From Bacteroidota bacterium (lineage in GTDB: Bacteria; Bacteroidota; Bacteroidia; Chitinophagales; Chitinophagaceae), in assembly GCA_018267965.1 (NCBI GenBank), contig JAFDXK010000005.1, positions 496,001 through 560,000 of the forward strand: 64,000 nt of DNA. The letters are read 5' to 3'. The translations under genes were made by a program, and so were the position numbers. The notes beneath the pieces were generated by a model. The model worked only from the letters and a program-made list of their open reading frames with translations, was not told where the DNA came from and ran no database searches. How positions within the stretch are numbered: the first letter of the stretch is position 1; each line of letters starts with the position of its first letter. This document shows positions 1 through 64,000 of the stretch, one piece after another.

Positions 1-1913
1 TAGTTAGCTGCAGCATTCAGTTAGATATCAAACCTGCATTAGAAGGAGAAAAAACAGGCTATCGCAGCATGTTATCTGACTTACTTACCAGCGGCACTAA
101 GACTCGTTCAAACGAGGAGCTTAATAAGCAAATAGATTTTATCGGTGCTAATATCAATGCATCTGACGAAGGTATGTATGGTAGCTGTTTGAAAAAACAT
201 GCTGCGAAATTGATGGAGTTGATGAGCGATATAGCTATCAACTCAGATTTCAAACAAGACGAGCTGGATAAAATCAAAAAACGCACTTTATCTGGCTTGG
301 AAGCTAATAAGAATGAACCCGACGATATGTTGAATAACGTGAGTGCGGTTTTAAACTTTGGCAAACAACATCCTTACGGTGAGGTTCCGACAGATGTAAC
401 AGTAGGAAAGGTAACCCTTGCTGATTGCAAGAAATATTATGAAACCTACTTCCGTCCTAACGTAGCCTACATGGCACTCGTTGGTGATATTACTGTTGCT
501 GAAGCAAAACAATTGGTAGAAAAACATTTTGGCGCATGGAAAAAAGCAGATGTGCCTGTAGCTACCTACTCTGATGCAGGTGCAGTTACATCTACACAAG
601 TTGCTTTTGTACCACGTGAAGCTGCAGTACAAAGTGTTATCAATGTTACCTACGCTATTGATTTGAAACCAGGAACGCCTGATGTAATAAAAGCGCGTGT
701 TACCAATTCAATATTAGGAGGTGGTTCTAATGGTCGTTTGTTCCTTAACCTACGCGAAAAACATGGCTGGACTTATGGTTCATACTCTTCTATCAACAAC
801 GATGAACTGAAAGCACATTTTACAGCTTATGCAAAATGCCGCAATGTAGTTACAGATAGCTCTGTTGGCGAGATACTGGCTGAAATGCGTAAACTGCAAT
901 CAGAAAAAGTATCTCAGGAAGAATTACAAAACCACTTGAACAACATCTCAGGCACATTTGCTATGGGATTGGAAAGTCCTCAAACAGTAGCGCAGTATGC
1001 GATTAACATTGAGCGTTACCACATGCCGAAAGATTACTATCAGAACTATCTGAAAAACCTGAATGCGGTAACAGTAGATGATGTAAATGAAATGGCTAAA
1101 AAATACATCAATGCTGATAAAGCCAACATAGTGGTAGTAGGCAATAAAGGTGATGTAGATAAAACATTAGTGAAATATGATGCTGATGGTAAAATTGATT
1201 ATTACGATAACTATGGCAATCCGCTGAAAGCATCAGAGTCTAAAGCACTACCTGCTAATCTTACAGCAGCCGAAGTCATCAAAAAGTATATAGCTTCTAT
1301 AGGTGGAGAAAAAGCTATTACAAGCATTAAAGACATCAAAACAGTAGGTAAAGGCACATTAAGTGTTCAGGGCCAGGAAATACCCCTCACTATTACTGAG
1401 ATGAAAAAAGCCCCTAACAAAATGATGTCGAAACTGGAAGGTATGGGTATGACCTTATCGAAAAATGTATTTGACGGTACTAAAGGCTACCAGGAACAAC
1501 AAGGACAGAAAAAAGACATGACTCCGGAAGAAATACCAGGAGCTAAGGCAGAAGCTGATATTGCTGCTGAGTTGCACGCTGATAAATTGGGTATTAAACG
1601 TACATTAACAGGAATGGATAAAGTAAATGATGCAGATGCCTATGTAGTAGAAGTTATCAATGCAAAAGGTGATAAAAGCACTGAGTATTATGATGCTGCT
1701 ACCGGATACCGTGTTAAAAAAGTAGAAAACAATGAAGGTGCTACGCAAACCATTGAGTATAACGACTACAAAGAAATAAGCGGCTCTGGTGGTTATAAAA
1801 TACCAAACAGCTTAAAAATGACTATTTCAATGCAGGGCGGCAGCATGGTAATTAGTGAAAAAGTAGAAACTGCAGAAGTAAATAAAGGTATAGCAGATAC
1901 AGAGTTCAACTAA
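1..1913 (+). CDS. M16 family peptidase-like protein (5' partial)
   Basis: The reading frame is open to the left edge from base 3, so the true start lies outside the window; the ATG at 69 is internal. The first part matches the M16 (pitrilysin/processing peptidase) fold: the FRPN..Y.ALVGD segment, then GGG.NGRLF.NLRE..G.TYG. Where active M16 domains carry HxxEH there is MLSDLLTSGTKTRS, so this is the non-catalytic half or partner of an M16 pair. The last ~200 residues (from about base 1260) form an extra domain resembling the LolA/outer-membrane lipoprotein-sorting type, with an Asp/Lys-rich beta-strand pattern. Probably periplasmic. An active M16 partner is expected just upstream. A strong terminator follows at 1938. 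Confidence 0.85.
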   Translation, partial: VSCSIQLDIKPALEGEKTGYRSMLSDLLTSGTKTRSNEELNKQIDFIGANINASDEGMYGSCLKKHAAKLMELMSDIAINSDFKQDELDKIKKRTLSGLEANKNEPDDMLNNVSAVLNFGKQHPYGEVPTDVTVGKVTLADCKKYYETYFRPNVAYMALVGDITVAEAKQLVEKHFGAWKKADVPVATYSDAGAVTSTQVAFVPREAAVQSVINVTYAIDLKPGTPDVIKARVTNSILGGGSNGRLFLNLREKHGWTYGSYSSINNDELKAHFTAYAKCRNVVTDSSVGEILAEMRKLQSEKVSQEELQNHLNNISGTFAMGLESPQTVAQYAINIERYHMPKDYYQNYLKNLNAVTVDDVNEMAKKYINADKANIVVVGNKGDVDKTLVKYDADGKIDYYDNYGNPLKASESKALPANLTAAEVIKKYIASIGGEKAITSIKDIKTVGKGTLSVQGQEIPLTITEMKKAPNKMMSKLEGMGMTLSKNVFDGTKGYQEQQGQKKDMTPEEIPGAKAEADIAAELHADKLGIKRTLTGMDKVNDADAYVVEVINAKGDKSTEYYDAATGYRVKKVENNEGATQTIEYNDYKEISGSGGYKIPNSLKMTISMQGGSMVISEKVETAEVNKGIADTEFN

Positions 1914-1937
1914 TAGAAACTGACATTATATCTCATA

Positions 1938-1970
1938 AACCCGCTCAGTTACTGGGCGGGTTATTTTATT
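1938..1970 (+). terminator. Intrinsic terminator after M16 gene
   Basis: AACCCGC (1938-1944) pairs with GCGGGTT (1956-1962), with an inner CAG/CTG stem and a TTA loop, followed by a T-rich tract. It closes the M16 transcript before the miaB promoter. Confidence 0.85.
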
Positions 1971-2032
1971 ATTTATAACCCAATAAGCCTTATTTAACGA
2001 GCATTTATGTATTATTTACCCTTCTTTATGCT

Positions 2033-2040
2033 TAACTTTG
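2033..2040 (+). promoter_or_regulatory. -7 promoter box (TAACTTTG) for miaB operon
   Basis: Perfect match to the Bacteroidota -7 element TAnnTTTG, 19 bases before the miaB ATG. No convincing -33 TTTG at the usual spacing. Confidence 0.6.
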
Positions 2041-2059
2041 CTCCCCTGAAACTGAAAAT

Positions 2060-3475
2060 ATGGCAGAAATCCTGCAGAAGGTAATTGTAGAAGAAAAGCA
2101 GGGCGAAGCATTCGCCCCGTTTGCAGATGACCCCAACCAATACAGTAAGAAATTTTATATAGAAAGCTATGGCTGCCAGATGAACTTCAGCGATAGCGAA
2201 ATAGTGGCTTCTATCCTGCAGGAAGAAGGCTTTGGTGCTACCCGCAATTTTGAGGATGCCAACCTGGTACTTATCAATACCTGCTCTATTCGTGAAAAAG
2301 CAGAACAAACCGTACGTAACAGGCTGCAAACCTTTAAAAAGATAAAGGAAGAAAAACCTGGTATGCTGGTAGGTGTGCTGGGTTGTATGGCTGAACGTTT
2401 GAAAGCAAAGTTCCTTGAAGAAGAAAAACTGGTAGATATAGTAGTAGGCCCAGATGCCTATCGCAGCCTGCCTGGTTTGATAAATGAAGCAGAAGGCGGA
2501 CAGAAAACAGTAAACGTTCTCCTGAGCCGCGAAGAAACTTATGCGGATATCGCACCAGTACGTTTGGACAGCAATGGTGTAACTGCATTTGTGAGCATCA
2601 TGCGTGGCTGTAACAATATGTGCACTTTCTGCGTAGTACCTTTTACTCGCGGACGTGAACGTAGTCGTGATAATATAAGTATTGTAAACGAGTGTAAGGA
2701 TTTATTCGACCGTGGCTTCCGTGAAGTAACATTGTTAGGTCAGAACGTTGATAGTTATTACCATACTACTCCTGATGGGCAAGAAGTCACTTTTGATAAA
2801 CTATTAGAACAGGTAGCACTTATCTCTCCTCTACTCCGCATCCGTTTCAGCACATCGCACCCTAAAGATATTACAGATGATGTGTTGCACACCATGGCTA
2901 AGTACGAGAATATTTGTGAATACATACACTTGCCTGTGCAAAGTGGTAACACACGCATATTGCAGCACATGAACCGCACCTATACACGCGAATGGTATTT
3001 GGCAAAAGTGAAACGTATACGCGAGATAATGCCCGATTGCGGTTTGAGTACAGACGTTATCAGTGGTTTCTGTTCTGAAACAGAAGAGGAGCATAAGGAT
3101 ACATTAGATATAATGGAACAATGCCGTTTTGATATGGCGTATATGTTCTCTTACAGCGAACGCCCGGGCACACTGGCGGCACGCCGTTACAAAGACGATG
3201 TACCTGAAGATGTAAAAAAACGTAGATTAGAAGAAATCATCAATCTGCAAAACAGCCACTCACGCGAAAGCTACAAGAACGATATTGGTAAGACTTTCAA
3301 AGTGTTGATAGAAGGCAACAGCAAACGCAGCGAGATGGATTGGTGTGGCCGCAATTCGCAAAATAAAATGGTGGTCTTCCCTAAAGGAAACTATCAACTC
3401 AATAAAGGTGATTATGTAAATGTGAAGATCAATAGCGCAACATCTGCCACGTTGATAGGAGAAATAATAGATTAA
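2060..3475 (+). CDS. miaB: tRNA-2-methylthio-N6-dimethylallyladenosine synthase
   Basis: Radical-SAM methylthiotransferase that converts i6A37 to ms2i6A37 in tRNAs reading UNN codons. At 471 aa it has family length. The N-terminal UPF0004 domain shows its three cluster-binding cysteines (C39, C75, C109). The radical SAM cluster motif CNNMCTFC gives C184, C188 and C191, and a TRAM domain occupies the last ~65 residues. The start at 2060 follows a -7 box by 19 bases. It leads a tight run with a sigma-54 activator (2-base gap), lptE, a TPR protein and secG, so it is probably the first gene of an operon. Confidence 0.96.
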
Positions 3476-3477
3476 CC

Positions 3478-4734
3478 ATGGAATTACAAAGCATTAAAAA
3501 CAGGTTTGGTATCATAGGCAATTCGCCTGCACTTAATAATGCACTGAATACAGCCGTGCAGGTGGCTTCTACCGACCTGTCTGTATTAATTATAGGTGAG
3601 AGTGGTGTAGGTAAAGAAGCTTTTTCTAGCATCATACATGCACTTTCTTCTCGCAAGCACAACCCTTTCATCGCTGTTAACTGCGGTGCTATACCGGAAG
3701 GCACAATTGATAGTGAATTATTCGGGCATGAGAAAGGTTCGTTTACAGGAGCTGTAGATGCCCGTAAAGGTTATTTTGAAACAGTAAATGGTGGCACCAT
3801 TTTCTTAGACGAGATTGGCGAATTGCCATTAGGTACACAAGCACGTTTGCTGCGCGTACTGGAAACAGGTGAGTTTATTCGTGTAGGTTCTTCTAAAGTG
3901 CAAAAGACAGATGTGCGTGTGATTGCAGCTACTAATCGTGATTTATTGGAGCATACACAGAATGGTAAATTCCGAGAGGACTTGTACTATCGTTTAAGTA
4001 CAGTACCTATACGCGTACCATCTCTTCGCGACAGGAAAGAAGATATTCCCTTGTTATTCAGAAAGTTCACAGGAGATTTTGCAGAGCGCTATCGTACGCA
4101 ATCAGTACAACTGGATGCTAATGCACAACAGTTACTGATGAATTACCCTTGGCCGGGCAATGTGCGTGAGTTGAAAAATATTGCAGAACAACTATCTGTA
4201 TTAAGCACGGATAAAACCATATCTACAGAAACATTGCACCAATACCTGCCTAACACAGGAAACAGGGGGCTAGCTGTCATGCACCCTTCGAATGTGCCTA
4301 TGCAAAGTCATACGAGCGGTGCTGCAAACGATTATAGCAATACCACTGAACGCGACATACTATACAAGCTGTTTTTCGAGTTAAAGAAAGACATGAATGA
4401 TATTAAACAGGTATTGTACGAACTAAGCCATCAGCAAAATGGTTTCACACCTGTCGCCGTTCCTGACAACAATATGAGTATGGCACCTGCATACACTGTA
4501 AATAGTGATGCTGTTGTTACGCCGGTAAATTCACCTATTATCATCCAGCCTGCTGCATCTGTTGACCATCACGAAGAGGTGGAGGAATCTTTAATGCTGG
4601 CAGACAGGGAAAAAGAGTTCATTGTCAAATCACTCAAAAAGCATAAAGGCCGCCGCCGCGATGCCGCTAACGAATTAGGCATTTCAGAAAGAACTTTATA
4701 CCGCAAGATTAAAGAATACGACATCAAAGATTAA
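3478..4734 (+). CDS. Sigma-54-dependent transcriptional activator without receiver domain
   Basis: Bacterial enhancer-binding protein of 418 aa. The AAA+ domain starts almost at the N terminus: Walker A GESGVGKE (40-47), sigma-54 contact loop GSFTGA (87-92, a common variant of GAFTGA), Walker B GGTIFLDEIGE (105-115), then REDLYYRL. A poorly conserved linker (~270-380) precedes a Fis-type helix-turn-helix at the C terminus (RRRDAANELGISERTLYRKI). There is no response-receiver or GAF sensory domain, so control probably depends on its level or on a partner. It begins 2 bases after the miaB stop, suggesting translational coupling. Its targets cannot be read from this window. Confidence 0.93.
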   Translation: MELQSIKNRFGIIGNSPALNNALNTAVQVASTDLSVLIIGESGVGKEAFSSIIHALSSRKHNPFIAVNCGAIPEGTIDSELFGHEKGSFTGAVDARKGYFETVNGGTIFLDEIGELPLGTQARLLRVLETGEFIRVGSSKVQKTDVRVIAATNRDLLEHTQNGKFREDLYYRLSTVPIRVPSLRDRKEDIPLLFRKFTGDFAERYRTQSVQLDANAQQLLMNYPWPGNVRELKNIAEQLSVLSTDKTISTETLHQYLPNTGNRGLAVMHPSNVPMQSHTSGAANDYSNTTERDILYKLFFELKKDMNDIKQVLYELSHQQNGFTPVAVPDNNMSMAPAYTVNSDAVVTPVNSPIIIQPAASVDHHEEVEESLMLADREKEFIVKSLKKHKGRRRDAANELGISERTLYRKIKEYDIKD

Positions 4735-4747
4735 TTTTGGCAATAGT

Positions 4748-5248
4748 ATGGCTCGCAGCATCGTTTTACTGGTAATTACCTTATCGCTATTTTGCAGTGG
4801 TTGCGGTGTATATAGCTTTACCGGTGCCAGCATTAACGGTAAAACGCTAAATATGCATGTACTGGAAAATCGTGCACGAAATATAGTACCAACACTTAGT
4901 CCAAGCCTCACTTCTAAAATTCGCAGCCGTATACTTACCCAAACGGGCTTATCACCTGTAAATTCTGACAAGGCTGACTATGACATATCAGGATATATTA
5001 CCACATATGAAGTGACAGTTTCTGCCGTTCAGAACACCCAAACAGCTAGCCAAAACAGACTTACAATAGGTGTAACTATTACATTTAAAAACAACCTGGA
5101 CCCAAAGGGCGATTTTACACAGACCTTTAGCCGTTTTGCAGACTTCCCGGCCAGCCAGACCGTACAAACTGTGGAAGGAACGTTGATTGAAACCATAGGA
5201 AATCAGCTTGCAGACGATATATTTAATAAAGCATTTGTAAATTGGTAG
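4748..5248 (+). CDS. lptE: LptE-family LPS assembly lipoprotein
   Basis: 166-aa outer-membrane lipoprotein. The signal peptide ends in the lipobox LFCSGC, with acylated Cys near residue 19. The GVYSFTG.S segment just after the Cys, the predicted alpha/beta fold, and VTVSA..........RLTIGVTITF match Bacteroidota LptE, which plugs the LptD barrel during LPS insertion. A -7-like box TAATTTTG (4732-4739) overlaps the end of the upstream gene, so it may have its own promoter as well as read-through. Its position between the sigma-54 activator and a TPR gene followed by secG is a familiar Bacteroidota arrangement (recalled, not computed). Confidence 0.87.
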   Translation: MARSIVLLVITLSLFCSGCGVYSFTGASINGKTLNMHVLENRARNIVPTLSPSLTSKIRSRILTQTGLSPVNSDKADYDISGYITTYEVTVSAVQNTQTASQNRLTIGVTITFKNNLDPKGDFTQTFSRFADFPASQTVQTVEGTLIETIGNQLADDIFNKAFVNW

Positions 5249-5264
5249 TAGCTTTACATAATTC

Positions 5265-6179
5265 ATGATTACGTCTTCTTCCATACAATACATTTCTCAA
5301 GTATTATCTGAGCCATCTCATATATCTGATGCAGATAGAGAAAGTATTGATACATTAATTCAAACATATCCATACTTCACTCCGGCGCGATATCTTGATG
5401 CAGCTAACAAGCATCAGAAAAAACAGTTTGCTACCGATATGATGTCGGACATGCAACTATACAGAGGCAATTGGTTACTGTATTGCGAGTTTTTAAAAGC
5501 TGCCGGCGGTGCAGATGTAACTAATGATGACAACTCAGCTATTGTAGAAAGCGGTGAAGAGAAGATAGTTGTGCATCATACTCCTGTTGTGCAAGATCAA
5601 ACGGATGAGGGATTTGTTATTCCTGAGTCATACAATAAAAATGAATCCGAGCCATTATACAAAGAAATCAACAAGGCTCAAACCATTCAACCCGAAACAG
5701 ACGAATCTTTCATACTACCAGTATACACTGAGGATTACTTCCTGCACCAGGGTATGCATGTATCTAATACGTTACCTACCGACCTGAATACAGGAGAAGA
5801 TGAGGATGCCGAAGGCAAACAACTGATGGTAATGCTCAGTTTTTCGGAATGGCTGACCTATTTCCAGACTCGAAAACAGAAAGAGGCTGAAGAAACAGAA
5901 GGCCAGAAATCAGTAAAAACCATGTGGCAAAAGGAAAAACTGGCTGCAGCACTAGAGGAGGAAAACGAGGAAATACCAGAAAAAGTCTTCGAAATGGCGG
6001 TAAATTCCATCACAAAAGAGGATGATCTGGCCAGTGAAAGCCTTGCCGAGGTACATGTAAAACAGGGCAGATATGACAAAGCCATAGAGATGTATCGCAA
6101 ATTAAGTTTGCGCAATCCCCAAAAAAAGGCTTATTTTGCCCGGAAAATTGAGATTATTTTAAAAGAAAAGGACTCATGA
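5265..6179 (+). CDS. Conserved protein with C-terminal TPR, lptE-secG linker gene
   Basis: 304-aa protein with no signal peptide. The N-terminal ~90 residues are helical (PYFTPARYL..ANKHQ). The middle is acidic and low in complexity. The C terminus carries one clear TPR unit (LAEVHVKQGRYDKAIEMYRKLSLRNPQKKAYFARKI). Its stop overlaps the secG start (ATGA), indicating coupled translation. I do not know a specific function. Its place between lptE and secG suggests a cytoplasmic or membrane-peripheral helper in envelope protein handling, which is inference. Confidence 0.8.
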   Translation: MITSSSIQYISQVLSEPSHISDADRESIDTLIQTYPYFTPARYLDAANKHQKKQFATDMMSDMQLYRGNWLLYCEFLKAAGGADVTNDDNSAIVESGEEKIVVHHTPVVQDQTDEGFVIPESYNKNESEPLYKEINKAQTIQPETDESFILPVYTEDYFLHQGMHVSNTLPTDLNTGEDEDAEGKQLMVMLSFSEWLTYFQTRKQKEAEETEGQKSVKTMWQKEKLAAALEEENEEIPEKVFEMAVNSITKEDDLASESLAEVHVKQGRYDKAIEMYRKLSLRNPQKKAYFARKIEIILKEKDS

Positions 6180-6475
6180 TAACTTTAGTAACTATAGTGA
6201 TTTTATTGGCTTGTGTAGTATTGGCTTTCTTTGTTCTTATACAAAACCCTAAAGGCGGTGGTTTGGCAGGTTCTTTTGGTAGCCTTAGCAGCCAGGTAAT
6301 GGGTGTTAAGCAATCTACTGACGTGATGGAAAAAGGTACATGGACATCAATGGGTGTTATAGCTGCATTATGCATTATATCTGTAATGTTTTTTGCAAAG
6401 CCTCAAACAGACGAGAACGGTACTAAACAAGTTAAGTCTCGTACAACTGCACCTTCGCAGCCGGCTAAGAAATAA
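6176..6475 (+). CDS. secG: Preprotein translocase subunit SecG
   Basis: 99-aa small subunit of the SecYEG channel in the inner membrane. Two transmembrane helices (about residues 3-22 and 56-76) flank the diagnostic loop FVLIQNPKGGGLAGSFGS. The C-terminal tail is polar and Thr/Lys/Pro rich, as is usual in Bacteroidota. The start overlaps the stop of the upstream TPR gene by 4 bases (ATGA). A terminator follows directly. Confidence 0.95.
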   Translation: MITLVTIVILLACVVLAFFVLIQNPKGGGLAGSFGSLSSQVMGVKQSTDVMEKGTWTSMGVIAALCIISVMFFAKPQTDENGTKQVKSRTTAPSQPAKK

Positions 6476-6497
6476 GAAAGATTTTATTTCAAAATAC

Positions 6498-6534
6498 AAT
6501 ACCTGCTCCGTAATATTGAGCAGGTATTTTTATT
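6498..6534 (+). terminator. Intrinsic terminator after secG
   Basis: AATACCTGCTC (6498-6508) pairs with GAGCAGGTATT (6518-6528), followed by TTTATTTAT. The mltG start codon lies only a base or two beyond the T tract. Confidence 0.9.
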
Positions 6535-6535
6535 T

Positions 6536-7567
6536 ATGGTAGCTGCAAAAAAGAAAGGCAAATTATTCCTTAAGGTATTCATCATAGTATTTGCCATCAT
6601 ATTTATTGCTGCTTTCAGAGTATTCGGGCCCAATGTTTCGGTATCTCAAAAAGAAACCTATTTATATATACCAACAGGTGCATCTTATAATGATGTAATG
6701 AACCTGCTGAAAGATGGCAACTATCTTAGCGAATCATTCAGTTTCAGCATATTGTCAAAGCTGGCCAAATACCCTGCACACGTGCATGCGGGCAAATACA
6801 AACTAACTGATGGCATGAGCAATTTCAACCTGATACGTATGCTCAGGTCGGGCAGACAAAAACCCGTGAAACTTGTCATTAATAAATTACGTACCAAGCA
6901 TGACTTCATAGAGCTTGTATCTTCTAACCTTGAAGTAACTGATGAGTCTGTTGTAAGGCTGATGATGGATAGTGCTTACTTAGCACAGTATGGACTGGAT
7001 ACTAATACCATGATGGCTTTGATAATTCCCGACACTTATGAATTTTACTGGAATACCACAGCCGAAAAAGTGTTGAATAAAATTGGCAAGAATTATCTGT
7101 TATACTGGAACGATAATCGCAGGCAATTAGCTAAAAACAAGAACATCTCTATAACAGATGCAGTCATCATTGCATCTATACTGGAAGAAGAAACTAACAT
7201 GCCTGCTGACAAACCTAACATAGCTAGCGTATACCTCAACCGCCTGAAAGCCGGTATACCACTACAGGCAGACCCAACTATAAAATTCTCTCTTAATGAT
7301 TTTGCTTTGCGCCGTATTACAGGTGCTCACCTACAGGTAAACTCACCATACAATACATACATCTATGCAGGGTTACCGCCAGGACCCATCTGCACACCAT
7401 CTAAAGCAGATATTGAAGCTGTGTTAAATGCGCCAAGTACATCTTATTTTTATTTCTGTGCGAAGCCTGAATTAAATGGCTACAGCAATTTTGCCAGTAC
7501 ATTAGAAGAGCATAATAAAAATGCAAAAGCCTATCAGCAAGCTTTAGATGCGAGAGGGATTCATTAA
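6536..7567 (+). CDS. mltG: Endolytic peptidoglycan transglycosylase MltG
   Basis: 343-aa inner-membrane lytic transglycosylase that cuts nascent glycan strands. A short basic cytoplasmic N terminus is followed by one transmembrane helix (about residues 10-29), a LysM-like region, then the YceG/MltG catalytic domain. The catalytic Glu lies in SILEEETN, and QADPTIKF and SPYNTYIYAGLPPGPI are the classic family motifs. The start chosen sits directly after the secG terminator, leaving almost no leader; no later Met leaves the membrane anchor intact. The 3' end overlaps the convergent gene by 4 bases. Confidence 0.94.
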   Translation: MVAAKKKGKLFLKVFIIVFAIIFIAAFRVFGPNVSVSQKETYLYIPTGASYNDVMNLLKDGNYLSESFSFSILSKLAKYPAHVHAGKYKLTDGMSNFNLIRMLRSGRQKPVKLVINKLRTKHDFIELVSSNLEVTDESVVRLMMDSAYLAQYGLDTNTMMALIIPDTYEFYWNTTAEKVLNKIGKNYLLYWNDNRRQLAKNKNISITDAVIIASILEEETNMPADKPNIASVYLNRLKAGIPLQADPTIKFSLNDFALRRITGAHLQVNSPYNTYIYAGLPPGPICTPSKADIEAVLNAPSTSYFYFCAKPELNGYSNFASTLEEHNKNAKAYQQALDARGIH

Positions 7568-7965
7568 TTCATATTGTACGTGCGCTTGTCTTTTCTGAAA
7601 AAGAACGCATAGTATATGGCAAGCGTGAATAATCCACACCCGAATAATACAACAGCATAAGGCCTCAATTCCCATTCTATGAATTCTCCAATCATCCATA
7701 GTGAATTGGCAGAAATCCAGAATACAACTGCTATATTATGATACAATTCCGCCTTTATTTTTCTTGACTTCCACAGGATGTAAAGCGCTACTGAAAGTGT
7801 AGGGAAAATCATAATAATACCCCCGGGTTTCCAAACCATTGCCCAACAAGTATCTTTTATAAGCCATAACAATATATGTGCATTCTCTACCCATCTGAAA
7901 GAAGGAGATATGTGTATCGTATTTTGATGCTTATGCCCATTGTGTCTTTCTACTCCTGAAGCCAT
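7564..7965 (-). CDS. Hypothetical four-helix membrane protein
   Basis: 133 aa. A His-rich polar N terminus (ERHNGHKHQN) is followed by about four hydrophobic segments (WAMVWKPGGIIMIFPTLSVALYIL, NIAVVFWISANSLWMIGEF, YAVVLFGCGLFTLAIYYAFFF). It ends with a basic KDKR tail. Unrecognised family. It converges on mltG with a 4-base overlap, and is divergent from gap across a 152-base AT-rich spacer. Confidence 0.7.
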   Translation of the reverse strand: MASGVERHNGHKHQNTIHISPSFRWVENAHILLWLIKDTCWAMVWKPGGIIMIFPTLSVALYILWKSRKIKAELYHNIAVVFWISANSLWMIGEFIEWELRPYAVVLFGCGLFTLAIYYAFFFRKDKRTYNMN

Positions 7966-8070
7966 GAATCAGTATTATGTGTCAAACATAATTCATAAAA
8001 TCAAAAAAATATACATATACACATAATATGTACATTTTAAATTTAGCTATTATACAAACTTCATTTTTCG

Positions 8071-8078
8071 TAACTTTG
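8071..8078 (+). promoter_or_regulatory. -7 promoter box (TAACTTTG) for gap
   Basis: Consensus Bacteroidota -7 element 39 bases before the gap ATG, inside a long AT-rich spacer (7968-8117). This fits a strong housekeeping promoter. Confidence 0.65.
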
Positions 8079-8117
8079 CGGCACGTTTTTGAATTTAATA
8101 TTAAATAACATTATAAA

Positions 8118-9131
8118 ATGAGTAAAGTAAAAGTTGCCATTAATGGTTTCGGCCGCATAGGCCGCCTGGCTTTCCGCCAGATCTACAACATGGACGGTAT
8201 TGAAGTAGTAGCTATCAATGACCTGACAAAACCTAACGTTCTTGCACACTTGCTGAAGTATGATACAGCGCAAGGCCGTTTTGGTGTTGATGTAACTCAT
8301 ACTGACGATGCTATCGTTGTAAATGGTAACACTATTAAAATATACGCTCAGAAAGACCCGGCTCAAATTCCCTGGGGTCAGCATGGTGTTGATGTAGTAT
8401 TGGAATGTACAGGTTTCTTCACTGATGCTGAAAAAGCAAAAGCACACATCACTGCAGGTGCTAAACGTGTAGTTATCTCTGCTCCTGCTACAGGCGATCT
8501 GAAAACTGTAGTATACAACGTAAACCACAACATACTGGACGGTAGCGAAACAGTTATCTCTTGTGCATCTTGTACTACCAACTGTTTGGCTCCAATGGCT
8601 AAAACATTACAAGACAATTTTGGTATCGTTACAGGTATCATGAGCACTATACACGCTTATACCAACGACCAGAATACACTGGATGCTCCGCACCCTAAAG
8701 GCGACCTTCGCCGTGCACGTGCTGCAGCTTCTAATATCGTTCCTAACTCTACAGGTGCTGCAAAAGCTATTGGTTTGGTTCTTCCTGAATTGAACGGCAA
8801 ACTGGATGGTGGTGCTCAACGTGTTCCAACTATCACTGGTTCATTAACTGAACTGGTTTCTGTACTGGGCAAGAAAACAACTGCTGCTGAAATTAATGCT
8901 GCTATGAAAGCGGCTTCTAATGAAAGCTTTGGTTATACTGAAGATGAAATCGTTTCAAGCGACATCATCGGTACATCTTTCGGTTCTTTGTTCGATGCTA
9001 CACAAACTAAAGTAATGACTGTAGGCGACCAACAACTGGTAAAAACAGTGAGCTGGTACGACAACGAAATGAGCTATGTATCTCAGCTCGTTCGTACTGT
9101 GAAATATTTCGCAGGATTGATTTCTAAGTAA
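8118..9131 (+). CDS. gap: Glyceraldehyde-3-phosphate dehydrogenase, type I
   Basis: 337-aa cytoplasmic enzyme that oxidises and phosphorylates glyceraldehyde-3-phosphate to 1,3-bisphosphoglycerate. The Rossmann motif INGFGRIGR lies at the N terminus, and Asp35 in AINDL points to NAD preference. The catalytic Cys152 is in SCASCTTNC, and the substrate motif is [22 protein letters not shown] closes the sequence as in all type I enzymes. Codon use is clean and biased, as expected for high expression. It is separated from pgk by a strong terminator, so the two glycolytic genes are adjacent but may be expressed at different levels. Confidence 0.97.
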
Positions 9132-9146
9132 TCTAACTTTTAATAC

Positions 9147-9180
9147 GAAACGCTACCCTTCGGGTGGCGTTTCTCTTTTT
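9147..9180 (+). terminator. Intrinsic terminator between gap and pgk
   Basis: GAAACGCTACCC (9147-9158) pairs with GGGTGGCGTTTC (9162-9173, one T-G wobble) around a 3-base loop, followed by TCTTTTTT. The pgk ATG is only 16 bases further on, so pgk either relies on partial read-through or has a very short leader. Confidence 0.9.
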
Positions 9181-9195
9181 TAAAACACTTTATCT

Positions 9196-10407
9196 ATGAG
9201 CGCATTTAACAACCATAATTTCAAAGGACAGAAAGCTCTTATCCGAGTTGACTTCAACGTACCTATCAAAGAAGGTAAAATAACTGACGACACACGTATG
9301 CGTGCCGCGTTGCCAACCATTAAAAAAGTATTAGCAGATGGTGGTGCTGTTATTCTGATGAGCCACTGGGGGCGCCCTTTGAAAGACATTGAAAAGAAGC
9401 CACACCTTACGTTGGCTGATTTCACACTGAAACCTGTTGCTACACACCTTGCTACCCTATTGGGCACTGATGTGCAATTCTGCGAAGACTGCGTAAGCGA
9501 CGATGCGTCTGCTAAAGCTGCAGCATTGCAGCCTGGACAGATATTGCTATTGGAAAATCTGCGCTACTACAAACAGGAAGAAAAAGGCGATAAGGAATTT
9601 GCAGAGAAACTGTCTAAATACGGCGATGTATATGTAAATGATGCATTTGGCACCGCACACCGTGCACATGCTTCTACTGCAGTAATAGCAGATTACTTTG
9701 GTGCAGGCAAGAAAATGTTCGGACTGCTGATGGAAGGTGAAGTAAGTGCTGCTGAAAAAGTAATGAACGAAGCACAAAAACCATTTACCGCTATCATTGG
9801 CGGCGCAAAAGTGTCTGATAAAATATTAATTATCGAAAACCTTTTGGAAAAAGCTACTGACATCATCATAGGTGGTGGTATGGCTTATACTTTTTTCAAG
9901 GCTATGGGTGGCGAAATAGGTAATTCTCTTTGCGAAGATGACCGCCTTGAAACAGCTAAAGAACTATTAGCAAAAGCAGAAGCAAAAGGAGTATGCATTC
10001 ACTTACCGCAAGACAGCATATTTGCAGATAAGTTTGCTGCCGATGCCAATACATCTTCAGGTTTGAACACAGAGATACCAAGCGGATGGATGGGACTGGA
10101 TATAGGTGCTATGGCTTGCGATACATTCAGTAAAGTGATACGTGATTCTAAAACCATTCTCTGGAATGGCCCTATGGGTGTATTCGAGATGGATAAATTC
10201 CAGCACGGCACCAAAACGATAGCTGATGCAGTAGCTGCTGCAACTGCTAATGGTGCTTTCAGCTTAGTAGGTGGTGGCGATAGTGTAGCTGCTGTAAATA
10301 AGTTTAACTATGCCGACAAAGTAAGTTATGTATCAACAGGTGGTGGTGCTATGCTTGAGTTCTTTGAAGGTAAACAACTACCAGGTATAGCGGCGATTAA
10401 GAACTAA
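9196..10407 (+). CDS. pgk: Phosphoglycerate kinase
   Basis: 403-aa glycolytic kinase that makes ATP and 3-phosphoglycerate from 1,3-bisphosphoglycerate. N-terminal RVDFNVP and the substrate-binding SHWGRP are present, followed by [19 protein letters not shown], the hinge IGGAKVSDK, and the nucleotide-binding WNGPMGVFE and [10 protein letters not shown] motifs. Full family length with every motif intact. It follows gap after a terminator hairpin, and a perfect palindromic terminator lies downstream. Confidence 0.97.
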
Positions 10408-10428
10408 AACTTAATTATTTTGATATTG

Positions 10429-10454
10429 AAAAGCCCGCCAATTGGCGGGCTTTT
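10429..10454. terminator. Palindromic bidirectional terminator after pgk
   Basis: 26-base perfect palindrome: AAAAGCCCGCCA followed by its complement, ending in TTTT. It precedes the TfoX-domain gene. Confidence 0.85.
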
Positions 10455-10467
10455 GTATATTAGTCTT

Positions 10468-10809
10468 ATGGCGTATTCAGAAAAACTTGCTAAACGTATT
10501 CGCGAAGCATTATCACACATCAAGCAACTGGAAGAGAAAGCCATGTTTGGTGGTATATGTTTTATGGTCAATGATAAAATGTGCATAGGTGTAAACCTTG
10601 ATGAGATCATGTGTCGTATAGACCCAGACAAAGAAGACGAGGCGTTAACACGCACAGGTGCCAGGCCAATGGATTTTACCGGTCACCCGATGAGAGGTTA
10701 TGTATTTGTACACCAAGATGCAATCAAAAAGAAATCAGAACTGGATTACTGGATAAAACTCTGCCTTGATTTTAACCCAAAGGCAAAATCCAGTAAAAAG
10801 AAAAAATAG
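10468..10809 (+). CDS. TfoX N-terminal domain protein
   Basis: 113-aa single-domain protein. The pattern EKLAKRIREAL, then EKAMFGGICFMVNDKMCIGV, then D....TGHPMRGYVFV matches the TfoX/Sxy N-terminal domain, whose full-length relatives regulate competence; the role of stand-alone copies is not established. A longer open frame starts at 10420, but it would translate the pgk terminator, so the ATG at 10468 (MAYSEK) is preferred. The C terminus is very basic (KSSKKKK), suggesting nucleic-acid contact. Confidence 0.85.
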   Translation: MAYSEKLAKRIREALSHIKQLEEKAMFGGICFMVNDKMCIGVNLDEIMCRIDPDKEDEALTRTGARPMDFTGHPMRGYVFVHQDAIKKKSELDYWIKLCLDFNPKAKSSKKKK

Positions 10810-10895
10810 CTCGTGTACTCTTCCGCTCAACCAATCAGTAATATCATTTACAGTTGCTGTTTTTAATTATCTTCGTTACACTTCATAACGACAAC

Positions 10896-11531
10896 ATGAT
10901 TAGAAACATAATTGCCGCCATAGCCCTGTCGATATCCACTATCACATCATACAGCCAAACCAGGGCAGTAACAGATAAGGGTGAAGAGGTAATCTTATAT
11001 GCTGATGGTACATGGAAAAGCGCATCCATAACCCCGGCTTACGAGACACGTCTGGATACTATAGCAGTATTAAAAGACAAGCAGGCTTCTTTCCTTACAA
11101 AAAGTAACAAAGTAGATTTTGGAATATGGATAAACCCAAAAAAATGGAGTTTCAAGCCTTACGGCGACGCGGGTTTGGCCGTAGAATATCTCTATACTTT
11201 GAAGGGAGAGGATTGTTACGGCATGTTAATAACTGAACGTGTTGAAGTAACGAATCAAAAGGTAAGCGACATAGTACTATCTGCAACAAAAAAAATAGAC
11301 CCTGATGCACATATAATAAGAGAAGAAACCAGGAATGTGAATGGCAATATTTGTTCTTATGTTGAATTAGCCGCAAAGAATAAAGGGATGTCTTTTGTAT
11401 ATATAGGCTATATGATTTCAAACCCAAATGGCACAGTAAGAGTACAAGCATTTACGACAAGTAATTTATTGTCCAAATACAAAACTGAGATGGAAACATT
11501 TATTAATGGTTTTGTAAGCGTTAAACAGTAA
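10896..11531 (+). CDS. Hypothetical secreted protein
   Basis: 211 aa from the preferred ATG at 10896, which gives a clean signal peptide (MIRNIIAAIALSISTITSYSQ, cleavage near residue 21). An in-frame upstream start at 10854 would bury it. The mature N terminus has the motif VTDKGEEVILYADGTWK, often seen at the start of Bacteroidota periplasmic proteins of unknown role. The rest is alternating beta and helix with no motif I can assign. It sits alone between the TfoX-domain gene and an acyltransferase. Confidence 0.75.
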   Translation: MIRNIIAAIALSISTITSYSQTRAVTDKGEEVILYADGTWKSASITPAYETRLDTIAVLKDKQASFLTKSNKVDFGIWINPKKWSFKPYGDAGLAVEYLYTLKGEDCYGMLITERVEVTNQKVSDIVLSATKKIDPDAHIIREETRNVNGNICSYVELAAKNKGMSFVYIGYMISNPNGTVRVQAFTTSNLLSKYKTEMETFINGFVSVKQ

Positions 11532-11558
11532 ATATTCTAATTCACTTGAGAAAGCACC

Positions 11559-12689
11559 ATGCCCGGTAAAAAAGAGTCACAACCAGCTTCTTTGATTAAT
11601 GAGAGTATCAACGGTCGCAACAGTGGCTTTGATAGCCTTAGAGGCATATTTGCTTTAATGGTTTTTTTCGGGCATGTAGAATTGATGAAATATTACTCGG
11701 GGCTGGAACATTACATTTCAAAAGATAGTGTTTTTCAAATAGGCCGAATTGGTGTTACAGGTTTCTTTGTATTGAGTGGATTTCTCATCACCGTTCATTT
11801 ATTGAAATTGAATGAAAAAGCTATTTCAACAGGAGTAAAACTCAGAACATTCTACCTGAAACGCATACTCAGAATATGGCCGTTGTATTATGCGCTTATT
11901 ATAATGTGCCTATATGTTTTTCCTCACATCAGCGCTTTGCATTTCAACATACCGCCGGAAGGCAAGGATGCAAGACCTAATTTGAATACACTACAGTATT
12001 ACTATTTATTTCTGCTACCGCAGGTACCATTATGCAAATATTACCTGCTACCCTTTGCAGAACCGTCATGGTCTATTGGCGTAGAAGAATTATTTTATTT
12101 GTTTATACCGCTCATCGTTATCTTCTTTAAGCGACTGCAAGCTATACTAATACCTATATGCCTGTTTTTCATCGTTGGCAGATACCTGCTCTTTACCTAC
12201 ACCCCTAATCCTTACTATGATTTTTGGACCTGTATGATGATACTATCCAGGTACGATTGTATTATTATTGGTTGTTTAGCCGGAATTTACTTTCATCAGC
12301 AAAAGAGTTTCATCCAGCACATCAACAAGTACTATTATATTGCAGCTGTCATACTGCTCGTGATTCTAACGCTCACTATATCCAAGTTTACATATCAGTA
12401 TGCTCATTTCGCCATATTATTTGCCATTATGATATTGTATACAGCTTCGAATACGGACAATAATATTTTAAACAACAAACTGTTTAGCTTCTACGGAAAA
12501 ATATCTTTTAGCCTGTATATGGTGCATGAAATAGCTATCATGTTTTTGATAAATAATTTTGATTTTTCAGATACTCCCCTCATTACATTACACGCAACAG
12601 GGCTGGCTGCTACTACAGCATTATCATTTATCACTTATAAGATAATTGAAGAGCCGTTTGTGAAAATAAAAGACAGAATTAAAGCCTAA
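11559..12689 (+). CDS. Acyltransferase family 3 (OafA/YrhL-like) membrane protein
   Basis: 376-aa inner-membrane enzyme with about ten transmembrane helices. The family signature NSGFDSLRGIFALMVFFGHVE near the N terminus includes the conserved R-(x)n-H pair. Further motifs are GVTGFFVLSGFLI, RILRIWPLYY, and PSWSIGVEELFYLFIP. Members transfer acetyl or other acyl groups to surface sugars such as O-antigen or exopolysaccharide. No polysaccharide gene is next to it, so its acceptor cannot be named. The start at 11559 leaves a polar N-terminal tail of ~20 residues before the signature. Confidence 0.9.
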   Translation: MPGKKESQPASLINESINGRNSGFDSLRGIFALMVFFGHVELMKYYSGLEHYISKDSVFQIGRIGVTGFFVLSGFLITVHLLKLNEKAISTGVKLRTFYLKRILRIWPLYYALIIMCLYVFPHISALHFNIPPEGKDARPNLNTLQYYYLFLLPQVPLCKYYLLPFAEPSWSIGVEELFYLFIPLIVIFFKRLQAILIPICLFFIVGRYLLFTYTPNPYYDFWTCMMILSRYDCIIIGCLAGIYFHQQKSFIQHINKYYYIAAVILLVILTLTISKFTYQYAHFAILFAIMILYTASNTDNNILNNKLFSFYGKISFSLYMVHEIAIMFLINNFDFSDTPLITLHATGLAATTALSFITYKIIEEPFVKIKDRIKA

Positions 12690-12764
12690 ACCAACTCACT
12701 TATAATGGTATAGCAGAATACGATACCGAACGACCAGATATATTCAGTACCTTGAATAAGGAAC

Positions 12765-13121
12765 GTGAATATGGATATGGAACTAATAACGGTAGCTGTC
12801 TTTCCTAATGCATTTAATGCACATCTGGTGCAAGGCAGGCTTCATGCAGACGGAGTGGGATCCTATATTAAAGACGAGCATACGCTTCAGGTCAACCCTT
12901 TATATAGCAATGCGCTTGGCGGCATAAAATTGCAGGTAAAGCAAACTGACGTACCTGTTGCTATCGCACTTATACGCCAGTCGGGATATCGTACAGTATT
13001 CGACACGCCACAAACAACTGCCAAACAACAACATATATTGCTGCGATTCATAAAATTTGTCGCCGCCGCAGTTATATTGTTAGGCTGGCTATACCTGATT
13101 GATTTCAAGGATAAAATGTAA
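12765..13121 (+). CDS. DUF2007-like protein with C-terminal membrane anchor
   Basis: 118 aa. The first ~75 residues (ELITVAVFPNAFNAHLVQGRLHADGVGSYIKDE) match the DUF2007 alpha/beta fold, a small possible signal-transducing domain related to PII-like folds. One transmembrane helix ends the protein (FVAAAVILLGWLYLIDF), placing the domain on the cytoplasmic side. A second Met two codons in (12771) is an equally good start. Function unknown. Confidence 0.72.
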   Translation: MNMDMELITVAVFPNAFNAHLVQGRLHADGVGSYIKDEHTLQVNPLYSNALGGIKLQVKQTDVPVAIALIRQSGYRTVFDTPQTTAKQQHILLRFIKFVAAAVILLGWLYLIDFKDKM

Positions 13122-13148
13122 CAGGTACAAATTCGTTAACTTCATTGA

Positions 13149-14048
13149 ATGGAATTTGGTAAAGTACCCAAAAATGAATTAGATAGTATTGATTTCTCCC
13201 TTCCACCCGACCCGAAAGCAACTACTGAAGTATTAAAAAAAGGAAAAGGGAAAACTCAGTTTTGGATTGGCTGTGCCAAATGGGGACGTAAAGACTGGGT
13301 AGGAAAGCTATATCCAAAAGGCACTAAAGACAAAGACTTTCTGGAGCATTATGCAAAATTGTTCAATTGCATAGAATTCAATGCCACATTCTACAAATCA
13401 CCATCAGCATCTGATGTAATACGCTGGCAGCAAAAAGTACCGCAGGGTTTTAAATTCTTTCCAAAGTTTCCGCAAACCATTACTCATCTTAAGCGCCTTA
13501 AGAATACACAAATCGAGGTTGATGCGTTTCTTGATTCTATTATGGAGTTTAAGGATAATCTGGGACCGATATTCCTGATGCCGCATCCTCAAATGGGTGT
13601 AAAGCACATTGATACTATTCAGCAATTCATCACTGATTTTCCAAAAGATTTGGAGTTGTTTTTAGAGCTACGACATGAAGACTGTTATACAGGTGGTTAT
13701 AATAAAGACTTCTTCAACTTTCTAAGGCAACAGAAAAGAGGCACCATAATTACAGATGCTGCAGGCAGACGTGATTGTGTGCATATGCACCTGAGTACAC
13801 CGGAATGTTTTATACGTTTTGTGGGCAACTCACTACACCATACCGATTATGAACGTATTGACGAATGGGTGCAACGCATCAAAAAATGGATGAATGAGGG
13901 ACTAGAACAATGCTATTTCTTTATGCACCAGCACGAAGAATTACACAGTCCCGAATTAATAAAATACTTAATAGAACAGTTAAATAAGCATTGCGGCACC
14001 GACCTTGAACCGCCTAAAATGCTGTACGAAGGCGGGCTGTTTGATTAA
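13149..14048 (+). CDS. DUF72 domain protein (YecE-like)
   Basis: 299-aa TIM-barrel-like cytoplasmic protein. WIGCAKWGRKDWVGKLYP and F...FN..E.NATFYKSPS are the usual opening of DUF72 proteins, followed by FKFFPKFPQTITH and a later RFVGN block. Biochemical role is unknown for the family; structures resemble phosphate-binding TIM barrels. It follows the DUF2007-like gene by 27 bases and may be co-transcribed with it. Confidence 0.88.
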   Translation: MEFGKVPKNELDSIDFSLPPDPKATTEVLKKGKGKTQFWIGCAKWGRKDWVGKLYPKGTKDKDFLEHYAKLFNCIEFNATFYKSPSASDVIRWQQKVPQGFKFFPKFPQTITHLKRLKNTQIEVDAFLDSIMEFKDNLGPIFLMPHPQMGVKHIDTIQQFITDFPKDLELFLELRHEDCYTGGYNKDFFNFLRQQKRGTIITDAAGRRDCVHMHLSTPECFIRFVGNSLHHTDYERIDEWVQRIKKWMNEGLEQCYFFMHQHEELHSPELIKYLIEQLNKHCGTDLEPPKMLYEGGLFD

Positions 14049-14115
14049 ATATTATTATAAATTAATATTACCCAAATTGAGCCAATGCGCAATTGAGTAA
14101 TTGAGCAATTAAAAG

Positions 14116-14123
14116 TATCTTCG
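14116..14123 (+). promoter_or_regulatory. -7-like box (TATCTTCG) upstream of sucC
   Basis: TATCTTCG matches TAnnTTTG at seven of eight positions and lies 26 bases before the sucC ATG. It is preceded by three copies of AATTGAG (14074-14106). Confidence 0.5.
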
Positions 14124-14149
14124 CCCGTATTTTAAAAAATTTTGCAGTC

Positions 14150-15367
14150 ATGAACTTGCACGAATATCAAGCCAAAGAATTATTAAAGCGTTACAACGTA
14201 CCTACACAAAGTGGTATAGCTGTTGATAATGTAAACGATGCTGTTAACGCGTATAAACAAATAGCTTCTGAAACAGGAACAAAATTCGCTGTAGTTAAAG
14301 CACAAATACATGCGGGTGGCCGAGGCAAGGGTACGATGAAAGAAGTACCTGAACAAAATGGTGTTAAGGTGATAAAGAGTGCCGAAGATGTAGAAACGGT
14401 TGCTAAGAATATTTTAGGCAATACGCTTGTTACGATTCAGACAGGTGCTGCAGGTAAAGTGGTACATAAAATACTGGTTGCACAGGATATGTACTATGAT
14501 GGACCAAGCGAACGTAAAGAGTTTTATCTCTCTATCCTGCTTGACCGTACTAAAAAACAAAACGTTATCATGTACAGTACCGAGGGTGGTATGGATATTG
14601 AAGAAGTAGCACACCACACTCCCGAAAAAATATTCAAAGAATGGGTTGCTCCTAATATGCAATTACAGGGTTTCCAGGCAAGGAAGATAGCTTTCAATCT
14701 TGGCCTGAGCGGTGAAGCACTGAAGAACATGGTGAAGTTTGTAACCAACCTTTACAATGCTTATGTTGGTTTGGATTGCGCGATGCTGGAAATTAACCCG
14801 TTGTTCAAATCAGCTGATGACAAAATATTTGCGGTTGACTGCAAGATGAACATCGACGATAACGCATTGATGCGTCATACAGACCTGGCTGATATGCGCG
14901 ACAAGAATGAAGAAGACCCAACAGAAGTAGAAGCTGGCGAACACAACCTGAACTACGTGAAACTGGATGGTAATGTAGGTTGTATGGTGAACGGTGCTGG
15001 ACTGGCAATGGCTACTATGGATATGATTAAACTGGCAGGTGGCGAACCGGCAAACTTCCTTGACGTAGGTGGTAGTGCCAATGCACAAACTGTAGAAGCT
15101 GGTTTCCGTATCATATTGAAAGACCCTAATGTTAAGGCTATCCTCATCAACATCTTCGGTGGTATTGTTCGTTGCGACAGGGTTGCTGCAGGTGTTATTG
15201 AAGCTTACAAAAACTTAGGCAACATCAATATTCCTATCATTGTACGCTTACAAGGCACTAACGCCGAAGTAGCTAAAGACCTGATAGTCAATAGTGGTTT
15301 GAAAGTACAATCAGCTATACTGCTGAGCGAAGCTGCAGAACTGGTACAGAAAGCAGTGAGCGCATAA
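14150..15367 (+). CDS. sucC: ADP-forming succinate-CoA ligase subunit beta
   Basis: 405-aa TCA-cycle enzyme subunit that couples succinyl-CoA cleavage to nucleotide phosphorylation. The N terminus MNLHEYQAKELLKRYNVP is characteristic, followed by the ATP-grasp region with AGGRGKG and the C-terminal ligase domain with NIFGGIVRCDRVA.GVIEA and IPIIVRLQGTNA. The alpha subunit (sucD) is not adjacent; it must be encoded elsewhere, as is common in Bacteroidota. A terminator follows. Confidence 0.96.
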   Translation: MNLHEYQAKELLKRYNVPTQSGIAVDNVNDAVNAYKQIASETGTKFAVVKAQIHAGGRGKGTMKEVPEQNGVKVIKSAEDVETVAKNILGNTLVTIQTGAAGKVVHKILVAQDMYYDGPSERKEFYLSILLDRTKKQNVIMYSTEGGMDIEEVAHHTPEKIFKEWVAPNMQLQGFQARKIAFNLGLSGEALKNMVKFVTNLYNAYVGLDCAMLEINPLFKSADDKIFAVDCKMNIDDNALMRHTDLADMRDKNEEDPTEVEAGEHNLNYVKLDGNVGCMVNGAGLAMATMDMIKLAGGEPANFLDVGGSANAQTVEAGFRIILKDPNVKAILINIFGGIVRCDRVAAGVIEAYKNLGNINIPIIVRLQGTNAEVAKDLIVNSGLKVQSAILLSEAAELVQKAVSA

Positions 15368-15393
15368 TTGTTAATTTTCTATCAAAATACTAC

Positions 15394-15423
15394 AGCCATC
15401 CTCAAAAGGATGGCTTTTTTATT
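15394..15423 (+). terminator. Intrinsic terminator after sucC
   Basis: AGCCATCC (15394-15401) pairs with GGATGGCT (15408-15415) around TCAAAA, followed by TTTTTTATTG. Confidence 0.9.
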
Positions 15424-15458
15424 GTAAAAAAGATAATTTAAGGTATTCATATCTAACC

Positions 15459-17963
15459 ATGCAACAAACATTTTGGAATAATGATATAAACTATTGGTTC
15501 GAAAAACTAAACTCATCTGATAATGGATTAACTGATGATATAGCAGCAAATATTCTAAAACAAACAGTCAGCAACAATAAAAAACAATCGGGTCTCATAA
15601 AAGACATAAAGCTTTTTATCAACCAATTAAAAAGTCCGCTGGTAATACTGCTTATTGTAGCAGTGATATTATCTGCTTTATTAGGACAAGCATCAGATGC
15701 CATTATTATATCATTCATTATCCTGTCAACATCCATTCTTAGTTTTTTACAGGAAAGAAATGCATGCAAAGTAGTAGAGAAACTGCAATCACTGATTGCC
15801 CATAAGTGCACAGTTATAAGAAATGGGGCAGAAAAAGAGATACTGTCGTCTCAGATAGTTGCAGGCGACATACTAGCATTAAAAGCAGGTGACATAGTGC
15901 CTGCAGATTGTTTATTAATAGAAGCCAGGGATTTACAAGCAAATGAAGCCAGTCTTACAGGCGAATCATTCCCTATTCTTAAATCAACAGGCACCCTACC
16001 TGCCGAAACACCACTTGCTAAAAGAAAAAATTGTTTATGGGAAGGGTCAAATATTGTTAGTGGCACTGGAAAGGCTATTGTAATACAAACGGGAAGTGAC
16101 ACGGTGTTTGGGGCAATCAGCAGGAGTGCCGAGACCGTAACTGAGACAGCTTTTGAAAAAGGCATCAAGCAGTTTGGGTATTTTTTAATGAAGGTCACAA
16201 TAGTACTTTCTGTATTTATTCTTGGCGTAAACCTTCTGTTTCATCGTCCCGTTATAGATTCTCTGCTATTTGCATTAGCATTGGCAGTAGGCATGGCTCC
16301 TGAGTTACTTCCGGCCATCAACACGATTGCTATGTCGGCAGGAGCAAAAAGAATGCTCGCAAAGAAAGTTATCGTAAAGAAATTGCCATCTATCCAGAAT
16401 TTTGGAGAAGTGAATTTGCTCTGTACAGACAAAACGGGCACTATTACTGAAGGCGTCATTACGGTAGAAGGTATATATGATTATACAGGTAATAAAAGTG
16501 ATTTCGCTGAGCAGATGGCTTATTACAATGCTTCGATGGAATCGGGATATGCCAACCCGATTGATGATGCTTTAAAGCAATTGAAATCCTCCGATATACC
16601 TCCTTGCCAAAAGATTGATGAAATACCATATGATTTTACCCGCAAACGTTTGAGCATTGCCATACACTTAAACAACCGAAATACACTTATCAGTAAAGGC
16701 GCTGTAAAAAACATATTGGATATATGCACCAATGTAAGGACTGGGCAAGAAACAACAGAACCTATCGCCAATTATATAGACGCCATTCAGAAACAATATA
16801 CTGTCTACGGGATAAACGGCTTGAGAGTTATAGGCCTATGCTATAAAGACATAAATACTGACCGAGTAACGGTTAATGATGAAAAAGAAATGACCTTTGC
16901 GGGTTTTATAACATTGCAAGACCCTGTTAAACCAGGCATTACAGACACCATTAATGAGCTTGCAAAGTTACAAGTCGGGTTAAAGATCATTACAGGTGAT
17001 AATAAAAATGTTGCTACTAATATTGCCAAAAGTATTGGCATTAAGGAACCAGTAATCATTAGTAGTGATGAGCTTGAATCAATGGAAGACGATGTACTTG
17101 CTCAAAAAGCTGCAAGCACTCACATATTTGCTGAGGTAGAACCACATCAGAAAGAAAAAATCATAACCCTGCTGCGAAAAACATACACAGTAGCATATAT
17201 AGGTGATGGCATTAATGATGTTGGTGCTATTAATGCAGCCGACACTGGCATATCCGTTAATAATGCAGTTGATATTGCCAAAGAAGCCGCCGATTTTGTA
17301 TTGATAGAAAAAGACCTGATGGTATTATGTGACGGTATAAAAGAGGGTCGTAAAACATTTGCCAATACGCTTAAATACATATTCATCAATACCGGCGCCA
17401 CATTTGGCAATATGTTTAGTGTATCTGTTGCTTCTTTGATATTGCCCTTCTTACCAATGCTGCCTAAACAAATACTACTCACTAACTTCCTTACAGATTT
17501 TCCATATTTAGCTGTAGCATCAGATAATGTTGATGATGAGCAGATAGCTCGTCCGGGCAAATGGGATATGGGATTGATAAGGAAGTATATGGTTTATTTT
17601 GGCATTCACAGTTCGTTATTTGACATTATCACCTTCTTAACTTTACTATATTTCATCAAAGCCAAAGAAGGCGTTTTTCAAACAGGCTGGTTTATCGAAT
17701 CAATTCTTACAGAGCTTTTCATTTTATTTATTATCAGAACAAGAAAATCATTTATAAAAAGCGCACCCGGCAAGTATTTATTCATACTAAGTATCCTGGC
17801 TTTAATTCTCACGATCACGCTACCCTACTCACCGCTATCTTCAAAGTTAGGGCTTGTTCCTTTATCATTACCGGTTATTGCATCAATGATAGGTATTGTA
17901 GTGATATACATACTTACTGCCGATGTGCTGAAAATATGGTTTTTCAAAAAATACACATCCTGA
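15459..17963 (+). CDS. Magnesium-type P-type ATPase (MgtA-like, P3B)
   Basis: 834-aa inner-membrane cation pump. Actuator motif ASLTGESFP, phosphorylated Asp324 in CTDKTGTITEG, and hinge motif GDGINDVGAINAADTGISV are all intact. The preceding stretch AVGMAPELLPAINTIAMSAGAKRMLAKKVIVKKLPSIQNFGE is typical of MgtA/MgtB (P3B) transporters rather than Ca or K pumps. A cation-ATPase N-terminal domain opens the protein, and about ten transmembrane helices are visible. The substrate is therefore probably Mg2+ import. No Mg riboswitch or leader peptide was visible in the 91-base spacer upstream. Confidence 0.9.
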   Translation: MQQTFWNNDINYWFEKLNSSDNGLTDDIAANILKQTVSNNKKQSGLIKDIKLFINQLKSPLVILLIVAVILSALLGQASDAIIISFIILSTSILSFLQERNACKVVEKLQSLIAHKCTVIRNGAEKEILSSQIVAGDILALKAGDIVPADCLLIEARDLQANEASLTGESFPILKSTGTLPAETPLAKRKNCLWEGSNIVSGTGKAIVIQTGSDTVFGAISRSAETVTETAFEKGIKQFGYFLMKVTIVLSVFILGVNLLFHRPVIDSLLFALALAVGMAPELLPAINTIAMSAGAKRMLAKKVIVKKLPSIQNFGEVNLLCTDKTGTITEGVITVEGIYDYTGNKSDFAEQMAYYNASMESGYANPIDDALKQLKSSDIPPCQKIDEIPYDFTRKRLSIAIHLNNRNTLISKGAVKNILDICTNVRTGQETTEPIANYIDAIQKQYTVYGINGLRVIGLCYKDINTDRVTVNDEKEMTFAGFITLQDPVKPGITDTINELAKLQVGLKIITGDNKNVATNIAKSIGIKEPVIISSDELESMEDDVLAQKAASTHIFAEVEPHQKEKIITLLRKTYTVAYIGDGINDVGAINAADTGISVNNAVDIAKEAADFVLIEKDLMVLCDGIKEGRKTFANTLKYIFINTGATFGNMFSVSVASLILPFLPMLPKQILLTNFLTDFPYLAVASDNVDDEQIARPGKWDMGLIRKYMVYFGIHSSLFDIITFLTLLYFIKAKEGVFQTGWFIESILTELFILFIIRTRKSFIKSAPGKYLFILSILALILTITLPYSPLSSKLGLVPLSLPVIASMIGIVVIYILTADVLKIWFFKKYTS

Positions 17964-17978
17964 ATGCAATCACTTATT

Positions 17979-17986
17979 TAACTTTA
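17979..17986 (+). promoter_or_regulatory. -7 promoter box (TAACTTTA)
   Basis: TAACTTTA, 19 bases before the ATG at 18006. This is the same spacing as the boxes at 2033, 38352, 50020 and 53944. Confidence 0.55.
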
Positions 17987-18005
17987 TAATACTAAACAAA
18001 CATAG

Positions 18006-18464
18006 ATGAAAGACTTTCTGAATAAAATGACTGACAAGGCCAATGAGATGAAAGATGCCATGCTGGATAGCATCAGCCTTGACAAAATAACTGAAAAACT
18101 AAACGGTATAGGCGACGCAGCTAAAGAAAAAATCACCAATACCACCAACGATTTAATAGCCATGTCACCCATAATCGAAGAGATGGGATATAAAACAACC
18201 GGCATATCCATTACTGTTGGTCTACCCCCAGATATTACTTTTCATTTTCAGAAAACAGCTGATGTTTCTGCCGAACGCAGAGCCGAAATACTGGAACAGC
18301 ACAAAGACAAAGCCATGCTAGGTACCATAGTAAAAATGTTGGTCACCACTGATGAATACCGTGACAAACTGAAGTTGGGCTCATTCAAGTTCAATAATAT
18401 TGATGTCTGCATCGGTCTTACACCGGGCATGACCATACAGTTAGTCCCGGGTGGATTACAATAA
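18006..18464 (+). CDS. Hypothetical cytoplasmic protein
   Basis: 152 aa, no signal peptide. The N-terminal ~55 residues form an amphipathic, coiled-coil-like helix rich in Lys, Asp, Asn and Met (KMTDKANEMKDAM..ISLDKITEKLNGIGDAAKEKI). A beta-rich domain with ITVGLPPDITFHF and a matching IGLTPGMTIQLVPGG end follows. The two Pro-Gly strands suggest an internal repeat. Family not recognised. It has its own -7 box and a shared terminator. Confidence 0.75.
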   Translation: MKDFLNKMTDKANEMKDAMLDSISLDKITEKLNGIGDAAKEKITNTTNDLIAMSPIIEEMGYKTTGISITVGLPPDITFHFQKTADVSAERRAEILEQHKDKAMLGTIVKMLVTTDEYRDKLKLGSFKFNNIDVCIGLTPGMTIQLVPGGLQ

Positions 18465-18466
18465 AT

Positions 18467-18495
18467 AATTAAGCCCCTCATTGAGGGGCTTAATT
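18467..18495. terminator. Bidirectional terminator between convergent genes
   Basis: Near-perfect palindrome: AATTAAGCCCCTC / GAGGGGCTTAATT around ATT. It serves the plus-strand gene ending at 18464 and the minus-strand gene ending at 18510. Confidence 0.85.
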
Positions 18496-18509
18496 ACTAC
18501 ATTATACAA

Positions 18510-20309
18510 TCACTTCTGTATAGACAGCAGCTTTCTCTCAACAGTTTTCCCTGTTCGTAATTCTACCACATAAATACCATTACTTAAATCAGTGCATGAG
18601 ATATTTTGTTCATTTTGTGTAATGTGTTCTGATTTTACCAGTACACCTGTTATGCTATAAATATTCAATTGCATATCGTCTGAAATAACACCATTTATTC
18701 TGCAATACATATTATTTGTAGCAGGGTTAGGAAAAACCATCCACATTTCATCATTACCGGCTATAGTGTTAATACCATTGTACGTAGCATTAAACTTATT
18801 AGATGTGTCTGATTTACAACCCGCAAGGGTTACGATACTATAATAAATACCGCTTGATGTAATATTATAGCTACTGCCTGTTGCCCCTGCGATCATGCCA
18901 CTGGCATTATACCACTGGTTGCCCGTTGGTGCGTTTGATGTAAGGATATTACCTGCTTGTGATACAACCGGTGTCGCGGGTTTTGGATTTACAACTACGT
19001 TCAAAGAAGAATAACCACCCGCACCGTAATTATTTACGCTCCTTACGGTAATAGTACCTGATACAGCAGTTAAGCCGAAATTAACCGTAATCGAATTAGT
19101 AGTGCTGGTTCCAGTTACACCGGCAGGTAGTTCCCAGACATAAGACGTAGCCCCTGTAATGGCAGGAACTGTATACGTTACGCTATTTGTACCTGCACAT
19201 ACCGTTGTAGGTCCTGCAAGTGCTCCTCCGCAGGAAGGCACATGCAATTTCACAATACGATACATGATGAACACTATTGCATCAAGCCCTGAAGGAAAAG
19301 AATTGGAAAAACCACCAACACCTACGTGCAGACATGAGTCAAATATCATTTTACTTTTGTACCCCCAGGTATCGCCGCCATGTGTCCAGTATGTCATGGT
19401 TTGTGTGGTTTCCCTGGCGAGACCTAAACCGTAATAGTATCCCGGTGTTCCGGTAGCTATGAAATTAGTTATCTCATTAAGTGACGCTTGGCCGATGATC
19501 TTCTTATCAAACAACGCTTTATACCATTGAACCATTTCCGATGCTGTTGAGAACATAGCTCCCGCACAACCACCTGCAGTATTGAGCCCTACCCTTGGCG
19601 TATCGTTATAGTCGACAAGGTTCCACCAACGATGCGCCAATATACCGTTAGTGGGTTCTTCCACATCATAAAACGTGCTGTCCATGTTTAATGGTGTAAG
19701 AATACTATCCCTAATGAGTTTTGAGATATGATAACCTGTAGCTTGCTTAGCTATCATACCCGCCAGTATATAGTTTACGTTCGAATAATTATATGATGCT
19801 CCGGGTGCAGAAAGCGGAGCACCCAGCCATCCAATCACTTCAGTTGGCGTAAATACACGCGATGGATATTTTTTCACTGTATCCATCCATGGTGATACAA
19901 ATATGGGGTCTGGCAGACCGCTCCTATGACTTAGTAATTGACGTATCGTAATATTCGGATTCACATTAGCATAAGTGGGCAGCCATTTTTTCAAAGAATC
20001 ATCGAGGCTTAATATCTTGTCCTCTGCAAGCTTCAGCATGATGGTAGACACAAACAATTTAGTATTGCTTGCAATACCCATTCGCATGTCAGACGTAAAG
20101 GGTGTGCCGGTATAAGACACCCCAGATGTAGCCGTCCATATTCCTTGCCCCGGTACATTTACTGCTAATGACAAACCTTTTATGTTTGTAATGACACCGG
20201 TATAATAATTGAATGAGTCTTGCAACATATTGGCAAGTGTGGTATTAAACTGCGCCTGAGATGTATGGGTCATCAGCAATAGCATGAAAGCAATGGAGAA
20301 CTTTTTCAT
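18510..20309 (-). CDS. Secreted class C beta-lactamase-fold serine hydrolase with PKD-like and T9SS domains
   Basis: 599 aa. A signal peptide (residues 1-20, ending SQAQ) is followed by a beta-lactamase/D-Ala-D-Ala carboxypeptidase-like domain: SNTK (S81-K84) is the SxxK nucleophile motif, YSN the second, and HGG (WTHGGDTWGYKS) the third. A PKD-like immunoglobulin segment (CAGTNSVTYTVPAITGATSYVWELPAG) follows, and then a type A T9SS sorting domain (FPNPATNN ... LSNGIYVVEL..G). It is therefore exported by type IX secretion and probably surface-anchored. The substrate is unknown; such enzymes are often esterases or peptidases rather than true beta-lactamases. Confidence 0.92.
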   Translation of the reverse strand: MKKFSIAFMLLLMTHTSQAQFNTTLANMLQDSFNYYTGVITNIKGLSLAVNVPGQGIWTATSGVSYTGTPFTSDMRMGIASNTKLFVSTIMLKLAEDKILSLDDSLKKWLPTYANVNPNITIRQLLSHRSGLPDPIFVSPWMDTVKKYPSRVFTPTEVIGWLGAPLSAPGASYNYSNVNYILAGMIAKQATGYHISKLIRDSILTPLNMDSTFYDVEEPTNGILAHRWWNLVDYNDTPRVGLNTAGGCAGAMFSTASEMVQWYKALFDKKIIGQASLNEITNFIATGTPGYYYGLGLARETTQTMTYWTHGGDTWGYKSKMIFDSCLHVGVGGFSNSFPSGLDAIVFIMYRIVKLHVPSCGGALAGPTTVCAGTNSVTYTVPAITGATSYVWELPAGVTGTSTTNSITVNFGLTAVSGTITVRSVNNYGAGGYSSLNVVVNPKPATPVVSQAGNILTSNAPTGNQWYNASGMIAGATGSSYNITSSGIYYSIVTLAGCKSDTSNKFNATYNGINTIAGNDEMWMVFPNPATNNMYCRINGVISDDMQLNIYSITGVLVKSEHITQNEQNISCTDLSNGIYVVELRTGKTVERKLLSIQK

Positions 20310-20515
20310 TTACATATCGCAGTATTACGTGTTGCGAACACTTGTTTAGTGAACAAACAATATATAGTAACCACAGGAGACGGTATTTTAAAAGTAGATA
20401 AATAAGATACTTAAAACAAGGTGCAATCTAAACGGCCGGACTTACAACCTTATTTAACTGAAAAGACATATTGACCAACTAAATAGTTGGGTATGAGTGT
20501 CATTGCACTAAATGA

Positions 20516-20543
20516 GTAATCCCCGCCAAATGACGAGGATTAC
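20516..20543 (-). terminator. Hairpin downstream of aquaporin gene
   Basis: GTAATCC (20516-20522) pairs with GGATTAC (20537-20543), extended inward by a CGTCA/TGGCG stem. It lacks a strong T tract, so termination may be weak. The remaining spacer (20310-20515) holds the upstream region of the serine hydrolase; I see no consensus -7 box in it. Confidence 0.55.
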
Positions 20544-20561
20544 CGGTTATGTTATTACTTA

Positions 20562-21257
20562 CTATTCTTTCTCAAAAATTCCTTTCCATACCAGCGCTGC
20601 TGCAACACCGCCTGCTATTGGCGCTACGATAAATAGCCATAGCTGCTGCAATGCCTTTCCGCCGGCAAATATTGCAGGGCCAAAGCTGCGGGCGGGGTTA
20701 ACAGATGTACCTGTTATTGGGATAGCTACCAGGTGTATGAGCACAAGTGTGAGGCCAATAGCTAAACCTGCCATGTTGCTGTTGCCCCATTTAGATGTAG
20801 TGGCAAATATCACAAACAGGAAGACGAAGGTCAATACTGCTTCTGTAACAAATGCCGACTGCATGGAGTACCCCCCGAGATAACCCTCTCCCCAGCCATT
20901 TGAGCCCAGTGCCCACTCGCCCATAGTAAAGCCGGGCATGCCTTTTTGTATAGAATACAATACTGCTGCTGCTACTGTAGCGCCTAATAATTGAGAGATG
21001 ATATAACCTATCGATTCACCAAGACTTATTTTTCCGCTAACCAGCATTGATATGGTTATGGCAGGATTGATATGGCATCCGCTGATAGGGCCGATGGCAT
21101 ATGCCATTACCACTACTGCTACACCAAATGCCAGTGAAATGCCTAAGAGGCCAATGCCTGCGGGCCCGGTAGATGAGATACCTGATACAACGGCTGCACC
21201 ACACCCGAATAATACTAAGCAAAATGTGCCGATGAATTCTGCGAGGTTCTTTTTCAT
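20562..21257 (-). CDS. aqpZ: Aquaporin Z-like water channel (MIP family)
   Basis: 231-aa inner-membrane channel with six helices. Both NPA loops are present: SGCHINPAITISM and GTSVNPARSFGPA. The LIHLVAIPITGTSVNPARS stretch keeps the His, Thr and Arg that narrow the AqpZ pore, so water selectivity is expected rather than glycerol. The ATG at 21257 (MKKNLAEFIGTF) is preferred; the in-frame ATG at 21305 would add a 16-residue tail not seen in the family. A -7-like box TACTTTTA lies at 21294-21301. Confidence 0.92.
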   Translation of the reverse strand: MKKNLAEFIGTFCLVLFGCGAAVVSGISSTGPAGIGLLGISLAFGVAVVVMAYAIGPISGCHINPAITISMLVSGKISLGESIGYIISQLLGATVAAAVLYSIQKGMPGFTMGEWALGSNGWGEGYLGGYSMQSAFVTEAVLTFVFLFVIFATTSKWGNSNMAGLAIGLTLVLIHLVAIPITGTSVNPARSFGPAIFAGGKALQQLWLFIVAPIAGGVAAALVWKGIFEKE

Positions 21258-21373
21258 ATTGATTTGAATTTTAGTTAGAAAAAGTGAGCGTATTAAAAGT
21301 ATCATTATTCACCAGCAAACACAAGGTGTTTTAAAATTATTAACGTGCATAAGAAGGAATTCTACAAAAAGAA

Positions 21374-21402
21374 AAACGGCAACTCTCAATGAGTTGCCGT
21401 TT
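21374..21402 (-). terminator. Intrinsic terminator after katG
   Basis: AAACGGCAACTC pairs with GAGTTGCCGTTT around a 5-base loop, with a T tract on the minus strand. Confidence 0.88.
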
Positions 21403-21431
21403 TATTCGTTGATATTGTTGCAGTTAGCTTA

Positions 21432-23654
<2,223 letters not shown>

Positions 23655-23664
23655 CTACCACGGG

Positions 23665-23680
23665 CATGATGTTTATCATG
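23665..23680. promoter_or_regulatory. Candidate katG operator palindrome
   Basis: CATGAT-GTTT-ATCATG, a 6-4-6 perfect inverted repeat about 22 bases upstream of the katG -7 box, where an activator or repressor would overlap the -33 region. CGGGCATGAT just before it recurs as CGGGTATGAT just after it. The cognate regulator is unknown. Confidence 0.45.
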
Positions 23681-23779
23681 TTCGGGTATGATATCAATAC
23701 AAAAATGGAAATTAGAACAGATAAGTCAAACTTATAGTTTGAATGTTTATATAGATACCTTCTATATTAAATTACAATA

Positions 23780-25333
23780 TCAGGCAATTGCGGCTATAGC
23801 AGCCTCAACACATCGTTCACCATCAATAGCGGCACTTACTATACCGCCTGCATAGCCTGCTCCCTCGGCACATGGGTACAGCCCTTTTATTTGAGTATGT
23901 TGTAATGTTTCCTTGTCGCGGGGAATGCGTACAGGAGAACTGGTACGCGATTCTGTAGCTACAAGAATAGCTTCATTGGTAAAATAACCACGCATTTTTT
24001 TACCAAAATCAACTACCGCCTTTTTCAATGCTTCATTTACTTCTTTCGGCAATACATCTTTAATGGCAGCACTGTGAATACCGGGTAAGTACGAACAATC
24101 GGGCAATGTAGATGATATTTTATTTTCTGTAAAATCACCCATACGCTGGGCAGGAGCAACTAATTTTCCACCCCCAACTTTAAATGCTTGCTGCTCCACC
24201 ATCTGCTGAAATAGCATGCCTGCCAATGGACCGGTAAACCCATACTTTGCATAATCTTTTTCATCTACTGCTACTACAGTACCTGAATTAGCAAATGGAT
24301 TATTTCGTTTAGAAGGCGACCAACCATTCACTACTACCTCTCCGGGATTTGTCGCTGCAGGTGCAATGATGCCACCCGGGCACATACAAAAAGAGAAGAC
24401 CCCCCTGCCATATTCCTGAGCTACCACGCTATAACTGGCAGGAGGTAAATGTTCATCGCGAATTTTGCAATGGTATTGTACCTGGTCTATAATTAATTGC
24501 GGATGCTCTATACGAACACCTAACGCAAAAGGCTTGGCTTCTATTTCAATTTTCTTGTCATGCAACAACGTAAATATATCTCGCGCAGAATGTCCTGTTG
24601 CGAGGATGACTATTTTAGTTTCGATAGTAGTACCATCGGCCGTTGTAACAGCTTTTATTTTATCACCATCAAGAACAATATCTGTCAGCTTCTTATCAAA
24701 CAGTACTTCTCCGCCACATTCAATTATTGCTTCTCTTATGGCTGTAATAATATGCGGCAGTTTATTGGTACCAATATGCGGATGTGCTTCGTATAATATC
24801 CTTTCATCTGCACCAAAGTGATGAAAGAGTTGTAAAATGCGCTGCACATTGCCACGTTTAGTGCTGCGGGTATAGAGCTTACCATCACTGTAGGTACCTG
24901 CCCCACCCTCACCAAAACAATAATTCGATTCAGGATTTACAACACCTTCTTTATTCATTACTGCTAAATCCCTGCGCCTGCTACGCACATCTTTACCACG
25001 TTCCAGCACAATGGGTTTATATCCTAACTGAATAGCCTTTAAAGCTGCAAATAACCCTGCGGGACCTGCACCCACAATTACCATATGTGGTTTGTTGTTT
25101 ACATTCTGCAATTCAGGGTCAAAGGCTGGTAATGCCTGTACTTGTTCATCAATAAACACCTGCAGTTGTAAAATAACGCGCGGCTGACGGCTACGTGAGT
25201 CAATAGATTTCTTCTGAATATGATAGCCGGTAATGCGTTGCTTTTCTACACCTGCCTCTTCTGCAATGTAACGTTTGAATGTACCTTCTGCTGCTTCAGA
25301 CGGCAGCACAGAAATAGTAACTTGTTTTATCAT
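23780..25333 (-). CDS. FAD-dependent dehydrogenase (COG2509-like)
   Basis: 517-aa flavoprotein. A ~95-residue N-terminal domain precedes the dinucleotide-binding motif VIVGAGPAGLFAALKA with ERG at the end of the second strand. Then come GEGGAGTYSDGKLYTRS and LATGHSARDIF, and the C terminus has the second FAD motif (CAEGAGYAGGIVSAAIDG). This is the uncharacterised FAD-dehydrogenase family; the substrate is unknown. It is the last gene of a minus-strand run, after a hairpin at 25361. Confidence 0.9.
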   Translation of the reverse strand: MIKQVTISVLPSEAAEGTFKRYIAEEAGVEKQRITGYHIQKKSIDSRSRQPRVILQLQVFIDEQVQALPAFDPELQNVNNKPHMVIVGAGPAGLFAALKAIQLGYKPIVLERGKDVRSRRRDLAVMNKEGVVNPESNYCFGEGGAGTYSDGKLYTRSTKRGNVQRILQLFHHFGADERILYEAHPHIGTNKLPHIITAIREAIIECGGEVLFDKKLTDIVLDGDKIKAVTTADGTTIETKIVILATGHSARDIFTLLHDKKIEIEAKPFALGVRIEHPQLIIDQVQYHCKIRDEHLPPASYSVVAQEYGRGVFSFCMCPGGIIAPAATNPGEVVVNGWSPSKRNNPFANSGTVVAVDEKDYAKYGFTGPLAGMLFQQMVEQQAFKVGGGKLVAPAQRMGDFTENKISSTLPDCSYLPGIHSAAIKDVLPKEVNEALKKAVVDFGKKMRGYFTNEAILVATESRTSSPVRIPRDKETLQHTQIKGLYPCAEGAGYAGGIVSAAIDGERCVEAAIAAIA

Positions 25334-25360
25334 TTGCGTTAGGTTTTTATCCTAAAAGCT

Positions 25361-25385
25361 GAACCTCAGACATTATCTGAGGTTC
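25361..25385 (-). terminator. Hairpin after dsbD
   Basis: GAACCTCAGA pairs with TCTGAGGTTC around CATTA. On the minus strand it is followed by a short T tract, separating dsbD from the FAD dehydrogenase gene. Confidence 0.7.
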
Positions 25386-25393
25386 TTAATTAA

Positions 25394-27490
25394 TTATGGA
25401 TGAAGTTCTTTATACTTCGCTTTTACTGCCTCTAAATGCTTGATGAATTTTTGCACATCGGGGTCGTAGCTATAACTTTTATCTGCCAGCTTAGTACCAC
25501 TCTCATCTACGTAATAATACAAGGGCTGTCCGCTCGAACCAAATTTAACAGACTGCAGCTCCTCATTTGCATCGCCTATTGTAACAACATCACCCGCAAT
25601 ATCAGAATGGTGTTGCAATTCTTTTGGCAACTCGCGATTATCATAATCGCAGTATAATGACGCCACAATAAAATCTTCTTTCAAGCGCTTGGCCACTTCA
25701 GGGTTGCTCCATACCTGCCCTTCCATCTTACGACAGTTCACACAATTGATACCTGTAAAGTCGAGCATTACAGGCTTCTTCAAAATTTTAGATGCTGCCA
25801 ATGCTTCTTCATAATCGAAAAAGGTAATCAGCCCCATGCTCTTTACAACTTTAGGTTCATACTTCTTCAGTTCTTCTACATATTTCACTGGCTTCACAGG
25901 AGAATTACTTTCAGCAGCTATAGCTCCACCTTCGGATAACACAAAATCCTGTGTACCCATAGGTGGCACAAACGCACTCATACCGTTCAACGGTGCGCCC
26001 CACATACCCGGAACTAAGTATACTGCAAATGAGAACATTGCTATTGCAAGGAATAAACGAAACAAACCAACATATTCTTGTCCGTATAAATTCACAGGCG
26101 GCGCATCGTCGTGTGACAGTTTTAGTTTGCCTAACAAGTATATACCCAGCAACACAGAAAGCACTATCCAGATTGCTATGAATATTTCCCTATCCAACAA
26201 ACGCCAGCCTTGTGCAAGGTCTGCATTTGACAGGAATTTCAATGCCAGCATCAACTCTATAAAACCAAGCGTTACTTTTACCTGGTTCATCCAACCGCCA
26301 CCTGTAGCCATTTTATTAAGCATACCGGGGAAAATGGCAAACAATGCGAATGGTAATGCCAAGCCTACAGAAAAACCAAACATACCAATTGCGGGGCCAA
26401 CCAAACCACCTTTACTAGTCAATACCAACAGTGGACCAACAATTGGACCAGTACAAGAGAATGATACAATCACCAGCGTCAATGCCATGAAGAAGATGCC
26501 GCCAAAACTTGTGAGCCCTGCTTTAGAATCTGTCTTGCTTGTCCATGAAGATGGTAGTGTAATTTCAAATGCACCAAGGAATGAGATACCAAATATCACA
26601 AAAATGGCAAAGAAGAATAAGTTGGCAATCCAGTTAGTAGACAGATTATTTAAGGCATTAGCACCGAATGTTGCGGAAATGATAACACCGAGCACTGTAA
26701 ATATGATGATAATGGATAACGAATAATATATCGCATTGCGAATACCTTCTGCACGTGTTTTGCTGCGCTTAGTAAAGAAACTCACCGTAATAGGTATCAT
26801 CGAATACACACAAGGTGTAAGCACTGCTAATAAACCTCCTAACAATGCAGCAAAAAACAGCCATATCAACGATTTCTCCTCAGCAGGTTTTTCAGTTGCT
26901 TTATTGCTCTCTGCATTTGTAGCAGTATCAACTTTTGCAGTTGCATTTGCAGAAGGCTCTGCCTTATTTGTTGCAGCGCTATCAACAGCTTCAGCACTTG
27001 CAACTGTAGCATTCGGCAATTCAGGGTCATTAATGGTGACACTGAATGGCAATGTCTTTGGAGAGAGGCAGGTTTCGTGGTTGCATGTCTGGTATTTGAA
27101 TTTACCTTTTACTTCGCCATTTGTATCTACAGTTATTGGAACGACATAATCTACCTTTTGATAATAGTGCAGCGTACCTATACCGTCTACTTCCTCATCT
27201 ATGCGTTTACCGCGCTCAAAAGGGCTGCCAGTTACTTTATACCTCGTCGACTTAGCAGGTGTAAAACTCGGAGGCAATAAAGTTTCATCTAAAGGGTCAC
27301 TCGTCTTTAGTGCATAAACATGCCAGTCCTTATTATTCACATCAAGATGAAAAGTCAATTCATATTGATGGCCGCTTTTCTTTTTTGCCGTTACCGTCCA
27401 AACTGTTGGGTCTTTTAATATCTGTGCATGACCGATAGTAGTACTTACCAGTAATATTAAAACCGTTATAAAGCGGAATAATTTTGTCAT
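25394..27490 (-). CDS. dsbD: Thiol:disulfide interchange protein DsbD
   Basis: 698 aa. Signal peptide, then a periplasmic DsbD-alpha domain (TVWTVTAKKKSGHQYELTFHLDV ... CNHETCLSPKTLPF, keeping the paired Cys). Next comes an Ala/Glu/Thr-rich linker, an eight-helix membrane domain with conserved Cys in TPCVYSMIPITVSFF and SFSCTGPIVGP, and a C-terminal thioredoxin-like domain with CVNC in DFTGINCVNCRKME. It carries electrons from cytoplasmic thioredoxin to periplasmic partners. Directly upstream (17 bases) lies a stand-alone paralogue of its first domain, probably co-transcribed. Confidence 0.93.
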   Translation of the reverse strand: MTKLFRFITVLILLVSTTIGHAQILKDPTVWTVTAKKKSGHQYELTFHLDVNNKDWHVYALKTSDPLDETLLPPSFTPAKSTRYKVTGSPFERGKRIDEEVDGIGTLHYYQKVDYVVPITVDTNGEVKGKFKYQTCNHETCLSPKTLPFSVTINDPELPNATVASAEAVDSAATNKAEPSANATAKVDTATNAESNKATEKPAEEKSLIWLFFAALLGGLLAVLTPCVYSMIPITVSFFTKRSKTRAEGIRNAIYYSLSIIIIFTVLGVIISATFGANALNNLSTNWIANLFFFAIFVIFGISFLGAFEITLPSSWTSKTDSKAGLTSFGGIFFMALTLVIVSFSCTGPIVGPLLVLTSKGGLVGPAIGMFGFSVGLALPFALFAIFPGMLNKMATGGGWMNQVKVTLGFIELMLALKFLSNADLAQGWRLLDREIFIAIWIVLSVLLGIYLLGKLKLSHDDAPPVNLYGQEYVGLFRLFLAIAMFSFAVYLVPGMWGAPLNGMSAFVPPMGTQDFVLSEGGAIAAESNSPVKPVKYVEELKKYEPKVVKSMGLITFFDYEEALAASKILKKPVMLDFTGINCVNCRKMEGQVWSNPEVAKRLKEDFIVASLYCDYDNRELPKELQHHSDIAGDVVTIGDANEELQSVKFGSSGQPLYYYVDESGTKLADKSYSYDPDVQKFIKHLEAVKAKYKELHP

Positions 27491-27507
27491 CAGTTGTTGA
27501 TTTTATA

Positions 27508-27975
27508 CTATTCTTTTATTTCAAAACTAAATGAATTTGTTTTGGGTGGCAGGCAAACATTATCACTGCACACCTGGTATTCATAAGTACCTGATACTTT
27601 GCTACTGCCTTTTACTTTTACTACCTGCACATAATCTACCTTACCTGCGTAGTAATGTACTTTACCTTCTACACCTTCTACTGTAGAAGTAACCTTATTG
27701 CCATGCTCCGTAGTTTTGCCAACCAACTGCACATCTGCAGCTTTATTAAAAGTGAAGCTTGGTGGTATCAAAAAACCATCACCACCGGGTGTCATAGACC
27801 AGATATGCCATTTGTCCTTTATAGTAAGGTGGAACACCAGTTCATATTCGTGGTTGCCTTTGCTCTTTACTTCGTAGCTCCATGTAGTAGGGTCGTCAAT
27901 AGGCTTTGCAATGCTGTTAAATGACAACATCATTCCCAAAACAATAAACAAAAAAGACTTCAACATGGTATTCAT
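27508..27975 (-). CDS. Stand-alone DsbD N-terminal (alpha) domain protein
   Basis: 155 aa with a signal peptide; either ATG (27975 or 27966) keeps it. It aligns with the first domain of the next gene: DPTTWSYEVKSKGNHEYELVFHLTIKDKWHIW, PPSFTF, VHYYAGKVDYVQ, and the redox pair in CSDNVCLPPKT. This is a tandem duplication. It probably receives electrons from the DsbD membrane domain and passes them to different substrates (inference). Cys spacing is intact. Confidence 0.85.
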   Translation of the reverse strand: MNTMLKSFLFIVLGMMLSFNSIAKPIDDPTTWSYEVKSKGNHEYELVFHLTIKDKWHIWSMTPGGDGFLIPPSFTFNKAADVQLVGKTTEHGNKVTSTVEGVEGKVHYYAGKVDYVQVVKVKGSSKVSGTYEYQVCSDNVCLPPKTNSFSFEIKE

Positions 27976-28013
27976 TTATACTACAAAGAAACTGTTATCA
28001 AAGTATCCGTTGG

Positions 28014-28027
28014 GTCGGCTAGCCGAC
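28014..28027. other. Perfect 14-base palindrome between purQ and DsbD-domain gene
   Basis: GTCGGCTAGCCGAC lies in the 71-base spacer downstream of purQ. It may be a terminator-like hairpin or an operator; there is no clear T tract directly next to it. Confidence 0.5.
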
Positions 28028-28046
28028 TTTAGGAAAACTTTATCAA

Positions 28047-28739
28047 CTAATTCATATACGTAAGCGCCTCTAATATAGCTCTGCCATCTATGTTGTGCAG
28101 CGCATCGCTACAAGCCCTTTCAGGGTGAGGCATCATACCAAACACATTGCGGCCTTCGTTACAAATGCCTGCTATATTATTGGTTGCACCATTAGGGTTA
28201 GAATCTATATGCACCTGGCCATTCTCATCGCAATAACGGAAAACAACCTGGTTGTTCTTTGTAATTTTTTCAAGAGTAGCAGCATCAGCAGTGTAGCGGC
28301 CTTCACCATGTGCTACAGGTATCATCAATACCTTATTACCAACATTTTTACCAATGCGGTTGCTGTCTGTTTCTGATTTGATGTATACATTTTTACATAC
28401 AAATTTTTGGTGGTCATTTAACAACAAGGCACCAGGCAATAAGCCTGATTCGCATAGTATCTGAAACCCGTTACAAACACCTAACACCTTACCTCCGCTA
28501 TTGGCAAATTTTATCACTTCTTCCATTAGCGGACTGAAACGTGCCAATGCACCGCAACGCAAATAATCGCCGTAAGAAAATCCACCCGGCAATACGATGC
28601 AATCATCCTTTGTAAACATACTCAGGTCGTTGTCCTTATGCCAGAGTGTTACTACCTCTTGTTTCAGGTCATCCTGCAAAGCATTGATCATATCCCTGTC
28701 ACAGTTAGAACCCGGGAAAACTATTACTCCAAATTTCAT
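28047..28739 (-). CDS. purQ: Phosphoribosylformylglycinamidine synthase subunit PurQ
   Basis: 230-aa class I glutamine amidotransferase that supplies ammonia to PurL in purine synthesis. Nucleophile Cys89 is in VLGVCNGFQIL, oxyanion loop LPGGFSYGDYLR, and the His-Glu pair in MMPHPERAC. Starts MKFGVIVFPGSNCDRD. PurL and PurS are not nearby. It follows the membrane-protein gene by 23 bases, so it may be read from that promoter. Confidence 0.96.
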   Translation of the reverse strand: MKFGVIVFPGSNCDRDMINALQDDLKQEVVTLWHKDNDLSMFTKDDCIVLPGGFSYGDYLRCGALARFSPLMEEVIKFANSGGKVLGVCNGFQILCESGLLPGALLLNDHQKFVCKNVYIKSETDSNRIGKNVGNKVLMIPVAHGEGRYTADAATLEKITKNNQVVFRYCDENGQVHIDSNPNGATNNIAGICNEGRNVFGMMPHPERACSDALHNIDGRAILEALTYMN

Positions 28740-28762
28740 TTATAAAGCGATTATGTAGTTTC

Positions 28763-29749
28763 TTAAGCAGCCAGCTGGCAAATGAGCACAAACAGCAGCG
28801 AAAAGTAAAATGCGAAATTACTAAACCATTTAGTTTTTTCAACGCTGAGGCATGGTGCTATAATCAGGCTCAATGCAGGCATAAGCAACAGCCATGCACT
28901 TTTTTCAGATACGTTGGTAAATAAAGCAGCAATAACAGACATAAAGAATAAGACTGCTACTGCACTCCACATACGTTTTACATAAATACCCCCTGTAATG
29001 ATCATGCCCTGCAAAAGGTATACTCCCGAAAGTGTCATAACAACAAGGCATACCAATACGGTGACAAAATAGAACGGGTGTGCTATGTGATTTGGCAATG
29101 CCCAGCCTATCCGGGGCCATGTGAGCAATACTTTTTCTTTATCAAACAGATACATAATCCCGGCACACAGATAAAACGGAGTAATATATCCTAATACAGA
29201 CACCAACCACTCTGCAAGGCTGAAGGTCCTTAAGAAGGCGATAGATGCCAACAACAACAATAGTAATGTGATGGCTTGAAAATGAAACAATGCTGCTATA
29301 CCCAATACATAACCCAGGTTAAAAATATGCTTACGCGGTTGTGTGGTCGTATGCAAACTGAGTATAAAATCTACTGCTATGATGATACACCAATTGGCGA
29401 GTGTCATAGCATTGAAATAGCTGTAATCCGGTATTATGGCCGTAAGTATGATAAACAAGTACGCCACAATATATGTGGGCTTGTACAATAACTTATTCTT
29501 AATTGCAACGCCATTCAGATATATGGCCTGTCCGAATAACATGGCAACATTTAAAAACGTATATGCAAATGCATTATGGCGAAACAAATGATCACACAGT
29601 TGTATGATGGCTGTAAGCAGAAAATGTCCTGTACCCGTATCGGGCAGTTGAGGATGACTTAGCACCTGTATCTTCAGTACAAGCGTAAATATGAATAAGA
29701 TAATAACGGTATAAGGGCTATTATTTCTAATCAGATTGAGCACCGGCAA
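28763..29749 (-). CDS. Polytopic membrane protein (DUF6427-like)
   Basis: 328 aa with about nine or ten hydrophobic helices spread over the whole length and little soluble sequence. The pattern (RNNSPYTVIILFIFTLVLKIQVL near the N terminus, LHTTTQPRKHIFNLGYVLGIAALFHFQ midway) resembles a Bacteroidota-specific family I recall as DUF6427; I am not certain. Function unknown. It sits 8 bases after the upstream secreted-protein gene and before purQ. Confidence 0.7.
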   Translation of the reverse strand: MPVLNLIRNNSPYTVIILFIFTLVLKIQVLSHPQLPDTGTGHFLLTAIIQLCDHLFRHNAFAYTFLNVAMLFGQAIYLNGVAIKNKLLYKPTYIVAYLFIILTAIIPDYSYFNAMTLANWCIIIAVDFILSLHTTTQPRKHIFNLGYVLGIAALFHFQAITLLLLLLASIAFLRTFSLAEWLVSVLGYITPFYLCAGIMYLFDKEKVLLTWPRIGWALPNHIAHPFYFVTVLVCLVVMTLSGVYLLQGMIITGGIYVKRMWSAVAVLFFMSVIAALFTNVSEKSAWLLLMPALSLIIAPCLSVEKTKWFSNFAFYFSLLFVLICQLAA

Positions 29750-29757
29750 AATTTGGT

Positions 29758-31200
29758 CTAAAATACAATTTTAGCGAAGCAGATTTGCTTTTTGCGAAAA
29801 CAAGGAACAATTACCTCTCTCGAAGCCACTTGTTTGGCAGAACGAGGTATCCAATCTGCAGCATCACCGGCATACAATGCATTGATACTTACCTTGCCAT
29901 CGCCGGCTATAGTAGCCAGTTGTATCCTTGAACGCGAAAAATTAAAGTCATTATACAAAAAGCCTAATGAACCTCCGGTATTGATTAAAGCATACGACGA
30001 GAATTGCCCGTCATCCTCCTGCGACACCTGCTCTTTTCTGATAAAGGAACGCCATTGCCCGTGTCCGTCTGCATCATACGATAACGCCATAATATCTCCG
30101 TAATGATATTCCCTGACAGTTGATGACATGGTAGGGTAATAAAACGAATACCCCCACCCTTGTGAATAGTTGCGTGAAGTGACAAAATAATCTTCCGCAA
30201 TCATTACAAAACCTCCATCATTTTTGATGATCAGGTGGCGCATCTTGTAATCATCAAAAGTACGTTTGCTCTTTCTGCCGCCTGCAAATGCCCTCAAATC
30301 ATCATCAAAAGCCACATATTTAGGTGCTATAAATGCATCTGCTGCAATATCAAAATAGCCTATCAGCACACCTTCGTAATTACCATTCTTTTTATCTGAA
30401 TAAAAACCACCTATGCTTATCCTTGATGTTGCTGTATCCATTTTCATATAGATGCCGGAGGCATACAGTGCATTAAGCGGCAATTCGTGCGATGTAAATT
30501 TCTTATCTCCTTTAGACATTGTGAGCAGCCAAACCTGGTCGGCATATTCTCTGCTGCCAATGGGTGTATACACAGGCAGGTATAGTTTACCGTCATTATC
30601 TATCACAGCATCACCTTCTCTTATCTCATTTTCTGCTACAAAACTGGTATGTGCTTTACCAGCAATGGTCATACTATCAGTAAGCCATGTACAACTCGCA
30701 TCAAATTTGGTAGCGCGGTCATCCAATTCATACACAGCTATATGCTTCCTGTTTTCTGATACGGCAATACCAAAATAATCTCTGAGTGAGCCAAACAATC
30801 GCAATTTGGTTTCGCCCAATCTTACAGGCCTTTTTATCATTCTGCCTCTTTCATCCAGCAACACACCAAAAAGTGTCACCCTGGCGCCATCTACAGATTG
30901 ATACAGAAACACTATTTTATCCTGATATGCTATGAACTTGGTACTGTAGACCTTGCCATTAATGAAATCTAATACTACAGTTGCAGTCTTTTGCATACTA
31001 TCGTTATAGGCATCCAGGTAATAGCCCTGGCTTGAGCCCCGGTATACGTAGTTCAATTCTCCCACCTTGCCTATTACTGCATAAGTACCCGACCTCAGGT
31101 CGTAATCCTCATAAGGAGAATAAAGTATCTCTTGTGCGCGGAGTTGTAATGACGAAATCAAAACAATACAACATAAAACAATCTTTCTGAGCTGTGCCAT
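29758..31200 (-). CDS. Hypothetical secreted protein, probable beta-propeller
   Basis: 480 aa with a signal peptide (MAQLRKIVLCCIVLISSLQLRAQ). The body is almost all short beta strands in a repeating pattern (VFLYQSVDGARVTLFGVLLDERGRMI; GKLYLPVYTPIGSREYADQVWLLTM; VMIAEDYFV), consistent with a propeller. No catalytic motif and no T9SS tail, so periplasmic or outer-membrane associated. Probably cotranscribed with the small lipoprotein gene just upstream (16 bases). Confidence 0.72.
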   Translation of the reverse strand: MAQLRKIVLCCIVLISSLQLRAQEILYSPYEDYDLRSGTYAVIGKVGELNYVYRGSSQGYYLDAYNDSMQKTATVVLDFINGKVYSTKFIAYQDKIVFLYQSVDGARVTLFGVLLDERGRMIKRPVRLGETKLRLFGSLRDYFGIAVSENRKHIAVYELDDRATKFDASCTWLTDSMTIAGKAHTSFVAENEIREGDAVIDNDGKLYLPVYTPIGSREYADQVWLLTMSKGDKKFTSHELPLNALYASGIYMKMDTATSRISIGGFYSDKKNGNYEGVLIGYFDIAADAFIAPKYVAFDDDLRAFAGGRKSKRTFDDYKMRHLIIKNDGGFVMIAEDYFVTSRNYSQGWGYSFYYPTMSSTVREYHYGDIMALSYDADGHGQWRSFIRKEQVSQEDDGQFSSYALINTGGSLGFLYNDFNFSRSRIQLATIAGDGKVSINALYAGDAADWIPRSAKQVASREVIVPCFRKKQICFAKIVF

Positions 31201-31216
31201 TTTTCAAATCTGTATG

Positions 31217-31444
31217 TTAGGGTGCTGTTTTAGTTTTTGCAGCAACTATTGAATCTGTTATCACTTTTACTTCTATCGATTTTCTTCTGTCCAAATCTTC
31301 TAATGCCTGTTTAGAAAGCTCTGCCCTTTTAATTGCCAATATAGAATCTGCCTTTGCTTTTATCTCTGCATTGGTCAACATCTTTTCTTTTGACTTACAC
31401 GACACAACTACAATCAACAATAACAGCCATCCGATTTTTTTCAT
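31217..31444 (-). CDS. Small lipoprotein
   Basis: 75 aa. Signal peptide and lipobox VVVSC (Cys16), then a charged helical tail (LTNAEIKAKADSILAIKRAELSKQALEDLDRRKS) likely to form a coiled coil. First gene of the minus-strand run down to purQ. Family unknown. Confidence 0.7.
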   Translation of the reverse strand: MKKIGWLLLLIVVVSCKSKEKMLTNAEIKAKADSILAIKRAELSKQALEDLDRRKSIEVKVITDSIVAAKTKTAP

Positions 31445-31573
31445 CCTACAGTCAATATTTATTGCAAAATTACCTGATTACACCTTTCAACGATTAATAG
31501 TCAGGCATTTATCAAATATTTAAGTCTTACATATCGTTATAACCATAGATTTTGCTGAAATTTACGTAGCAGT

Positions 31574-32230
31574 ATGCGTAGCTGTGTCCTCATTATATTA
31601 TTAGTTACAATACTTATCGGCGGTAAGGAGCATTGCTATGCGCAACAAGGCCCCAATGATACCATTCGGCTCGGTGGCATAGTCATAGGACAGGATACTT
31701 TTGCAATGGTTTATCTGCCCGATGTGTTAAAAACAGATAAACTGCCTCGCTACCTGGCTCGCAGACGCGCCTACATGAACCAGTTAAAATACAACGTCTA
31801 TAAAGTTTACCCCTATGCCATAATAGCTGCAGATGTGTTAAAAGACGTAGATGGCAACCTTGCCAAACTGGAGGATGACCGCAAGAAACGTAAAGAATAT
31901 CTGAAGACCATTGAGAAGGAGTTGAACAAACGTTTTAAGGGAGAACTCGAAAACCTGACCATCACACAGGGGCAAATACTGGTAAGGCTTATAGACCGCC
32001 AAACGGGCAAAAACTGTTACAGCATCATCAAAGAACTGAAAGGCGGCTTCTCAGCTGTAGTGTGGCAATCTGTGGGATTGATATTCGGCAATAACCTGCG
32101 CCGCGAATATGACCCCGAAGACCGCGACAAGGATATAGAGGTAATAGTATCCGAGCTGGAAGAGAATGTCTTTTATAAATATAAGTACCAACGTCAGCAG
32201 GCGTTGATGTATTCTCAAAACAAGAAGTAG
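31574..32230 (+). CDS. DUF4294 family secreted protein
   Basis: 218 aa. A signal peptide ends near CYAQ. The body matches the Bacteroidota DUF4294 pattern: D...MVYLPDV, RRRAYMNQLKYNVYKVYPYAIIAADVL, a long charged helix (DRKKRKEYLKTIEKELNKRFKGELENLTITQGQILVRLIDRQTG), and FSAVVWQSVGLIFGNNLRREYDPE. Function unknown. It precedes bshB1 by 64 bases, but bshB1 has its own -7 box. Confidence 0.85.
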   Translation: MRSCVLIILLVTILIGGKEHCYAQQGPNDTIRLGGIVIGQDTFAMVYLPDVLKTDKLPRYLARRRAYMNQLKYNVYKVYPYAIIAADVLKDVDGNLAKLEDDRKKRKEYLKTIEKELNKRFKGELENLTITQGQILVRLIDRQTGKNCYSIIKELKGGFSAVVWQSVGLIFGNNLRREYDPEDRDKDIEVIVSELEENVFYKYKYQRQQALMYSQNKK

Positions 32231-32261
32231 GATTAATCGTGATTTAACTGATTATCCTGTT

Positions 32262-32269
32262 TACTTTTG
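32262..32269 (+). promoter_or_regulatory. -7 promoter box (TACTTTTG) for bshB1
   Basis: Full match to TAnnTTTG, 25 bases before the bshB1 ATG. Confidence 0.55.
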
Positions 32270-32294
32270 CCATCCAATTAATCTGAGGTTCAAA

Positions 32295-33026
32295 ATGAAA
32301 CTACACATCCTTGCCATTGGCGTTCATCCTGATGATATAGAACTGAGTTGTGCAGGTACCATAATTAAACATACCCGTAAGGGGCAAGCTGTTGGTATAC
32401 TCGACCTCACACAGGGCGAGCTTGGCACTCGAGGCTCTGGTCCGCTGAGGTTGGAAGAAGCCCAAAATGCTGCCAAAGTGATGGGCGTGGCTGTACGCGA
32501 AAATGCAGGCATGAGGGATGGTTTCTTTGCTAATGACGAGGCACATCAATTGAAGTTAATTTCATATATCAGAAAATACAGGCCGGAAATTGTAATAGCC
32601 AATGCCCTTGCCGACCGTCACCCTGACCACGGCAGGGCCGGCAAACTGATAGCCGATAGCTGTTTTTATGCCGGTTTGAGGAAAATTGAGACCAGTTTAG
32701 ACGGGGCTCAACAGGAGGCATGGAGGCCGAAAAGGGTGTATCACATGATACAAGACAGGCATTACGACCCCAGTATAGTGGTAGATATAACCGACACCCA
32801 CGAAGCTAAAATGGAGGCTATAAAGTGCTATAAGAGCCAGTTTCACGACCCGAACTCTACCAAACCGCTTACTTATATATCTAAAGGTGGCTTTCTAGAG
32901 GCAATTGAAGCCCGGGCAGTCCAGTTTGGTAAACACATAGGAGCAAAGTATGCCGAGGGCTTCATTTGTGAGAATATTCCGGGTGTGGCAGACCTTGATA
33001 TGCTAATATTGCCCGAAATGGCTTAA
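32295..33026 (+). CDS. bshB1: Bacillithiol biosynthesis deacetylase BshB1
   Basis: 243-aa zinc deacetylase that converts GlcNAc-malate to GlcN-malate in bacillithiol synthesis. The LmbE-type motif AIGVHPDDIELSCAGT gives H11 and D14 as zinc ligands, and the third ligand is in ADRHPDHGRAGKL. LTQGELGTRGS and SQFHDPNS are BshB1 hallmarks. The other bacillithiol genes (bshA, bshC) are not in the window. It implies that this organism uses bacillithiol as its low-molecular-weight thiol. Confidence 0.95.
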   Translation: MKLHILAIGVHPDDIELSCAGTIIKHTRKGQAVGILDLTQGELGTRGSGPLRLEEAQNAAKVMGVAVRENAGMRDGFFANDEAHQLKLISYIRKYRPEIVIANALADRHPDHGRAGKLIADSCFYAGLRKIETSLDGAQQEAWRPKRVYHMIQDRHYDPSIVVDITDTHEAKMEAIKCYKSQFHDPNSTKPLTYISKGGFLEAIEARAVQFGKHIGAKYAEGFICENIPGVADLDMLILPEMA

Positions 33027-33079
33027 TCCACAGTCAAAATTTATTTTTAGATTTTGACTTTTTAATTTTGAATTTTTAC

Positions 33080-33087
33080 TACCTTTG
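33080..33087 (+). promoter_or_regulatory. -7 promoter box (TACCTTTG) for rpmB operon
   Basis: Consensus TAnnTTTG 20 bases before the rpmB ATG, in a very AT-rich leader containing TTTTG at 33052-33056 and 33066-33070. Confidence 0.65.
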
Positions 33088-33107
33088 CAGTCCTAAATTT
33101 TAAAAGA

Positions 33108-33344
33108 ATGGCACGCGTTTGTCAGGTAACAGGCAGAAAACCCGTAACAGGTCACAAAATATCTTTCTCTAACAAGAAGGCAAAACGCCGCTTTCTGCCT
33201 AATCTGCAGACTAAGCGTTTCTTCCTGGCAGAAGAAGACAGGTGGATAACTTTGAAGTTAACTACTGATGCTATCCGTACTATTAACAAAAACGGTTTGC
33301 TGACAGTGGTGAAAGAATTACGTGCCGAAGGCCAAAAAATCTAA
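33108..33344 (+). CDS. rpmB: 50S ribosomal protein L28
   Basis: 78 aa. It opens MARVCQVTGRKPVTGHKISFSNKKAKRRF, the L28 signature, and continues to the usual KNGLLTVVKELR end. First gene of the Bacteroidota rpmB-rpmG-DUF4295 cluster. Confidence 0.97.
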   Translation: MARVCQVTGRKPVTGHKISFSNKKAKRRFLPNLQTKRFFLAEEDRWITLKLTTDAIRTINKNGLLTVVKELRAEGQKI

Positions 33345-33376
33345 TTATCAGTAAATAGTTATTAAAGCATTATACA

Positions 33377-33559
33377 ATGGCTAAAAAAGGAAACCGCGTA
33401 CAGGTAATATTGGAATGCACAGAGCATAAAAACAGCGGTATGCCCGGCACAAGCCGTTATATTACCTCTAAGAACAAGAAAAATACCCCTGAACGTATTG
33501 AGTTGAAGAAATACAACGATATACTGAAAAAGGTAACTTTACACAAAGAAATTAAATAA
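33377..33559 (+). CDS. rpmG: 50S ribosomal protein L33
   Basis: 60 aa. [37 protein letters not shown] is the L33 pattern. Only one Cys is present where zinc-binding forms have four, so this is the Cys-free (zinc-independent) type. Confidence 0.96.
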
Positions 33560-33578
33560 TTTTAAATACTATTAAGTC

Positions 33579-33749
33579 ATGGCAAAAGCAGCTAAAACCG
33601 CGATCAAGAAAGACCCTAAACTGGCAGCAGAAGCTAAGAATTATACTAAAGTAATTAAAGCGGTACGTAGCCCTAAAACAGGCGCGTATACCTTTAAGGA
33701 ACAAACTATTCACAAAGATAAAGTGAAAGATTTTTTCGCATCTAAATAA
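33579..33749 (+). CDS. DUF4295 small basic protein
   Basis: 56 aa, starting MAKAAKTAIKKDPKLAAEAK and ending KDKVKDFFASK. Very basic. The position right after rpmG and the MAKxxK..A...K pattern match the Bacteroidota DUF4295 family, which always travels with L28/L33 and may be a ribosome-associated protein (inference). It starts 19 bases after the rpmG stop. Confidence 0.88.
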   Translation: MAKAAKTAIKKDPKLAAEAKNYTKVIKAVRSPKTGAYTFKEQTIHKDKVKDFFASK

Positions 33750-33820
33750 GCAGCCTCTATAGACTAAAGCCGTAGGCCAACTCCTACTTATAGACTTTAG
33801 ACTTATAAACATATTGCAAG

Positions 33821-33851
33821 AAGCCACCCAATGGGTGGCTTTAGTATTTTT
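33821..33851 (+). terminator. Intrinsic terminator after rpmB operon
   Basis: AAGCCACCC (33821-33829) pairs with GGGTGGCTT (33833-33841) around AAT, followed by TAGTATTTTT. Confidence 0.87.
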
Positions 33852-33905
33852 ATATCGTTTGTATTTACCCCCTGCATTTTATATTTTTCGATACAAACTT
33901 TCCGG

Positions 33906-34895
33906 ATGCGTAGCATATTACCTATAACCATTTTCCTACTCTTCTTATGCAGCTGTGCCGAAGAAAACAAGCCTTATGTTCTAGAAGGCAATAAAATAGA
34001 CGAACAGGAACGCAAAGAGATACGCGAACTTCAAAAAGATATTTATGCTGCCCTGCAAAACAAAACACCCGATGTCATCAAACGTATGGTGTGGAAACGC
34101 ATCAAATACGATGACCTGTCTTCTGTTGACACCATAGTAAAATACATTAACCCCAATACCGATTTTAAACTGGCATACCCCGTAGGAGAATTCAGGATAC
34201 ATAACACTGTAAAGTACAGAACCACTTTCGTAAGCTCTTATTTAGGCTCTAATGAGTTTAAATATCATATCAACCCGTTTACTGAGGATATGTATGTGTA
34301 CCTGATGGCTGTACCGGATTCTTCTAACAGCAACCAGGTATTATTATCCTCGGTATTTGCGAAGATCAATAATAAATGGGTTACCGTATACCTGGAAGCA
34401 GGGCGGTATATGCTGCTGGATAAGATAGCGCCGTTTTTGTACGAAAAATCTATGCTGTACCGCAACGCACAACGCATTTACCCTGCAGCATACTATGCCC
34501 GCCTTGCAAAAGCAACACTAAGGCCAAGTAAGTTTTTCCGCTACAATATGGACAATGAGATACTGACCTATTCTAATGTCACGCTGCAACTCGGAGACTA
34601 TAACACACGCAATGCCAGGCTCATCATGCAGAATAACCTCATCCCCGAAACCGTTACGCTGGTGCCACATGGTGCAGGCAGAAGAATTGTTCCGTCAGTT
34701 ATTTACAACACAACATACAGCAGCCATGATTCTTCATCTGTCATTAAACAAAACAAGCTGCTGCAACAGGAGATAGACAAGAAACTATTTCCTGATATTT
34801 TTGACTTAGGCGATACCCTTCTCTATCGTATCTCTTGCAGCGATGATAAAGTATACGAGATAAAACAAGCAAGCCCTCATCCTATCTATCATTAG
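33906..34895 (+). CDS. Hypothetical lipoprotein
   Basis: 329 aa from the ATG at 33906 (MRSILPITIFLLFLCSC), which gives a proper lipobox. An in-frame ATG at 33831 lies inside the terminator hairpin and is rejected. The mature part has an early charged helix (NKIDEQERKEIRELQKDIYAALQNK) then beta-rich sequence, with no known motif. It ends one base before the convergent DUF1361 gene. Confidence 0.72.
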   Translation: MRSILPITIFLLFLCSCAEENKPYVLEGNKIDEQERKEIRELQKDIYAALQNKTPDVIKRMVWKRIKYDDLSSVDTIVKYINPNTDFKLAYPVGEFRIHNTVKYRTTFVSSYLGSNEFKYHINPFTEDMYVYLMAVPDSSNSNQVLLSSVFAKINNKWVTVYLEAGRYMLLDKIAPFLYEKSMLYRNAQRIYPAAYYARLAKATLRPSKFFRYNMDNEILTYSNVTLQLGDYNTRNARLIMQNNLIPETVTLVPHGAGRRIVPSVIYNTTYSSHDSSSVIKQNKLLQQEIDKKLFPDIFDLGDTLLYRISCSDDKVYEIKQASPHPIYH

Positions 34896-35525
34896 TTAGC
34901 CTGCCGTCTTCAATCGTTTGATGTAACCATATAACAGGTACATCCATGTGCCGAATAATACTGTTAGCATCCAAACATCCCAATTGCGGAACGGATGTAC
35001 CACATCGTAGCTGATATCAGAGAACAAGCCAAAAGGGTCGGCAACCACATCCCAACTGTTCCACCTATCGTACCTGCCCAGGTATATACCATAACCGCAC
35101 AACAACATCAATGCAAAAATCACCGATTTCAGATATTTCGGATTGATGGTGTACGAAAGCCAGTTCTCTATCAAGCCCAGTGAAAGATAACCCAGCACTA
35201 TCCCGTTGATACCTGCTGATAACAGCAGCAACAAATCGAACCAGAGTGGCATATCAGGCCTCGACATCAGGTGAAATAAATCTGTAACTATATACATGGC
35301 ATTAGGAAAGAACAACAGCCATAATCCTGCATACATCCATTGTTTCCATCGCCCTTCTGTTTGGTGCAACTTATGGGCGAAATACAAAGGCAGGACGGCG
35401 AGAAATAAATTCCATGGCAGGAAAGCGAAGGTGATGTGACCTGTAAAAATGATACGCGCAGCCAGCAGGGTTATAAAGAAATAGAACGACGGTGCCATCC
35501 ATTTATATTTATGATAAAATTGCAT
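34896..35525 (-). CDS. DUF1361 membrane protein
   Basis: 209 aa, about six or seven helices. WNLFLAVLPLYFA, WLLFFPNAMYIVTDLFHL, and GYGIYLGRYDRWNSWDV are the family pattern. The ATG at 35525 is chosen; the longer start at 35552 would overlap the kinase gene. Function unknown. Confidence 0.82.
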   Translation of the reverse strand: MQFYHKYKWMAPSFYFFITLLAARIIFTGHITFAFLPWNLFLAVLPLYFAHKLHQTEGRWKQWMYAGLWLLFFPNAMYIVTDLFHLMSRPDMPLWFDLLLLLSAGINGIVLGYLSLGLIENWLSYTINPKYLKSVIFALMLLCGYGIYLGRYDRWNSWDVVADPFGLFSDISYDVVHPFRNWDVWMLTVLFGTWMYLLYGYIKRLKTAG

Positions 35526-35535
35526 AGGGAAAGTT

Positions 35536-35898
35536 TTAAAAGATGAACACAAAAATTCCGGTAACGATAGCTGTAATTGCAGTTATCAATACTGCCGCTG
35601 CAGATACGTCTTTGATGATCTTCACTACCGGGTGATACTGACCTTCAGTAGCCAAATCGCAAAACTTTTCCATAGCCGTATTAAATGCTTCTGCCATCCA
35701 TACCATACCCATTACTACTGCTAATGCTATCCACTCCATAACACTCACGCGGCTTGCAATACCTGATATTATCACAAACAAAGTAGCAGCCAGGTGTATT
35801 TTAGCATTGGGTTCTTTCATCAGTTCCCTGATGCCTTGCAGGGCGTATCCGATGCTACCCATACGTCCCTGCACGCTCATTAATTTTTTCGTTTTCAT
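35536..35898 (-). CDS. dgkA: Diacylglycerol/undecaprenol kinase (DgkA family)
   Basis: 120-aa trimeric membrane kinase. Catalytic and metal-binding motif AEAFNTAMEKFCD and KDVSAAAVLITA are intact, as are three helices. In many non-proteobacterial lineages this family phosphorylates undecaprenol rather than diacylglycerol; sequence alone cannot decide. It lies between creD and the DUF1361 gene, almost without gaps. Confidence 0.9.
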   Translation of the reverse strand: MKTKKLMSVQGRMGSIGYALQGIRELMKEPNAKIHLAATLFVIISGIASRVSVMEWIALAVVMGMVWMAEAFNTAMEKFCDLATEGQYHPVVKIIKDVSAAAVLITAITAIVTGIFVFIF

Positions 35899-35900
35899 AT

Positions 35901-37235
35901 TTACCTGTTCAATGTTTTACCTGTTCCGTACCAATCAATTTTTCTGGAGTAATACATGATAACCGCCAGTATCAGGAATAAACCTATGCTGCCAAACAAC
36001 AGTGCATAATCTTCCAATTGTATCAAAATGAAAATATAACTGTACAACGCCGCTAATGATACAATGAAGCCCAATGCTACCCTGGCCGTTTTGAATATGC
36101 CCCATACATAAGCACCGATGAGAGATACCGTTGCCACACTGGCTACTAAGTAAGCAGGATTGAAGCCAGTGTACTCTGAAATAGACAACAACAATGTATA
36201 GAATATGCACAGCGCAAAACCAACCAACAGGTATTGCAACGGGTGTATTTGTTTCTTCTGCAGTATCTCTAAGAAGAAAAATACTATGAAGGTGAGCGCA
36301 ATAAACAGCAATGCATACTTGACACTACGCTCTGTTTTGGCATAGCCATCTGCAAGTTGTATCAGTTTTACACCAAATGCCGATTCGGGCACATTGTGCT
36401 TGGTATCATCTACCCAGCACTGCGGATAACTACGAGATACCTGGAATATTTTCCAGTGCGCATTAAAACCGTTGTTGTCAATGTTGGCTTGTTTATCCGG
36501 CAGATATTGGCCGTCAAAGGCGGGGTTCTTCCATGTAGATTGCAGGTTCACTTCCGTGGTTTTACCCACCGGCGTAAAATACAACTCTGATGAACCTTTT
36601 AATTTGATATTGATGGCAAACGGTATTGTCTTTGTTACATCTACAGCCACATCTGCGCTCAATCCATCACTCACAATATTATTCTGCGGCACACCAGCCT
36701 CCATTGCTTTTGTTGTCGTATCCCATTTGAGTAATACTTCTTCTTCCAACCCCCTTGCGTCATTAATACCTGTTACCAGTTTGCACTCATTCCATAAAAT
36801 ATCTGCAGGTGGTATATGCAGCTTTTCCAATTGCTGAAAACCGAATGTACCAGCCAAATGCATATCCGATTTGTACAGTGTTACAGTATACAAGCTCCTG
36901 TGTCTCACCTCGGGCACTACCTTACCATTAATGCTTAGGGTTTCGGGCAAAATGATGAGCCTTGCTCTCGATTCTACCTGTTTACCATCCTGCTGTGCAT
37001 ATATTTTATAGGGGACAACCAGCATAGGGCCGGTAACAGTTTGTCCTGAAGCCCATTTACTACTGACTTCTTTTACAACTTCCTGTTGTCGTAATTGCCG
37101 TTCCGATACCAGGTTAGCTACAAAAGCAGCAGGGATGAGCATGAGCAGAATGAGAAATCCGATGAGAAAACCCTTGATAAGTGTCCTGTTTTTCTCCAGC
37201 AGTCCGGGTTCTTTTTGATAATCTGTAGTTTCCAT
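35901..37235 (-). CDS. creD: Cell envelope protein CreD
   Basis: 444-aa inner-membrane protein: one N-terminal helix (about 24-44), a large periplasmic domain (RQQEVVKEVSSKWASGQTVTGPMLVVPY ... FNAHWKIFQVSRSYPQ), and six C-terminal helices. In enterobacteria CreD belongs to the CreBC regulon and affects envelope and beta-lactam responses. No creBC here; instead a wHTH regulator lies just upstream, and a palindromic site (37256-37274) sits 21 bases before the start. Confidence 0.9.
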   Translation of the reverse strand: METTDYQKEPGLLEKNRTLIKGFLIGFLILLMLIPAAFVANLVSERQLRQQEVVKEVSSKWASGQTVTGPMLVVPYKIYAQQDGKQVESRARLIILPETLSINGKVVPEVRHRSLYTVTLYKSDMHLAGTFGFQQLEKLHIPPADILWNECKLVTGINDARGLEEEVLLKWDTTTKAMEAGVPQNNIVSDGLSADVAVDVTKTIPFAINIKLKGSSELYFTPVGKTTEVNLQSTWKNPAFDGQYLPDKQANIDNNGFNAHWKIFQVSRSYPQCWVDDTKHNVPESAFGVKLIQLADGYAKTERSVKYALLFIALTFIVFFFLEILQKKQIHPLQYLLVGFALCIFYTLLLSISEYTGFNPAYLVASVATVSLIGAYVWGIFKTARVALGFIVSLAALYSYIFILIQLEDYALLFGSIGLFLILAVIMYYSRKIDWYGTGKTLNR

Positions 37236-37255
37236 TTTATTTTTTATTTAAAAAG

Positions 37256-37274
37256 TACTTTGTATTTCAAAGTA
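37256..37274. promoter_or_regulatory. Operator 1 (creD upstream)
   Basis: TACTTTG-TATTT-CAAAGTA, a perfect 7-5-7 inverted repeat between creD and the wHTH gene. It matches operator 2 at 38273. Confidence 0.7.
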
Positions 37275-37291
37275 TAGTGAGCAAAAAAAAT

Positions 37292-37591
37292 TTAGTTAAT
37301 GTCGTTGATGATTTTTTCAAGTGCTTTCAAATGGCTTTTAAAAGCAACTTCTCCTGCGCGCGTTATAGTGTAGGTGGTATTTGTCTTTTTGCCTATGAAA
37401 CCTTTGTGCACTTTGATGTAGTTATTTTCTTCCAGTGTTTTGATGTGTGTGGCAAGGTTACCGTCCGTTACGTCAATCAATCCTTTCAGGTCATTAAAAT
37501 TCAGACTCTCGTTTACTATCAATGCACTCATAATGCCAATTCGTATTCGGCTGTCGAAAAGTTTATTTAATTGTTCTATCGCTTTCTTCAT
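37292..37591 (-). CDS. Winged-helix transcriptional regulator
   Basis: 99 aa, single winged helix-turn-helix: FDSRIRIGIMSALIVNESLNFNDLKGLIDVTDGNLATHIKTLEENNYIKVHKGFIGKKTNTTYTITRAG. This resembles the HTH_34 / MarR-like small regulators of Bacteroidota. No ligand domain is visible, so it probably acts as a dimer with signalling through partner proteins, perhaps the membrane proteins on either side. Its likely binding sites are the two ACTTTG-N5-CAAAGT palindromes flanking the module (inference). Confidence 0.88.
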   Translation of the reverse strand: MKKAIEQLNKLFDSRIRIGIMSALIVNESLNFNDLKGLIDVTDGNLATHIKTLEENNYIKVHKGFIGKKTNTTYTITRAGEVAFKSHLKALEKIINDIN

Positions 37592-37608
37592 GCTATTGTA
37601 GCTTAACC

Positions 37609-38265
37609 TTATGCCTTATCATACTTGCGCCACATGATAATGCCGTACAAGATATGCAATATGCCAAAACCTATCGTCCACAACAACAAACCGTATCCCC
37701 TGACAAATAAGGACACACAACCCAGTGCCACCTCCAGCATACCCAGGTATTTGATATCTGAACGGGTGTATTTACTGCCATTAATTAAACCTAAACCATA
37801 AAAGGCAAGGCAGATGGCAGGTATATATAATTCCAATCCTTCTATCAAAAAAGCCGTAGCAAATACCCCACCTGCAAGCAGTGGTATCAATAACTCTGCC
37901 ACCATTTTTTTCGATGCATTGTTCCAGATAGTAGCACCTTCTTTTTTTGCTTTCTTCCAGGTAAAGTAGACGCCACCCGCAAGTGCCACAAACAATACTC
38001 CCAATGCAAGCCATACAAAATTCATCACTACCTGTCTGTATTCCGGTGCTGTCTTATCTATGCTTACCGTTTGGTGATAATAATCCCTGTAGCTATCATG
38101 CAATTGCAACAACATAGCCCTGGCCGCTAATGCACCAGCCAATGCCGTGCACCCTGCCCATACACCACTCCACCCGCTAAGCGACAGGAACCTGCTGGAG
38201 CGTTCCATGATACCATGTATATCTTTCAGTGTTTGTAAAGAAATATTCTTTTCTTCCTGTTGCAT
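37609..38265 (-). CDS. Hypothetical membrane protein of the wHTH-creD module
   Basis: 218 aa. The N-terminal ~35 residues are cytoplasmic and charged (QEEKNISLQTLKDIHGIMERSSRF), followed by about six helices (WAGCTALAGALAARAML; FVWLALGVLFVALAGGVYF; and more). A GTG at 38274 is in frame, but it falls inside the operator palindrome, so the ATG at 38265 is preferred. 17-base gap to the regulator gene: clear co-transcription. Confidence 0.82.
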   Translation of the reverse strand: MQQEEKNISLQTLKDIHGIMERSSRFLSLSGWSGVWAGCTALAGALAARAMLLQLHDSYRDYYHQTVSIDKTAPEYRQVVMNFVWLALGVLFVALAGGVYFTWKKAKKEGATIWNNASKKMVAELLIPLLAGGVFATAFLIEGLELYIPAICLAFYGLGLINGSKYTRSDIKYLGMLEVALGCVSLFVRGYGLLLWTIGFGILHILYGIIMWRKYDKA

Positions 38266-38272
38266 AAAAAGC

Positions 38273-38289
38273 ACTTTGAATTACAAAGT
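38273..38289. promoter_or_regulatory. Operator 2 (upstream of wHTH operon)
   Basis: ACTTTG-AATTA-CAAAGT, 7 bases upstream of the first gene of the operon. Same arms and spacer length as operator 1. Confidence 0.7.
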
Positions 38290-38351
38290 AATGGTACATT
38301 TAATAAGAAAACAATACCCGTATGCTAAAAATTTGTAAAAAGATTATTCTT

Positions 38352-38359
38352 TAACTTTA
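38352..38359 (+). promoter_or_regulatory. -7 promoter box (TAACTTTA)
   Basis: 20 bases before the ATG at 38380. Confidence 0.55.
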
Positions 38360-38379
38360 GTATCTCAATCTTCGGGCTT

Positions 38380-38736
38380 ATGAAAATACTAACTCTATTT
38401 GCATTATTGATTTCCTTCACTGCATCTGCACAGGTAGACCTCAGCAAAGACCCCAATAAACCAACTATACCCAAACAAAAGAGCAATGCACAATTATTAC
38501 AGGAATCTAAACCACCAGCTCAGCCTGCAGATACTTCTTTGTCGGGCAAGTTTAATAACAAGAACATTGCTGCTCCTGTTGGAGGCAACCAGTATAACGA
38601 GAATGGAAGGCTCAATTCACAGTCTACACAATATAACATGGGCAACACAAAGGCCACTAATACAATCAATTACGATAATAGCGGCAAGGTGCAAGGCAGC
38701 AGCACCACTATTCAATTCGGTAAAAAGAAAAAGTAA
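38380..38736 (+). CDS. Small secreted Asn/Gln-rich protein
   Basis: 118 aa. Signal peptide MKILTLFALLISFTASAQ, then a disordered, polar chain (TIPKQKSNAQLLQESKPPAQPAD, then many Asn, Gln, Ser and Thr) ending KKKK. No domain recognised. Own -7 box. Confidence 0.68.
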   Translation: MKILTLFALLISFTASAQVDLSKDPNKPTIPKQKSNAQLLQESKPPAQPADTSLSGKFNNKNIAAPVGGNQYNENGRLNSQSTQYNMGNTKATNTINYDNSGKVQGSSTTIQFGKKKK

Positions 38737-38776
38737 TTATAACATTTCATTTGAAGCGTTGGCCTGTAACGTGGTT

Positions 38777-38784
38777 TAACTTTA
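38777..38784 (+). promoter_or_regulatory. -7 promoter box (TAACTTTA)
   Basis: 32 bases before the ATG at 38817. Confidence 0.45.
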
Positions 38785-38816
38785 CAGTAGATTGTTTAAC
38801 CATAAAATCTACTGTT

Positions 38817-39191
38817 ATGGAAAATACAACTAAGAAATACGGCAAGGCATTATGCTTCCTTCCTTTTTTCTGCTACGCAGCATGGTTCATTTATTTTTTA
38901 GCGGTAGTAGTCACACCATTTAGCTGGGGCAACCAAATTGGCATGATTACGAACATGATGCAGAACTACGGCGGGTTATTCATCACCCTTGCACTAAGTA
39001 CAACAATAACGGCAACAATACTTGTGTACTTTATTGTACACATTGCACGCCTGCAAGAAATGGAGACACTCGAAAAAATCGGGTGGATTGTATTCATGAC
39101 ATTTTTGGCACCGGTAGCCTTTATTGTGTTCTGGTATATGGAATTGAGTCTTGAGCCGGAAAACATCAAGGTGCATCCCAGCATCACCTAG
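38817..39191 (+). CDS. Hypothetical three-helix membrane protein
   Basis: 124 aa from ATG 38817 (MENTTKKYGKALCFLPFFCYAAWFIYFLAVVV). Three hydrophobic segments, and a C-terminal tail after FIVFWYMELSLEP. The upstream in-frame ATG at 38751 adds an unlikely tail and precedes the promoter box. Family unknown. Terminator follows at 39216. Confidence 0.7.
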   Translation: MENTTKKYGKALCFLPFFCYAAWFIYFLAVVVTPFSWGNQIGMITNMMQNYGGLFITLALSTTITATILVYFIVHIARLQEMETLEKIGWIVFMTFLAPVAFIVFWYMELSLEPENIKVHPSIT

Positions 39192-39215
39192 CAGAGGCTA
39201 TCTTTATCAAACATC

Positions 39216-39239
39216 AAAGCTGCCATGTGCAGCTTTTTT
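39216..39239 (+). terminator. Intrinsic terminator
   Basis: AAAGCTGC pairs with GCAGCTTT around CATGT, followed by TTT. Confidence 0.85.
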
Positions 39240-39289
39240 GATTTTCTACCCGAATATTCAGTAAATTACAAGTACCAAAACCAATGTAT

Positions 39290-39874
39290 ATGAAGAAACT
39301 TACAATGGCATTGTTGCTATGCTTAGCCTCTTTCTTTTCTTACGGCGAAAAAATAAGGCTTGTGATAGATGCCGCCCATGGTGGTAGTGATGCGGGTGCA
39401 GTCTCTGCTACCGGTGAAAAAGAAAGCGAACTCAATTTACAGTTTGCTCAAGCATTAGAAAGCTATGCTAAATCTAAAGGCATTGATGTAGTAATGACAC
39501 GCAACAACAATGAACAAGAACCTACTTTGGACGAAAGAACCGTTACACAAACTGACGCTGGCACCAAAACCGTATTAATATCTTTTCATACCGGTGTAAG
39601 CACATCAAAAGAAATGCGTGGTGGTTCTGTGATATATTCTAATACAGAAGGTTCAAAAGAATTAGCGGAAAAATTAACCAGTGCTCTCAATAGATTGAAC
39701 AACGTAGCAACAAAAATGGAACATAAGAATATCAAAGTACTTAGAAACAGTACTGTTCCTGCAGTATCTGTTAGTGTAGGCTATATCAGCAACAACACAG
39801 ACTTAAAAAAACTTAAAGACAGCGGCACACAGCAGGAACTGGCCATGCTTATTGTGAAAGCTATAACAGAATAA
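39290..39874 (+). CDS. Amidase_3-like protein lacking the usual catalytic Glu (copy 1)
   Basis: 194 aa with a signal peptide (MKKLTMALLLCLASFFSYG). The fold is that of zinc N-acetylmuramoyl-L-alanine amidases: zinc ligands are the His of VIDAAHGGSDAG, the Glu of GEKESELNL, and the His of LISFHTG. Active enzymes then end with PAVLVExGFLSN; here the segment reads PAVSVSVGYISN, so the catalytic Glu is Ser. Only the bare catalytic domain is present, without SPOR or AMIN domains. It may bind peptidoglycan without cutting it, or use another residue. Copy 2 follows 101 bases later. An ATG at 39284 is also possible. Confidence 0.85.
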   Translation: MKKLTMALLLCLASFFSYGEKIRLVIDAAHGGSDAGAVSATGEKESELNLQFAQALESYAKSKGIDVVMTRNNNEQEPTLDERTVTQTDAGTKTVLISFHTGVSTSKEMRGGSVIYSNTEGSKELAEKLTSALNRLNNVATKMEHKNIKVLRNSTVPAVSVSVGYISNNTDLKKLKDSGTQQELAMLIVKAITE

Positions 39875-39949
39875 GAACCAACACTTTTATACCACAGGCT
39901 GTCTTATAGGCAGCTTGTGTTGTTTTATACTGGCTTGAATGGCTTTTTG

Positions 39950-39957
39950 TATCTTTA
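39950..39957 (+). promoter_or_regulatory. -7-like box (TATCTTTA)
   Basis: 18 bases before the ATG at 39976, so copy 2 of the amidase-like pair probably has its own promoter. Confidence 0.45.
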
Positions 39958-39975
39958 ACCATTGATATTACGATT

Positions 39976-40584
39976 ATGAAGAAAATATTATTTATACTAC
40001 TTACTATAATAGCTCCGGCTATAGGCTTTAGCCAGAACAAGGTGAAGCTGATAATAGATGCAGGGCATGGTGGCAATAAAGACCCTAAAGATGCCAAATC
40101 GAAATACGGCGATAAGGAAAGTGATTTTTGTCTTGCGTTTGCACAAGCATTATACGACTATGCTAAAGAGAACAACATAGACGCTGTGATGACACGCACC
40201 AAGAAAAACCAATCCCTCACCTTCGACCAACGCAGTGGTTATAAATCAGAACCGGGTGTAAAGACAGTATACATCTCTTTCCATTTTCATGCAGAAACGG
40301 CACCTAACATACGCGGAGCAGAGGTATGGTATTCTAGCAAAACACCTAACGCCAATACTTCTAAAAAACTGGCGGAAAAGTTAAAGGCTTCTTTTGAAAG
40401 ACTGAATGATTATGATGTGTTCATCAGAGACAAAGAAGCGGTAGTATTCAGCAAAAATGATATGCCCGCTGTCATCATCATGGGCGGATACCTGACCAAC
40501 GATACAGAGCTGAAACATTTCAAAGATGAAGGCTATCAGAAAGAGATGGCTGTGATGATAGTAAAAGCAGTGAACGAATTATAA
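39976..40584 (+). CDS. Amidase_3-like protein lacking the usual catalytic Glu (copy 2)
   Basis: 202 aa with a signal peptide ending near GFSQ. Paralogue of the upstream gene: IIDAGHGGNKDP (zinc His), GDKESDFCLAFAQAL (zinc Glu), VYISFHFHAE (zinc His), RGAEVWYSS. The C-terminal motif reads PAVIIMGGYLTN, so the position of the catalytic Glu is Met. That both copies changed this residue, to different amino acids, while keeping all zinc ligands suggests an altered function rather than decay. Followed by a bidirectional terminator. Confidence 0.86.
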   Translation: MKKILFILLTIIAPAIGFSQNKVKLIIDAGHGGNKDPKDAKSKYGDKESDFCLAFAQALYDYAKENNIDAVMTRTKKNQSLTFDQRSGYKSEPGVKTVYISFHFHAETAPNIRGAEVWYSSKTPNANTSKKLAEKLKASFERLNDYDVFIRDKEAVVFSKNDMPAVIIMGGYLTNDTELKHFKDEGYQKEMAVMIVKAVNEL

Positions 40585-40606
40585 ATTCACAACTTAGCTT
40601 AAAAAG

Positions 40607-40632
40607 AAATAGCGGCCGTTGAGCCGCTATTT
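40607..40632. terminator. Bidirectional terminator
   Basis: AAATAGCGGC pairs with GCCGCTATTT; T tract on the plus strand and A-rich flank on the other side. Serves the convergent amidase-like and E2 genes. Confidence 0.88.
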
Positions 40633-40651
40633 TTATTTGTAGTACTTACTA

Positions 40652-41917
40652 TTACGCTAACATTGTTACAGGATTCTCTAAGTATGACTTGAGCGTTTGC
40701 AGGAAACGTGCCCCTACTGCGCCATCTACGGTACGGTGGTCGCAACTGAGGGTCAGTTTCAGCAATTGCCTTACTACTACCTGCCCGTTCTCTACTACAG
40801 GCGTAGGCGATATCTTACCTACTGCCAGTATGCAGCTATCTGGAGGGTTGATAATAGCAGTAAACTCGTCTATATCCATCATACCGAGGTTAGATATAGT
40901 GAAGGTATTGCCTGTAAATTCCTGTGGTTGAATCTTTTTATTCTTAGCCTTATCTGCCAGTTCTTTCGCTTCTGCTGCTATTTGAGATAATGATTTCTGG
41001 TCGGCAAAGCGAATAACAGGTACTATCAATCCTTCTTCTACAGCTACTGCACTACCTATATGTATATGGTGATTCTGACGAATGAAATCGCCCATCCAGC
41101 TACTGTTCACTTCAGGGTGTTGACGCAATGCCATTGCACAGGCTTTGATGATAAGGTCGTTGAAAGAAACCTTAACAGGTGCCACATCGTTGATGGCTTT
41201 ACGTGCTTTTATCGCTTCATCCATCGTTATCGTCATACGCAGGTAGAAGTGAGGCGCAGAGAATTTGCTTTCAGCCAAACGTTGCGCAATGATTTTACGC
41301 ATTTGTGTGAGCGGTGTATCTGTATGCCCTTCCTGCCCTACTGCTACAGGGGACATTACCATAGCTTTCTTTTGCGGAGCAGCAGATGGTGTGAAACTAT
41401 CTATATCACGTTTGATGATACGGCCGTTATCGCCGCTACCTTTTACCTGTGATATATCTATACCTTTTCCTTCTGCCAGTTTCTTAGCCAGCGGTGAAGC
41501 TTTTACTCTGTCATCGCCCGAATGTGCAGGAGCAGCTTCTTGTACCGGTGCAGGTGTTGCAGGTTGAGATGCGGTTTGTGGTGTTGCAGTTGGTGCAGCG
41601 GCTTTTGCAGGTTCAGTTGTTGTCGGTGCAGCTCCGGCATTAGCCTTATCAGCGTCCAGTATGCTTTGAAAATCCTCTCCCGGTTTACCAATAATAGCCA
41701 TGATACCATTAACCGGTACGCCCTTACCTTTCTCTACGCCCACATACAGAAGGGTACCATCTACATACGGCATTACTTCCATAGTAGCCTTATCGGTTTC
41801 TACTTCTGCTATTACATCGTCACTCTTTACTTTGTCGCCTACTTTTTTGTGCCATTCAGCTATCACACCCTCTTTCATCGTATCGCTCAGCAGCGGCATT
41901 CGTATCGCTTCAGCCAT
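40652..41917 (-). CDS. pdhC: Dihydrolipoamide acetyltransferase (pyruvate dehydrogenase E2)
   Basis: 421 aa. One lipoyl domain (Lys43 in VETDKATMEV), an Ala/Pro/Thr linker (~85-135), a peripheral subunit-binding domain (KASPLAKKLAEGKGIDISQVKGSGDNGRIIKRDI), and the acetyltransferase core with catalytic His and Asp in LSCDHRTVDGAVGARFLQ. Transfers acetyl from E1 to CoA. E1 and E3 are not adjacent. Substrate is pyruvate most likely, as opposed to branched-chain or 2-oxoglutarate, from the MEVMPYVDG lipoyl type; symbol is provisional. Confidence 0.9.
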   Translation of the reverse strand: MAEAIRMPLLSDTMKEGVIAEWHKKVGDKVKSDDVIAEVETDKATMEVMPYVDGTLLYVGVEKGKGVPVNGIMAIIGKPGEDFQSILDADKANAGAAPTTTEPAKAAAPTATPQTASQPATPAPVQEAAPAHSGDDRVKASPLAKKLAEGKGIDISQVKGSGDNGRIIKRDIDSFTPSAAPQKKAMVMSPVAVGQEGHTDTPLTQMRKIIAQRLAESKFSAPHFYLRMTITMDEAIKARKAINDVAPVKVSFNDLIIKACAMALRQHPEVNSSWMGDFIRQNHHIHIGSAVAVEEGLIVPVIRFADQKSLSQIAAEAKELADKAKNKKIQPQEFTGNTFTISNLGMMDIDEFTAIINPPDSCILAVGKISPTPVVENGQVVVRQLLKLTLSCDHRTVDGAVGARFLQTLKSYLENPVTMLA

Positions 41918-42022
41918 AAGTTCAGTCTAATTGGTTTTGAGCCTCAAAAGTAATACAATTGAGCCTCAGATTTACCAGATTTAACTGATTAAACTTGGTT
42001 ATATATTATCAATAATGTAATA

Positions 42023-43846
42023 CTAAAACTCCACTGCCAAATTCAGCCCGGTATATAGCTTACCCAAGTTGGGGTTTTTCTCCACCATAGCTTCAAATAT
42101 TTCCTGTTTGGTAGGCATCTTAACCTGTTGTTGTGCGGCTATGCTTTTATCTTCGCGCACTTCGGTAGTAACGCGCAGCATCTGAATACCCGTACCCTTT
42201 CGGAAATAATCTATAAAGATATTTCTGTTATCGCGGGCATAACTATCTGTGAAATCTGTTGGTGACACGATGATGATTTGCTCGGGCGGAGCAGCCTGTG
42301 CACTCATAAAGGTGAGCTGTGCATACAGTACCGATTTATTCTCCGATTGTATCTGTTTCTTATACGCCTCCCAAAGTTCATCCACTACCTCTTGTGTCAG
42401 TTCTTTGGTTTCTATCCCTTCCGATTCTCGTATTTTTTCATTGATCTCTGCATCCAAATCATTCATCAGGTTTTTGCTGATGCGCTTTTTGTTGGCAGCA
42501 AAATCAGGTACCTGTGGTTTATACGAAACTGTTTCGGTTGGTATCGGCCTTTCATACGTCACAGGTTGCTCTGCTACTTTTGCAGGCGCTTGTTGTGGAG
42601 TAGCTACAGGAGCAGGAGGTGGAGGTGGAAGCGGTGTATATGCCTGTGGTTGAGGTGCTGGTGCAGGAGCAGCCATTGGCTTAGGCGCCGGAGGTGCACT
42701 TGCTACGCTATCAAAGTTTTTTTTTACATCAGCCGAACCGGCAGCCGTTACTTGCAGCAGATAGCACAGCTTTATCAGGCACATCTCTACATGCAGGCGC
42801 TTGTTGGTAGCGTTCTTATAATTCAGCTCGCTATCGTTCAGCACATTCAGCGCAGAGATAATAAATGATGGTGGTGTCTGGTTGGCTTTTTCGTTGTAGA
42901 TAGGTTTGTGGTCGTTAGGTACGTCTAACAGCCTAGCCATACGAGCATCTTTACACAGCAACAGGTTGCGCATATGTTCTGCCATACCTTCTATTATCAC
43001 ATCGCCTTCAAAACCTCGTTCCAATGCACTATCCAGTTGCAGCAGCGTACTGCTTACATCCTGGCTGAGAATATGGTCGGTTATCTTGAAATAATAATCG
43101 GCATCCAGCAGGTTCAGGTGCTCCATCGTACTTTGGTACGTGAGCATACCATTGGTAAAACTCACTATCCTATCCAGCATACTAAGGGCATCACGCATAC
43201 ATCCTTCGCTTTTTTGGGCGATGATGTGCAGTGCTGCTTCCTGTGCCACTACACCCTCTTTGGTAGCAATGCTGTGCAGATGATTTACGATATCGTGCGT
43301 GGTAATGCGCTTGAAATCGAATATCTGGCAGCGGCTGAGGATGGTAGGCAGTATCTTATGTTTCTCCGTAGTAGCCAAAATAAAAATGGCATACGGCGGT
43401 GGTTCTTCCAGCGTCTTTAAGAAGGCGTTGAAAGCCGAGGCACTGAGCATGTGCACCTCGTCTATGATATATATTTTGTACTTGCCCGCCTGTGGTGCAA
43501 AACGCACCTGGTCGGTAAGGGCGCGGATGTCATCTACCGAGTTATTACTGGCAGCATCCAGTTCGAAAACATTGAAAGAAGTATTGTTCTTAAAGCTCTG
43601 ACAAGTGCTGCATTCGCCGCAGGCTTCCATATCGGCCGTTGGCTTCTCGCAGTTGATAGTCTTAGCCAGTATACGGGCACAGGTGGTTTTACCCACACCA
43701 CGCGGACCGCAAAACAAATACGCATGCGCCAAATGATTGTGACGGATAGCGTTTTTGAGCGTAGTGGTAATATGCTCCTGCCCCACCACGGTATCAAACG
43801 TTTGGGGGCGGTATTTACGGGCCGATACTATATAATTCTCTGACAT
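42023..43846 (-). CDS. dnaX: DNA polymerase III subunits gamma/tau
   Basis: 607-aa clamp-loader ATPase. Walker A GPRGVGKT (47-54), four-Cys zinc module (NCEKPTADMEACGECSTCQ), Walker B IIDEVHMLS, sensor SRCQIFDF. Domain III then leads to a Pro/Ala/Gln-rich linker (about 385-435) and a tau-type C terminus that may contact DnaB and the polymerase. No slippery heptamer was evident in a quick read, so a separate gamma product is not supported. Last housekeeping gene before the repeat-rich island. Confidence 0.95.
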   Translation of the reverse strand: MSENYIVSARKYRPQTFDTVVGQEHITTTLKNAIRHNHLAHAYLFCGPRGVGKTTCARILAKTINCEKPTADMEACGECSTCQSFKNNTSFNVFELDAASNNSVDDIRALTDQVRFAPQAGKYKIYIIDEVHMLSASAFNAFLKTLEEPPPYAIFILATTEKHKILPTILSRCQIFDFKRITTHDIVNHLHSIATKEGVVAQEAALHIIAQKSEGCMRDALSMLDRIVSFTNGMLTYQSTMEHLNLLDADYYFKITDHILSQDVSSTLLQLDSALERGFEGDVIIEGMAEHMRNLLLCKDARMARLLDVPNDHKPIYNEKANQTPPSFIISALNVLNDSELNYKNATNKRLHVEMCLIKLCYLLQVTAAGSADVKKNFDSVASAPPAPKPMAAPAPAPQPQAYTPLPPPPPAPVATPQQAPAKVAEQPVTYERPIPTETVSYKPQVPDFAANKKRISKNLMNDLDAEINEKIRESEGIETKELTQEVVDELWEAYKKQIQSENKSVLYAQLTFMSAQAAPPEQIIIVSPTDFTDSYARDNRNIFIDYFRKGTGIQMLRVTTEVREDKSIAAQQQVKMPTKQEIFEAMVEKNPNLGKLYTGLNLAVEF

Positions 43847-43942
43847 CTTCTCTTAGTCAAATGTAAAGCAAAAAAGGCCGCTGATTCATAAGATTTTTTT
43901 GTGATGGCTGGGAGTGTTGATAAGGTGGGAATATTACATAAT

Positions 43943-43962
43943 TCGTCATTGCGAGGAAGCAG
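43943..43962 (+). repeat. Half copy of palindromic repeat (left arm only)
   Basis: TCGTCATTGCGAGGAAGCAG: the left outer arm of the island's repeat. It supplies the last codons and the stop of the small minus-strand gene that overlaps it. Confidence 0.75.
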
Positions 43963-44164
43963 CTTTCACCGCTTTGGGGCTAATCTTTTTCATCATATAC
44001 CTGAATGCTTTATCTACCACTACAGAATAAGATTTATGGGTAAACTCTTCTGAGGAATTATCTCTCTTGTCAAAAATCATCAGGTGCATCTCTCCGTCAT
44101 CATTCATATCGAGTGCTACCGTATATAGCTGCAATATATGTTTCAGTTTGGTGGTGCTGCGCAT
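43946..44164 (-). CDS. Small conserved protein with repeat-derived end
   Basis: 72 aa (MRSTTKLKHILQLYTVALDMNDDGEMHLMIFDKRDNSS). Small alpha/beta protein without signal peptide; the pattern resembles a short conserved Bacteroidota family of unknown function. The final codons (AASSQ, stop) come from the repeat arm at 43943, so insertion of the repeat replaced the original C terminus. Its start overlaps nothing; divergent from the gene at 44240. Confidence 0.65.
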   Translation of the reverse strand: MRSTTKLKHILQLYTVALDMNDDGEMHLMIFDKRDNSSEEFTHKSYSVVVDKAFRYMMKKISPKAVKAASSQ

Positions 44165-44226
44165 AAGAATATGAAGGTAAAGAAATACTGGTGTGATTAT
44201 TCAAGGGGTTCAGTTAAGATTTTTTC

Positions 44227-44234
44227 TACTTTCG
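44227..44234 (+). promoter_or_regulatory. -7-like box (TACTTTCG)
   Basis: Only 5 bases before the ATG at 44240, implying a leaderless or near-leaderless transcript. Confidence 0.4.
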
Positions 44235-44239
44235 TAAGT

Positions 44240-44431
44240 ATGAACCGAGTATTAAAACTTATATACCCTATTATTCTATTAATAGCTGGCTGGCTAATGC
44301 AAGGTATTGCTTGGGGGACTAAGGGTATACCTGCTCATTGGGGCGAGACTATACTGCTAAGCGGAATGATATTATTCATTTGGGGTATGGTAGTTTTAAT
44401 CAAACGTTTTATTAACCTGTTTCGTAGTTAA
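44240..44431 (+). CDS. Two-helix small membrane protein
   Basis: 63 aa from ATG 44240 (MNRVLKLIYPIILLIAGWLMQGIAWG). Two transmembrane helices joined by TKGIPAHWGET, ending in a basic RFINLFRS. An in-frame start at 44138 would overlap the divergent gene and run through the promoter box. Function unknown. Confidence 0.62.
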   Translation: MNRVLKLIYPIILLIAGWLMQGIAWGTKGIPAHWGETILLSGMILFIWGMVVLIKRFINLFRS

Positions 44432-44883
44432 ATTTCAACATAGAGAGCCAACCAATCCCTATTCTCGTCATTGCCTCTCTACTATCGTCATTGCGAGCGT
44501 AGTATTTATCTCATAAATACGCAGTGTGGGAACTTTTCTCATGGAGCGAAGCGGAATAATCTAATCCAAACTCATTCGCGCTGTTCTACTTTCTGTTCAT
44601 TTCTTTTTTGCACGAAATTATATTCTCTACCGCCCCGTCTTGAGCTTCGCTCAATCCACCCCGCCTAAGCAAGGCGGGGAGTTTTTAGTGTTGTTACTTC
44701 TTATGCTCTCCTCCTTGCTTAGGAGGAGTACCCGAGAGAAACGAGGGGGAGGTGGTAGAATAAGCAATGACTTGAGAGGTGTTTTATTTTCCTCCTCCTG
44801 CACCTCCTCGCAGAGGAGGACAGATATTTGTCCCCCTCACTGAGGGGGTAAGGGGGAGGTGGTAACGCAATGACGGGAGTGGG
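44432..44883. repeat. Gene-free block of composite hairpin repeats
   Basis: 452 bases with no supported gene. It holds a partial repeat (44464-44476), a full palindromic repeat copy (44485-44562), and four GC-rich hairpins: TTGAGC/GCTCAA (44639-44653), CCCCGCC/GGCGGGG (44659-44679), CTCCTCC/GGAGGAG (44708-44728) and CCCCCTCA/TGAGGGGG (44832-44848). The tail GGGGGAGGTGGTA occurs twice (near 44745 and 44853), so a second repeat family is also present. Confidence 0.8.
44485..44562 (+). repeat. Palindromic repeat copy 2
   Basis: Left arm TCGTCATTGCGAG, inner hairpin GTATTTAT-CTC-ATAAATAC (44502-44520), then GCAGTGTGGGAAC and a diverged right arm ending GAATAATCT. Confidence 0.8.
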
Positions 44884-45330
44884 TTATTTTTTATAAGCCA
44901 ATAACATACTGCCGTACAACTGTATTTTTTCTGACTGAGGCGATGTTTGGCATAATTCATTTATGGCTTCGTCAATAATCCTGTATTCTTCATCTGTGTT
45001 TATCTTGCCACGTTTTTCTATTCTTAAAACATCTTTTTCAAGGTCAATATCGTCAAGGTCTTTGCCAAACTGCTGCTTTAGTATGGCATTTAGTTCTTGC
45101 CTTTGAGCCGGGTTTAAATCTTTTGCACTACTTACAAAATCACGAAACGCCTCTTTCATCCCCCTGTATGTAAGACTTGGTGTAGGCGCATTAGCTGTTT
45201 TAAAATGTTCAATACTTGACAAATATACTCTCTTCATTTCCTCATTAGGTGTTATGGTCGACAAGTATTGTTGAAAGGTAATACACCACGCCCGCATATA
45301 CTCTGTTTCGGCTGTATAGTCTTTCTTCAT
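44884..45330 (-). CDS. Hypothetical helical cytoplasmic protein of the island
   Basis: 148 aa, predicted all-helical and charged (ETEYMRAWCITFQQYLSTITPNEEMKRVYLSSIEHFK ... FVSSAKDLNPAQRQELNAILKQQFGKDL). No domain recognised. Its start is 20 bases from hairpin A (45351-45400). It and the AAA ATPase at 46518 are on the same strand and may have been neighbours before the cassette between them arrived. Confidence 0.65.
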   Translation of the reverse strand: MKKDYTAETEYMRAWCITFQQYLSTITPNEEMKRVYLSSIEHFKTANAPTPSLTYRGMKEAFRDFVSSAKDLNPAQRQELNAILKQQFGKDLDDIDLEKDVLRIEKRGKINTDEEYRIIDEAINELCQTSPQSEKIQLYGSMLLAYKK

Positions 45331-45350
45331 AAGGGTAAGTTAGGTTTTTT

Positions 45351-45400
45351 GTCCCGTTTGTCCCATCGTCCCTGCTCACATTTTGCGGGACAGTGGGACA
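45351..45400 (+). repeat. TGTCCC hairpin, copy A
   Basis: GTCCCGTTTGTCCCAT at one end and GGGACAGTGGGACA at the other, able to pair in part. Nearly the reverse complement of copy B at 46467-46516. Confidence 0.8.
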
Positions 45401-45413
45401 GAAGTATTACTCC

Positions 45414-45464
45414 CGTCATTGCGAACAAAATATTTCATTATGAAATATGCAGTGTGGCAATCTC
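45414..45464 (+). repeat. Palindromic repeat copy 3 (left end of cassette 1)
   Basis: CGTCATTGCGAAC, inner hairpin ATATTTCA-TTA-TGAAATAT (45430-45448), then GTGTGGCAATCTC. The conserved tail ATGAGTA follows. Confidence 0.88.
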
Positions 45465-45490
45465 ACTAGATGAGTACAATATATTGCACG

Positions 45491-46327
45491 TTAAATAGAT
45501 GCTTCATAATCTAAACCATTAACGCCTAACTCATATAATTTAGGATAAACAATTTTTAAAATTTTACCGCTCACCTTTATGTAACCTCTAGGTTTACCTG
45601 AAAGCTTAGCAGAGAAACCGATACCTGCTCTTGAAATATTCTCGCCAGCATCTTCTAATACTTTAGTTACCAATTCTTGCTGAGAAAAGTCAAATAAAAT
45701 TTTAAACATTGCATTATCAACTATACTAGGTTGTCTGGAATTTGATGTTCCTATTTTATTTATTGCATAAGTTAATTCTTCCAGTTTGTCAAGTATATAC
45801 TTTTCGGTATCTGTACTGTTTTTTATTGCAATCTCTTTCATTATACTTTCCTCGATACCATCGTAGATAGGATTATTAGGCTTTTGTTCTTTCAAGCATG
45901 TTTCAATAGCAGCTTGCAGTTTAGGCTTTAAAACATCAACGCCAATCATATCATTAGTATAGAAAATCGTATTCTGTTGAGCAATGTCAAAAGGCAAAGA
46001 TGTTCCGAATTCAGCAAGAATAACAACAGGTTTACGTGTAGCATGCCTTACAGCTAACTCATACATTACATTAGGGTTTAATTCAGTTAAATTAGCTATG
46101 ACTATATCATCTTCAACAATCCTTTGTATTATCTGTTTGGTTATTGAACCTGTAATATCTATTTGATGTGCAGCATAACCTTTAATATCTAATTCTGCTA
46201 ATACAGGTAAAATAACAGCTTTAATCAAACCGTCAGTTTTTATCCTTGTATCAGAATTATCGTGCCCTATAGGTGTTATAATAAAACACTTTTTTTCTTT
46301 TTTGACTTCTGTTTTCTTGGTTGCCAT
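45491..46327 (-). CDS. Nucleoside 2-deoxyribosyltransferase/TIR-like nucleotide-binding protein
   Basis: 278 aa from the ATG at 46327 (MATKKTEVKKEKKCFIITPIG). Motifs FIITPIG (15-21), GY.AHQID.TGSI (50-62) and ANLTELNPNVMYELAVRHA (78-96), with Glu90 as the likely active-site Glu, are those of the deoxyribosyltransferase/TIR-like fold found in several bacterial defence effectors. The C-terminal half (~130-278) is helical with a small beta region and unassigned. An ATG at 46345 lies upstream, but the box TATATTTG begins inside its codons, so the downstream start is preferred. Flanked by inverted repeats on both sides. Defence function is only a possibility. Confidence 0.8.
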   Translation of the reverse strand: MATKKTEVKKEKKCFIITPIGHDNSDTRIKTDGLIKAVILPVLAELDIKGYAAHQIDITGSITKQIIQRIVEDDIVIANLTELNPNVMYELAVRHATRKPVVILAEFGTSLPFDIAQQNTIFYTNDMIGVDVLKPKLQAAIETCLKEQKPNNPIYDGIEESIMKEIAIKNSTDTEKYILDKLEELTYAINKIGTSNSRQPSIVDNAMFKILFDFSQQELVTKVLEDAGENISRAGIGFSAKLSGKPRGYIKVSGKILKIVYPKLYELGVNGLDYEASI

Positions 46328-46336
46328 AGACAACAA

Positions 46337-46344
46337 ATATACCA
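46337..46344 (-). promoter_or_regulatory. -7 box overlapping the alternative start
   Basis: On the minus strand TATATTTG lies about 9 bases before the ATG at 46327 and overlaps the codons of the longer start. Confidence 0.45.
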
Positions 46345-46375
46345 ATAATTACTGCTGTATAACCACTCATTCCCC

Positions 46376-46459
<84 letters not shown>

Positions 46460-46466
46460 AAGAAAT

Positions 46467-46516
46467 TGTCCCACTGTCCCACAATTTTGGTCACAGGACA
46501 ATGGGACAAACGGGAC
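46467..46516 (-). repeat. TGTCCC hairpin, copy B (inverted relative to A)
   Basis: TGTCCCACTGTCCC ... GGACAATGGGACA, a ~13-bp stem with one wobble. It lies 1 base from the stop of the AAA ATPase gene. Confidence 0.8.
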
Positions 46517-46517
46517 A

Positions 46518-47696
46518 CTATTCATCGTCACCTTTCAGTATTCTACCAACAGTAGTTTTACTGATACCTGCTTCTACGGCTATATCTCTATAACTCCAAT
46601 CAGGGTTCTCTTCTGCTAATCTTCTCACCATTTCTTCTACAGCCTCCCTGCTCCGCTCCTTCGCATCTTTCAGGTGTTCGTGTTCTTTGCCGTAGCCAGT
46701 GTGGGTAAACTGTAAAAAATTATGCGGCTTCTCTATGCGGCAGAGGCATACGTTGTTGCTGTCGTACACTACTTCGGTGTTGCGTGCTTTTATCTGTTTC
46801 AGGTAGCGCATACTTTTATCGCAGTTGCTTTCGCCTATGCAAAAACTACTGTCGCAAAAATTAATGAGTGCCTTGCTGCCCTGCAGGTCGTTGCGGTTCA
46901 TGGCTTTGGTGCCATCGCGTTTGGGTGTGTGTGCCAGTGCCAGTATGCTCAGGTTATATCTCAGCTTCAGGGCTTTCAGTTCCTTCATCAGCGGCATGGC
47001 ATCGGCGGCACGTTCGGTTTCGCTGCGCAGGTAGGTCAGGTTGTCTATCACCAGTATGCGTGCGCCCGTGTCGGTTACGGTCTTCTCCAGCGAGTAACTG
47101 AGGTATTCCTCAAACGTGGGGTATCGTGCGGGTATATCGGCATCGGGGTTTATCTCTGCGCGGTGCATATTGGGGCTAAAGGCGTAGTGCTGTGTATAGT
47201 TGCGGCTGTAGCGTGCTTCAAACTGTTTGTCAAACAATTCAAAATCAAAATACACCACTTTCTGTGCGCGGGCATCTAATTTAAAACCGGGTATGTGCAC
47301 CCCACGGCTGATGCTGTCGGCTATCTGCACAGCCAGGATGCTTTTGCCCGTGTTGGTGTCTGCAAACAATATGCAGAGTTCTCCTTCGTGCCAAAACTCG
47401 CTGAAGAGCATTTGAGGCACGGGGCGCATGGCGGCCTGTTGCAGCCAGTCGTTGCCGGGCATAACGGTAAATAGCCCTTTGGTGCTGTCGAACTGTTTGA
47501 AGGCAAGGTCCATCACGTCTATAGGTTCGGTGGGCTTGGATGGCAGCCCGTCGTTCATGTCTGCCCCATCGGGGATGTTAACGGTGACCATTGGCTTTGC
47601 TTGCTTGCCATTAGTGAGAGACGCATATATCTCCGGGGTTGCGGGTATTGCTTTAGACCAGTCTATCCATTCGTTGGATTTGTTTTGATGTTCCAT
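46518..47696 (-). CDS. RecA-like AAA ATPase (RepA type) with C-terminal HTH
   Basis: 392 aa. Walker A ADTNTGKS (112-119) follows GELCILF, Walker B is in ARILVIDNLTYL, and a later LSILALAHTPKRD block is the RepA/DnaB-like motif region. The C terminus has a resolvase/Fis-like helix-turn-helix (YRDIAVEAGISKTTVGRILKGD). Plasmid RepA helicases and integrated-element ATPases share this build. The N-terminal ~95 residues are unassigned. An inverted repeat upstream (47738-47773) may be its operator. Marks the island as element-derived. Confidence 0.85.
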   Translation of the reverse strand: MEHQNKSNEWIDWSKAIPATPEIYASLTNGKQAKPMVTVNIPDGADMNDGLPSKPTEPIDVMDLAFKQFDSTKGLFTVMPGNDWLQQAAMRPVPQMLFSEFWHEGELCILFADTNTGKSILAVQIADSISRGVHIPGFKLDARAQKVVYFDFELFDKQFEARYSRNYTQHYAFSPNMHRAEINPDADIPARYPTFEEYLSYSLEKTVTDTGARILVIDNLTYLRSETERAADAMPLMKELKALKLRYNLSILALAHTPKRDGTKAMNRNDLQGSKALINFCDSSFCIGESNCDKSMRYLKQIKARNTEVVYDSNNVCLCRIEKPHNFLQFTHTGYGKEHEHLKDAKERSREAVEEMVRRLAEENPDWSYRDIAVEAGISKTTVGRILKGDDE

Positions 47697-47737
47697 GATG
47701 ATATTAGTGTTTATTTGGTAACGTGTTTTTTATAACA

Positions 47738-47773
47738 AACAAACAGCAAATGGTGTGATTGTTACTGTTTGTT
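47738..47773. promoter_or_regulatory. Inverted repeat upstream of AAA ATPase gene
   Basis: AACAAACAG (47738-47746) and CTGTTTGTT (47765-47773), 18-base spacer, 42 to 77 bases upstream of the start. Candidate autoregulatory site or iteron-like element. Confidence 0.45.
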
Positions 47774-47845
47774 ATTTTGCAATATTAAATAGTATTTTGT
47801 TATTAATAAAATTTATTTTATACAGATGTGCAAAAGCCTTCCATG

Positions 47846-47895
47846 TCGTCATTGCGAGTGAGTTTCTGTTCCACAGAAACGAGTGTGGCAATCTC
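47846..47895 (+). repeat. Palindromic repeat copy 5 (left end of cassette 2)
   Basis: TCGTCATTGCGAG, inner hairpin GTTTCTGT-TCC-ACAGAAAC (47862-47880), then GTGTGGCAATCTC and the tail ATGAGTA. 25 bases before the GIY-YIG gene. Confidence 0.9.
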
Positions 47896-47920
47896 AAGAA
47901 ATGAGTATTATATTTAACGT

Positions 47921-48217
47921 ATGTATAAAGGTGGCGCAGTATATATCATGTCTTCTCCGAACAGAGGCACATTATATATTGGTGTTACATCTGATTTAAG
48001 CGGACGTGCGTGGGAGCATAAAAACAAAATCTACCCCGACAGCTTTACCGCGAAATATAATTGCGTAGTACTGGTTTACTTTAAATATTTTGAAGGTATA
48101 GAAGAAGCTATTGAAGAAGAGAAAAGACTAAAAAAGGCAAACAGAGCGTATAAAGAATCATTAATAGATAGTATGAATCCTAACTGGAATGACCTTTATG
48201 ACATTATTGAACTATGA
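47921..48217 (+). CDS. GIY-YIG single-domain nuclease
   Basis: 98 aa, just the nuclease domain. VYI (7-9) and LYIG (18-21) are the GIY and YIG strands. R29 and H33 in SGRAWEHK and E67 in AIEEEKR are the usual catalytic positions. NPNWNDL ends the domain. Same size as YhbQ-type proteins, with no DNA-binding extension. Repeat copy 5 lies 25 bases upstream, and inverted copy 6 lies 19 bases downstream. The stop codon is inside a 7-base tandem repeat (GAACTAT, 48209-48229). It may act on the repeats' hairpins (inference). Confidence 0.9.
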   Translation: MYKGGAVYIMSSPNRGTLYIGVTSDLSGRAWEHKNKIYPDSFTAKYNCVVLVYFKYFEGIEEAIEEEKRLKKANRAYKESLIDSMNPNWNDLYDIIEL

Positions 48218-48229
48218 ACTATGAACTGT
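48209..48229 (+). repeat. 7-base tandem repeat
   Basis: GAACTAT twice and GAACTGT once, containing the GIY-YIG stop codon. Confidence 0.8.
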
Positions 48230-48236
48230 ATTTCGT

Positions 48237-48289
48237 GAGATTACCACACTTCGTATTTATGAGATAAATACTACGTTCGTAATGACGAG
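48237..48289 (-). repeat. Palindromic repeat copy 6, inverted (right end of cassette 2)
   Basis: GAGATTACCACAC, inner hairpin GTATTTAT-GAG-ATAAATAC (48253-48271), then CGTAATGACGAG. Inner stem identical to copy 2. Confidence 0.9.
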
Positions 48290-48310
48290 AGAAAGAGAGA
48301 GAGAGAGAGA
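48287..48310. repeat. Second GA microsatellite
   Basis: GA run with one interruption, beginning in the terminal CGAG of repeat copy 6. Confidence 0.92.
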
Positions 48311-48445
48311 TTCGCAAATACCTTACCTGTTTTTTAACAATTACTTATATGCCTTTAAGAATGCTTTATGTTAAAGTAGTTTTAAAGGGCTATGGGCTGG
48401 CTTTTTCATGGTTTAATTTTGGGTAGTTAACCAAATCTATAGTAT

Positions 48446-49000
48446 ATGAAAAAGATGATTTTAATGTTAGCGGCTTCGGTTACAGTTTTCTCGGCGTGTA
48501 ACAATGCAAAGCAAGAAGCAGAAGCAAAGCAACACACTATCGACTCGATGAAATATGCGATGGAAAAACAACGTATTATAGACTCTGTGCAACAGGCGGC
48601 AGCCCTTACCCTTCCCGTTAATGATGTAAATGAAAACTATGCTACTACCAATCAGGCGGTGGCCTCTGCACCACGCAGGCATAGCAGTCATCATTCAGGC
48701 GGTGGTGGCAATACTACCAACAACTATTACAACAACGGTCGCGCTACGGCACAAGCACCTGCTACTACAACACAGCAGGCAGCGCCTCAGAAGAAACGCT
48801 GGAGCAGTACTGCCACAGGTGCATTGATAGGTACCGGTGTAGGTGCCCTTACAGGTGCGTTGGTAGATAAACGCAAAGGCGAGGGTGCCATCATAGGTGG
48901 TTTATCGGGTGCTGCAGTGGGTGCAGGTACGGGTGCCATTATAGATGCTAACAGAAAGAAGAAAGAACAAAGGCAACAACAGCAGCAACAGCAGCAATAG
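48446..49000 (+). CDS. Glycine-zipper lipoprotein with poly-Gln tail
   Basis: 184 aa. Signal peptide and lipobox VFSAC (Cys18). A helical region, then a disordered Ser/His/Gly/Asn/Gln linker, then a glycine zipper (ALIGTGVGALTGALVDKRKGEGAIIGGLSGAAVGAGTGAII) that can insert in membranes. Ends in KKKEQRQ and eight or more Gln, encoded by CAA/CAG repeats that may vary in length. Glycine-zipper lipoproteins often affect outer-membrane integrity; specific role unknown. Confidence 0.82.
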   Translation: MKKMILMLAASVTVFSACNNAKQEAEAKQHTIDSMKYAMEKQRIIDSVQQAAALTLPVNDVNENYATTNQAVASAPRRHSSHHSGGGGNTTNNYYNNGRATAQAPATTTQQAAPQKKRWSSTATGALIGTGVGALTGALVDKRKGEGAIIGGLSGAAVGAGTGAIIDANRKKKEQRQQQQQQQQ

Positions 49001-49020
49001 TAACGAATAAGAGAGAGTAT

Positions 49021-49052
49021 AAAGCAGGAGCCCGTAAGTTCCTGCTTTTTTA
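49021..49052 (+). terminator. Intrinsic terminator
   Basis: AAAGCAGGA pairs with TCCTGCTTT, followed by TTTAT. Confidence 0.82.
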
Positions 49053-49117
49053 TCGGGTGAATATTTCACCCGAATATTACCCCGCAGGCAACGCCATTGT
49101 CAGCGTATCTTTATGCT

Positions 49118-49948
49118 ATGAAAACAAGGTTATTCATTCTTGCCATACTTATAGCCAACAGCGTATTCAGCCAAACCAAACCATTTGTACTGGGTGTAAC
49201 GGAAACCATTGCCTCCAAGACGCTGAAGGAAAAACGCACCATTAACATCTACCTGCCCGATGGTTATAAAAAGAATGATACCACACACTACCCTGTTATC
49301 TATTTATTGGATGGGGGTGCCGATGAAGATTTTATTCATGTAGTGGGTTTGGTGCAGTTCAATACATTCGACTGGGTGCATCGTATTCCCAAATCCATTG
49401 TAGTGGGCATAGCGAATACAGACCGCAAGCGCGATATGCTTTTCCCTACCAGCATTGCCAAAAACAAAGAAGAATATCCCACTTCGGGACATTCAGACAA
49501 ATTCATTGCGTTTATAGAGAAAGAGTTGCAACCCTACATAGCAAGCCATTACAAAACCAACAACGACAAAACCATCATCGGCGAATCGGCAGGTGGTTTA
49601 CTGGCAACAGAAATATTGCTGAAACATACTTCCATGTTCAACAGGTATATCATCATCAGCCCTAGTGTTTGGTGGGATAATGGCTCCATCTTAAAACAAT
49701 CGCTGTCGATGTTAGCGCAAGACACCTTGTTAAAAGGAATATACATTGGTGTAGGCAAAGAAGGGCTGACACCAGGGGCCAATCCACTCATTCAGGAAGA
49801 AGTAGTACAAGAATTATACAACGAAATAAAAGGTGTAAATAAACATGCTATAACCAGCTATGAGTACCTGCCGCAGGAAACACACGCCACCATAGGACAT
49901 ATTGCTTTGTTCCACGCATTCAGGCTGTTGTATCCGGAGAGGGAGTAG
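49118..49948 (+). CDS. Secreted alpha/beta-hydrolase (esterase D/Fes family)
   Basis: 276 aa from ATG 49118 (MKTRLFILAILIANSVFSQ, signal peptide). The start at 49097 would extend it by 7 residues. The nucleophile elbow GESAGG carries the catalytic Ser. TINIYLPDGYKKNDTTHYPVIYLLDGG is the PF00756 pattern shared by ferric-enterobactin esterases and esterase D. Asp and His complete the triad (YLPQETHATIGH has the His). Periplasmic esterase; substrate unknown. -7-like box TATCTTTA at about 49106. Confidence 0.88.
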   Translation: MKTRLFILAILIANSVFSQTKPFVLGVTETIASKTLKEKRTINIYLPDGYKKNDTTHYPVIYLLDGGADEDFIHVVGLVQFNTFDWVHRIPKSIVVGIANTDRKRDMLFPTSIAKNKEEYPTSGHSDKFIAFIEKELQPYIASHYKTNNDKTIIGESAGGLLATEILLKHTSMFNRYIIISPSVWWDNGSILKQSLSMLAQDTLLKGIYIGVGKEGLTPGANPLIQEEVVQELYNEIKGVNKHAITSYEYLPQETHATIGHIALFHAFRLLYPERE

Positions 49949-49957
49949 TTATACTCG

Positions 49958-50006
49958 CGTCATTGCGAGGGAGTTTCTGTCTTACAGAAACGGACAAAGC
50001 AATCTC
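49958..50006 (+). repeat. Palindromic repeat copy 7
   Basis: CGTCATTGCGAGG, inner hairpin GTTTCTGT-CTT-ACAGAAAC (49973-49991, same stem as copy 5), then AAAGCAATCTC. It lies alone, and the following sequence leads into the promoter of the next gene. Confidence 0.88.
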
Positions 50007-50019
50007 GGGAAAATACATT

Positions 50020-50027
50020 TAACTTTA
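50020..50027 (+). promoter_or_regulatory. -7 promoter box (TAACTTTA)
   Basis: 18 bases before the ATG at 50046, 14 bases past repeat copy 7, so the repeat may carry or abut the promoter. Confidence 0.5.
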
Positions 50028-50045
50028 TAGTTGGTTCACACCCTT

Positions 50046-50543
50046 ATGAAAAAAAACCTCTTTATATATTTAAGTAGTTTTTTTATCTGCTTTTATACAG
50101 GCTGTTGTTCTTCATCTCCGAAAATGGATTTAAGCTCTTCTGATACAAATCAGCAGCACAAAAAAATTGATGAGTTATTAGTAGGTTGCAGCTGGTCCAA
50201 TGGTTCAGCAAAAAGCAAAAAAGTAAATCTTGCTTTTCTGAATGACCCCTACAATATCACTAAAAACGATAGGCTGGTAGTACTTTTTGACACTATTATT
50301 ATCTATGATGGCTTATACAATTCTTATAATAAAGCTTACGTTCCTGAATCATTCGCAAATAAATATGTTCAGCTAAGGTTTATGATATACAGTAACGGTA
50401 CTACGTATTCTTTTTCCAATATGCAATTAGTGAAATGGCATCCGGAGAATGACATGATTCAGATTGTATATGCCACTCCTCCTAGCCAGAGTTTTATGCC
50501 CTTTGATGTCATTTTCAGTACTCTCTCAGATTATGCAGAGTAG
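50046..50543 (+). CDS. Hypothetical lipoprotein
   Basis: 165 aa from ATG 50046 (MKKNLFIYLSSFFICFYTGCC, lipobox YTGC). The upstream ATG at 50031 would add five residues and is less likely. The body is beta-rich with no motif I recognise (SWSNGSAKSKKVNLAFLNDPYNITKNDRLVVLFDTIIIYDG). Confidence 0.7.
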   Translation: MKKNLFIYLSSFFICFYTGCCSSSPKMDLSSSDTNQQHKKIDELLVGCSWSNGSAKSKKVNLAFLNDPYNITKNDRLVVLFDTIIIYDGLYNSYNKAYVPESFANKYVQLRFMIYSNGTTYSFSNMQLVKWHPENDMIQIVYATPPSQSFMPFDVIFSTLSDYAE

Positions 50544-50646
50544 TATAAATTTTATGTAACTCGGGGAAAGCTTATTACATACTCCCCCCAGCTTTCCTTT
50601 TTGTACCTACGCTTATAAATAATATCTTAGGGAATATTTTCAAGGC

Positions 50647-52338
50647 ATGGCCAAACAGCAAAAAACAGCAGCACAAGACACTACTACCAAAAGCCCGATA
50701 AACAATATCTGGATATGGATAGTTGCCATTGTGTTATTCACGCTTGCCTGCTATGCACCTGTCTTCTCCGACCAGAAAGAATTTACCAACTGGGATGATG
50801 ACCAATACGTAACCGACCAGCCCCTGGTAAAATCAACAGACGGCGAAACCATCAGCGAATTATTCAAACCATCTACAGCCGTGATGCTCAACTATCACCC
50901 GCTGACGATGCTCACCCTCGCTTGGGATTATGAAAAAGGATATGACGAAGCTACCAACACGGTAAGCATTGCCCCGTTTATAAAAACTAACATCATACTG
51001 CACCTGCTGAATGTGGCACTGGTGTTCCTGTTAGTATACAGGTTGGGTAAGAAAAAGATATGGACTGCTGGTGTTGCTGCATTATTATTCGGCATTCACC
51101 CCATGCACGTAGAAAGTGTGGCGTGGATATCAGAGCGTAAGGATGTATTGTATTGTTTCTTCTTTTTGCTGAGTTGCCTCGCTTACCTGCGTTATCTTGA
51201 CAAGCAAAAAACATTATGGTTAGGCATCACCTTTGTATTGTTTGTGGCATCATGCCTTAGCAAGGCTATGGCTGTACCTTTACCACTTGTACTCTTATTA
51301 ATAGATTATCTCGAGAAAAGAAAAATAACCGCTAAAGTACTGGCAGAGAAATTACCCTTCCTCGTCGTGTCTGTATGGATAGGTATTACTGCTGTGCACG
51401 TACAGGCAGGTGCGTTAGAAGGTATGCAGGATGTTACCTTCCTGCAACGTATCCTCTATGCTGCTTATGGCTTTACTATGTATTGGGTGAAGCTCATTGC
51501 ACCCATACAGCTCTCTGCTTTCTATCCTTACCCTGTGGGTGGCGTGCCGGGCTATTATTACCTCACAGCAATCATCGCATTAGCTATTATCATTACTCCT
51601 ATTATCATCTACCTACGCAAAAAAGATGAAGGGTCATCCATCACATTGTTTAGTGTGTTGTTCTTTGCTGCAATGACAGGTTTGGTGTTGCAGTTTGTAT
51701 CTGTAGGTCAGGCACTGATGGCAGACCGATATAGCTATGTATCATATATAGGGCCGTTGTTTATTGCAGGTAGTGTATTGAATAACGGCATTGATAATCC
51801 TAAGTTTAAAAATATAGCGATAGGCATTATAGCTGTATTCGTAATAGCATTTGCTGCACTCACATACAACCGCATACAGGTTTGGGAAAACAGCAAAACA
51901 CTATGGACAGATGTTATCGCTCAATACCCTTATCAGCTGAAAGACAACAATGGCAAAACCGAAGTAACACAATATGGTGTAAAGACCGCTTACAAAAACC
52001 TGGGCGAGTATTATGCAGACCATCAGCAGTTTGATAGTGCCTATCATTATTATGATATACTGGTAAGGTCAGGCAGCACAGATGCAGAGGTATGGAGCAA
52101 CATCGGCAACCTGCATTTTCTCAAAAAACAAATACCCGAAGCACTCGCTGCTTTTGACAAGGCCATTGCACTCAACCCGAAAAACGAAGACAACTACCTG
52201 AAACGCGGACTGATATATATGCAGGAAGGCAAAAACACCGAAACCATTGCCGAAATGGATAAGATATTGAAACTGAACCCGCAGAACGAGCAGGCAAAAG
52301 CCATCAAACAAAGGTGTCTGTCACAAATACCTAAATAA
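50647..52338 (+). CDS. Membrane protein with C-terminal TPR repeats (TMTC-like)
   Basis: 563 aa. About eleven or twelve transmembrane helices (residues ~20-415) followed by three or so TPRs (430-560: AYKNLGEYYADHQQFDSAYHYYD; AEVWSNIGNLHFLKKQIPEALAAFDKAIALNP; LKRGLIYMQEGKNTE). The HPMHVESVAWISERKDVLYCFFFLLSCLAYLRY motif and VFSDQKEFTNWDDDQYV loop are typical of the TMTC/GT-C-like O-mannosyltransferase family, so a glycosyltransferase on the outer face of the inner membrane is likely; Bacteroidota do O-glycosylate proteins. Alternative: an inactive scaffold. Confidence 0.85.
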   Translation: MAKQQKTAAQDTTTKSPINNIWIWIVAIVLFTLACYAPVFSDQKEFTNWDDDQYVTDQPLVKSTDGETISELFKPSTAVMLNYHPLTMLTLAWDYEKGYDEATNTVSIAPFIKTNIILHLLNVALVFLLVYRLGKKKIWTAGVAALLFGIHPMHVESVAWISERKDVLYCFFFLLSCLAYLRYLDKQKTLWLGITFVLFVASCLSKAMAVPLPLVLLLIDYLEKRKITAKVLAEKLPFLVVSVWIGITAVHVQAGALEGMQDVTFLQRILYAAYGFTMYWVKLIAPIQLSAFYPYPVGGVPGYYYLTAIIALAIIITPIIIYLRKKDEGSSITLFSVLFFAAMTGLVLQFVSVGQALMADRYSYVSYIGPLFIAGSVLNNGIDNPKFKNIAIGIIAVFVIAFAALTYNRIQVWENSKTLWTDVIAQYPYQLKDNNGKTEVTQYGVKTAYKNLGEYYADHQQFDSAYHYYDILVRSGSTDAEVWSNIGNLHFLKKQIPEALAAFDKAIALNPKNEDNYLKRGLIYMQEGKNTETIAEMDKILKLNPQNEQAKAIKQRCLSQIPK

Positions 52339-52396
52339 GGGGGATAGCTTTTCAGCAAAACTTGAATATTTTTATTGTTTCCAAACCAACCAGATA

Positions 52397-53929
52397 ATGA
52401 AAAAGCTCATTCCATTTGTATTAGTTGCCGCTGCATTGACTGTTACTGCTTTCAAAGTAGATGACCCTGATTTGAGGGTGATTACACGCATCAAGCAGGA
52501 AGGTTTCAACAATTCAAAAGTGATGAATACACTTTTCGAAATGACGGATGTGAACGGGCCGAGACTCACAGGCTCTGCAGGTATGAAGAGCGCTGAAGAA
52601 TGGGCAAAGAATAAATTCACCGAATGGGGTTTGGAAAATGTGCACATCGAATCGTGGGGAGGATTTGGTAAGGGATGGGAAATACAAAAATGCTATGTAG
52701 CTATGACGGCTCCTTACTATCAATCATTGATAGCTGTGCCTAAAGCATGGACACCTGGCACCAATGGCATGATTAGCAGCGAAGCGGTATTGGTAAAAAC
52801 AGACAGCCTCAGCAAATACAAAGGCAAACTGCGCGGTAAGATAGTAGTGTTGGCTACAGGCGAGGCTTATGATTATGTACTCGGCTTTAAAGCAGATGCT
52901 ACCAGATTGACGGATGAAGATTTACAAAAACTAACTGTTGACCCGCACGTAAGTGATGCAGACAATGCACGCAACCGTGGTGGTGGCGGACGACCTTTTG
53001 TTTCTCGTCAAAAAGTAGATTCATTCCTGATGGCAGAAGGTGTAGCTGCTGTGGTAGGTATGCGCCGTGGCAATATGGGTACGGTGTTTACCAGCAATGG
53101 AGCCAGCCGTGCATGGGATGCAAAGCCAGTATTACCCGAACTGGAAATGGGAACAGAACATATCTACAGGTTGGAAAGATTATTGGATGCAGGCAAGAAG
53201 GTGAACCTGGAAATGGATATCAAAACCAGCTTCTCTATGGCAGATTCTACTGAGTACAATGTAGTAGCAGAAATACCGGGTACAGACAAAAACCTGAAAG
53301 ATGAATTGGTGATCATCGGCGCACACATGGATTCATGGCATGCGGCTACCGGCACTACCGACAATGCAACAGGTAGCGCCGTTATGATGGAAGCTATGAG
53401 GATATTGAAAACCATGAAGATAAAACCACGCCGCACTATACGTATTGTTTTATGGAGTGGTGAAGAACAAGGCTTACTGGGTTCTAGAGGTTATGTAAAA
53501 AAACACTTTGCAGACAGAAAGACCATGAAGCTGAAACCCGACCACGAGTTGGTATCGGCATACTACAACCTTGATAACGGTGCAGGTAAAATTCGTGGCA
53601 TCTATATGCAAAGCAATGATGCTGTGCGCCCTATATTCGAGGCCTGGTTAGCACCGTTTAAAGATTTAGGTGCTACTACAGTTACACTGCGCAACACTGG
53701 TTCTACAGACCATATATCTTTTGACGAGGTAGGCATACCTGGCTTCCAGTTTATACAAGACCCGTTGGAGTATGGCTCACGTACACACCATACTAACATG
53801 GATACCTACGACAGGGTGAACCCGAATGATATGATGCAGGCTTCTGTTATCATTGCTTCGTTTGTGTATAATACTGCCATGCGCGATGAAATGATACCAA
53901 GAAAACCTATGCCGAAGAAGCAGAATTAA
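52397..53929 (+). CDS. M28 family peptidase
   Basis: 510 aa with a signal peptide (residues 1-19). Propeptide-like N terminus, a PA-domain insertion (GKIVVLATGEAYDYV ... VAAVVGMRRGNMGTVFTSNG), and the M28 zinc site: HMDSWHAATGTTDNATGSAVMMEA, LWSGEEQGLLGSRGY, YNLDNGAG, then FIQDPLEYGSRTHHTNMDTYDRV. Aminopeptidase of the periplasm or surface; no T9SS tail, so probably periplasmic or lipid-independent. Confidence 0.92.
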   Translation: MKKLIPFVLVAAALTVTAFKVDDPDLRVITRIKQEGFNNSKVMNTLFEMTDVNGPRLTGSAGMKSAEEWAKNKFTEWGLENVHIESWGGFGKGWEIQKCYVAMTAPYYQSLIAVPKAWTPGTNGMISSEAVLVKTDSLSKYKGKLRGKIVVLATGEAYDYVLGFKADATRLTDEDLQKLTVDPHVSDADNARNRGGGGRPFVSRQKVDSFLMAEGVAAVVGMRRGNMGTVFTSNGASRAWDAKPVLPELEMGTEHIYRLERLLDAGKKVNLEMDIKTSFSMADSTEYNVVAEIPGTDKNLKDELVIIGAHMDSWHAATGTTDNATGSAVMMEAMRILKTMKIKPRRTIRIVLWSGEEQGLLGSRGYVKKHFADRKTMKLKPDHELVSAYYNLDNGAGKIRGIYMQSNDAVRPIFEAWLAPFKDLGATTVTLRNTGSTDHISFDEVGIPGFQFIQDPLEYGSRTHHTNMDTYDRVNPNDMMQASVIIASFVYNTAMRDEMIPRKPMPKKQN

Positions 53930-53943
53930 GAAGGATTTTTTCT

Positions 53944-53951
53944 TAACTTTA
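53944..53951 (+). promoter_or_regulatory. -7 promoter box (TAACTTTA)
   Basis: 18 bases before the ATG at 53970. Confidence 0.55.
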
Positions 53952-53969
53952 GTAAACACCTTATAACTT

Positions 53970-54752
53970 ATGAAGTTAAGATATTACCTACCCCTTATTC
54001 TTCTGATATGCTTTGGCATTAACGGCTATTCGCAATCCAAATACCGTTCATCATTACAGGATTACTATTTGCAGCAACAGATAGAAGGCAATTTGTTCTT
54101 CAAAAGGTTGTCGATAGCAGCCTGCAAACATTTTATACCCGGCAATGCGGAATTGCATTTTAACGGCTTTGCAGATTCTACATTCAGGGACTCTACATTT
54201 AAAAGCTCACTACGTTCCAAACAGTCTTATGCTTTTTATATAGGCAGCTATCTCCCTATCAGTATTATCAGCGATAATAGTATGATGGTATTGAATATCG
54301 AACTGATGGGAGCAGTTACCCAGCTTACATACGACAGTGTCAGGTTTTCGAAAAAAACAGCCATCGCCACTTCATTTCAAACGGTAAAAGTGGGCATACC
54401 AGTAAGTATAGAATACAGGCAAGGTGCCGATGTTATGCTCAATAAGAAATCAGGAGCCATGTTCACATTAGGTGCAGGTGGTTTTCTGGGCATCATCAAT
54501 TCAGATGACTACAATCTTATTAAACCATACCGTTTAAATGCCTTTATTAAGGCTGAACTGGGTTTCGTTGCGGTAGTAGCTATCAAAATAAGGGCACAGT
54601 ATTATTTTGGCACAGCACTGTATGCCTATACCGAAGATTACGACCTGGCAGGCCAGCCCAGCCTTACCAAAACAAACTACAAGGGGTCCAGTGGTTTCGA
54701 CTTAGGAGTGGTTCTCATGCCGTTCTCTCTTGGCTGGAACAGGGGCAGGTAA
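53970..54752 (+). CDS. Hypothetical outer-membrane beta-barrel-like protein
   Basis: 260 aa with a signal peptide ending GYSQ. Alternating aromatic and polar beta strands (AFYIGSYLPISIISDNSMMVLNIELMGAVTQL; GAMFTLGAGGFLGIIN; VVAIKIRAQYYFG) suggest a small barrel. It ends GWNRGR without a typical C-terminal Phe. Family not recognised. Confidence 0.7.
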   Translation: MKLRYYLPLILLICFGINGYSQSKYRSSLQDYYLQQQIEGNLFFKRLSIAACKHFIPGNAELHFNGFADSTFRDSTFKSSLRSKQSYAFYIGSYLPISIISDNSMMVLNIELMGAVTQLTYDSVRFSKKTAIATSFQTVKVGIPVSIEYRQGADVMLNKKSGAMFTLGAGGFLGIINSDDYNLIKPYRLNAFIKAELGFVAVVAIKIRAQYYFGTALYAYTEDYDLAGQPSLTKTNYKGSSGFDLGVVLMPFSLGWNRGR

Positions 54753-54854
54753 AACCAATCGCATCCGTACTGGCAGGTAGATGAAAATACACCCCAAATG
54801 GTATAGGTAGCTTGTACACATAAGCAGAATTTTACAGTATCAACATCCATGCTT

Positions 54855-56042
54855 ATGAAAAAGATAACTACACTACTTCTCGCAATTACCTTATCATGCA
54901 CACTGTACGCTCAAAACATGCTGAGCAATGGTTTCGGGTTTATGGCTGCCATTAACGGCAACACATATACCAAAACCAGCAATTTAGGTGCACAGAACTT
55001 TCAGTTTGTATGTGCATCCAGTAACGGTGCATATTTCTATGCTGTCAACTTCAGCACCAGTACCATTTTCATCATCAACAGCAGCACGTATGCTTTTGTT
55101 GATTCATTTACGGGCCCTACACCTCATTATATCACAGCATCTAATGAGCCGAACATGTTATTTACACGAGGCAATCAATCTTTATTACGTTATAACCCAA
55201 GCACCAAATCACTTACAGACAGTGTGTTGATGCCAAATCTTTGGGGGCTAACTGAGCGTCCTAACTCAAAAGAAATATGGGTAACAGTTGATAGTAACAT
55301 TAAAGTAGTAAACTACGCCTCTTCTTTAACTATCACTAATACCATCAAAACATCAAACAACCAATATGATAATTTTGAGGTAGCATTTACGCCAATGGGT
55401 ACTATCTGTTACCAAAGTGCATCCAGTAAGAAAAAAATATACAAGATAGATGCCAATACTAAGGCCATCGTTGATTCAATCAATACTGCCCCCTATTCAT
55501 TCCAGCAAATGGTTACCTCTGCCGACAGCAGTAAACTATATGGGTTTTCAAACACTAAACTGTATGCTATAGACCTTGCAACAAAGGCTATTACTGATTC
55601 GTCAATGGTTTCCAATAAGCAAATCATGCATGTGTACAGACATCCAAACCGTGCAGAACTTTGGGCTGTTCATCACTTTAATGATTCCGTAACTGCATTC
55701 AACGAAACAACTAAAGCTACCATTGCCAGCTTCGGCATAGGACCAAGTCCTTTTTACCTGGCATTTGCTGTCGGAAGCACAGGTATCAATCAAGTAAGTG
55801 AAAATAACACCAATGTATTGCTATACCCTAACCCTGCTAATACAAACATCAATTTGGCTTTTGACAACAGCAACAAAAGAGAAATAGTTATCTACAACAG
55901 CATTGGTACAAAAATGGCTGCATACAACACCAACAATAATACAGCTACACTCGATATTACTTCATTAGCAACAGGCAACTACTTCGTTACTGTAAAAGAA
56001 AATAACGAACTGGTTAAAACACTAACGTTTATCAAAGAATAG
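54855..56042 (+). CDS. Secreted YncE-like beta-propeller with T9SS sorting domain
   Basis: 395 aa from ATG 54855 (MKKITTLLLAITLSCTLYAQ, signal peptide). The body has repeated strands with DSF/AID/NSIN motifs like YncE or 7-bladed propellers (YKIDANTKAIVDSINTAP; YAIDLATKAITDSSMV; TAFNETTKATIASFGIGPSP). The last ~75 residues are a T9SS type A domain (LYPNPANTNINL ... ATGNYFVTVKENNE). Surface-attached protein; ligand unknown. Terminator after. Confidence 0.85.
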   Translation: MKKITTLLLAITLSCTLYAQNMLSNGFGFMAAINGNTYTKTSNLGAQNFQFVCASSNGAYFYAVNFSTSTIFIINSSTYAFVDSFTGPTPHYITASNEPNMLFTRGNQSLLRYNPSTKSLTDSVLMPNLWGLTERPNSKEIWVTVDSNIKVVNYASSLTITNTIKTSNNQYDNFEVAFTPMGTICYQSASSKKKIYKIDANTKAIVDSINTAPYSFQQMVTSADSSKLYGFSNTKLYAIDLATKAITDSSMVSNKQIMHVYRHPNRAELWAVHHFNDSVTAFNETTKATIASFGIGPSPFYLAFAVGSTGINQVSENNTNVLLYPNPANTNINLAFDNSNKREIVIYNSIGTKMAAYNTNNNTATLDITSLATGNYFVTVKENNELVKTLTFIKE

Positions 56043-56067
56043 ACATTTACCCCTCTCTTTATAAAAC

Positions 56068-56100
56068 AAAGCCATCTCTTAACAAGTGATGGCTTTTATA
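56068..56100. terminator. Bidirectional terminator
   Basis: AAAGCCATC (56068-56076) pairs with GATGGCTTT (56088-56096), between convergent genes. Confidence 0.88.
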
Positions 56101-56958
56101 TTATTTAACCAATACAAGTTTCTTTCGCTTTATCGTTTTGTAGACAACGATAGCTGCAAAACATAACAGATATAAAGGCCACAAATAAACCAGTGCCAGC
56201 AACAGGCTCGAAAACCAAGCTGCACCATCCTTCAATGCCAACAACAATTTTGTTTTATAAGGCATATCATTTATTGTAGCCTGGTTGGCAACAGTTGTTA
56301 CCAGCATTCTTTGAGGTTCATATATATGCACAGCAAAAGTGGCATAGTTATTATCATCCAGTATTTGCAGGTTTTCAATACGCCTGTTTACCACAGCCTG
56401 CCTGTTGGCAATTACCTCGTTGTGCACAGCAGGCGAATCAATTTTCTTCTCCTGTTGCTTAATATCTTGTTTAACAATGTCATTCTTCAGCGAGTTAGAT
56501 AAATAAGCTAATGTCATATCCTGTTGTTTCAGGTTACGTACATCTACAAAATCAGACATAGCGGTAATAGCCCTCAAAACAGTATCTAAACAAAATGAAG
56601 GCACCTTCAATTCCATATCAGCTACGGGCATATAAGTGCTGATTTGTTTTACCGAATCATCGGTATAATATTGCTGTTGTGTACCGTAAGTTTCATTCTC
56701 CATGCGGCTTTCCGTTACTACACCACCGGCATCCCTTACTAACCTTTCGGTTGCAGTCATTGTAGATAATACATTATTCACACGGCATTTGAGGTCGGCT
56801 GTATAGTTCCATTTTCTTGATGGAGAATTGATGTCTGTGATATCATTAGCCAGTTGAGTAGAGTCTGCAGTAGCCAGTAAGGCTTCTGCGCTTTTTTGAT
56901 TCTCGCAGGATGCGAATACGATGAGCAGCAATAACGCGGGCAAATATTTTGTGCGCAT
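56101..56958 (-). CDS. DUF4349 lipoprotein
   Basis: 285 aa. Lipobox VFASC (Cys18). The body matches DUF4349 (TADLKCRVNNVLSTMTATERLVRDAGGVVTESRMEN ... MPVADMELKVPSFCLDTVLRAI), a coiled-coil helix (LKNDIVKQDIKQQEKKIDSP), and one transmembrane helix at the C terminus followed by KRKK. Inner-membrane protein with a periplasmic domain. Function unknown. Confidence 0.85.
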   Translation of the reverse strand: MRTKYLPALLLLIVFASCENQKSAEALLATADSTQLANDITDINSPSRKWNYTADLKCRVNNVLSTMTATERLVRDAGGVVTESRMENETYGTQQQYYTDDSVKQISTYMPVADMELKVPSFCLDTVLRAITAMSDFVDVRNLKQQDMTLAYLSNSLKNDIVKQDIKQQEKKIDSPAVHNEVIANRQAVVNRRIENLQILDDNNYATFAVHIYEPQRMLVTTVANQATINDMPYKTKLLLALKDGAAWFSSLLLALVYLWPLYLLCFAAIVVYKTIKRKKLVLVK

Positions 56959-57042
56959 AAATAAAAAAGTTTTTGGTTCTTTTATTTATGCATGCAACCC
57001 GCAAAAGGTAATTCGATTGTAGTGTTAAAGATTCTCTAACGT

Positions 57043-57954
57043 TTAGATGATACTGTTGCGTATGGCAAACTTATGACAAAGCTCCATCGCCTTTGTATGA
57101 AATGCATTGTTGTAGTAAGCGGGTAGTTGTGTACTGTTATCAAACAGGCGATGATATTTCTCAAGCAAATGAGGATAGTGTTTTTCTACCGCACGAAACA
57201 CCAATGTCTTACTATCTGAGGCGTTGTTACCAAACAGTGTAATAGTAGATGGAAATATGTATTGCGCCCCGGCATTTTTAAACGATTGAAACATCAGTTC
57301 CAAATGCTCGCCCGTATCTGATATATAAGGCAATAAGGGCATCATACTAACTCCTGTAAGAAAATCCTTGGATGCTACAGTACGCAATGTTTCTAACCGC
57401 TCACTTGGTGGTGGAGCTCCCGGTTCAAATATCGAAGCAATCTTATCATCAACGGTAGAAAATGAAAATGTAATGAATGCTTTTTGCTTCAACTTACTTT
57501 CTAAATCAGCAGGGAGAATCGCCTGCTCACTAATCTGCTGTATCAAATCCAAATCTCTCAACACCAGCGTAGAACGCGTAATAACATGTAGCGGAAAACG
57601 ATAGTGCAAAATCACCTCAAGCAACTGCCGTGTAAGTTGCAGGTCTTTCTCAAAATGCAGGTACGGGTCTGTGGCAGATGACATCACGATGATGCCATAT
57701 TGCCCTTTCTTCGCCCTGTTGTGCAGTTGTTTTTCGAGTAGTTCTACAGCATTAGCCTTTACCGAAAGCTTCTCTTCCATGTGGGTGCCGTACTTGCTGC
57801 CGCGTATATAACAGAACAGGCAATTGAAAGAACAACCACTATAAGGGTTAATGGTATAGTCGTCGAGAAACCATGGGTCTCTGCGCTTGGTTTTGTTTAA
57901 TATGCTCTTAACCTGTATATCTGTGGGCATACTTCCATGTACGGCCAAGGCCAA
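57043..57954 (-). CDS. Radical SAM protein, spore-photoproduct-lyase-like (SPL family)
   Basis: 303 aa. Cys41, Cys45 and Cys48 in YSGCSFNCLFCYIRGSKYG form the radical SAM cluster, and SATDPYLHFEKDLQLTR is a typical SPL/Rv2578c-family motif. Spore photoproduct lyases repair thymine dimers, but this bacterium does not sporulate; non-spore members are of unknown substrate. The gene overlaps the end of the AlkD-like gene by 47 bases (or 23 if the Met at codon 9 is used), so both are translated together. The shared theme is DNA repair. Confidence 0.85.
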   Translation of the reverse strand: MALAVHGSMPTDIQVKSILNKTKRRDPWFLDDYTINPYSGCSFNCLFCYIRGSKYGTHMEEKLSVKANAVELLEKQLHNRAKKGQYGIIVMSSATDPYLHFEKDLQLTRQLLEVILHYRFPLHVITRSTLVLRDLDLIQQISEQAILPADLESKLKQKAFITFSFSTVDDKIASIFEPGAPPPSERLETLRTVASKDFLTGVSMMPLLPYISDTGEHLELMFQSFKNAGAQYIFPSTITLFGNNASDSKTLVFRAVEKHYPHLLEKYHRLFDNSTQLPAYYNNAFHTKAMELCHKFAIRNSII

Positions 57955-58633
57955 TTGTAACCTTAGTTCTGAACCATTGTTTTACATCATCGCTATCGAT
58001 GACACCCCGGTAGCGTTCTATTATTTCAGGATGGAACTTGGCAGTTGTCTTAGCTGCCCACCCTATTCCTTTCTTAGTATGAAAATCTGTAGTACCCGCC
58101 AAAGACAGCAACAACCTGAATACCTCATCTGCATATTGTTTCTTCAATCCCTTCTTAACTGCATAATGTGCAGCAACACCAATACTCCGCACTATCCATT
58201 TATCATCATGCTTTGCAAATTTATTCAGTTCGGGTATAGTTTGTTCAGGCATAGTTAACAATGCATGACCCACCACCCGCTCGCCTATAATATCACATAC
58301 ATACCATTCATTGCCTGCAATGATGTATTCCACTGCCTTATTCAAAGATTGTTTGAAGTATTGTTCCAGCCTTAGTTGTAACACCATGCCTGCTAACACA
58401 TTACCACCGATTTCATTCAGCGCTATGATGCTATCCAACAATGCTAACTGGGATGCCTTGGGGATAGATATATACAATTCCTTCGCCGCATATTCCAAAA
58501 CAGGAAAACGTACTTTCTTTTTAAGTATCGAAGATTGCAGGTAACCCACACAGGCACTATTATCGTTTTTATCAAACAGTGTTATTGCCCTTTGTACGTA
58601 AGGAGCTATTGCTGCTTTACTACCAATTATCAT
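57908..58633 (-). CDS. DNA alkylation repair protein (AlkD-like HEAT-repeat glycosylase)
   Basis: 241 aa, all helical HEAT-like. Key AlkD positions are readable: Trp and Asp in NEWYVCDIIGERV, Arg in KWIVRSIGVAAHYAVKKG, and Trp in KKGIGWAAKTTAKFHPE. AlkD removes bulky or cationic alkylated bases without flipping them. Start at 58633 follows the RRM terminator by ~8 bases, so its promoter may lie within the RRM terminator region or be read-through. Confidence 0.88.
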   Translation of the reverse strand: MIIGSKAAIAPYVQRAITLFDKNDNSACVGYLQSSILKKKVRFPVLEYAAKELYISIPKASQLALLDSIIALNEIGGNVLAGMVLQLRLEQYFKQSLNKAVEYIIAGNEWYVCDIIGERVVGHALLTMPEQTIPELNKFAKHDDKWIVRSIGVAAHYAVKKGLKKQYADEVFRLLLSLAGTTDFHTKKGIGWAAKTTAKFHPEIIERYRGVIDSDDVKQWFRTKVTIGLGRTWKYAHRYTG

Positions 58634-58640
58634 AGAGGGT

Positions 58641-58668
58641 ATAAAAAAACCGGTTATTATAACCGGTT
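58641..58668 (-). terminator. Intrinsic terminator whose loop is the RRM stop codon
   Basis: On the minus strand AACCGGTTA-TAA-TAACCGGTT followed by TTTTTTA. The stop codon is in the loop, and the left arm encodes the last residues. Confidence 0.85.
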
Positions 58669-59265
58669 GTAACTATCATCATCATTATTTCTGGGGCGAT
58701 ACCCACCGTCATTGTTTCTGTCACGGTTGTAGCCACCACTATCATTATTTCTATCACGGTTGAAACCTCCACCGCTGCTCCTGTCGCGATTAAATCCGCC
58801 ACCACTGCTCCTTTCACGATTAAATCCGCCACCATCATTACTTCTCGGACGATATCCTCCGCCGTCGTTACTTCTCGGACGATAACCTCCTCCACTGCCA
58901 CCATCGCGATTGAAACCTCCGCCGCCACTTCTGTCACGGTTGAAACCACCACCGCCGCCGCGATTGAAACCTCCGCCGCCACCGCGGTTAAAACCTCCAC
59001 GGCCACCGCCACCACCTTGCTGTCCTTTAGGTTTTGCTTCTTTTACAGATATTATCTGTCCTTCAAAAAAGGTCATGTCAATATTATCAATAGCATCGAA
59101 GGCTTGAAACCTGTCAGCCATTTCAACAAAACCGAATCCTTTTGGCATACCGGTCTCGCTATCCTTGATTATTTTAACAGATACAACTTCACCAAATTCA
59201 GAAAACGCTTTCTCAAGGGATTGTTCGGTGGTTTCAGGGCTTAGATTGCCAACAAATAGATTCAT
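58657..59265 (-). CDS. RRM RNA-binding protein with RG/FNRDR-rich tail
   Basis: 202 aa. One RRM (RNP2 LFVGNL at 3-8, RNP1 KGFGFVEM at 42-49), then a tail of about 125 residues made of Gly-rich FNRGGG units, then FNRD, YRPRSND, and YNRDRNND units, ending YNRL. Similar proteins in cyanobacteria and Bacteroidota act in cold adaptation and RNA localisation. The DNA of the tail is internally repetitive and could contract or expand. -7 box TATATTTG at 59283-59290. Confidence 0.9.
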   Translation of the reverse strand: MNLFVGNLSPETTEQSLEKAFSEFGEVVSVKIIKDSETGMPKGFGFVEMADRFQAFDAIDNIDMTFFEGQIISVKEAKPKGQQGGGGGRGGFNRGGGGGFNRGGGGGFNRDRSGGGGFNRDGGSGGGYRPRSNDGGGYRPRSNDGGGFNRERSSGGGFNRDRSSGGGFNRDRNNDSGGYNRDRNNDGGYRPRNNDDDSYNRL

Positions 59266-59282
59266 AACAAAAATTAAGGATA

Positions 59283-59290
59283 CAAATATA
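59283..59290 (-). promoter_or_regulatory. -7 promoter box for RRM gene
   Basis: Minus strand TATATTTG, 17 bases before the ATG at 59265. Confidence 0.6.
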
Positions 59291-59393
59291 ACATTTTAAA
59301 AGCAAACAAGCCATAGGCAAAGAATACCTGAACATAGTGGTATATATGTAAAATCATATAGTTTAAGTATATTTAGAGACAACTACAACGTAT

Positions 59394-59522
59394 ATGAAAA
59401 AGATAGCTCCCTTTATCATTGCACTTATCTTAATTTCGCTGATAGCTGAAAGCTGTAGAACTAACCGCCCGCCCAAAAGCACAGGGCATAAGACCTACCG
59501 CGAGAGCCGCAAGAACAGATAA
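59394..59522 (+). CDS. 42-residue lipoprotein upstream of mlaD
   Basis: MKKIAPFIIALILISLIAESC, then RTNRPPKSTGHKTYRESRKNR. A complete lipoprotein signal and lipobox (LIAESC) precede a short basic tail. Its stop is 4 bases before the mlaD start. Not in standard ORF length ranges, but composition and position support it. Confidence 0.72.
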   Translation: MKKIAPFIIALILISLIAESCRTNRPPKSTGHKTYRESRKNR

Positions 59523-59526
59523 CTAA

Positions 59527-60435
59527 ATGCAGCGAAAGATCATTAATACAATACTTGGCGTTATTATAGTAATCGCCTTGTGTATTGTATTGTTTACAGA
59601 ACGTTTCTCGAATTATGTAGCATATAAAGCTGTATTTAGCAGGGCTAATGGCATACAGGCCTCATCACAGGTATTGATAAAAGGTGCACTGGTTGGCAAG
59701 ATAAAATCTATCGACCTCGAAGATTCCAATATTGTGGTCGTGCTTTCTGTAAAAAAAGACATCCCGCTGCATAAAGGCACAATAGCTATCATCAGTTCGG
59801 GAAGCACTGCATCCGGGCCTTGTATTAGCCTGGAACCCGGTCATAGCGACACGATTCTCTCCCCCGGCGACGTGCTGCCTACGGCAATAGACCCCGGTAC
59901 TATGCCGCTTGAAAAAAGGATAACACCTTTTTTTATTACTGCTAAATACATGATAAAAACTGCAGACAGCACAATTCATGCTATTGACTTGTTTTCTCAA
60001 ACAGGTATTATTACAGGTTTTGTCAAACCGTTATCGGGTGCTGAAAAAAGCATGCAAAAATATGCAATGCTGTCAGGCGATATGAATGGTAAAATGGATG
60101 CACTTGGCAAGAGTATAAATAACATAAGTACGAGCGCCAATATTTATGCTGCAAAAAGCAGAGGATGGGATACTTCTATAAAAAACATGGATAACCAATT
60201 GGCAGGTATTGCAAAGGATTCACTGGGTAAATCACTGCACGAAACAGGCCAATCGCTGAAAAAGCTATCGTCGCTGATAAAAGATTTGAATCATAACAAC
60301 ACTACCCTCAACTATAAAACTACTTATACTAAAACCAACACAGGCGTTACAAACGCTAATCAATCTGCTAAAGAATACAAAGACAATCCTCCGGGTTTTA
60401 GCATATTCGGTAAGAGTAAAAAGAAAAAGAAATAA
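59527..60435 (+). CDS. mlaD: MCE/MlaD family lipid transport protein
   Basis: 302 aa. One N-terminal helix, then the MCE domain (YKAVFSRANGIQASSQVLIKGALVGKIKSIDLED ... VVLSVKKDIPLHKGTIAIISSGSTASG) and a long helical tail with coiled-coil character. MlaD-like proteins form rings that carry phospholipids between inner and outer membranes. The MlaE/MlaF partners are not next to it. Cotranscribed with the small lipoprotein upstream and the thioredoxin-like gene downstream (1-base overlap TAATG). Confidence 0.87.
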   Translation: MQRKIINTILGVIIVIALCIVLFTERFSNYVAYKAVFSRANGIQASSQVLIKGALVGKIKSIDLEDSNIVVVLSVKKDIPLHKGTIAIISSGSTASGPCISLEPGHSDTILSPGDVLPTAIDPGTMPLEKRITPFFITAKYMIKTADSTIHAIDLFSQTGIITGFVKPLSGAEKSMQKYAMLSGDMNGKMDALGKSINNISTSANIYAAKSRGWDTSIKNMDNQLAGIAKDSLGKSLHETGQSLKKLSSLIKDLNHNNTTLNYKTTYTKTNTGVTNANQSAKEYKDNPPGFSIFGKSKKKKK

Positions 60436-60938
60436 TGAAACCAATATTATACAGCATAACCATAACGCTGTTTACACTTCAAATGGCTATGGCGCAGGAT
60501 ACTACCAAGCCTGTGATATACCACCCCGAAGTCAATGCGCAAAAAGAAATTAATGAAGCAGTAGCTAAAGCTAAAAAAGAGCATAAACACGTACTGCTGC
60601 AGGTAGGTGGCAACTGGTGTGTATGGTGCATGCGTTTTCATAAATTGGTCGAGAACGATACAATGCTCACTCGCCTGGTAAATGAAAATTATGTAGTAGT
60701 GCATGTGAATTACAGCAAAGAAAACAAGAATGCAGAAGTGCTGAAGAAGCTCGATTATCCTCAACGCTTTGGCTTTCCTGTATTTGTAGTATTGGATGCC
60801 AACGGCAAGCGGATACATACACAAAATTCGGGCTACCTGGAAGAAGGCAAAGGACATAGCCCGGCTAAGGTGGCAGAGTTTTTAAAGCAGTGGGCGCCTT
60901 CGGCTCTTAACCCTGACAACTATAAGAAAGATAATTAG
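60435..60938 (+). CDS. Periplasmic thioredoxin-family protein
   Basis: 167 aa with a signal peptide ending AMAQD. CxxC motif Cys62-Val-Trp-Cys65 in GGNWCVWCMRFHK, and FPVFVVLDANGKRIHTQNSGYL is the cis-Pro region. Resembles Thioredoxin_7/DUF255-like disulfide reductases. Ends in overlap with the convergent barrel gene by 4 bases. Confidence 0.88.
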   Translation: MKPILYSITITLFTLQMAMAQDTTKPVIYHPEVNAQKEINEAVAKAKKEHKHVLLQVGGNWCVWCMRFHKLVENDTMLTRLVNENYVVVHVNYSKENKNAEVLKKLDYPQRFGFPVFVVLDANGKRIHTQNSGYLEEGKGHSPAKVAEFLKQWAPSALNPDNYKKDN

Positions 60939-61621
60939 CGTGCTTGTCCGCTACCAATCAGGTACATCAACCCGAGGTTGAAAAAATTATTATACTGTGC
61001 ACCACCACCATAACCCAGCGGGATATTATTAGCATCGCGTATAGTACTTAATGAATACTGGTATTTTGCATTAACAAACAGGCCATCACCTATTTGCATA
61101 GAACCTTTAATCACAAAATTATAATCCTGTTTGTGGAAAGGATGTGTTGCAGGGTCGAAATTATAATACTGTTGTGTTACTGCTTCTTCTTTTACTTTTA
61201 CTAATTGCCCATAGGACGCACCTACACCTATCTGCCATCTCTTATCCAACTGAAAATTGAAAATTACAGGCACTTCTGCATAATTGAGTTTCAGGTAGTA
61301 TTTATCAAACCCCGTACCGGTGTAATAATTATTGTACTCCATCACACCAACACTACCCTTCTCTGTATACAATATCTCCATGCTCACAAACAAACGCTTC
61401 AATACTTTTATATACACAATACCACCCGCATTCAAACCTACTTTGTGATACCCGCCATACCCGTCGCCATCTACGGTTGAGAAATTAGCACCTGCCGTTA
61501 TACCTCCATAAAAGAACCTGTCGGGGTTGGCAAAAAAGCCCACACTCTTGCTTTGTGCATTTGCAATATTACTTGCAAACAATGCCATTAATAATATGCT
61601 CCAAACAAAATTTCTTTTCAT
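60935..61621 (-). CDS. Outer-membrane beta-barrel protein (PorT-like), copy 1
   Basis: 228 aa. Signal peptide ending ANAQ. Beta strands in the outer_membrane_beta-barrel pattern: GGITAGANFSTVDGDGYGGYHKVGLNAGGIVYIKV, LFVSMEILYTEKGS, YLKLNYAEVPVIFNF. Clear paralogue of the gene at 62132. Function unknown; PorT-like proteins serve T9SS in some genera. Confidence 0.85.
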   Translation of the reverse strand: MKRNFVWSILLMALFASNIANAQSKSVGFFANPDRFFYGGITAGANFSTVDGDGYGGYHKVGLNAGGIVYIKVLKRLFVSMEILYTEKGSVGVMEYNNYYTGTGFDKYYLKLNYAEVPVIFNFQLDKRWQIGVGASYGQLVKVKEEAVTQQYYNFDPATHPFHKQDYNFVIKGSMQIGDGLFVNAKYQYSLSTIRDANNIPLGYGGGAQYNNFFNLGLMYLIGSGQAR

Positions 61622-61660
61622 CTGCCTGTATAACGTTCGACTCTTGTTTTCTATTGCGGT

Positions 61661-62077
61661 TTAATATGTTTTCCCCTCCAGTTCACTCACTTTATTGCGC
61701 AAAGCATCCGATATCAGCACTTTTTCGTTAGCATCAAAATCATACATCACAATCACATCTTCAGCCTCTGCTGCTAATTCATTATCACTGTTCAATATAC
61801 GGTGGCTGATACCAAAACTCGTGTTCTTCATGTAAGTAACAGATGATTCAATAACAATATTGCCGGGGTAGAACAATGGCTTCTGAAAACGACAGGATGT
61901 TGATAATAACATAGGCCCTATGCCATCTTCTTTCAATGAATTGATGCCGATGGTCTCCCAATAATTGACACGAGCCGCCTGTACATATTTAAAGTAAGAC
62001 ACATTGTTGATGTGCCCGAACAGGTCCATCTCGCTCCAATCTAACCTCAGCGGCAACTTTACCGGATAATTATGCAT
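61661..62077 (-). CDS. Acyl-CoA thioesterase (YbgC/4HBT hotdog)
   Basis: 138 aa. The active-site motif is DWSEMDLFGHINNVSYFKYVQAARVNYW, with the Asp of the family. Hydrolyses short acyl-CoA. The gene lies between two paralogous barrel genes, in the same direction, with gaps of 39 and 54 bases. Confidence 0.9.
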   Translation of the reverse strand: MHNYPVKLPLRLDWSEMDLFGHINNVSYFKYVQAARVNYWETIGINSLKEDGIGPMLLSTSCRFQKPLFYPGNIVIESSVTYMKNTSFGISHRILNSDNELAAEAEDVIVMYDFDANEKVLISDALRNKVSELEGKTY

Positions 62078-62131
62078 ATCACTTTATTCAGGATAAAGTT
62101 ACATGCAAAAAGCAATGCAATTGCAGGGAAA

Positions 62132-62836
62132 TTAGTTAGGGCTTTTCTTGTAATTCTGACCGAATAAATAAACCAGCCTCACTACATAAGAGTTGTTATA
62201 CTGCTCGGCACGTGCAAGTCCCGTATAAACACCCTTGCGAACAGGCACTAAAGAATATTGGAAACGAACATTGAAATAGAATCCTTTATATACCCGAAGA
62301 TTAAGCCCAAGCACTACACTAATATCGCTTTTTTTAAAGGCGTACCTATCCAGTTTAACAGTATCATCAAACTTTGGATTATCTGTTGTGATACTTTCTT
62401 TAGAACTAACTAATTGTGCATAAGAAAAACCTGCACTTATGTGACTTCTCCTTTTATCAAAAAAATTCAGCATCACCGGTATCTCAGCATAGTTAAGTTT
62501 GATACTGTAATTCCGTATCTCATTGGCGCCTATGGCTACGCCAATCTTTTGCGGACCATTGCTTTTACTTCCTCTCTGGGTGTACAATATCTCAACGCTA
62601 CCAGCCATAAAATCTGAAAACTTAGAATATACTATACCACCTACATTCAATCCTACTTTGTGATAACCGGCATAACTATCACCATCTACCTGCGTAAAGT
62701 TTGCTCCTAAAACAGGACCACCAAAGAATGTATTTTCATTTTCTATATAATAATTCTGCGCATATAGATTATGAGCAGCAGCAGTAAAACCCAATAAGGC
62801 AACAATAAATCCTGCGAATTTTCTAATTTTAGCCAT
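62132..62836 (-). CDS. Outer-membrane beta-barrel protein (PorT-like), copy 2
   Basis: 234 aa with a signal peptide ending LYAQN. Paralogue of copy 1: GGPVLGANFTQVDGDSYAGYHKVGLNVGGIVYSK, GSVEILYTQRGS, YSIKLNYAEIPVMLNFFDKR. Divergent, 18 bases from the gene at 62855, so they share a control region. Confidence 0.85.
   Translation of the reverse strand: MAKIRKFAGFIVALLGFTAAAHNLYAQNYYIENENTFFGGPVLGANFTQVDGDSYAGYHKVGLNVGGIVYSKFSDFMAGSVEILYTQRGSKSNGPQKIGVAIGANEIRNYSIKLNYAEIPVMLNFFDKRRSHISAGFSYAQLVSSKESITTDNPKFDDTVKLDRYAFKKSDISVVLGLNLRVYKGFYFNVRFQYSLVPVRKGVYTGLARAEQYNNSYVVRLVYLFGQNYKKSPN
62824..62831 (+). promoter_or_regulatory. -7-like box (TAATTTTA)
   Basis: 24 bases before the ATG at 62855, lying inside the coding start of the divergent barrel gene. 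Confidence 0.4.
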
Positions 62837-62854
62837 CGAAACCGGAATTGCAAA

Positions 62855-63166
62855 ATGAGCTTCAAATATACGCCAAACACCCTTAAAAAACTGGAACAGC
62901 TTTTTGAGGAAGCCAAATACATCATACGTTACGAGAAAGGAAACTTCAATTCCGGCTACTGTTTGATTGAAGACAGGCGTGTGGCGGTCATCAACAAGTT
63001 TTTGAGTATAGAAGGGCGTATCAACGCACTGATAGAAATTTTACCTTCAATTGACGTAAACGTGGATGATCTGAGCGGTGAAATGCAAAAATTATACAGC
63101 CAACTGAAGGCTACCCCAAGTGCAACATCTGAAACTTCCGAACAACAAGAAATAGACGCTCAATAG
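62855..63166 (+). CDS. Conserved small cytoplasmic protein
   Basis: 103 aa. KKLEQLFEEAKYIIRYEKGNFNSGYCLIEDRRVAVINKFLSIEGRINALIEIL looks like a compact alpha/beta unit; the tail is Ser/Thr/Glu rich. Stop overlaps the next start (TAGTG), so coupled with the MBL gene. Function unknown. Confidence 0.78.
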   Translation: MSFKYTPNTLKKLEQLFEEAKYIIRYEKGNFNSGYCLIEDRRVAVINKFLSIEGRINALIEILPSIDVNVDDLSGEMQKLYSQLKATPSATSETSEQQEIDAQ

Positions 63167-63930
63167 TGAAGATAACGTTCCTGGGTACCGGTACATCTCA
63201 AGGCGTGCCTTTTATTGGGTGCGATTGTGCAGTATGCACTTCTGCCGATAAAAGGAATGATAGGTTGCGTACATCTGTTTGGGTAGAAACTGCCGAAGCA
63301 AGTATAGTGATTGATAGCGGTCCTGATTTCAGGCAGCAAATGTTGCGTGCAGGAGTAAGAAAACTGGATGCTATCATTTTCACCCACGGGCATAAAGACC
63401 ATACGGCAGGTATGGATGATGTGCGAGCCTATAATTATCATGATGGTAAAGCGATGGAGGTATACGCCAATACTGCCACACAAGAAGTGCTGAGAAGAGA
63501 GTTTTCTTATGTATTTACAGACCAGCATTATCCGGGAATACCACAGGTGAACCTCCATACTATTGATGGCGACCACCCATTTTCAATCAATGGTTTACAA
63601 ATCATCCCAATCAAAGTGATGCATTATAAACTGGAGGTATTGGGTTTCAGATTCGGCGATTTTACTTACATCACCGATGCTAACTATATTGAAAAAGAGG
63701 AGATGATGAAGGCTAAAGGCAGCAAAGCATTTGTCATCAACGCTCTGCGTCATCAAGACCACCCATCGCATTATACCCTTTCGCAGGCAATAGACGTAGC
63801 CCATGCAGTAGGAGCTGATAAGACGTATTTCACACACATCAGCCACCAGTTAGGCTTGCATGATGAAATAGAAAAAACACTGCCCGAGAATATGCACCTT
63901 GCTTATGACGGGCTGACTTTAGAATTATAA
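63166..63930 (+). CDS. MBL-fold metallo-hydrolase (PhnP-like)
   Basis: 254 aa, starting at a GTG that overlaps the upstream stop. FLGTGTSQGVPFIGCDCAVC with paired Cys, the HxHxDH motif in FTHGHKDHTAGMDDVRA, DxGPD, and later FTHISHQLGLH. Close to PhnP-type phosphodiesterases (cyclic ribose phosphate or RNA-like substrates). Cytoplasmic. Confidence 0.9.
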   Translation: MKITFLGTGTSQGVPFIGCDCAVCTSADKRNDRLRTSVWVETAEASIVIDSGPDFRQQMLRAGVRKLDAIIFTHGHKDHTAGMDDVRAYNYHDGKAMEVYANTATQEVLRREFSYVFTDQHYPGIPQVNLHTIDGDHPFSINGLQIIPIKVMHYKLEVLGFRFGDFTYITDANYIEKEEMMKAKGSKAFVINALRHQDHPSHYTLSQAIDVAHAVGADKTYFTHISHQLGLHDEIEKTLPENMHLAYDGLTLEL

Positions 63931-63951
63931 TTATTTTACACGCAGGCACAC

Positions 63952-63959
63952 TAACTTTA
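63952..63959 (+). promoter_or_regulatory. -7 promoter box (TAACTTTA) for a gene beyond the window
   Basis: TAACTTTA with the same context as the other boxes (CTAACTTTATCC). The gene it would drive starts past the right edge. Confidence 0.45.
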
Positions 63960-64000
63960 TCCGTTCAAAACCTGTCTGACTACAATACAATTTTTAAAAT

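Follow-up and report, generated by a model that had tools for sequence, protein, structure and literature searches.

The window, by which we mean the whole 64,000-nt stretch of DNA analysed here, contains a single-domain GIY-YIG nuclease gene between a forward and an inverted copy of a CGTC-type REP. This locus is probably an autonomous copy of the arrangement CGTC-REP > GIY-YIG gene < CGTC-REP, in which the nuclease serves as the cognate enzyme of CGTC REPs, as RAYT does for GTAG REPs. A published survey distinguishes two classes of bacterial REPs: GTAG REPs, which are associated with RAYT transposases, and CGTC REPs, which occur in five phyla and above all in Alphaproteobacteria (PMC3733652). 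It defines CGTC REPs by a CGTC tag outside the stem and a stem starting with AT, includes Neisseria dRS3 and two Rickettsia repeat families (RPE-4/6) among them, and states that they "apparently lack a dedicated transposase", with few fortuitous transposase-gene associations; the describers left their origin open (PMC3733652). The GIY-YIG enzyme is the best candidate for this missing partner of CGTC REPs.

Results

The cassette in the window and its repeats

The features of the locus and its surroundings are as follows.

45414..45464, + strand: additional REP to the left of a TIR-like ORF
46376..46426, - strand: additional REP to the right of this TIR-like ORF, then a (GA)n run
46518..47696, - strand: neighbour gene, AAA_25 (RepA/DnaB-like) ATPase
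47847..47895, + strand: upstream CGTC-type REP, CGTCATTGCGAG...GTGTGGCAATCTC; CGTC tag (unpaired), ATTGC/GCAAT as outer stem, an inner hairpin that varies, and a 3' arm of subtype GTGTGG; pairing and covariation over 27 copies in the same genome
47921..48217, + strand: single-domain GIY-YIG nuclease gene, 98 aa; family-conserved Y8, Y19, G21, R29, H33, E67 and K71; AlphaFold2 pLDDT 95
48237..48287, - strand: downstream inverted REP, CGTCATTACGAA...GTGTGGTAATCTC; 3' arm of subtype GTGTGG as upstream, inner stem different
49958..50006, + strand: further solo REP copy, GGACAAAG subtype

The gene runs from an ATG at 47921 to a stop ending at 48217. Read directly, the upstream REP ends 25 bases before the gene and the downstream REP begins 19 bases after it. 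This agrees with the preliminary description, which had given both spacings and had a lone GIY-YIG gene bracketed by a forward and an inverted repeat copy. Its further statement that the same repeat occurs twice holds for the outer ends and 3' arms, which the two copies have in common, but not for the inner hairpins, which differ (TTTCTGT/ACAGAAA versus TATTTAT/ATAAATA) with the pairing kept. A homologue of the neighbouring AAA_25 ATPase also adjoins a GIY cassette in the relative G010. The outer ends of two window REPs pass directly into (GA)n microsatellites (48284-48310 and 46416-46455).

In each repeat, a CGTC tag and a CTC tail accompany an inner hairpin and the outer stem ATTGC/GCAAT. 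Using the head pattern CGTCATTNCGA with up to one mismatch, we found 13 matches in the window versus 1.96 expected, and the 3.74-Mb genome holds 48 exact matches versus 14 for the reversed pattern. A head match is not always a whole REP; 28 whole units were excised by script, of which 27 show the double-hairpin form and make up the covariation set, the L294 unit with CGTCATTTCGAGCG being excluded as lacking this form. Across the 27 units, 98.6% of the cells are paired, 8 of the 13 pairs show changes on both sides, and the covariation score is 0.394, versus 0.142 when shuffled and at most 0.10 when slid. The inner stem therefore varies freely, with its pairing kept. The CGTC tag and the ATTGC...GCAAT columns are invariant or nearly so in the 27 copies. 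Among the cassettes of this genome, the 3' arms are specific to the copy (GTGTGG, ACGTGG and ACGAAG).

REPs of this genome also surround other genes. Inverted pairs enclose a TIR-like ORF (45491-46345 in the window, between the REPs at 45414 and 46426; a weak PADLOC hit), an FRG/PDC-S15 ORF and a 134-aa ORF of no assigned family, and a DUF559 ORF has a REP head on either side (45414-46426; L290, L291, L293). Of these four non-GIY ORFs, three look defence-like. We do not claim that REP pairs move defence-like genes as cargo, as non-GIY genes in inverted brackets are few, on a count by eye, compared with REP pairs in other orientations. L338, a relative of the TIR-like gene, has a single REP in an adjoining interval and is not bracketed. 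In the relative G055, paired CGTC REPs form a REPIN-like family of about 200 bp with many copies and variable inner hairpins, of which 16 were fetched (L270-L285).

The GIY-YIG protein

The window protein matches PF01541 (GIY-YIG) with an E value of 4.9e-13. In 177 family sequences, the catalytic positions are near-invariant: Y8 in 172, Y19, G21 and R29 in 176 each, and E67 in 175; we take these to be the catalytic Tyr, Tyr-Gly, Arg and Glu of the GIY-YIG motif. The stop-bearing copies L037, L051 and L062 were excluded from the protein alignments and the family tree. The AlphaFold2 model of the window protein (pLDDT 95) is closest in fold to UPF0213 (1zg2, E 7.8e-4), followed by the branched-DNA nuclease Slx1 (probability 0.99, but E 0.11). 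The closest solved relative, by sequence as well as by fold, is the UPF0213 protein BH0048 (PDB 1zg2). A chain of 98 aa has no room for a separate DNA-binding domain. For four proteins, NCBIfam gave no family above cut-off. A phage origin is unsupported, one family member having no match in 50,697 phage records at E <= 1e-8.

The genome of the window has four single-domain GIY-YIG genes. Three (L002, L003 and L004) are bracketed by REPs and one (L001) is not; two larger GIY-YIG proteins of the same genome are also unbracketed.

Association of the gene with REPs across genomes

Relatives of the three cassettes were fetched by protein, blind to their flanks (69 loci), together with loci from relatives of the window's genome, a set that contains some remote GIY-YIG proteins. 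In a test that used no motif, the 300 nt upstream of each gene were matched against the 300 nt downstream in reverse complement, at a threshold score of at least 14. Dropped before counting were the duplicates L076, L008, L010, L015 and L033, L075 (contig end), L001 (other subfamily), and L009, L063, L069 and L084, which have less than 150 nt on a side; the flanks of the three stop-bearing copies were kept. Of the resulting 92 GIY loci, 60 have inverted flank repeats; for the other ORFs of these loci, which serve as controls, the count is 6 of 429, and for the small ones among them 2 of 125. Counting inverted or direct repeats gives 73/92 versus 16/429, and neither kind reaches the threshold at 19 of the 92 loci. 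With groups assigned from record titles and the relatives of the window's genome taken as Bacteroidota, inverted repeats are found at 33/57 loci in this group, 21/26 in Alphaproteobacteria, 3/4 in other Proteobacteria, 2/3 in Nitrospirota and 1/2 in Chloroflexota. The 18 Rhizobiaceae loci are not independent, because most share one site; without them, the count is 43/74.

A fresh draw with a 28-row profile (E <= 1e-20) covered the classes of a Rhodocyclaceae genome (Gammaproteobacteria in GTDB) and of a Sphingopyxis genome (Alphaproteobacteria). The GIY-YIG family is present in 60 of 274 genomes of the former and in 54 of 190 of the latter. Among the best loci listed, with L150, L153 and L188 excluded for a short flank, inverted repeats occur at 36/55 (22/27 Gamma, 14/28 Alpha) versus 0/22 controls, inverted or direct repeats at 43/55, and neither at 12/55. 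A wider count including 13 further loci from several phyla, of which L137 repeats L086 and two lie in long ORFs, gives 45/68 inverted.

A finder of CGTC hairpins detected them on both sides of 87 of 159 genes. The same holds for 15 of 413 control ORFs, and when the flanks are shuffled the count falls to 0.9 of 159. In the 87 two-sided cases, the nearest tags point outward on both sides in 54, inward in 15 and in mixed directions in 18, so that a majority face outward and 33 do not have both tags outward. The preliminary description had proposed asking whether the repeat flanks GIY-YIG ORFs at a rate far above chance, and all three comparisons with control ORFs answer that it does.

Eight of 31 records of a plasmid collection were examined individually. 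Inverted CGTC REPs surround the gene in those of Sphingobium, Sinorhizobium, Rhizobium sp. CIAT894, Shinella and Novosphingobium. A Neisseria gonorrhoeae family member lies between CGTCATTCCCGC repeats of the dRS3 type (L225:1250-2010), and a Planktothrix plasmid carries the gene with direct repeats of the GTCATTCTGAG type. In Rhizobium tumorigenes, no bracket was found at the threshold. In summary, the pairing of gene and REP is seen in Bacteroidota, Proteobacteria, Nitrospirota, one Chloroflexota locus and one cyanobacterial plasmid.

Flanking repeats tend to match within a gene copy

In six genomes with 3 to 10 copies each (32 copies), a copy's upstream flank resembles its own downstream flank more closely than it does the flanks of the other copies in that genome. 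The summed score is 680 versus a permuted mean of 413 (sd 42), with a p value of 5e-5, the minimum for 20,000 permutations. The matching is weak in one genome (G438), and in another (G169) one type is common to three copies.

The presence of the gene is also linked to that of one REP type at the genome level. In the Gammaproteobacterial draw (274 genomes), one 24-base REP pattern is present in 38 of 60 gene-positive versus 31 of 214 gene-negative genomes (p 4e-13, phylogeny ignored), and the reversed pattern has no match in these genomes. Conversely, 31 of the 69 pattern-bearing genomes lack a GIY match at E <= 1e-20, and 22 of the 60 gene-bearing genomes lack the tested pattern. Among 59 relatives of the window's genome, a Bacteroidota REP pattern is enriched (at least 10 matches and double the control count) in 16 of the 23 that have a strong GIY match versus 2 of the 36 that lack one, phylogeny again ignored; outside the window's genus, the counts of 3/9 versus 2/35 are borderline (p 0.05). 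Other stem types are missed by these tests, because one pattern was counted in each.

A sister clade beside tRNA genes

The unbracketed gene L001 falls into a distinct clade (27/27 sequences; support 0.88). Members of this clade (L310-L336, comprising C11:59613-59855 of the window's genome and relatives) adjoin tRNA genes, with a partial tRNA copy on the other side. After removal of two loci with short flanks and two duplicates from the 27, 23 were counted: inverted repeats reach the threshold at 3 and direct repeats at 18, and the narrow REP-head pattern has no match in any of the 23. Most of the 17 direct repeats listed correspond to a portion of a tRNA gene, as a rule the 3' portion. ARAGORN, run on 20 of the 27 loci, finds a tRNA gene in 19, with many isotypes represented. 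Some direct scores reflect tandem GIY copies (L312, L314). Such tandem tRNA-linked copies occur in the relatives G021 (L314) and G035 (L312); those of G021 have tRNA genes between or next to them. The clade is possibly a tRNA-targeted sister element.

Cassette positions and cassette-free alleles

Varied locations and empty sites in close relatives were named in the preliminary description as things to look for, and each was found in part. A neighbour gene family is shared with another locus at 80 of 184 loci, largely at the Rhizobiaceae sufB-sufC site, and none is shared at 104 of 184, most loci having only about 1.5 kb of flank. Locations are varied outside Rhizobiaceae, but mostly fixed at sufB-sufC within this family. 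Since many Rhizobiaceae loci lie at one site, local vertical inheritance is common there. In the 30 sufB-sufC loci read (61 genomes searched), the gene is present in 4 and absent in 26, and 2 of the 26 gene-less loci hold a lone CGTC REP.

On Sphingobium plasmids, REP-GIY-REP lies between fnrL and a response regulator in four aligned cassette-bearing records, one of which has a one-base frame gap. TYG64 and TYG74, whose matched stretch is 89-92% identical to the query, carry at this site one symmetric REP, slightly changed in TYG74, composed of the outer halves of both bracketing REPs; in TYG72 and TYG65 the symmetric REP is absent. In Sinorhizobium Ak57, a REP-bracketed remnant with only the GIY C-terminus is followed by a full cassette. 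Sinorhizobium K101, with flanks about 95% identical, has one near-symmetric REP (tag CTC, not CGTC) at the place of the remnant; the full cassette is absent as well, with a degenerate asymmetric REP at its place. The S. meliloti remnant (L228:2160-2340), which holds only the last part of the GIY-YIG gene beside a full cassette, resembles an internal-deletion derivative. Stop-bearing, frame-shifted and truncated family copies exist.

Of the two cassette-free alleles, one lacks a full cassette and the other a remnant. Each holds a symmetric REP that joins both outer halves, a hint that the break points lie in the REP centres. They would fit insertion or loss alike, and 8-bp direct repeats ACCCCGGG at the Sphingobium allele would permit simple deletion as an alternative origin. 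Symmetric REPs are rare: there are 5 strand-wise hits among 299 distinct CGTC hairpins, two of them being the Sphingobium site read from both strands, and this rarity disfavours symmetric REPs as a common target. In a scan for the Bacteroidota type, 11 of 116 hairpins are followed by GAC, most of which are by eye the inner part of longer hairpins, and one is truly symmetric (L298, C5:749779). This REP of the window's genome carries a CGTC tag at both ends, like the cassette-free Sphingobium allele.

For the window's own copy, no empty site was readable, the nearest orthologues of its gly-zipper neighbour being only 53-58% identical; the ORFs listed around this neighbour in G010, G011 and G014 include no GIY gene. 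Near searches at Rhizobium, Rhizobium tumorigenes and Novosphingobium loci gave no clean empty site.

Discussion

The reading of the locus as a repeat-delimited cassette, put forward in the preliminary description, is supported by an association far above chance and by two cassette-free alleles. We suggest that the REP region becomes single-stranded or is extruded as a cruciform, and that the compact nuclease, with a fold nearest to UPF0213 and then to Slx1, would recognise the CGTC-tagged hairpin and cut near the REP centre. Repair or copying may then move, duplicate or remove REPs and cassette, and the solo and paired REPs would be non-autonomous products. That the protein cuts REPs, that REPs spread as a result and where the cut falls are the inferred parts of this scheme.

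Two alternatives accept that the nuclease acts on REPs. In one, other machinery makes the CGTC REPs, and a free-standing GIY-YIG homing endonuclease cuts them and is copied in, so that the brackets are a split target. The sister clade beside tRNA genes, with its copied tRNA parts, has a homing-like or target-duplication layout; 31 of 69 REP-carrying genomes have no GIY match, and one symmetric REP stands at both cassette-free alleles, as a split target predicts. However, the symmetric REP that this explanation needs is rare whereas cassettes are common, both flanks of a copy tend toward its own subtype, and the presence of the REP type tracks that of the gene, and we consider homing into existing REPs unlikely. 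The other alternative is a host-domesticated processor that resolves REP cruciforms, or regulates itself via its own REPs, with little or no mobility. We think this improbable: the varied positions elsewhere (104 of 184 without a shared neighbour family, on short flanks), the patchy presence and the stop-bearing, frame-shifted and truncated copies all speak against it, although the common sufB-sufC position in Rhizobiaceae and a fold also near the branch-cutting Slx1 would suit it.

It is also conceivable that REPs merely gather at the intergenic ends of any dispensable small gene, and the TIR-like, FRG and unassigned ORFs bracketed by REPs in the window's genome, with the DUF559 ORF flanked by REP heads, could be taken in this sense. 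Such passive association is already disfavoured and very improbable, as control ORFs in the same loci have inverted repeats at only 6/429 overall and 2/125 when small, the sister family has 0/23 matches to the narrow REP-head pattern and 3/23 inverted repeats, and the matching of flanks is specific to the gene copy.

We return to the nuclease as cognate enzyme of CGTC REPs. A broader reading, to which we give slightly less than an even chance, is a new class of mobile element whose only protein is a GIY-YIG nuclease of about 95 aa, which has CGTC REP ends, makes the CGTC REP and REPIN populations and breaks and joins at REP centres, the sister clade doing likewise at tRNA genes. If this is true, single-domain GIY-YIG nucleases are a family of structure-targeted elements. 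A cognate nuclease gives the question of CGTC REP origin one directly testable candidate, in culturable organisms. It would be a second arrangement of nuclease and REP, built on an enzyme of unrelated fold, and might account for the scatter and multiplication of small single-domain GIY-YIG genes. Among the open-licence PMC papers listed in our searches (titles and abstract starts), we found no report of a GIY-YIG/REP or a GIY-YIG/tRNA-repeat pairing.

Comparison with known systems

Among solved structures, UPF0213 (BH0048, 1zg2) is nearest to the window protein by sequence and fold. Free-standing GIY-YIG homing endonucleases of the I-TevI and Seg type have the GIY-YIG catalytic fold. The window protein is like them in this fold and in that selfish spread is plausible, but differs in its 98 aa without room for an extra DNA-binding domain, its inverted hairpin flanks and the absence of any intron seen. 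As for an uninterrupted target allele, a symmetric REP stands at two alleles without the full or remnant cassette, where both directions of change are possible.

The window repeat resembles the CGTC REPs of Di Nocera 2013 in its tag outside the stem and its stem starting with AT (CGTC-ATTGC...GCAAT). In the loci fetched, the hairpins fit a stem of 8-9 bp, a loop of 4-5 and a tail near CCA (CCA in 130 of 299), and both sets extend over several phyla with a short tail, mostly CCA in the scanned hairpins. The window copies, in contrast, are longer: their outer stem has 5 bp, a variable inner hairpin is added, and the tail is CTC. No dedicated enzyme is reported in that work.

The closest parallel in organisation is REP-RAYT (TnpA-REP), or REPtrons, with GTAG REPs. 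TnpA-REP is reported to cleave its single-stranded REP (PMC8266576). Both systems place a small nuclease gene between tagged hairpin repeats, have several copies per genome with copy-specific REP types, and are accompanied by paired, REPIN-like REPs elsewhere in the genome. In the GIY-YIG family, the gene is flanked by its own REP type in a majority of members, not in all. The enzyme is a stand-alone GIY-YIG protein (PF01541, with model and PDB matches in agreement) and not a Y1 HUH tyrosine transposase, and the tetranucleotide 5' of the hairpin is CGTC and not GTAG. The window system would work like REP-RAYT, yet it is not a member, because both its enzyme and its tag are different.
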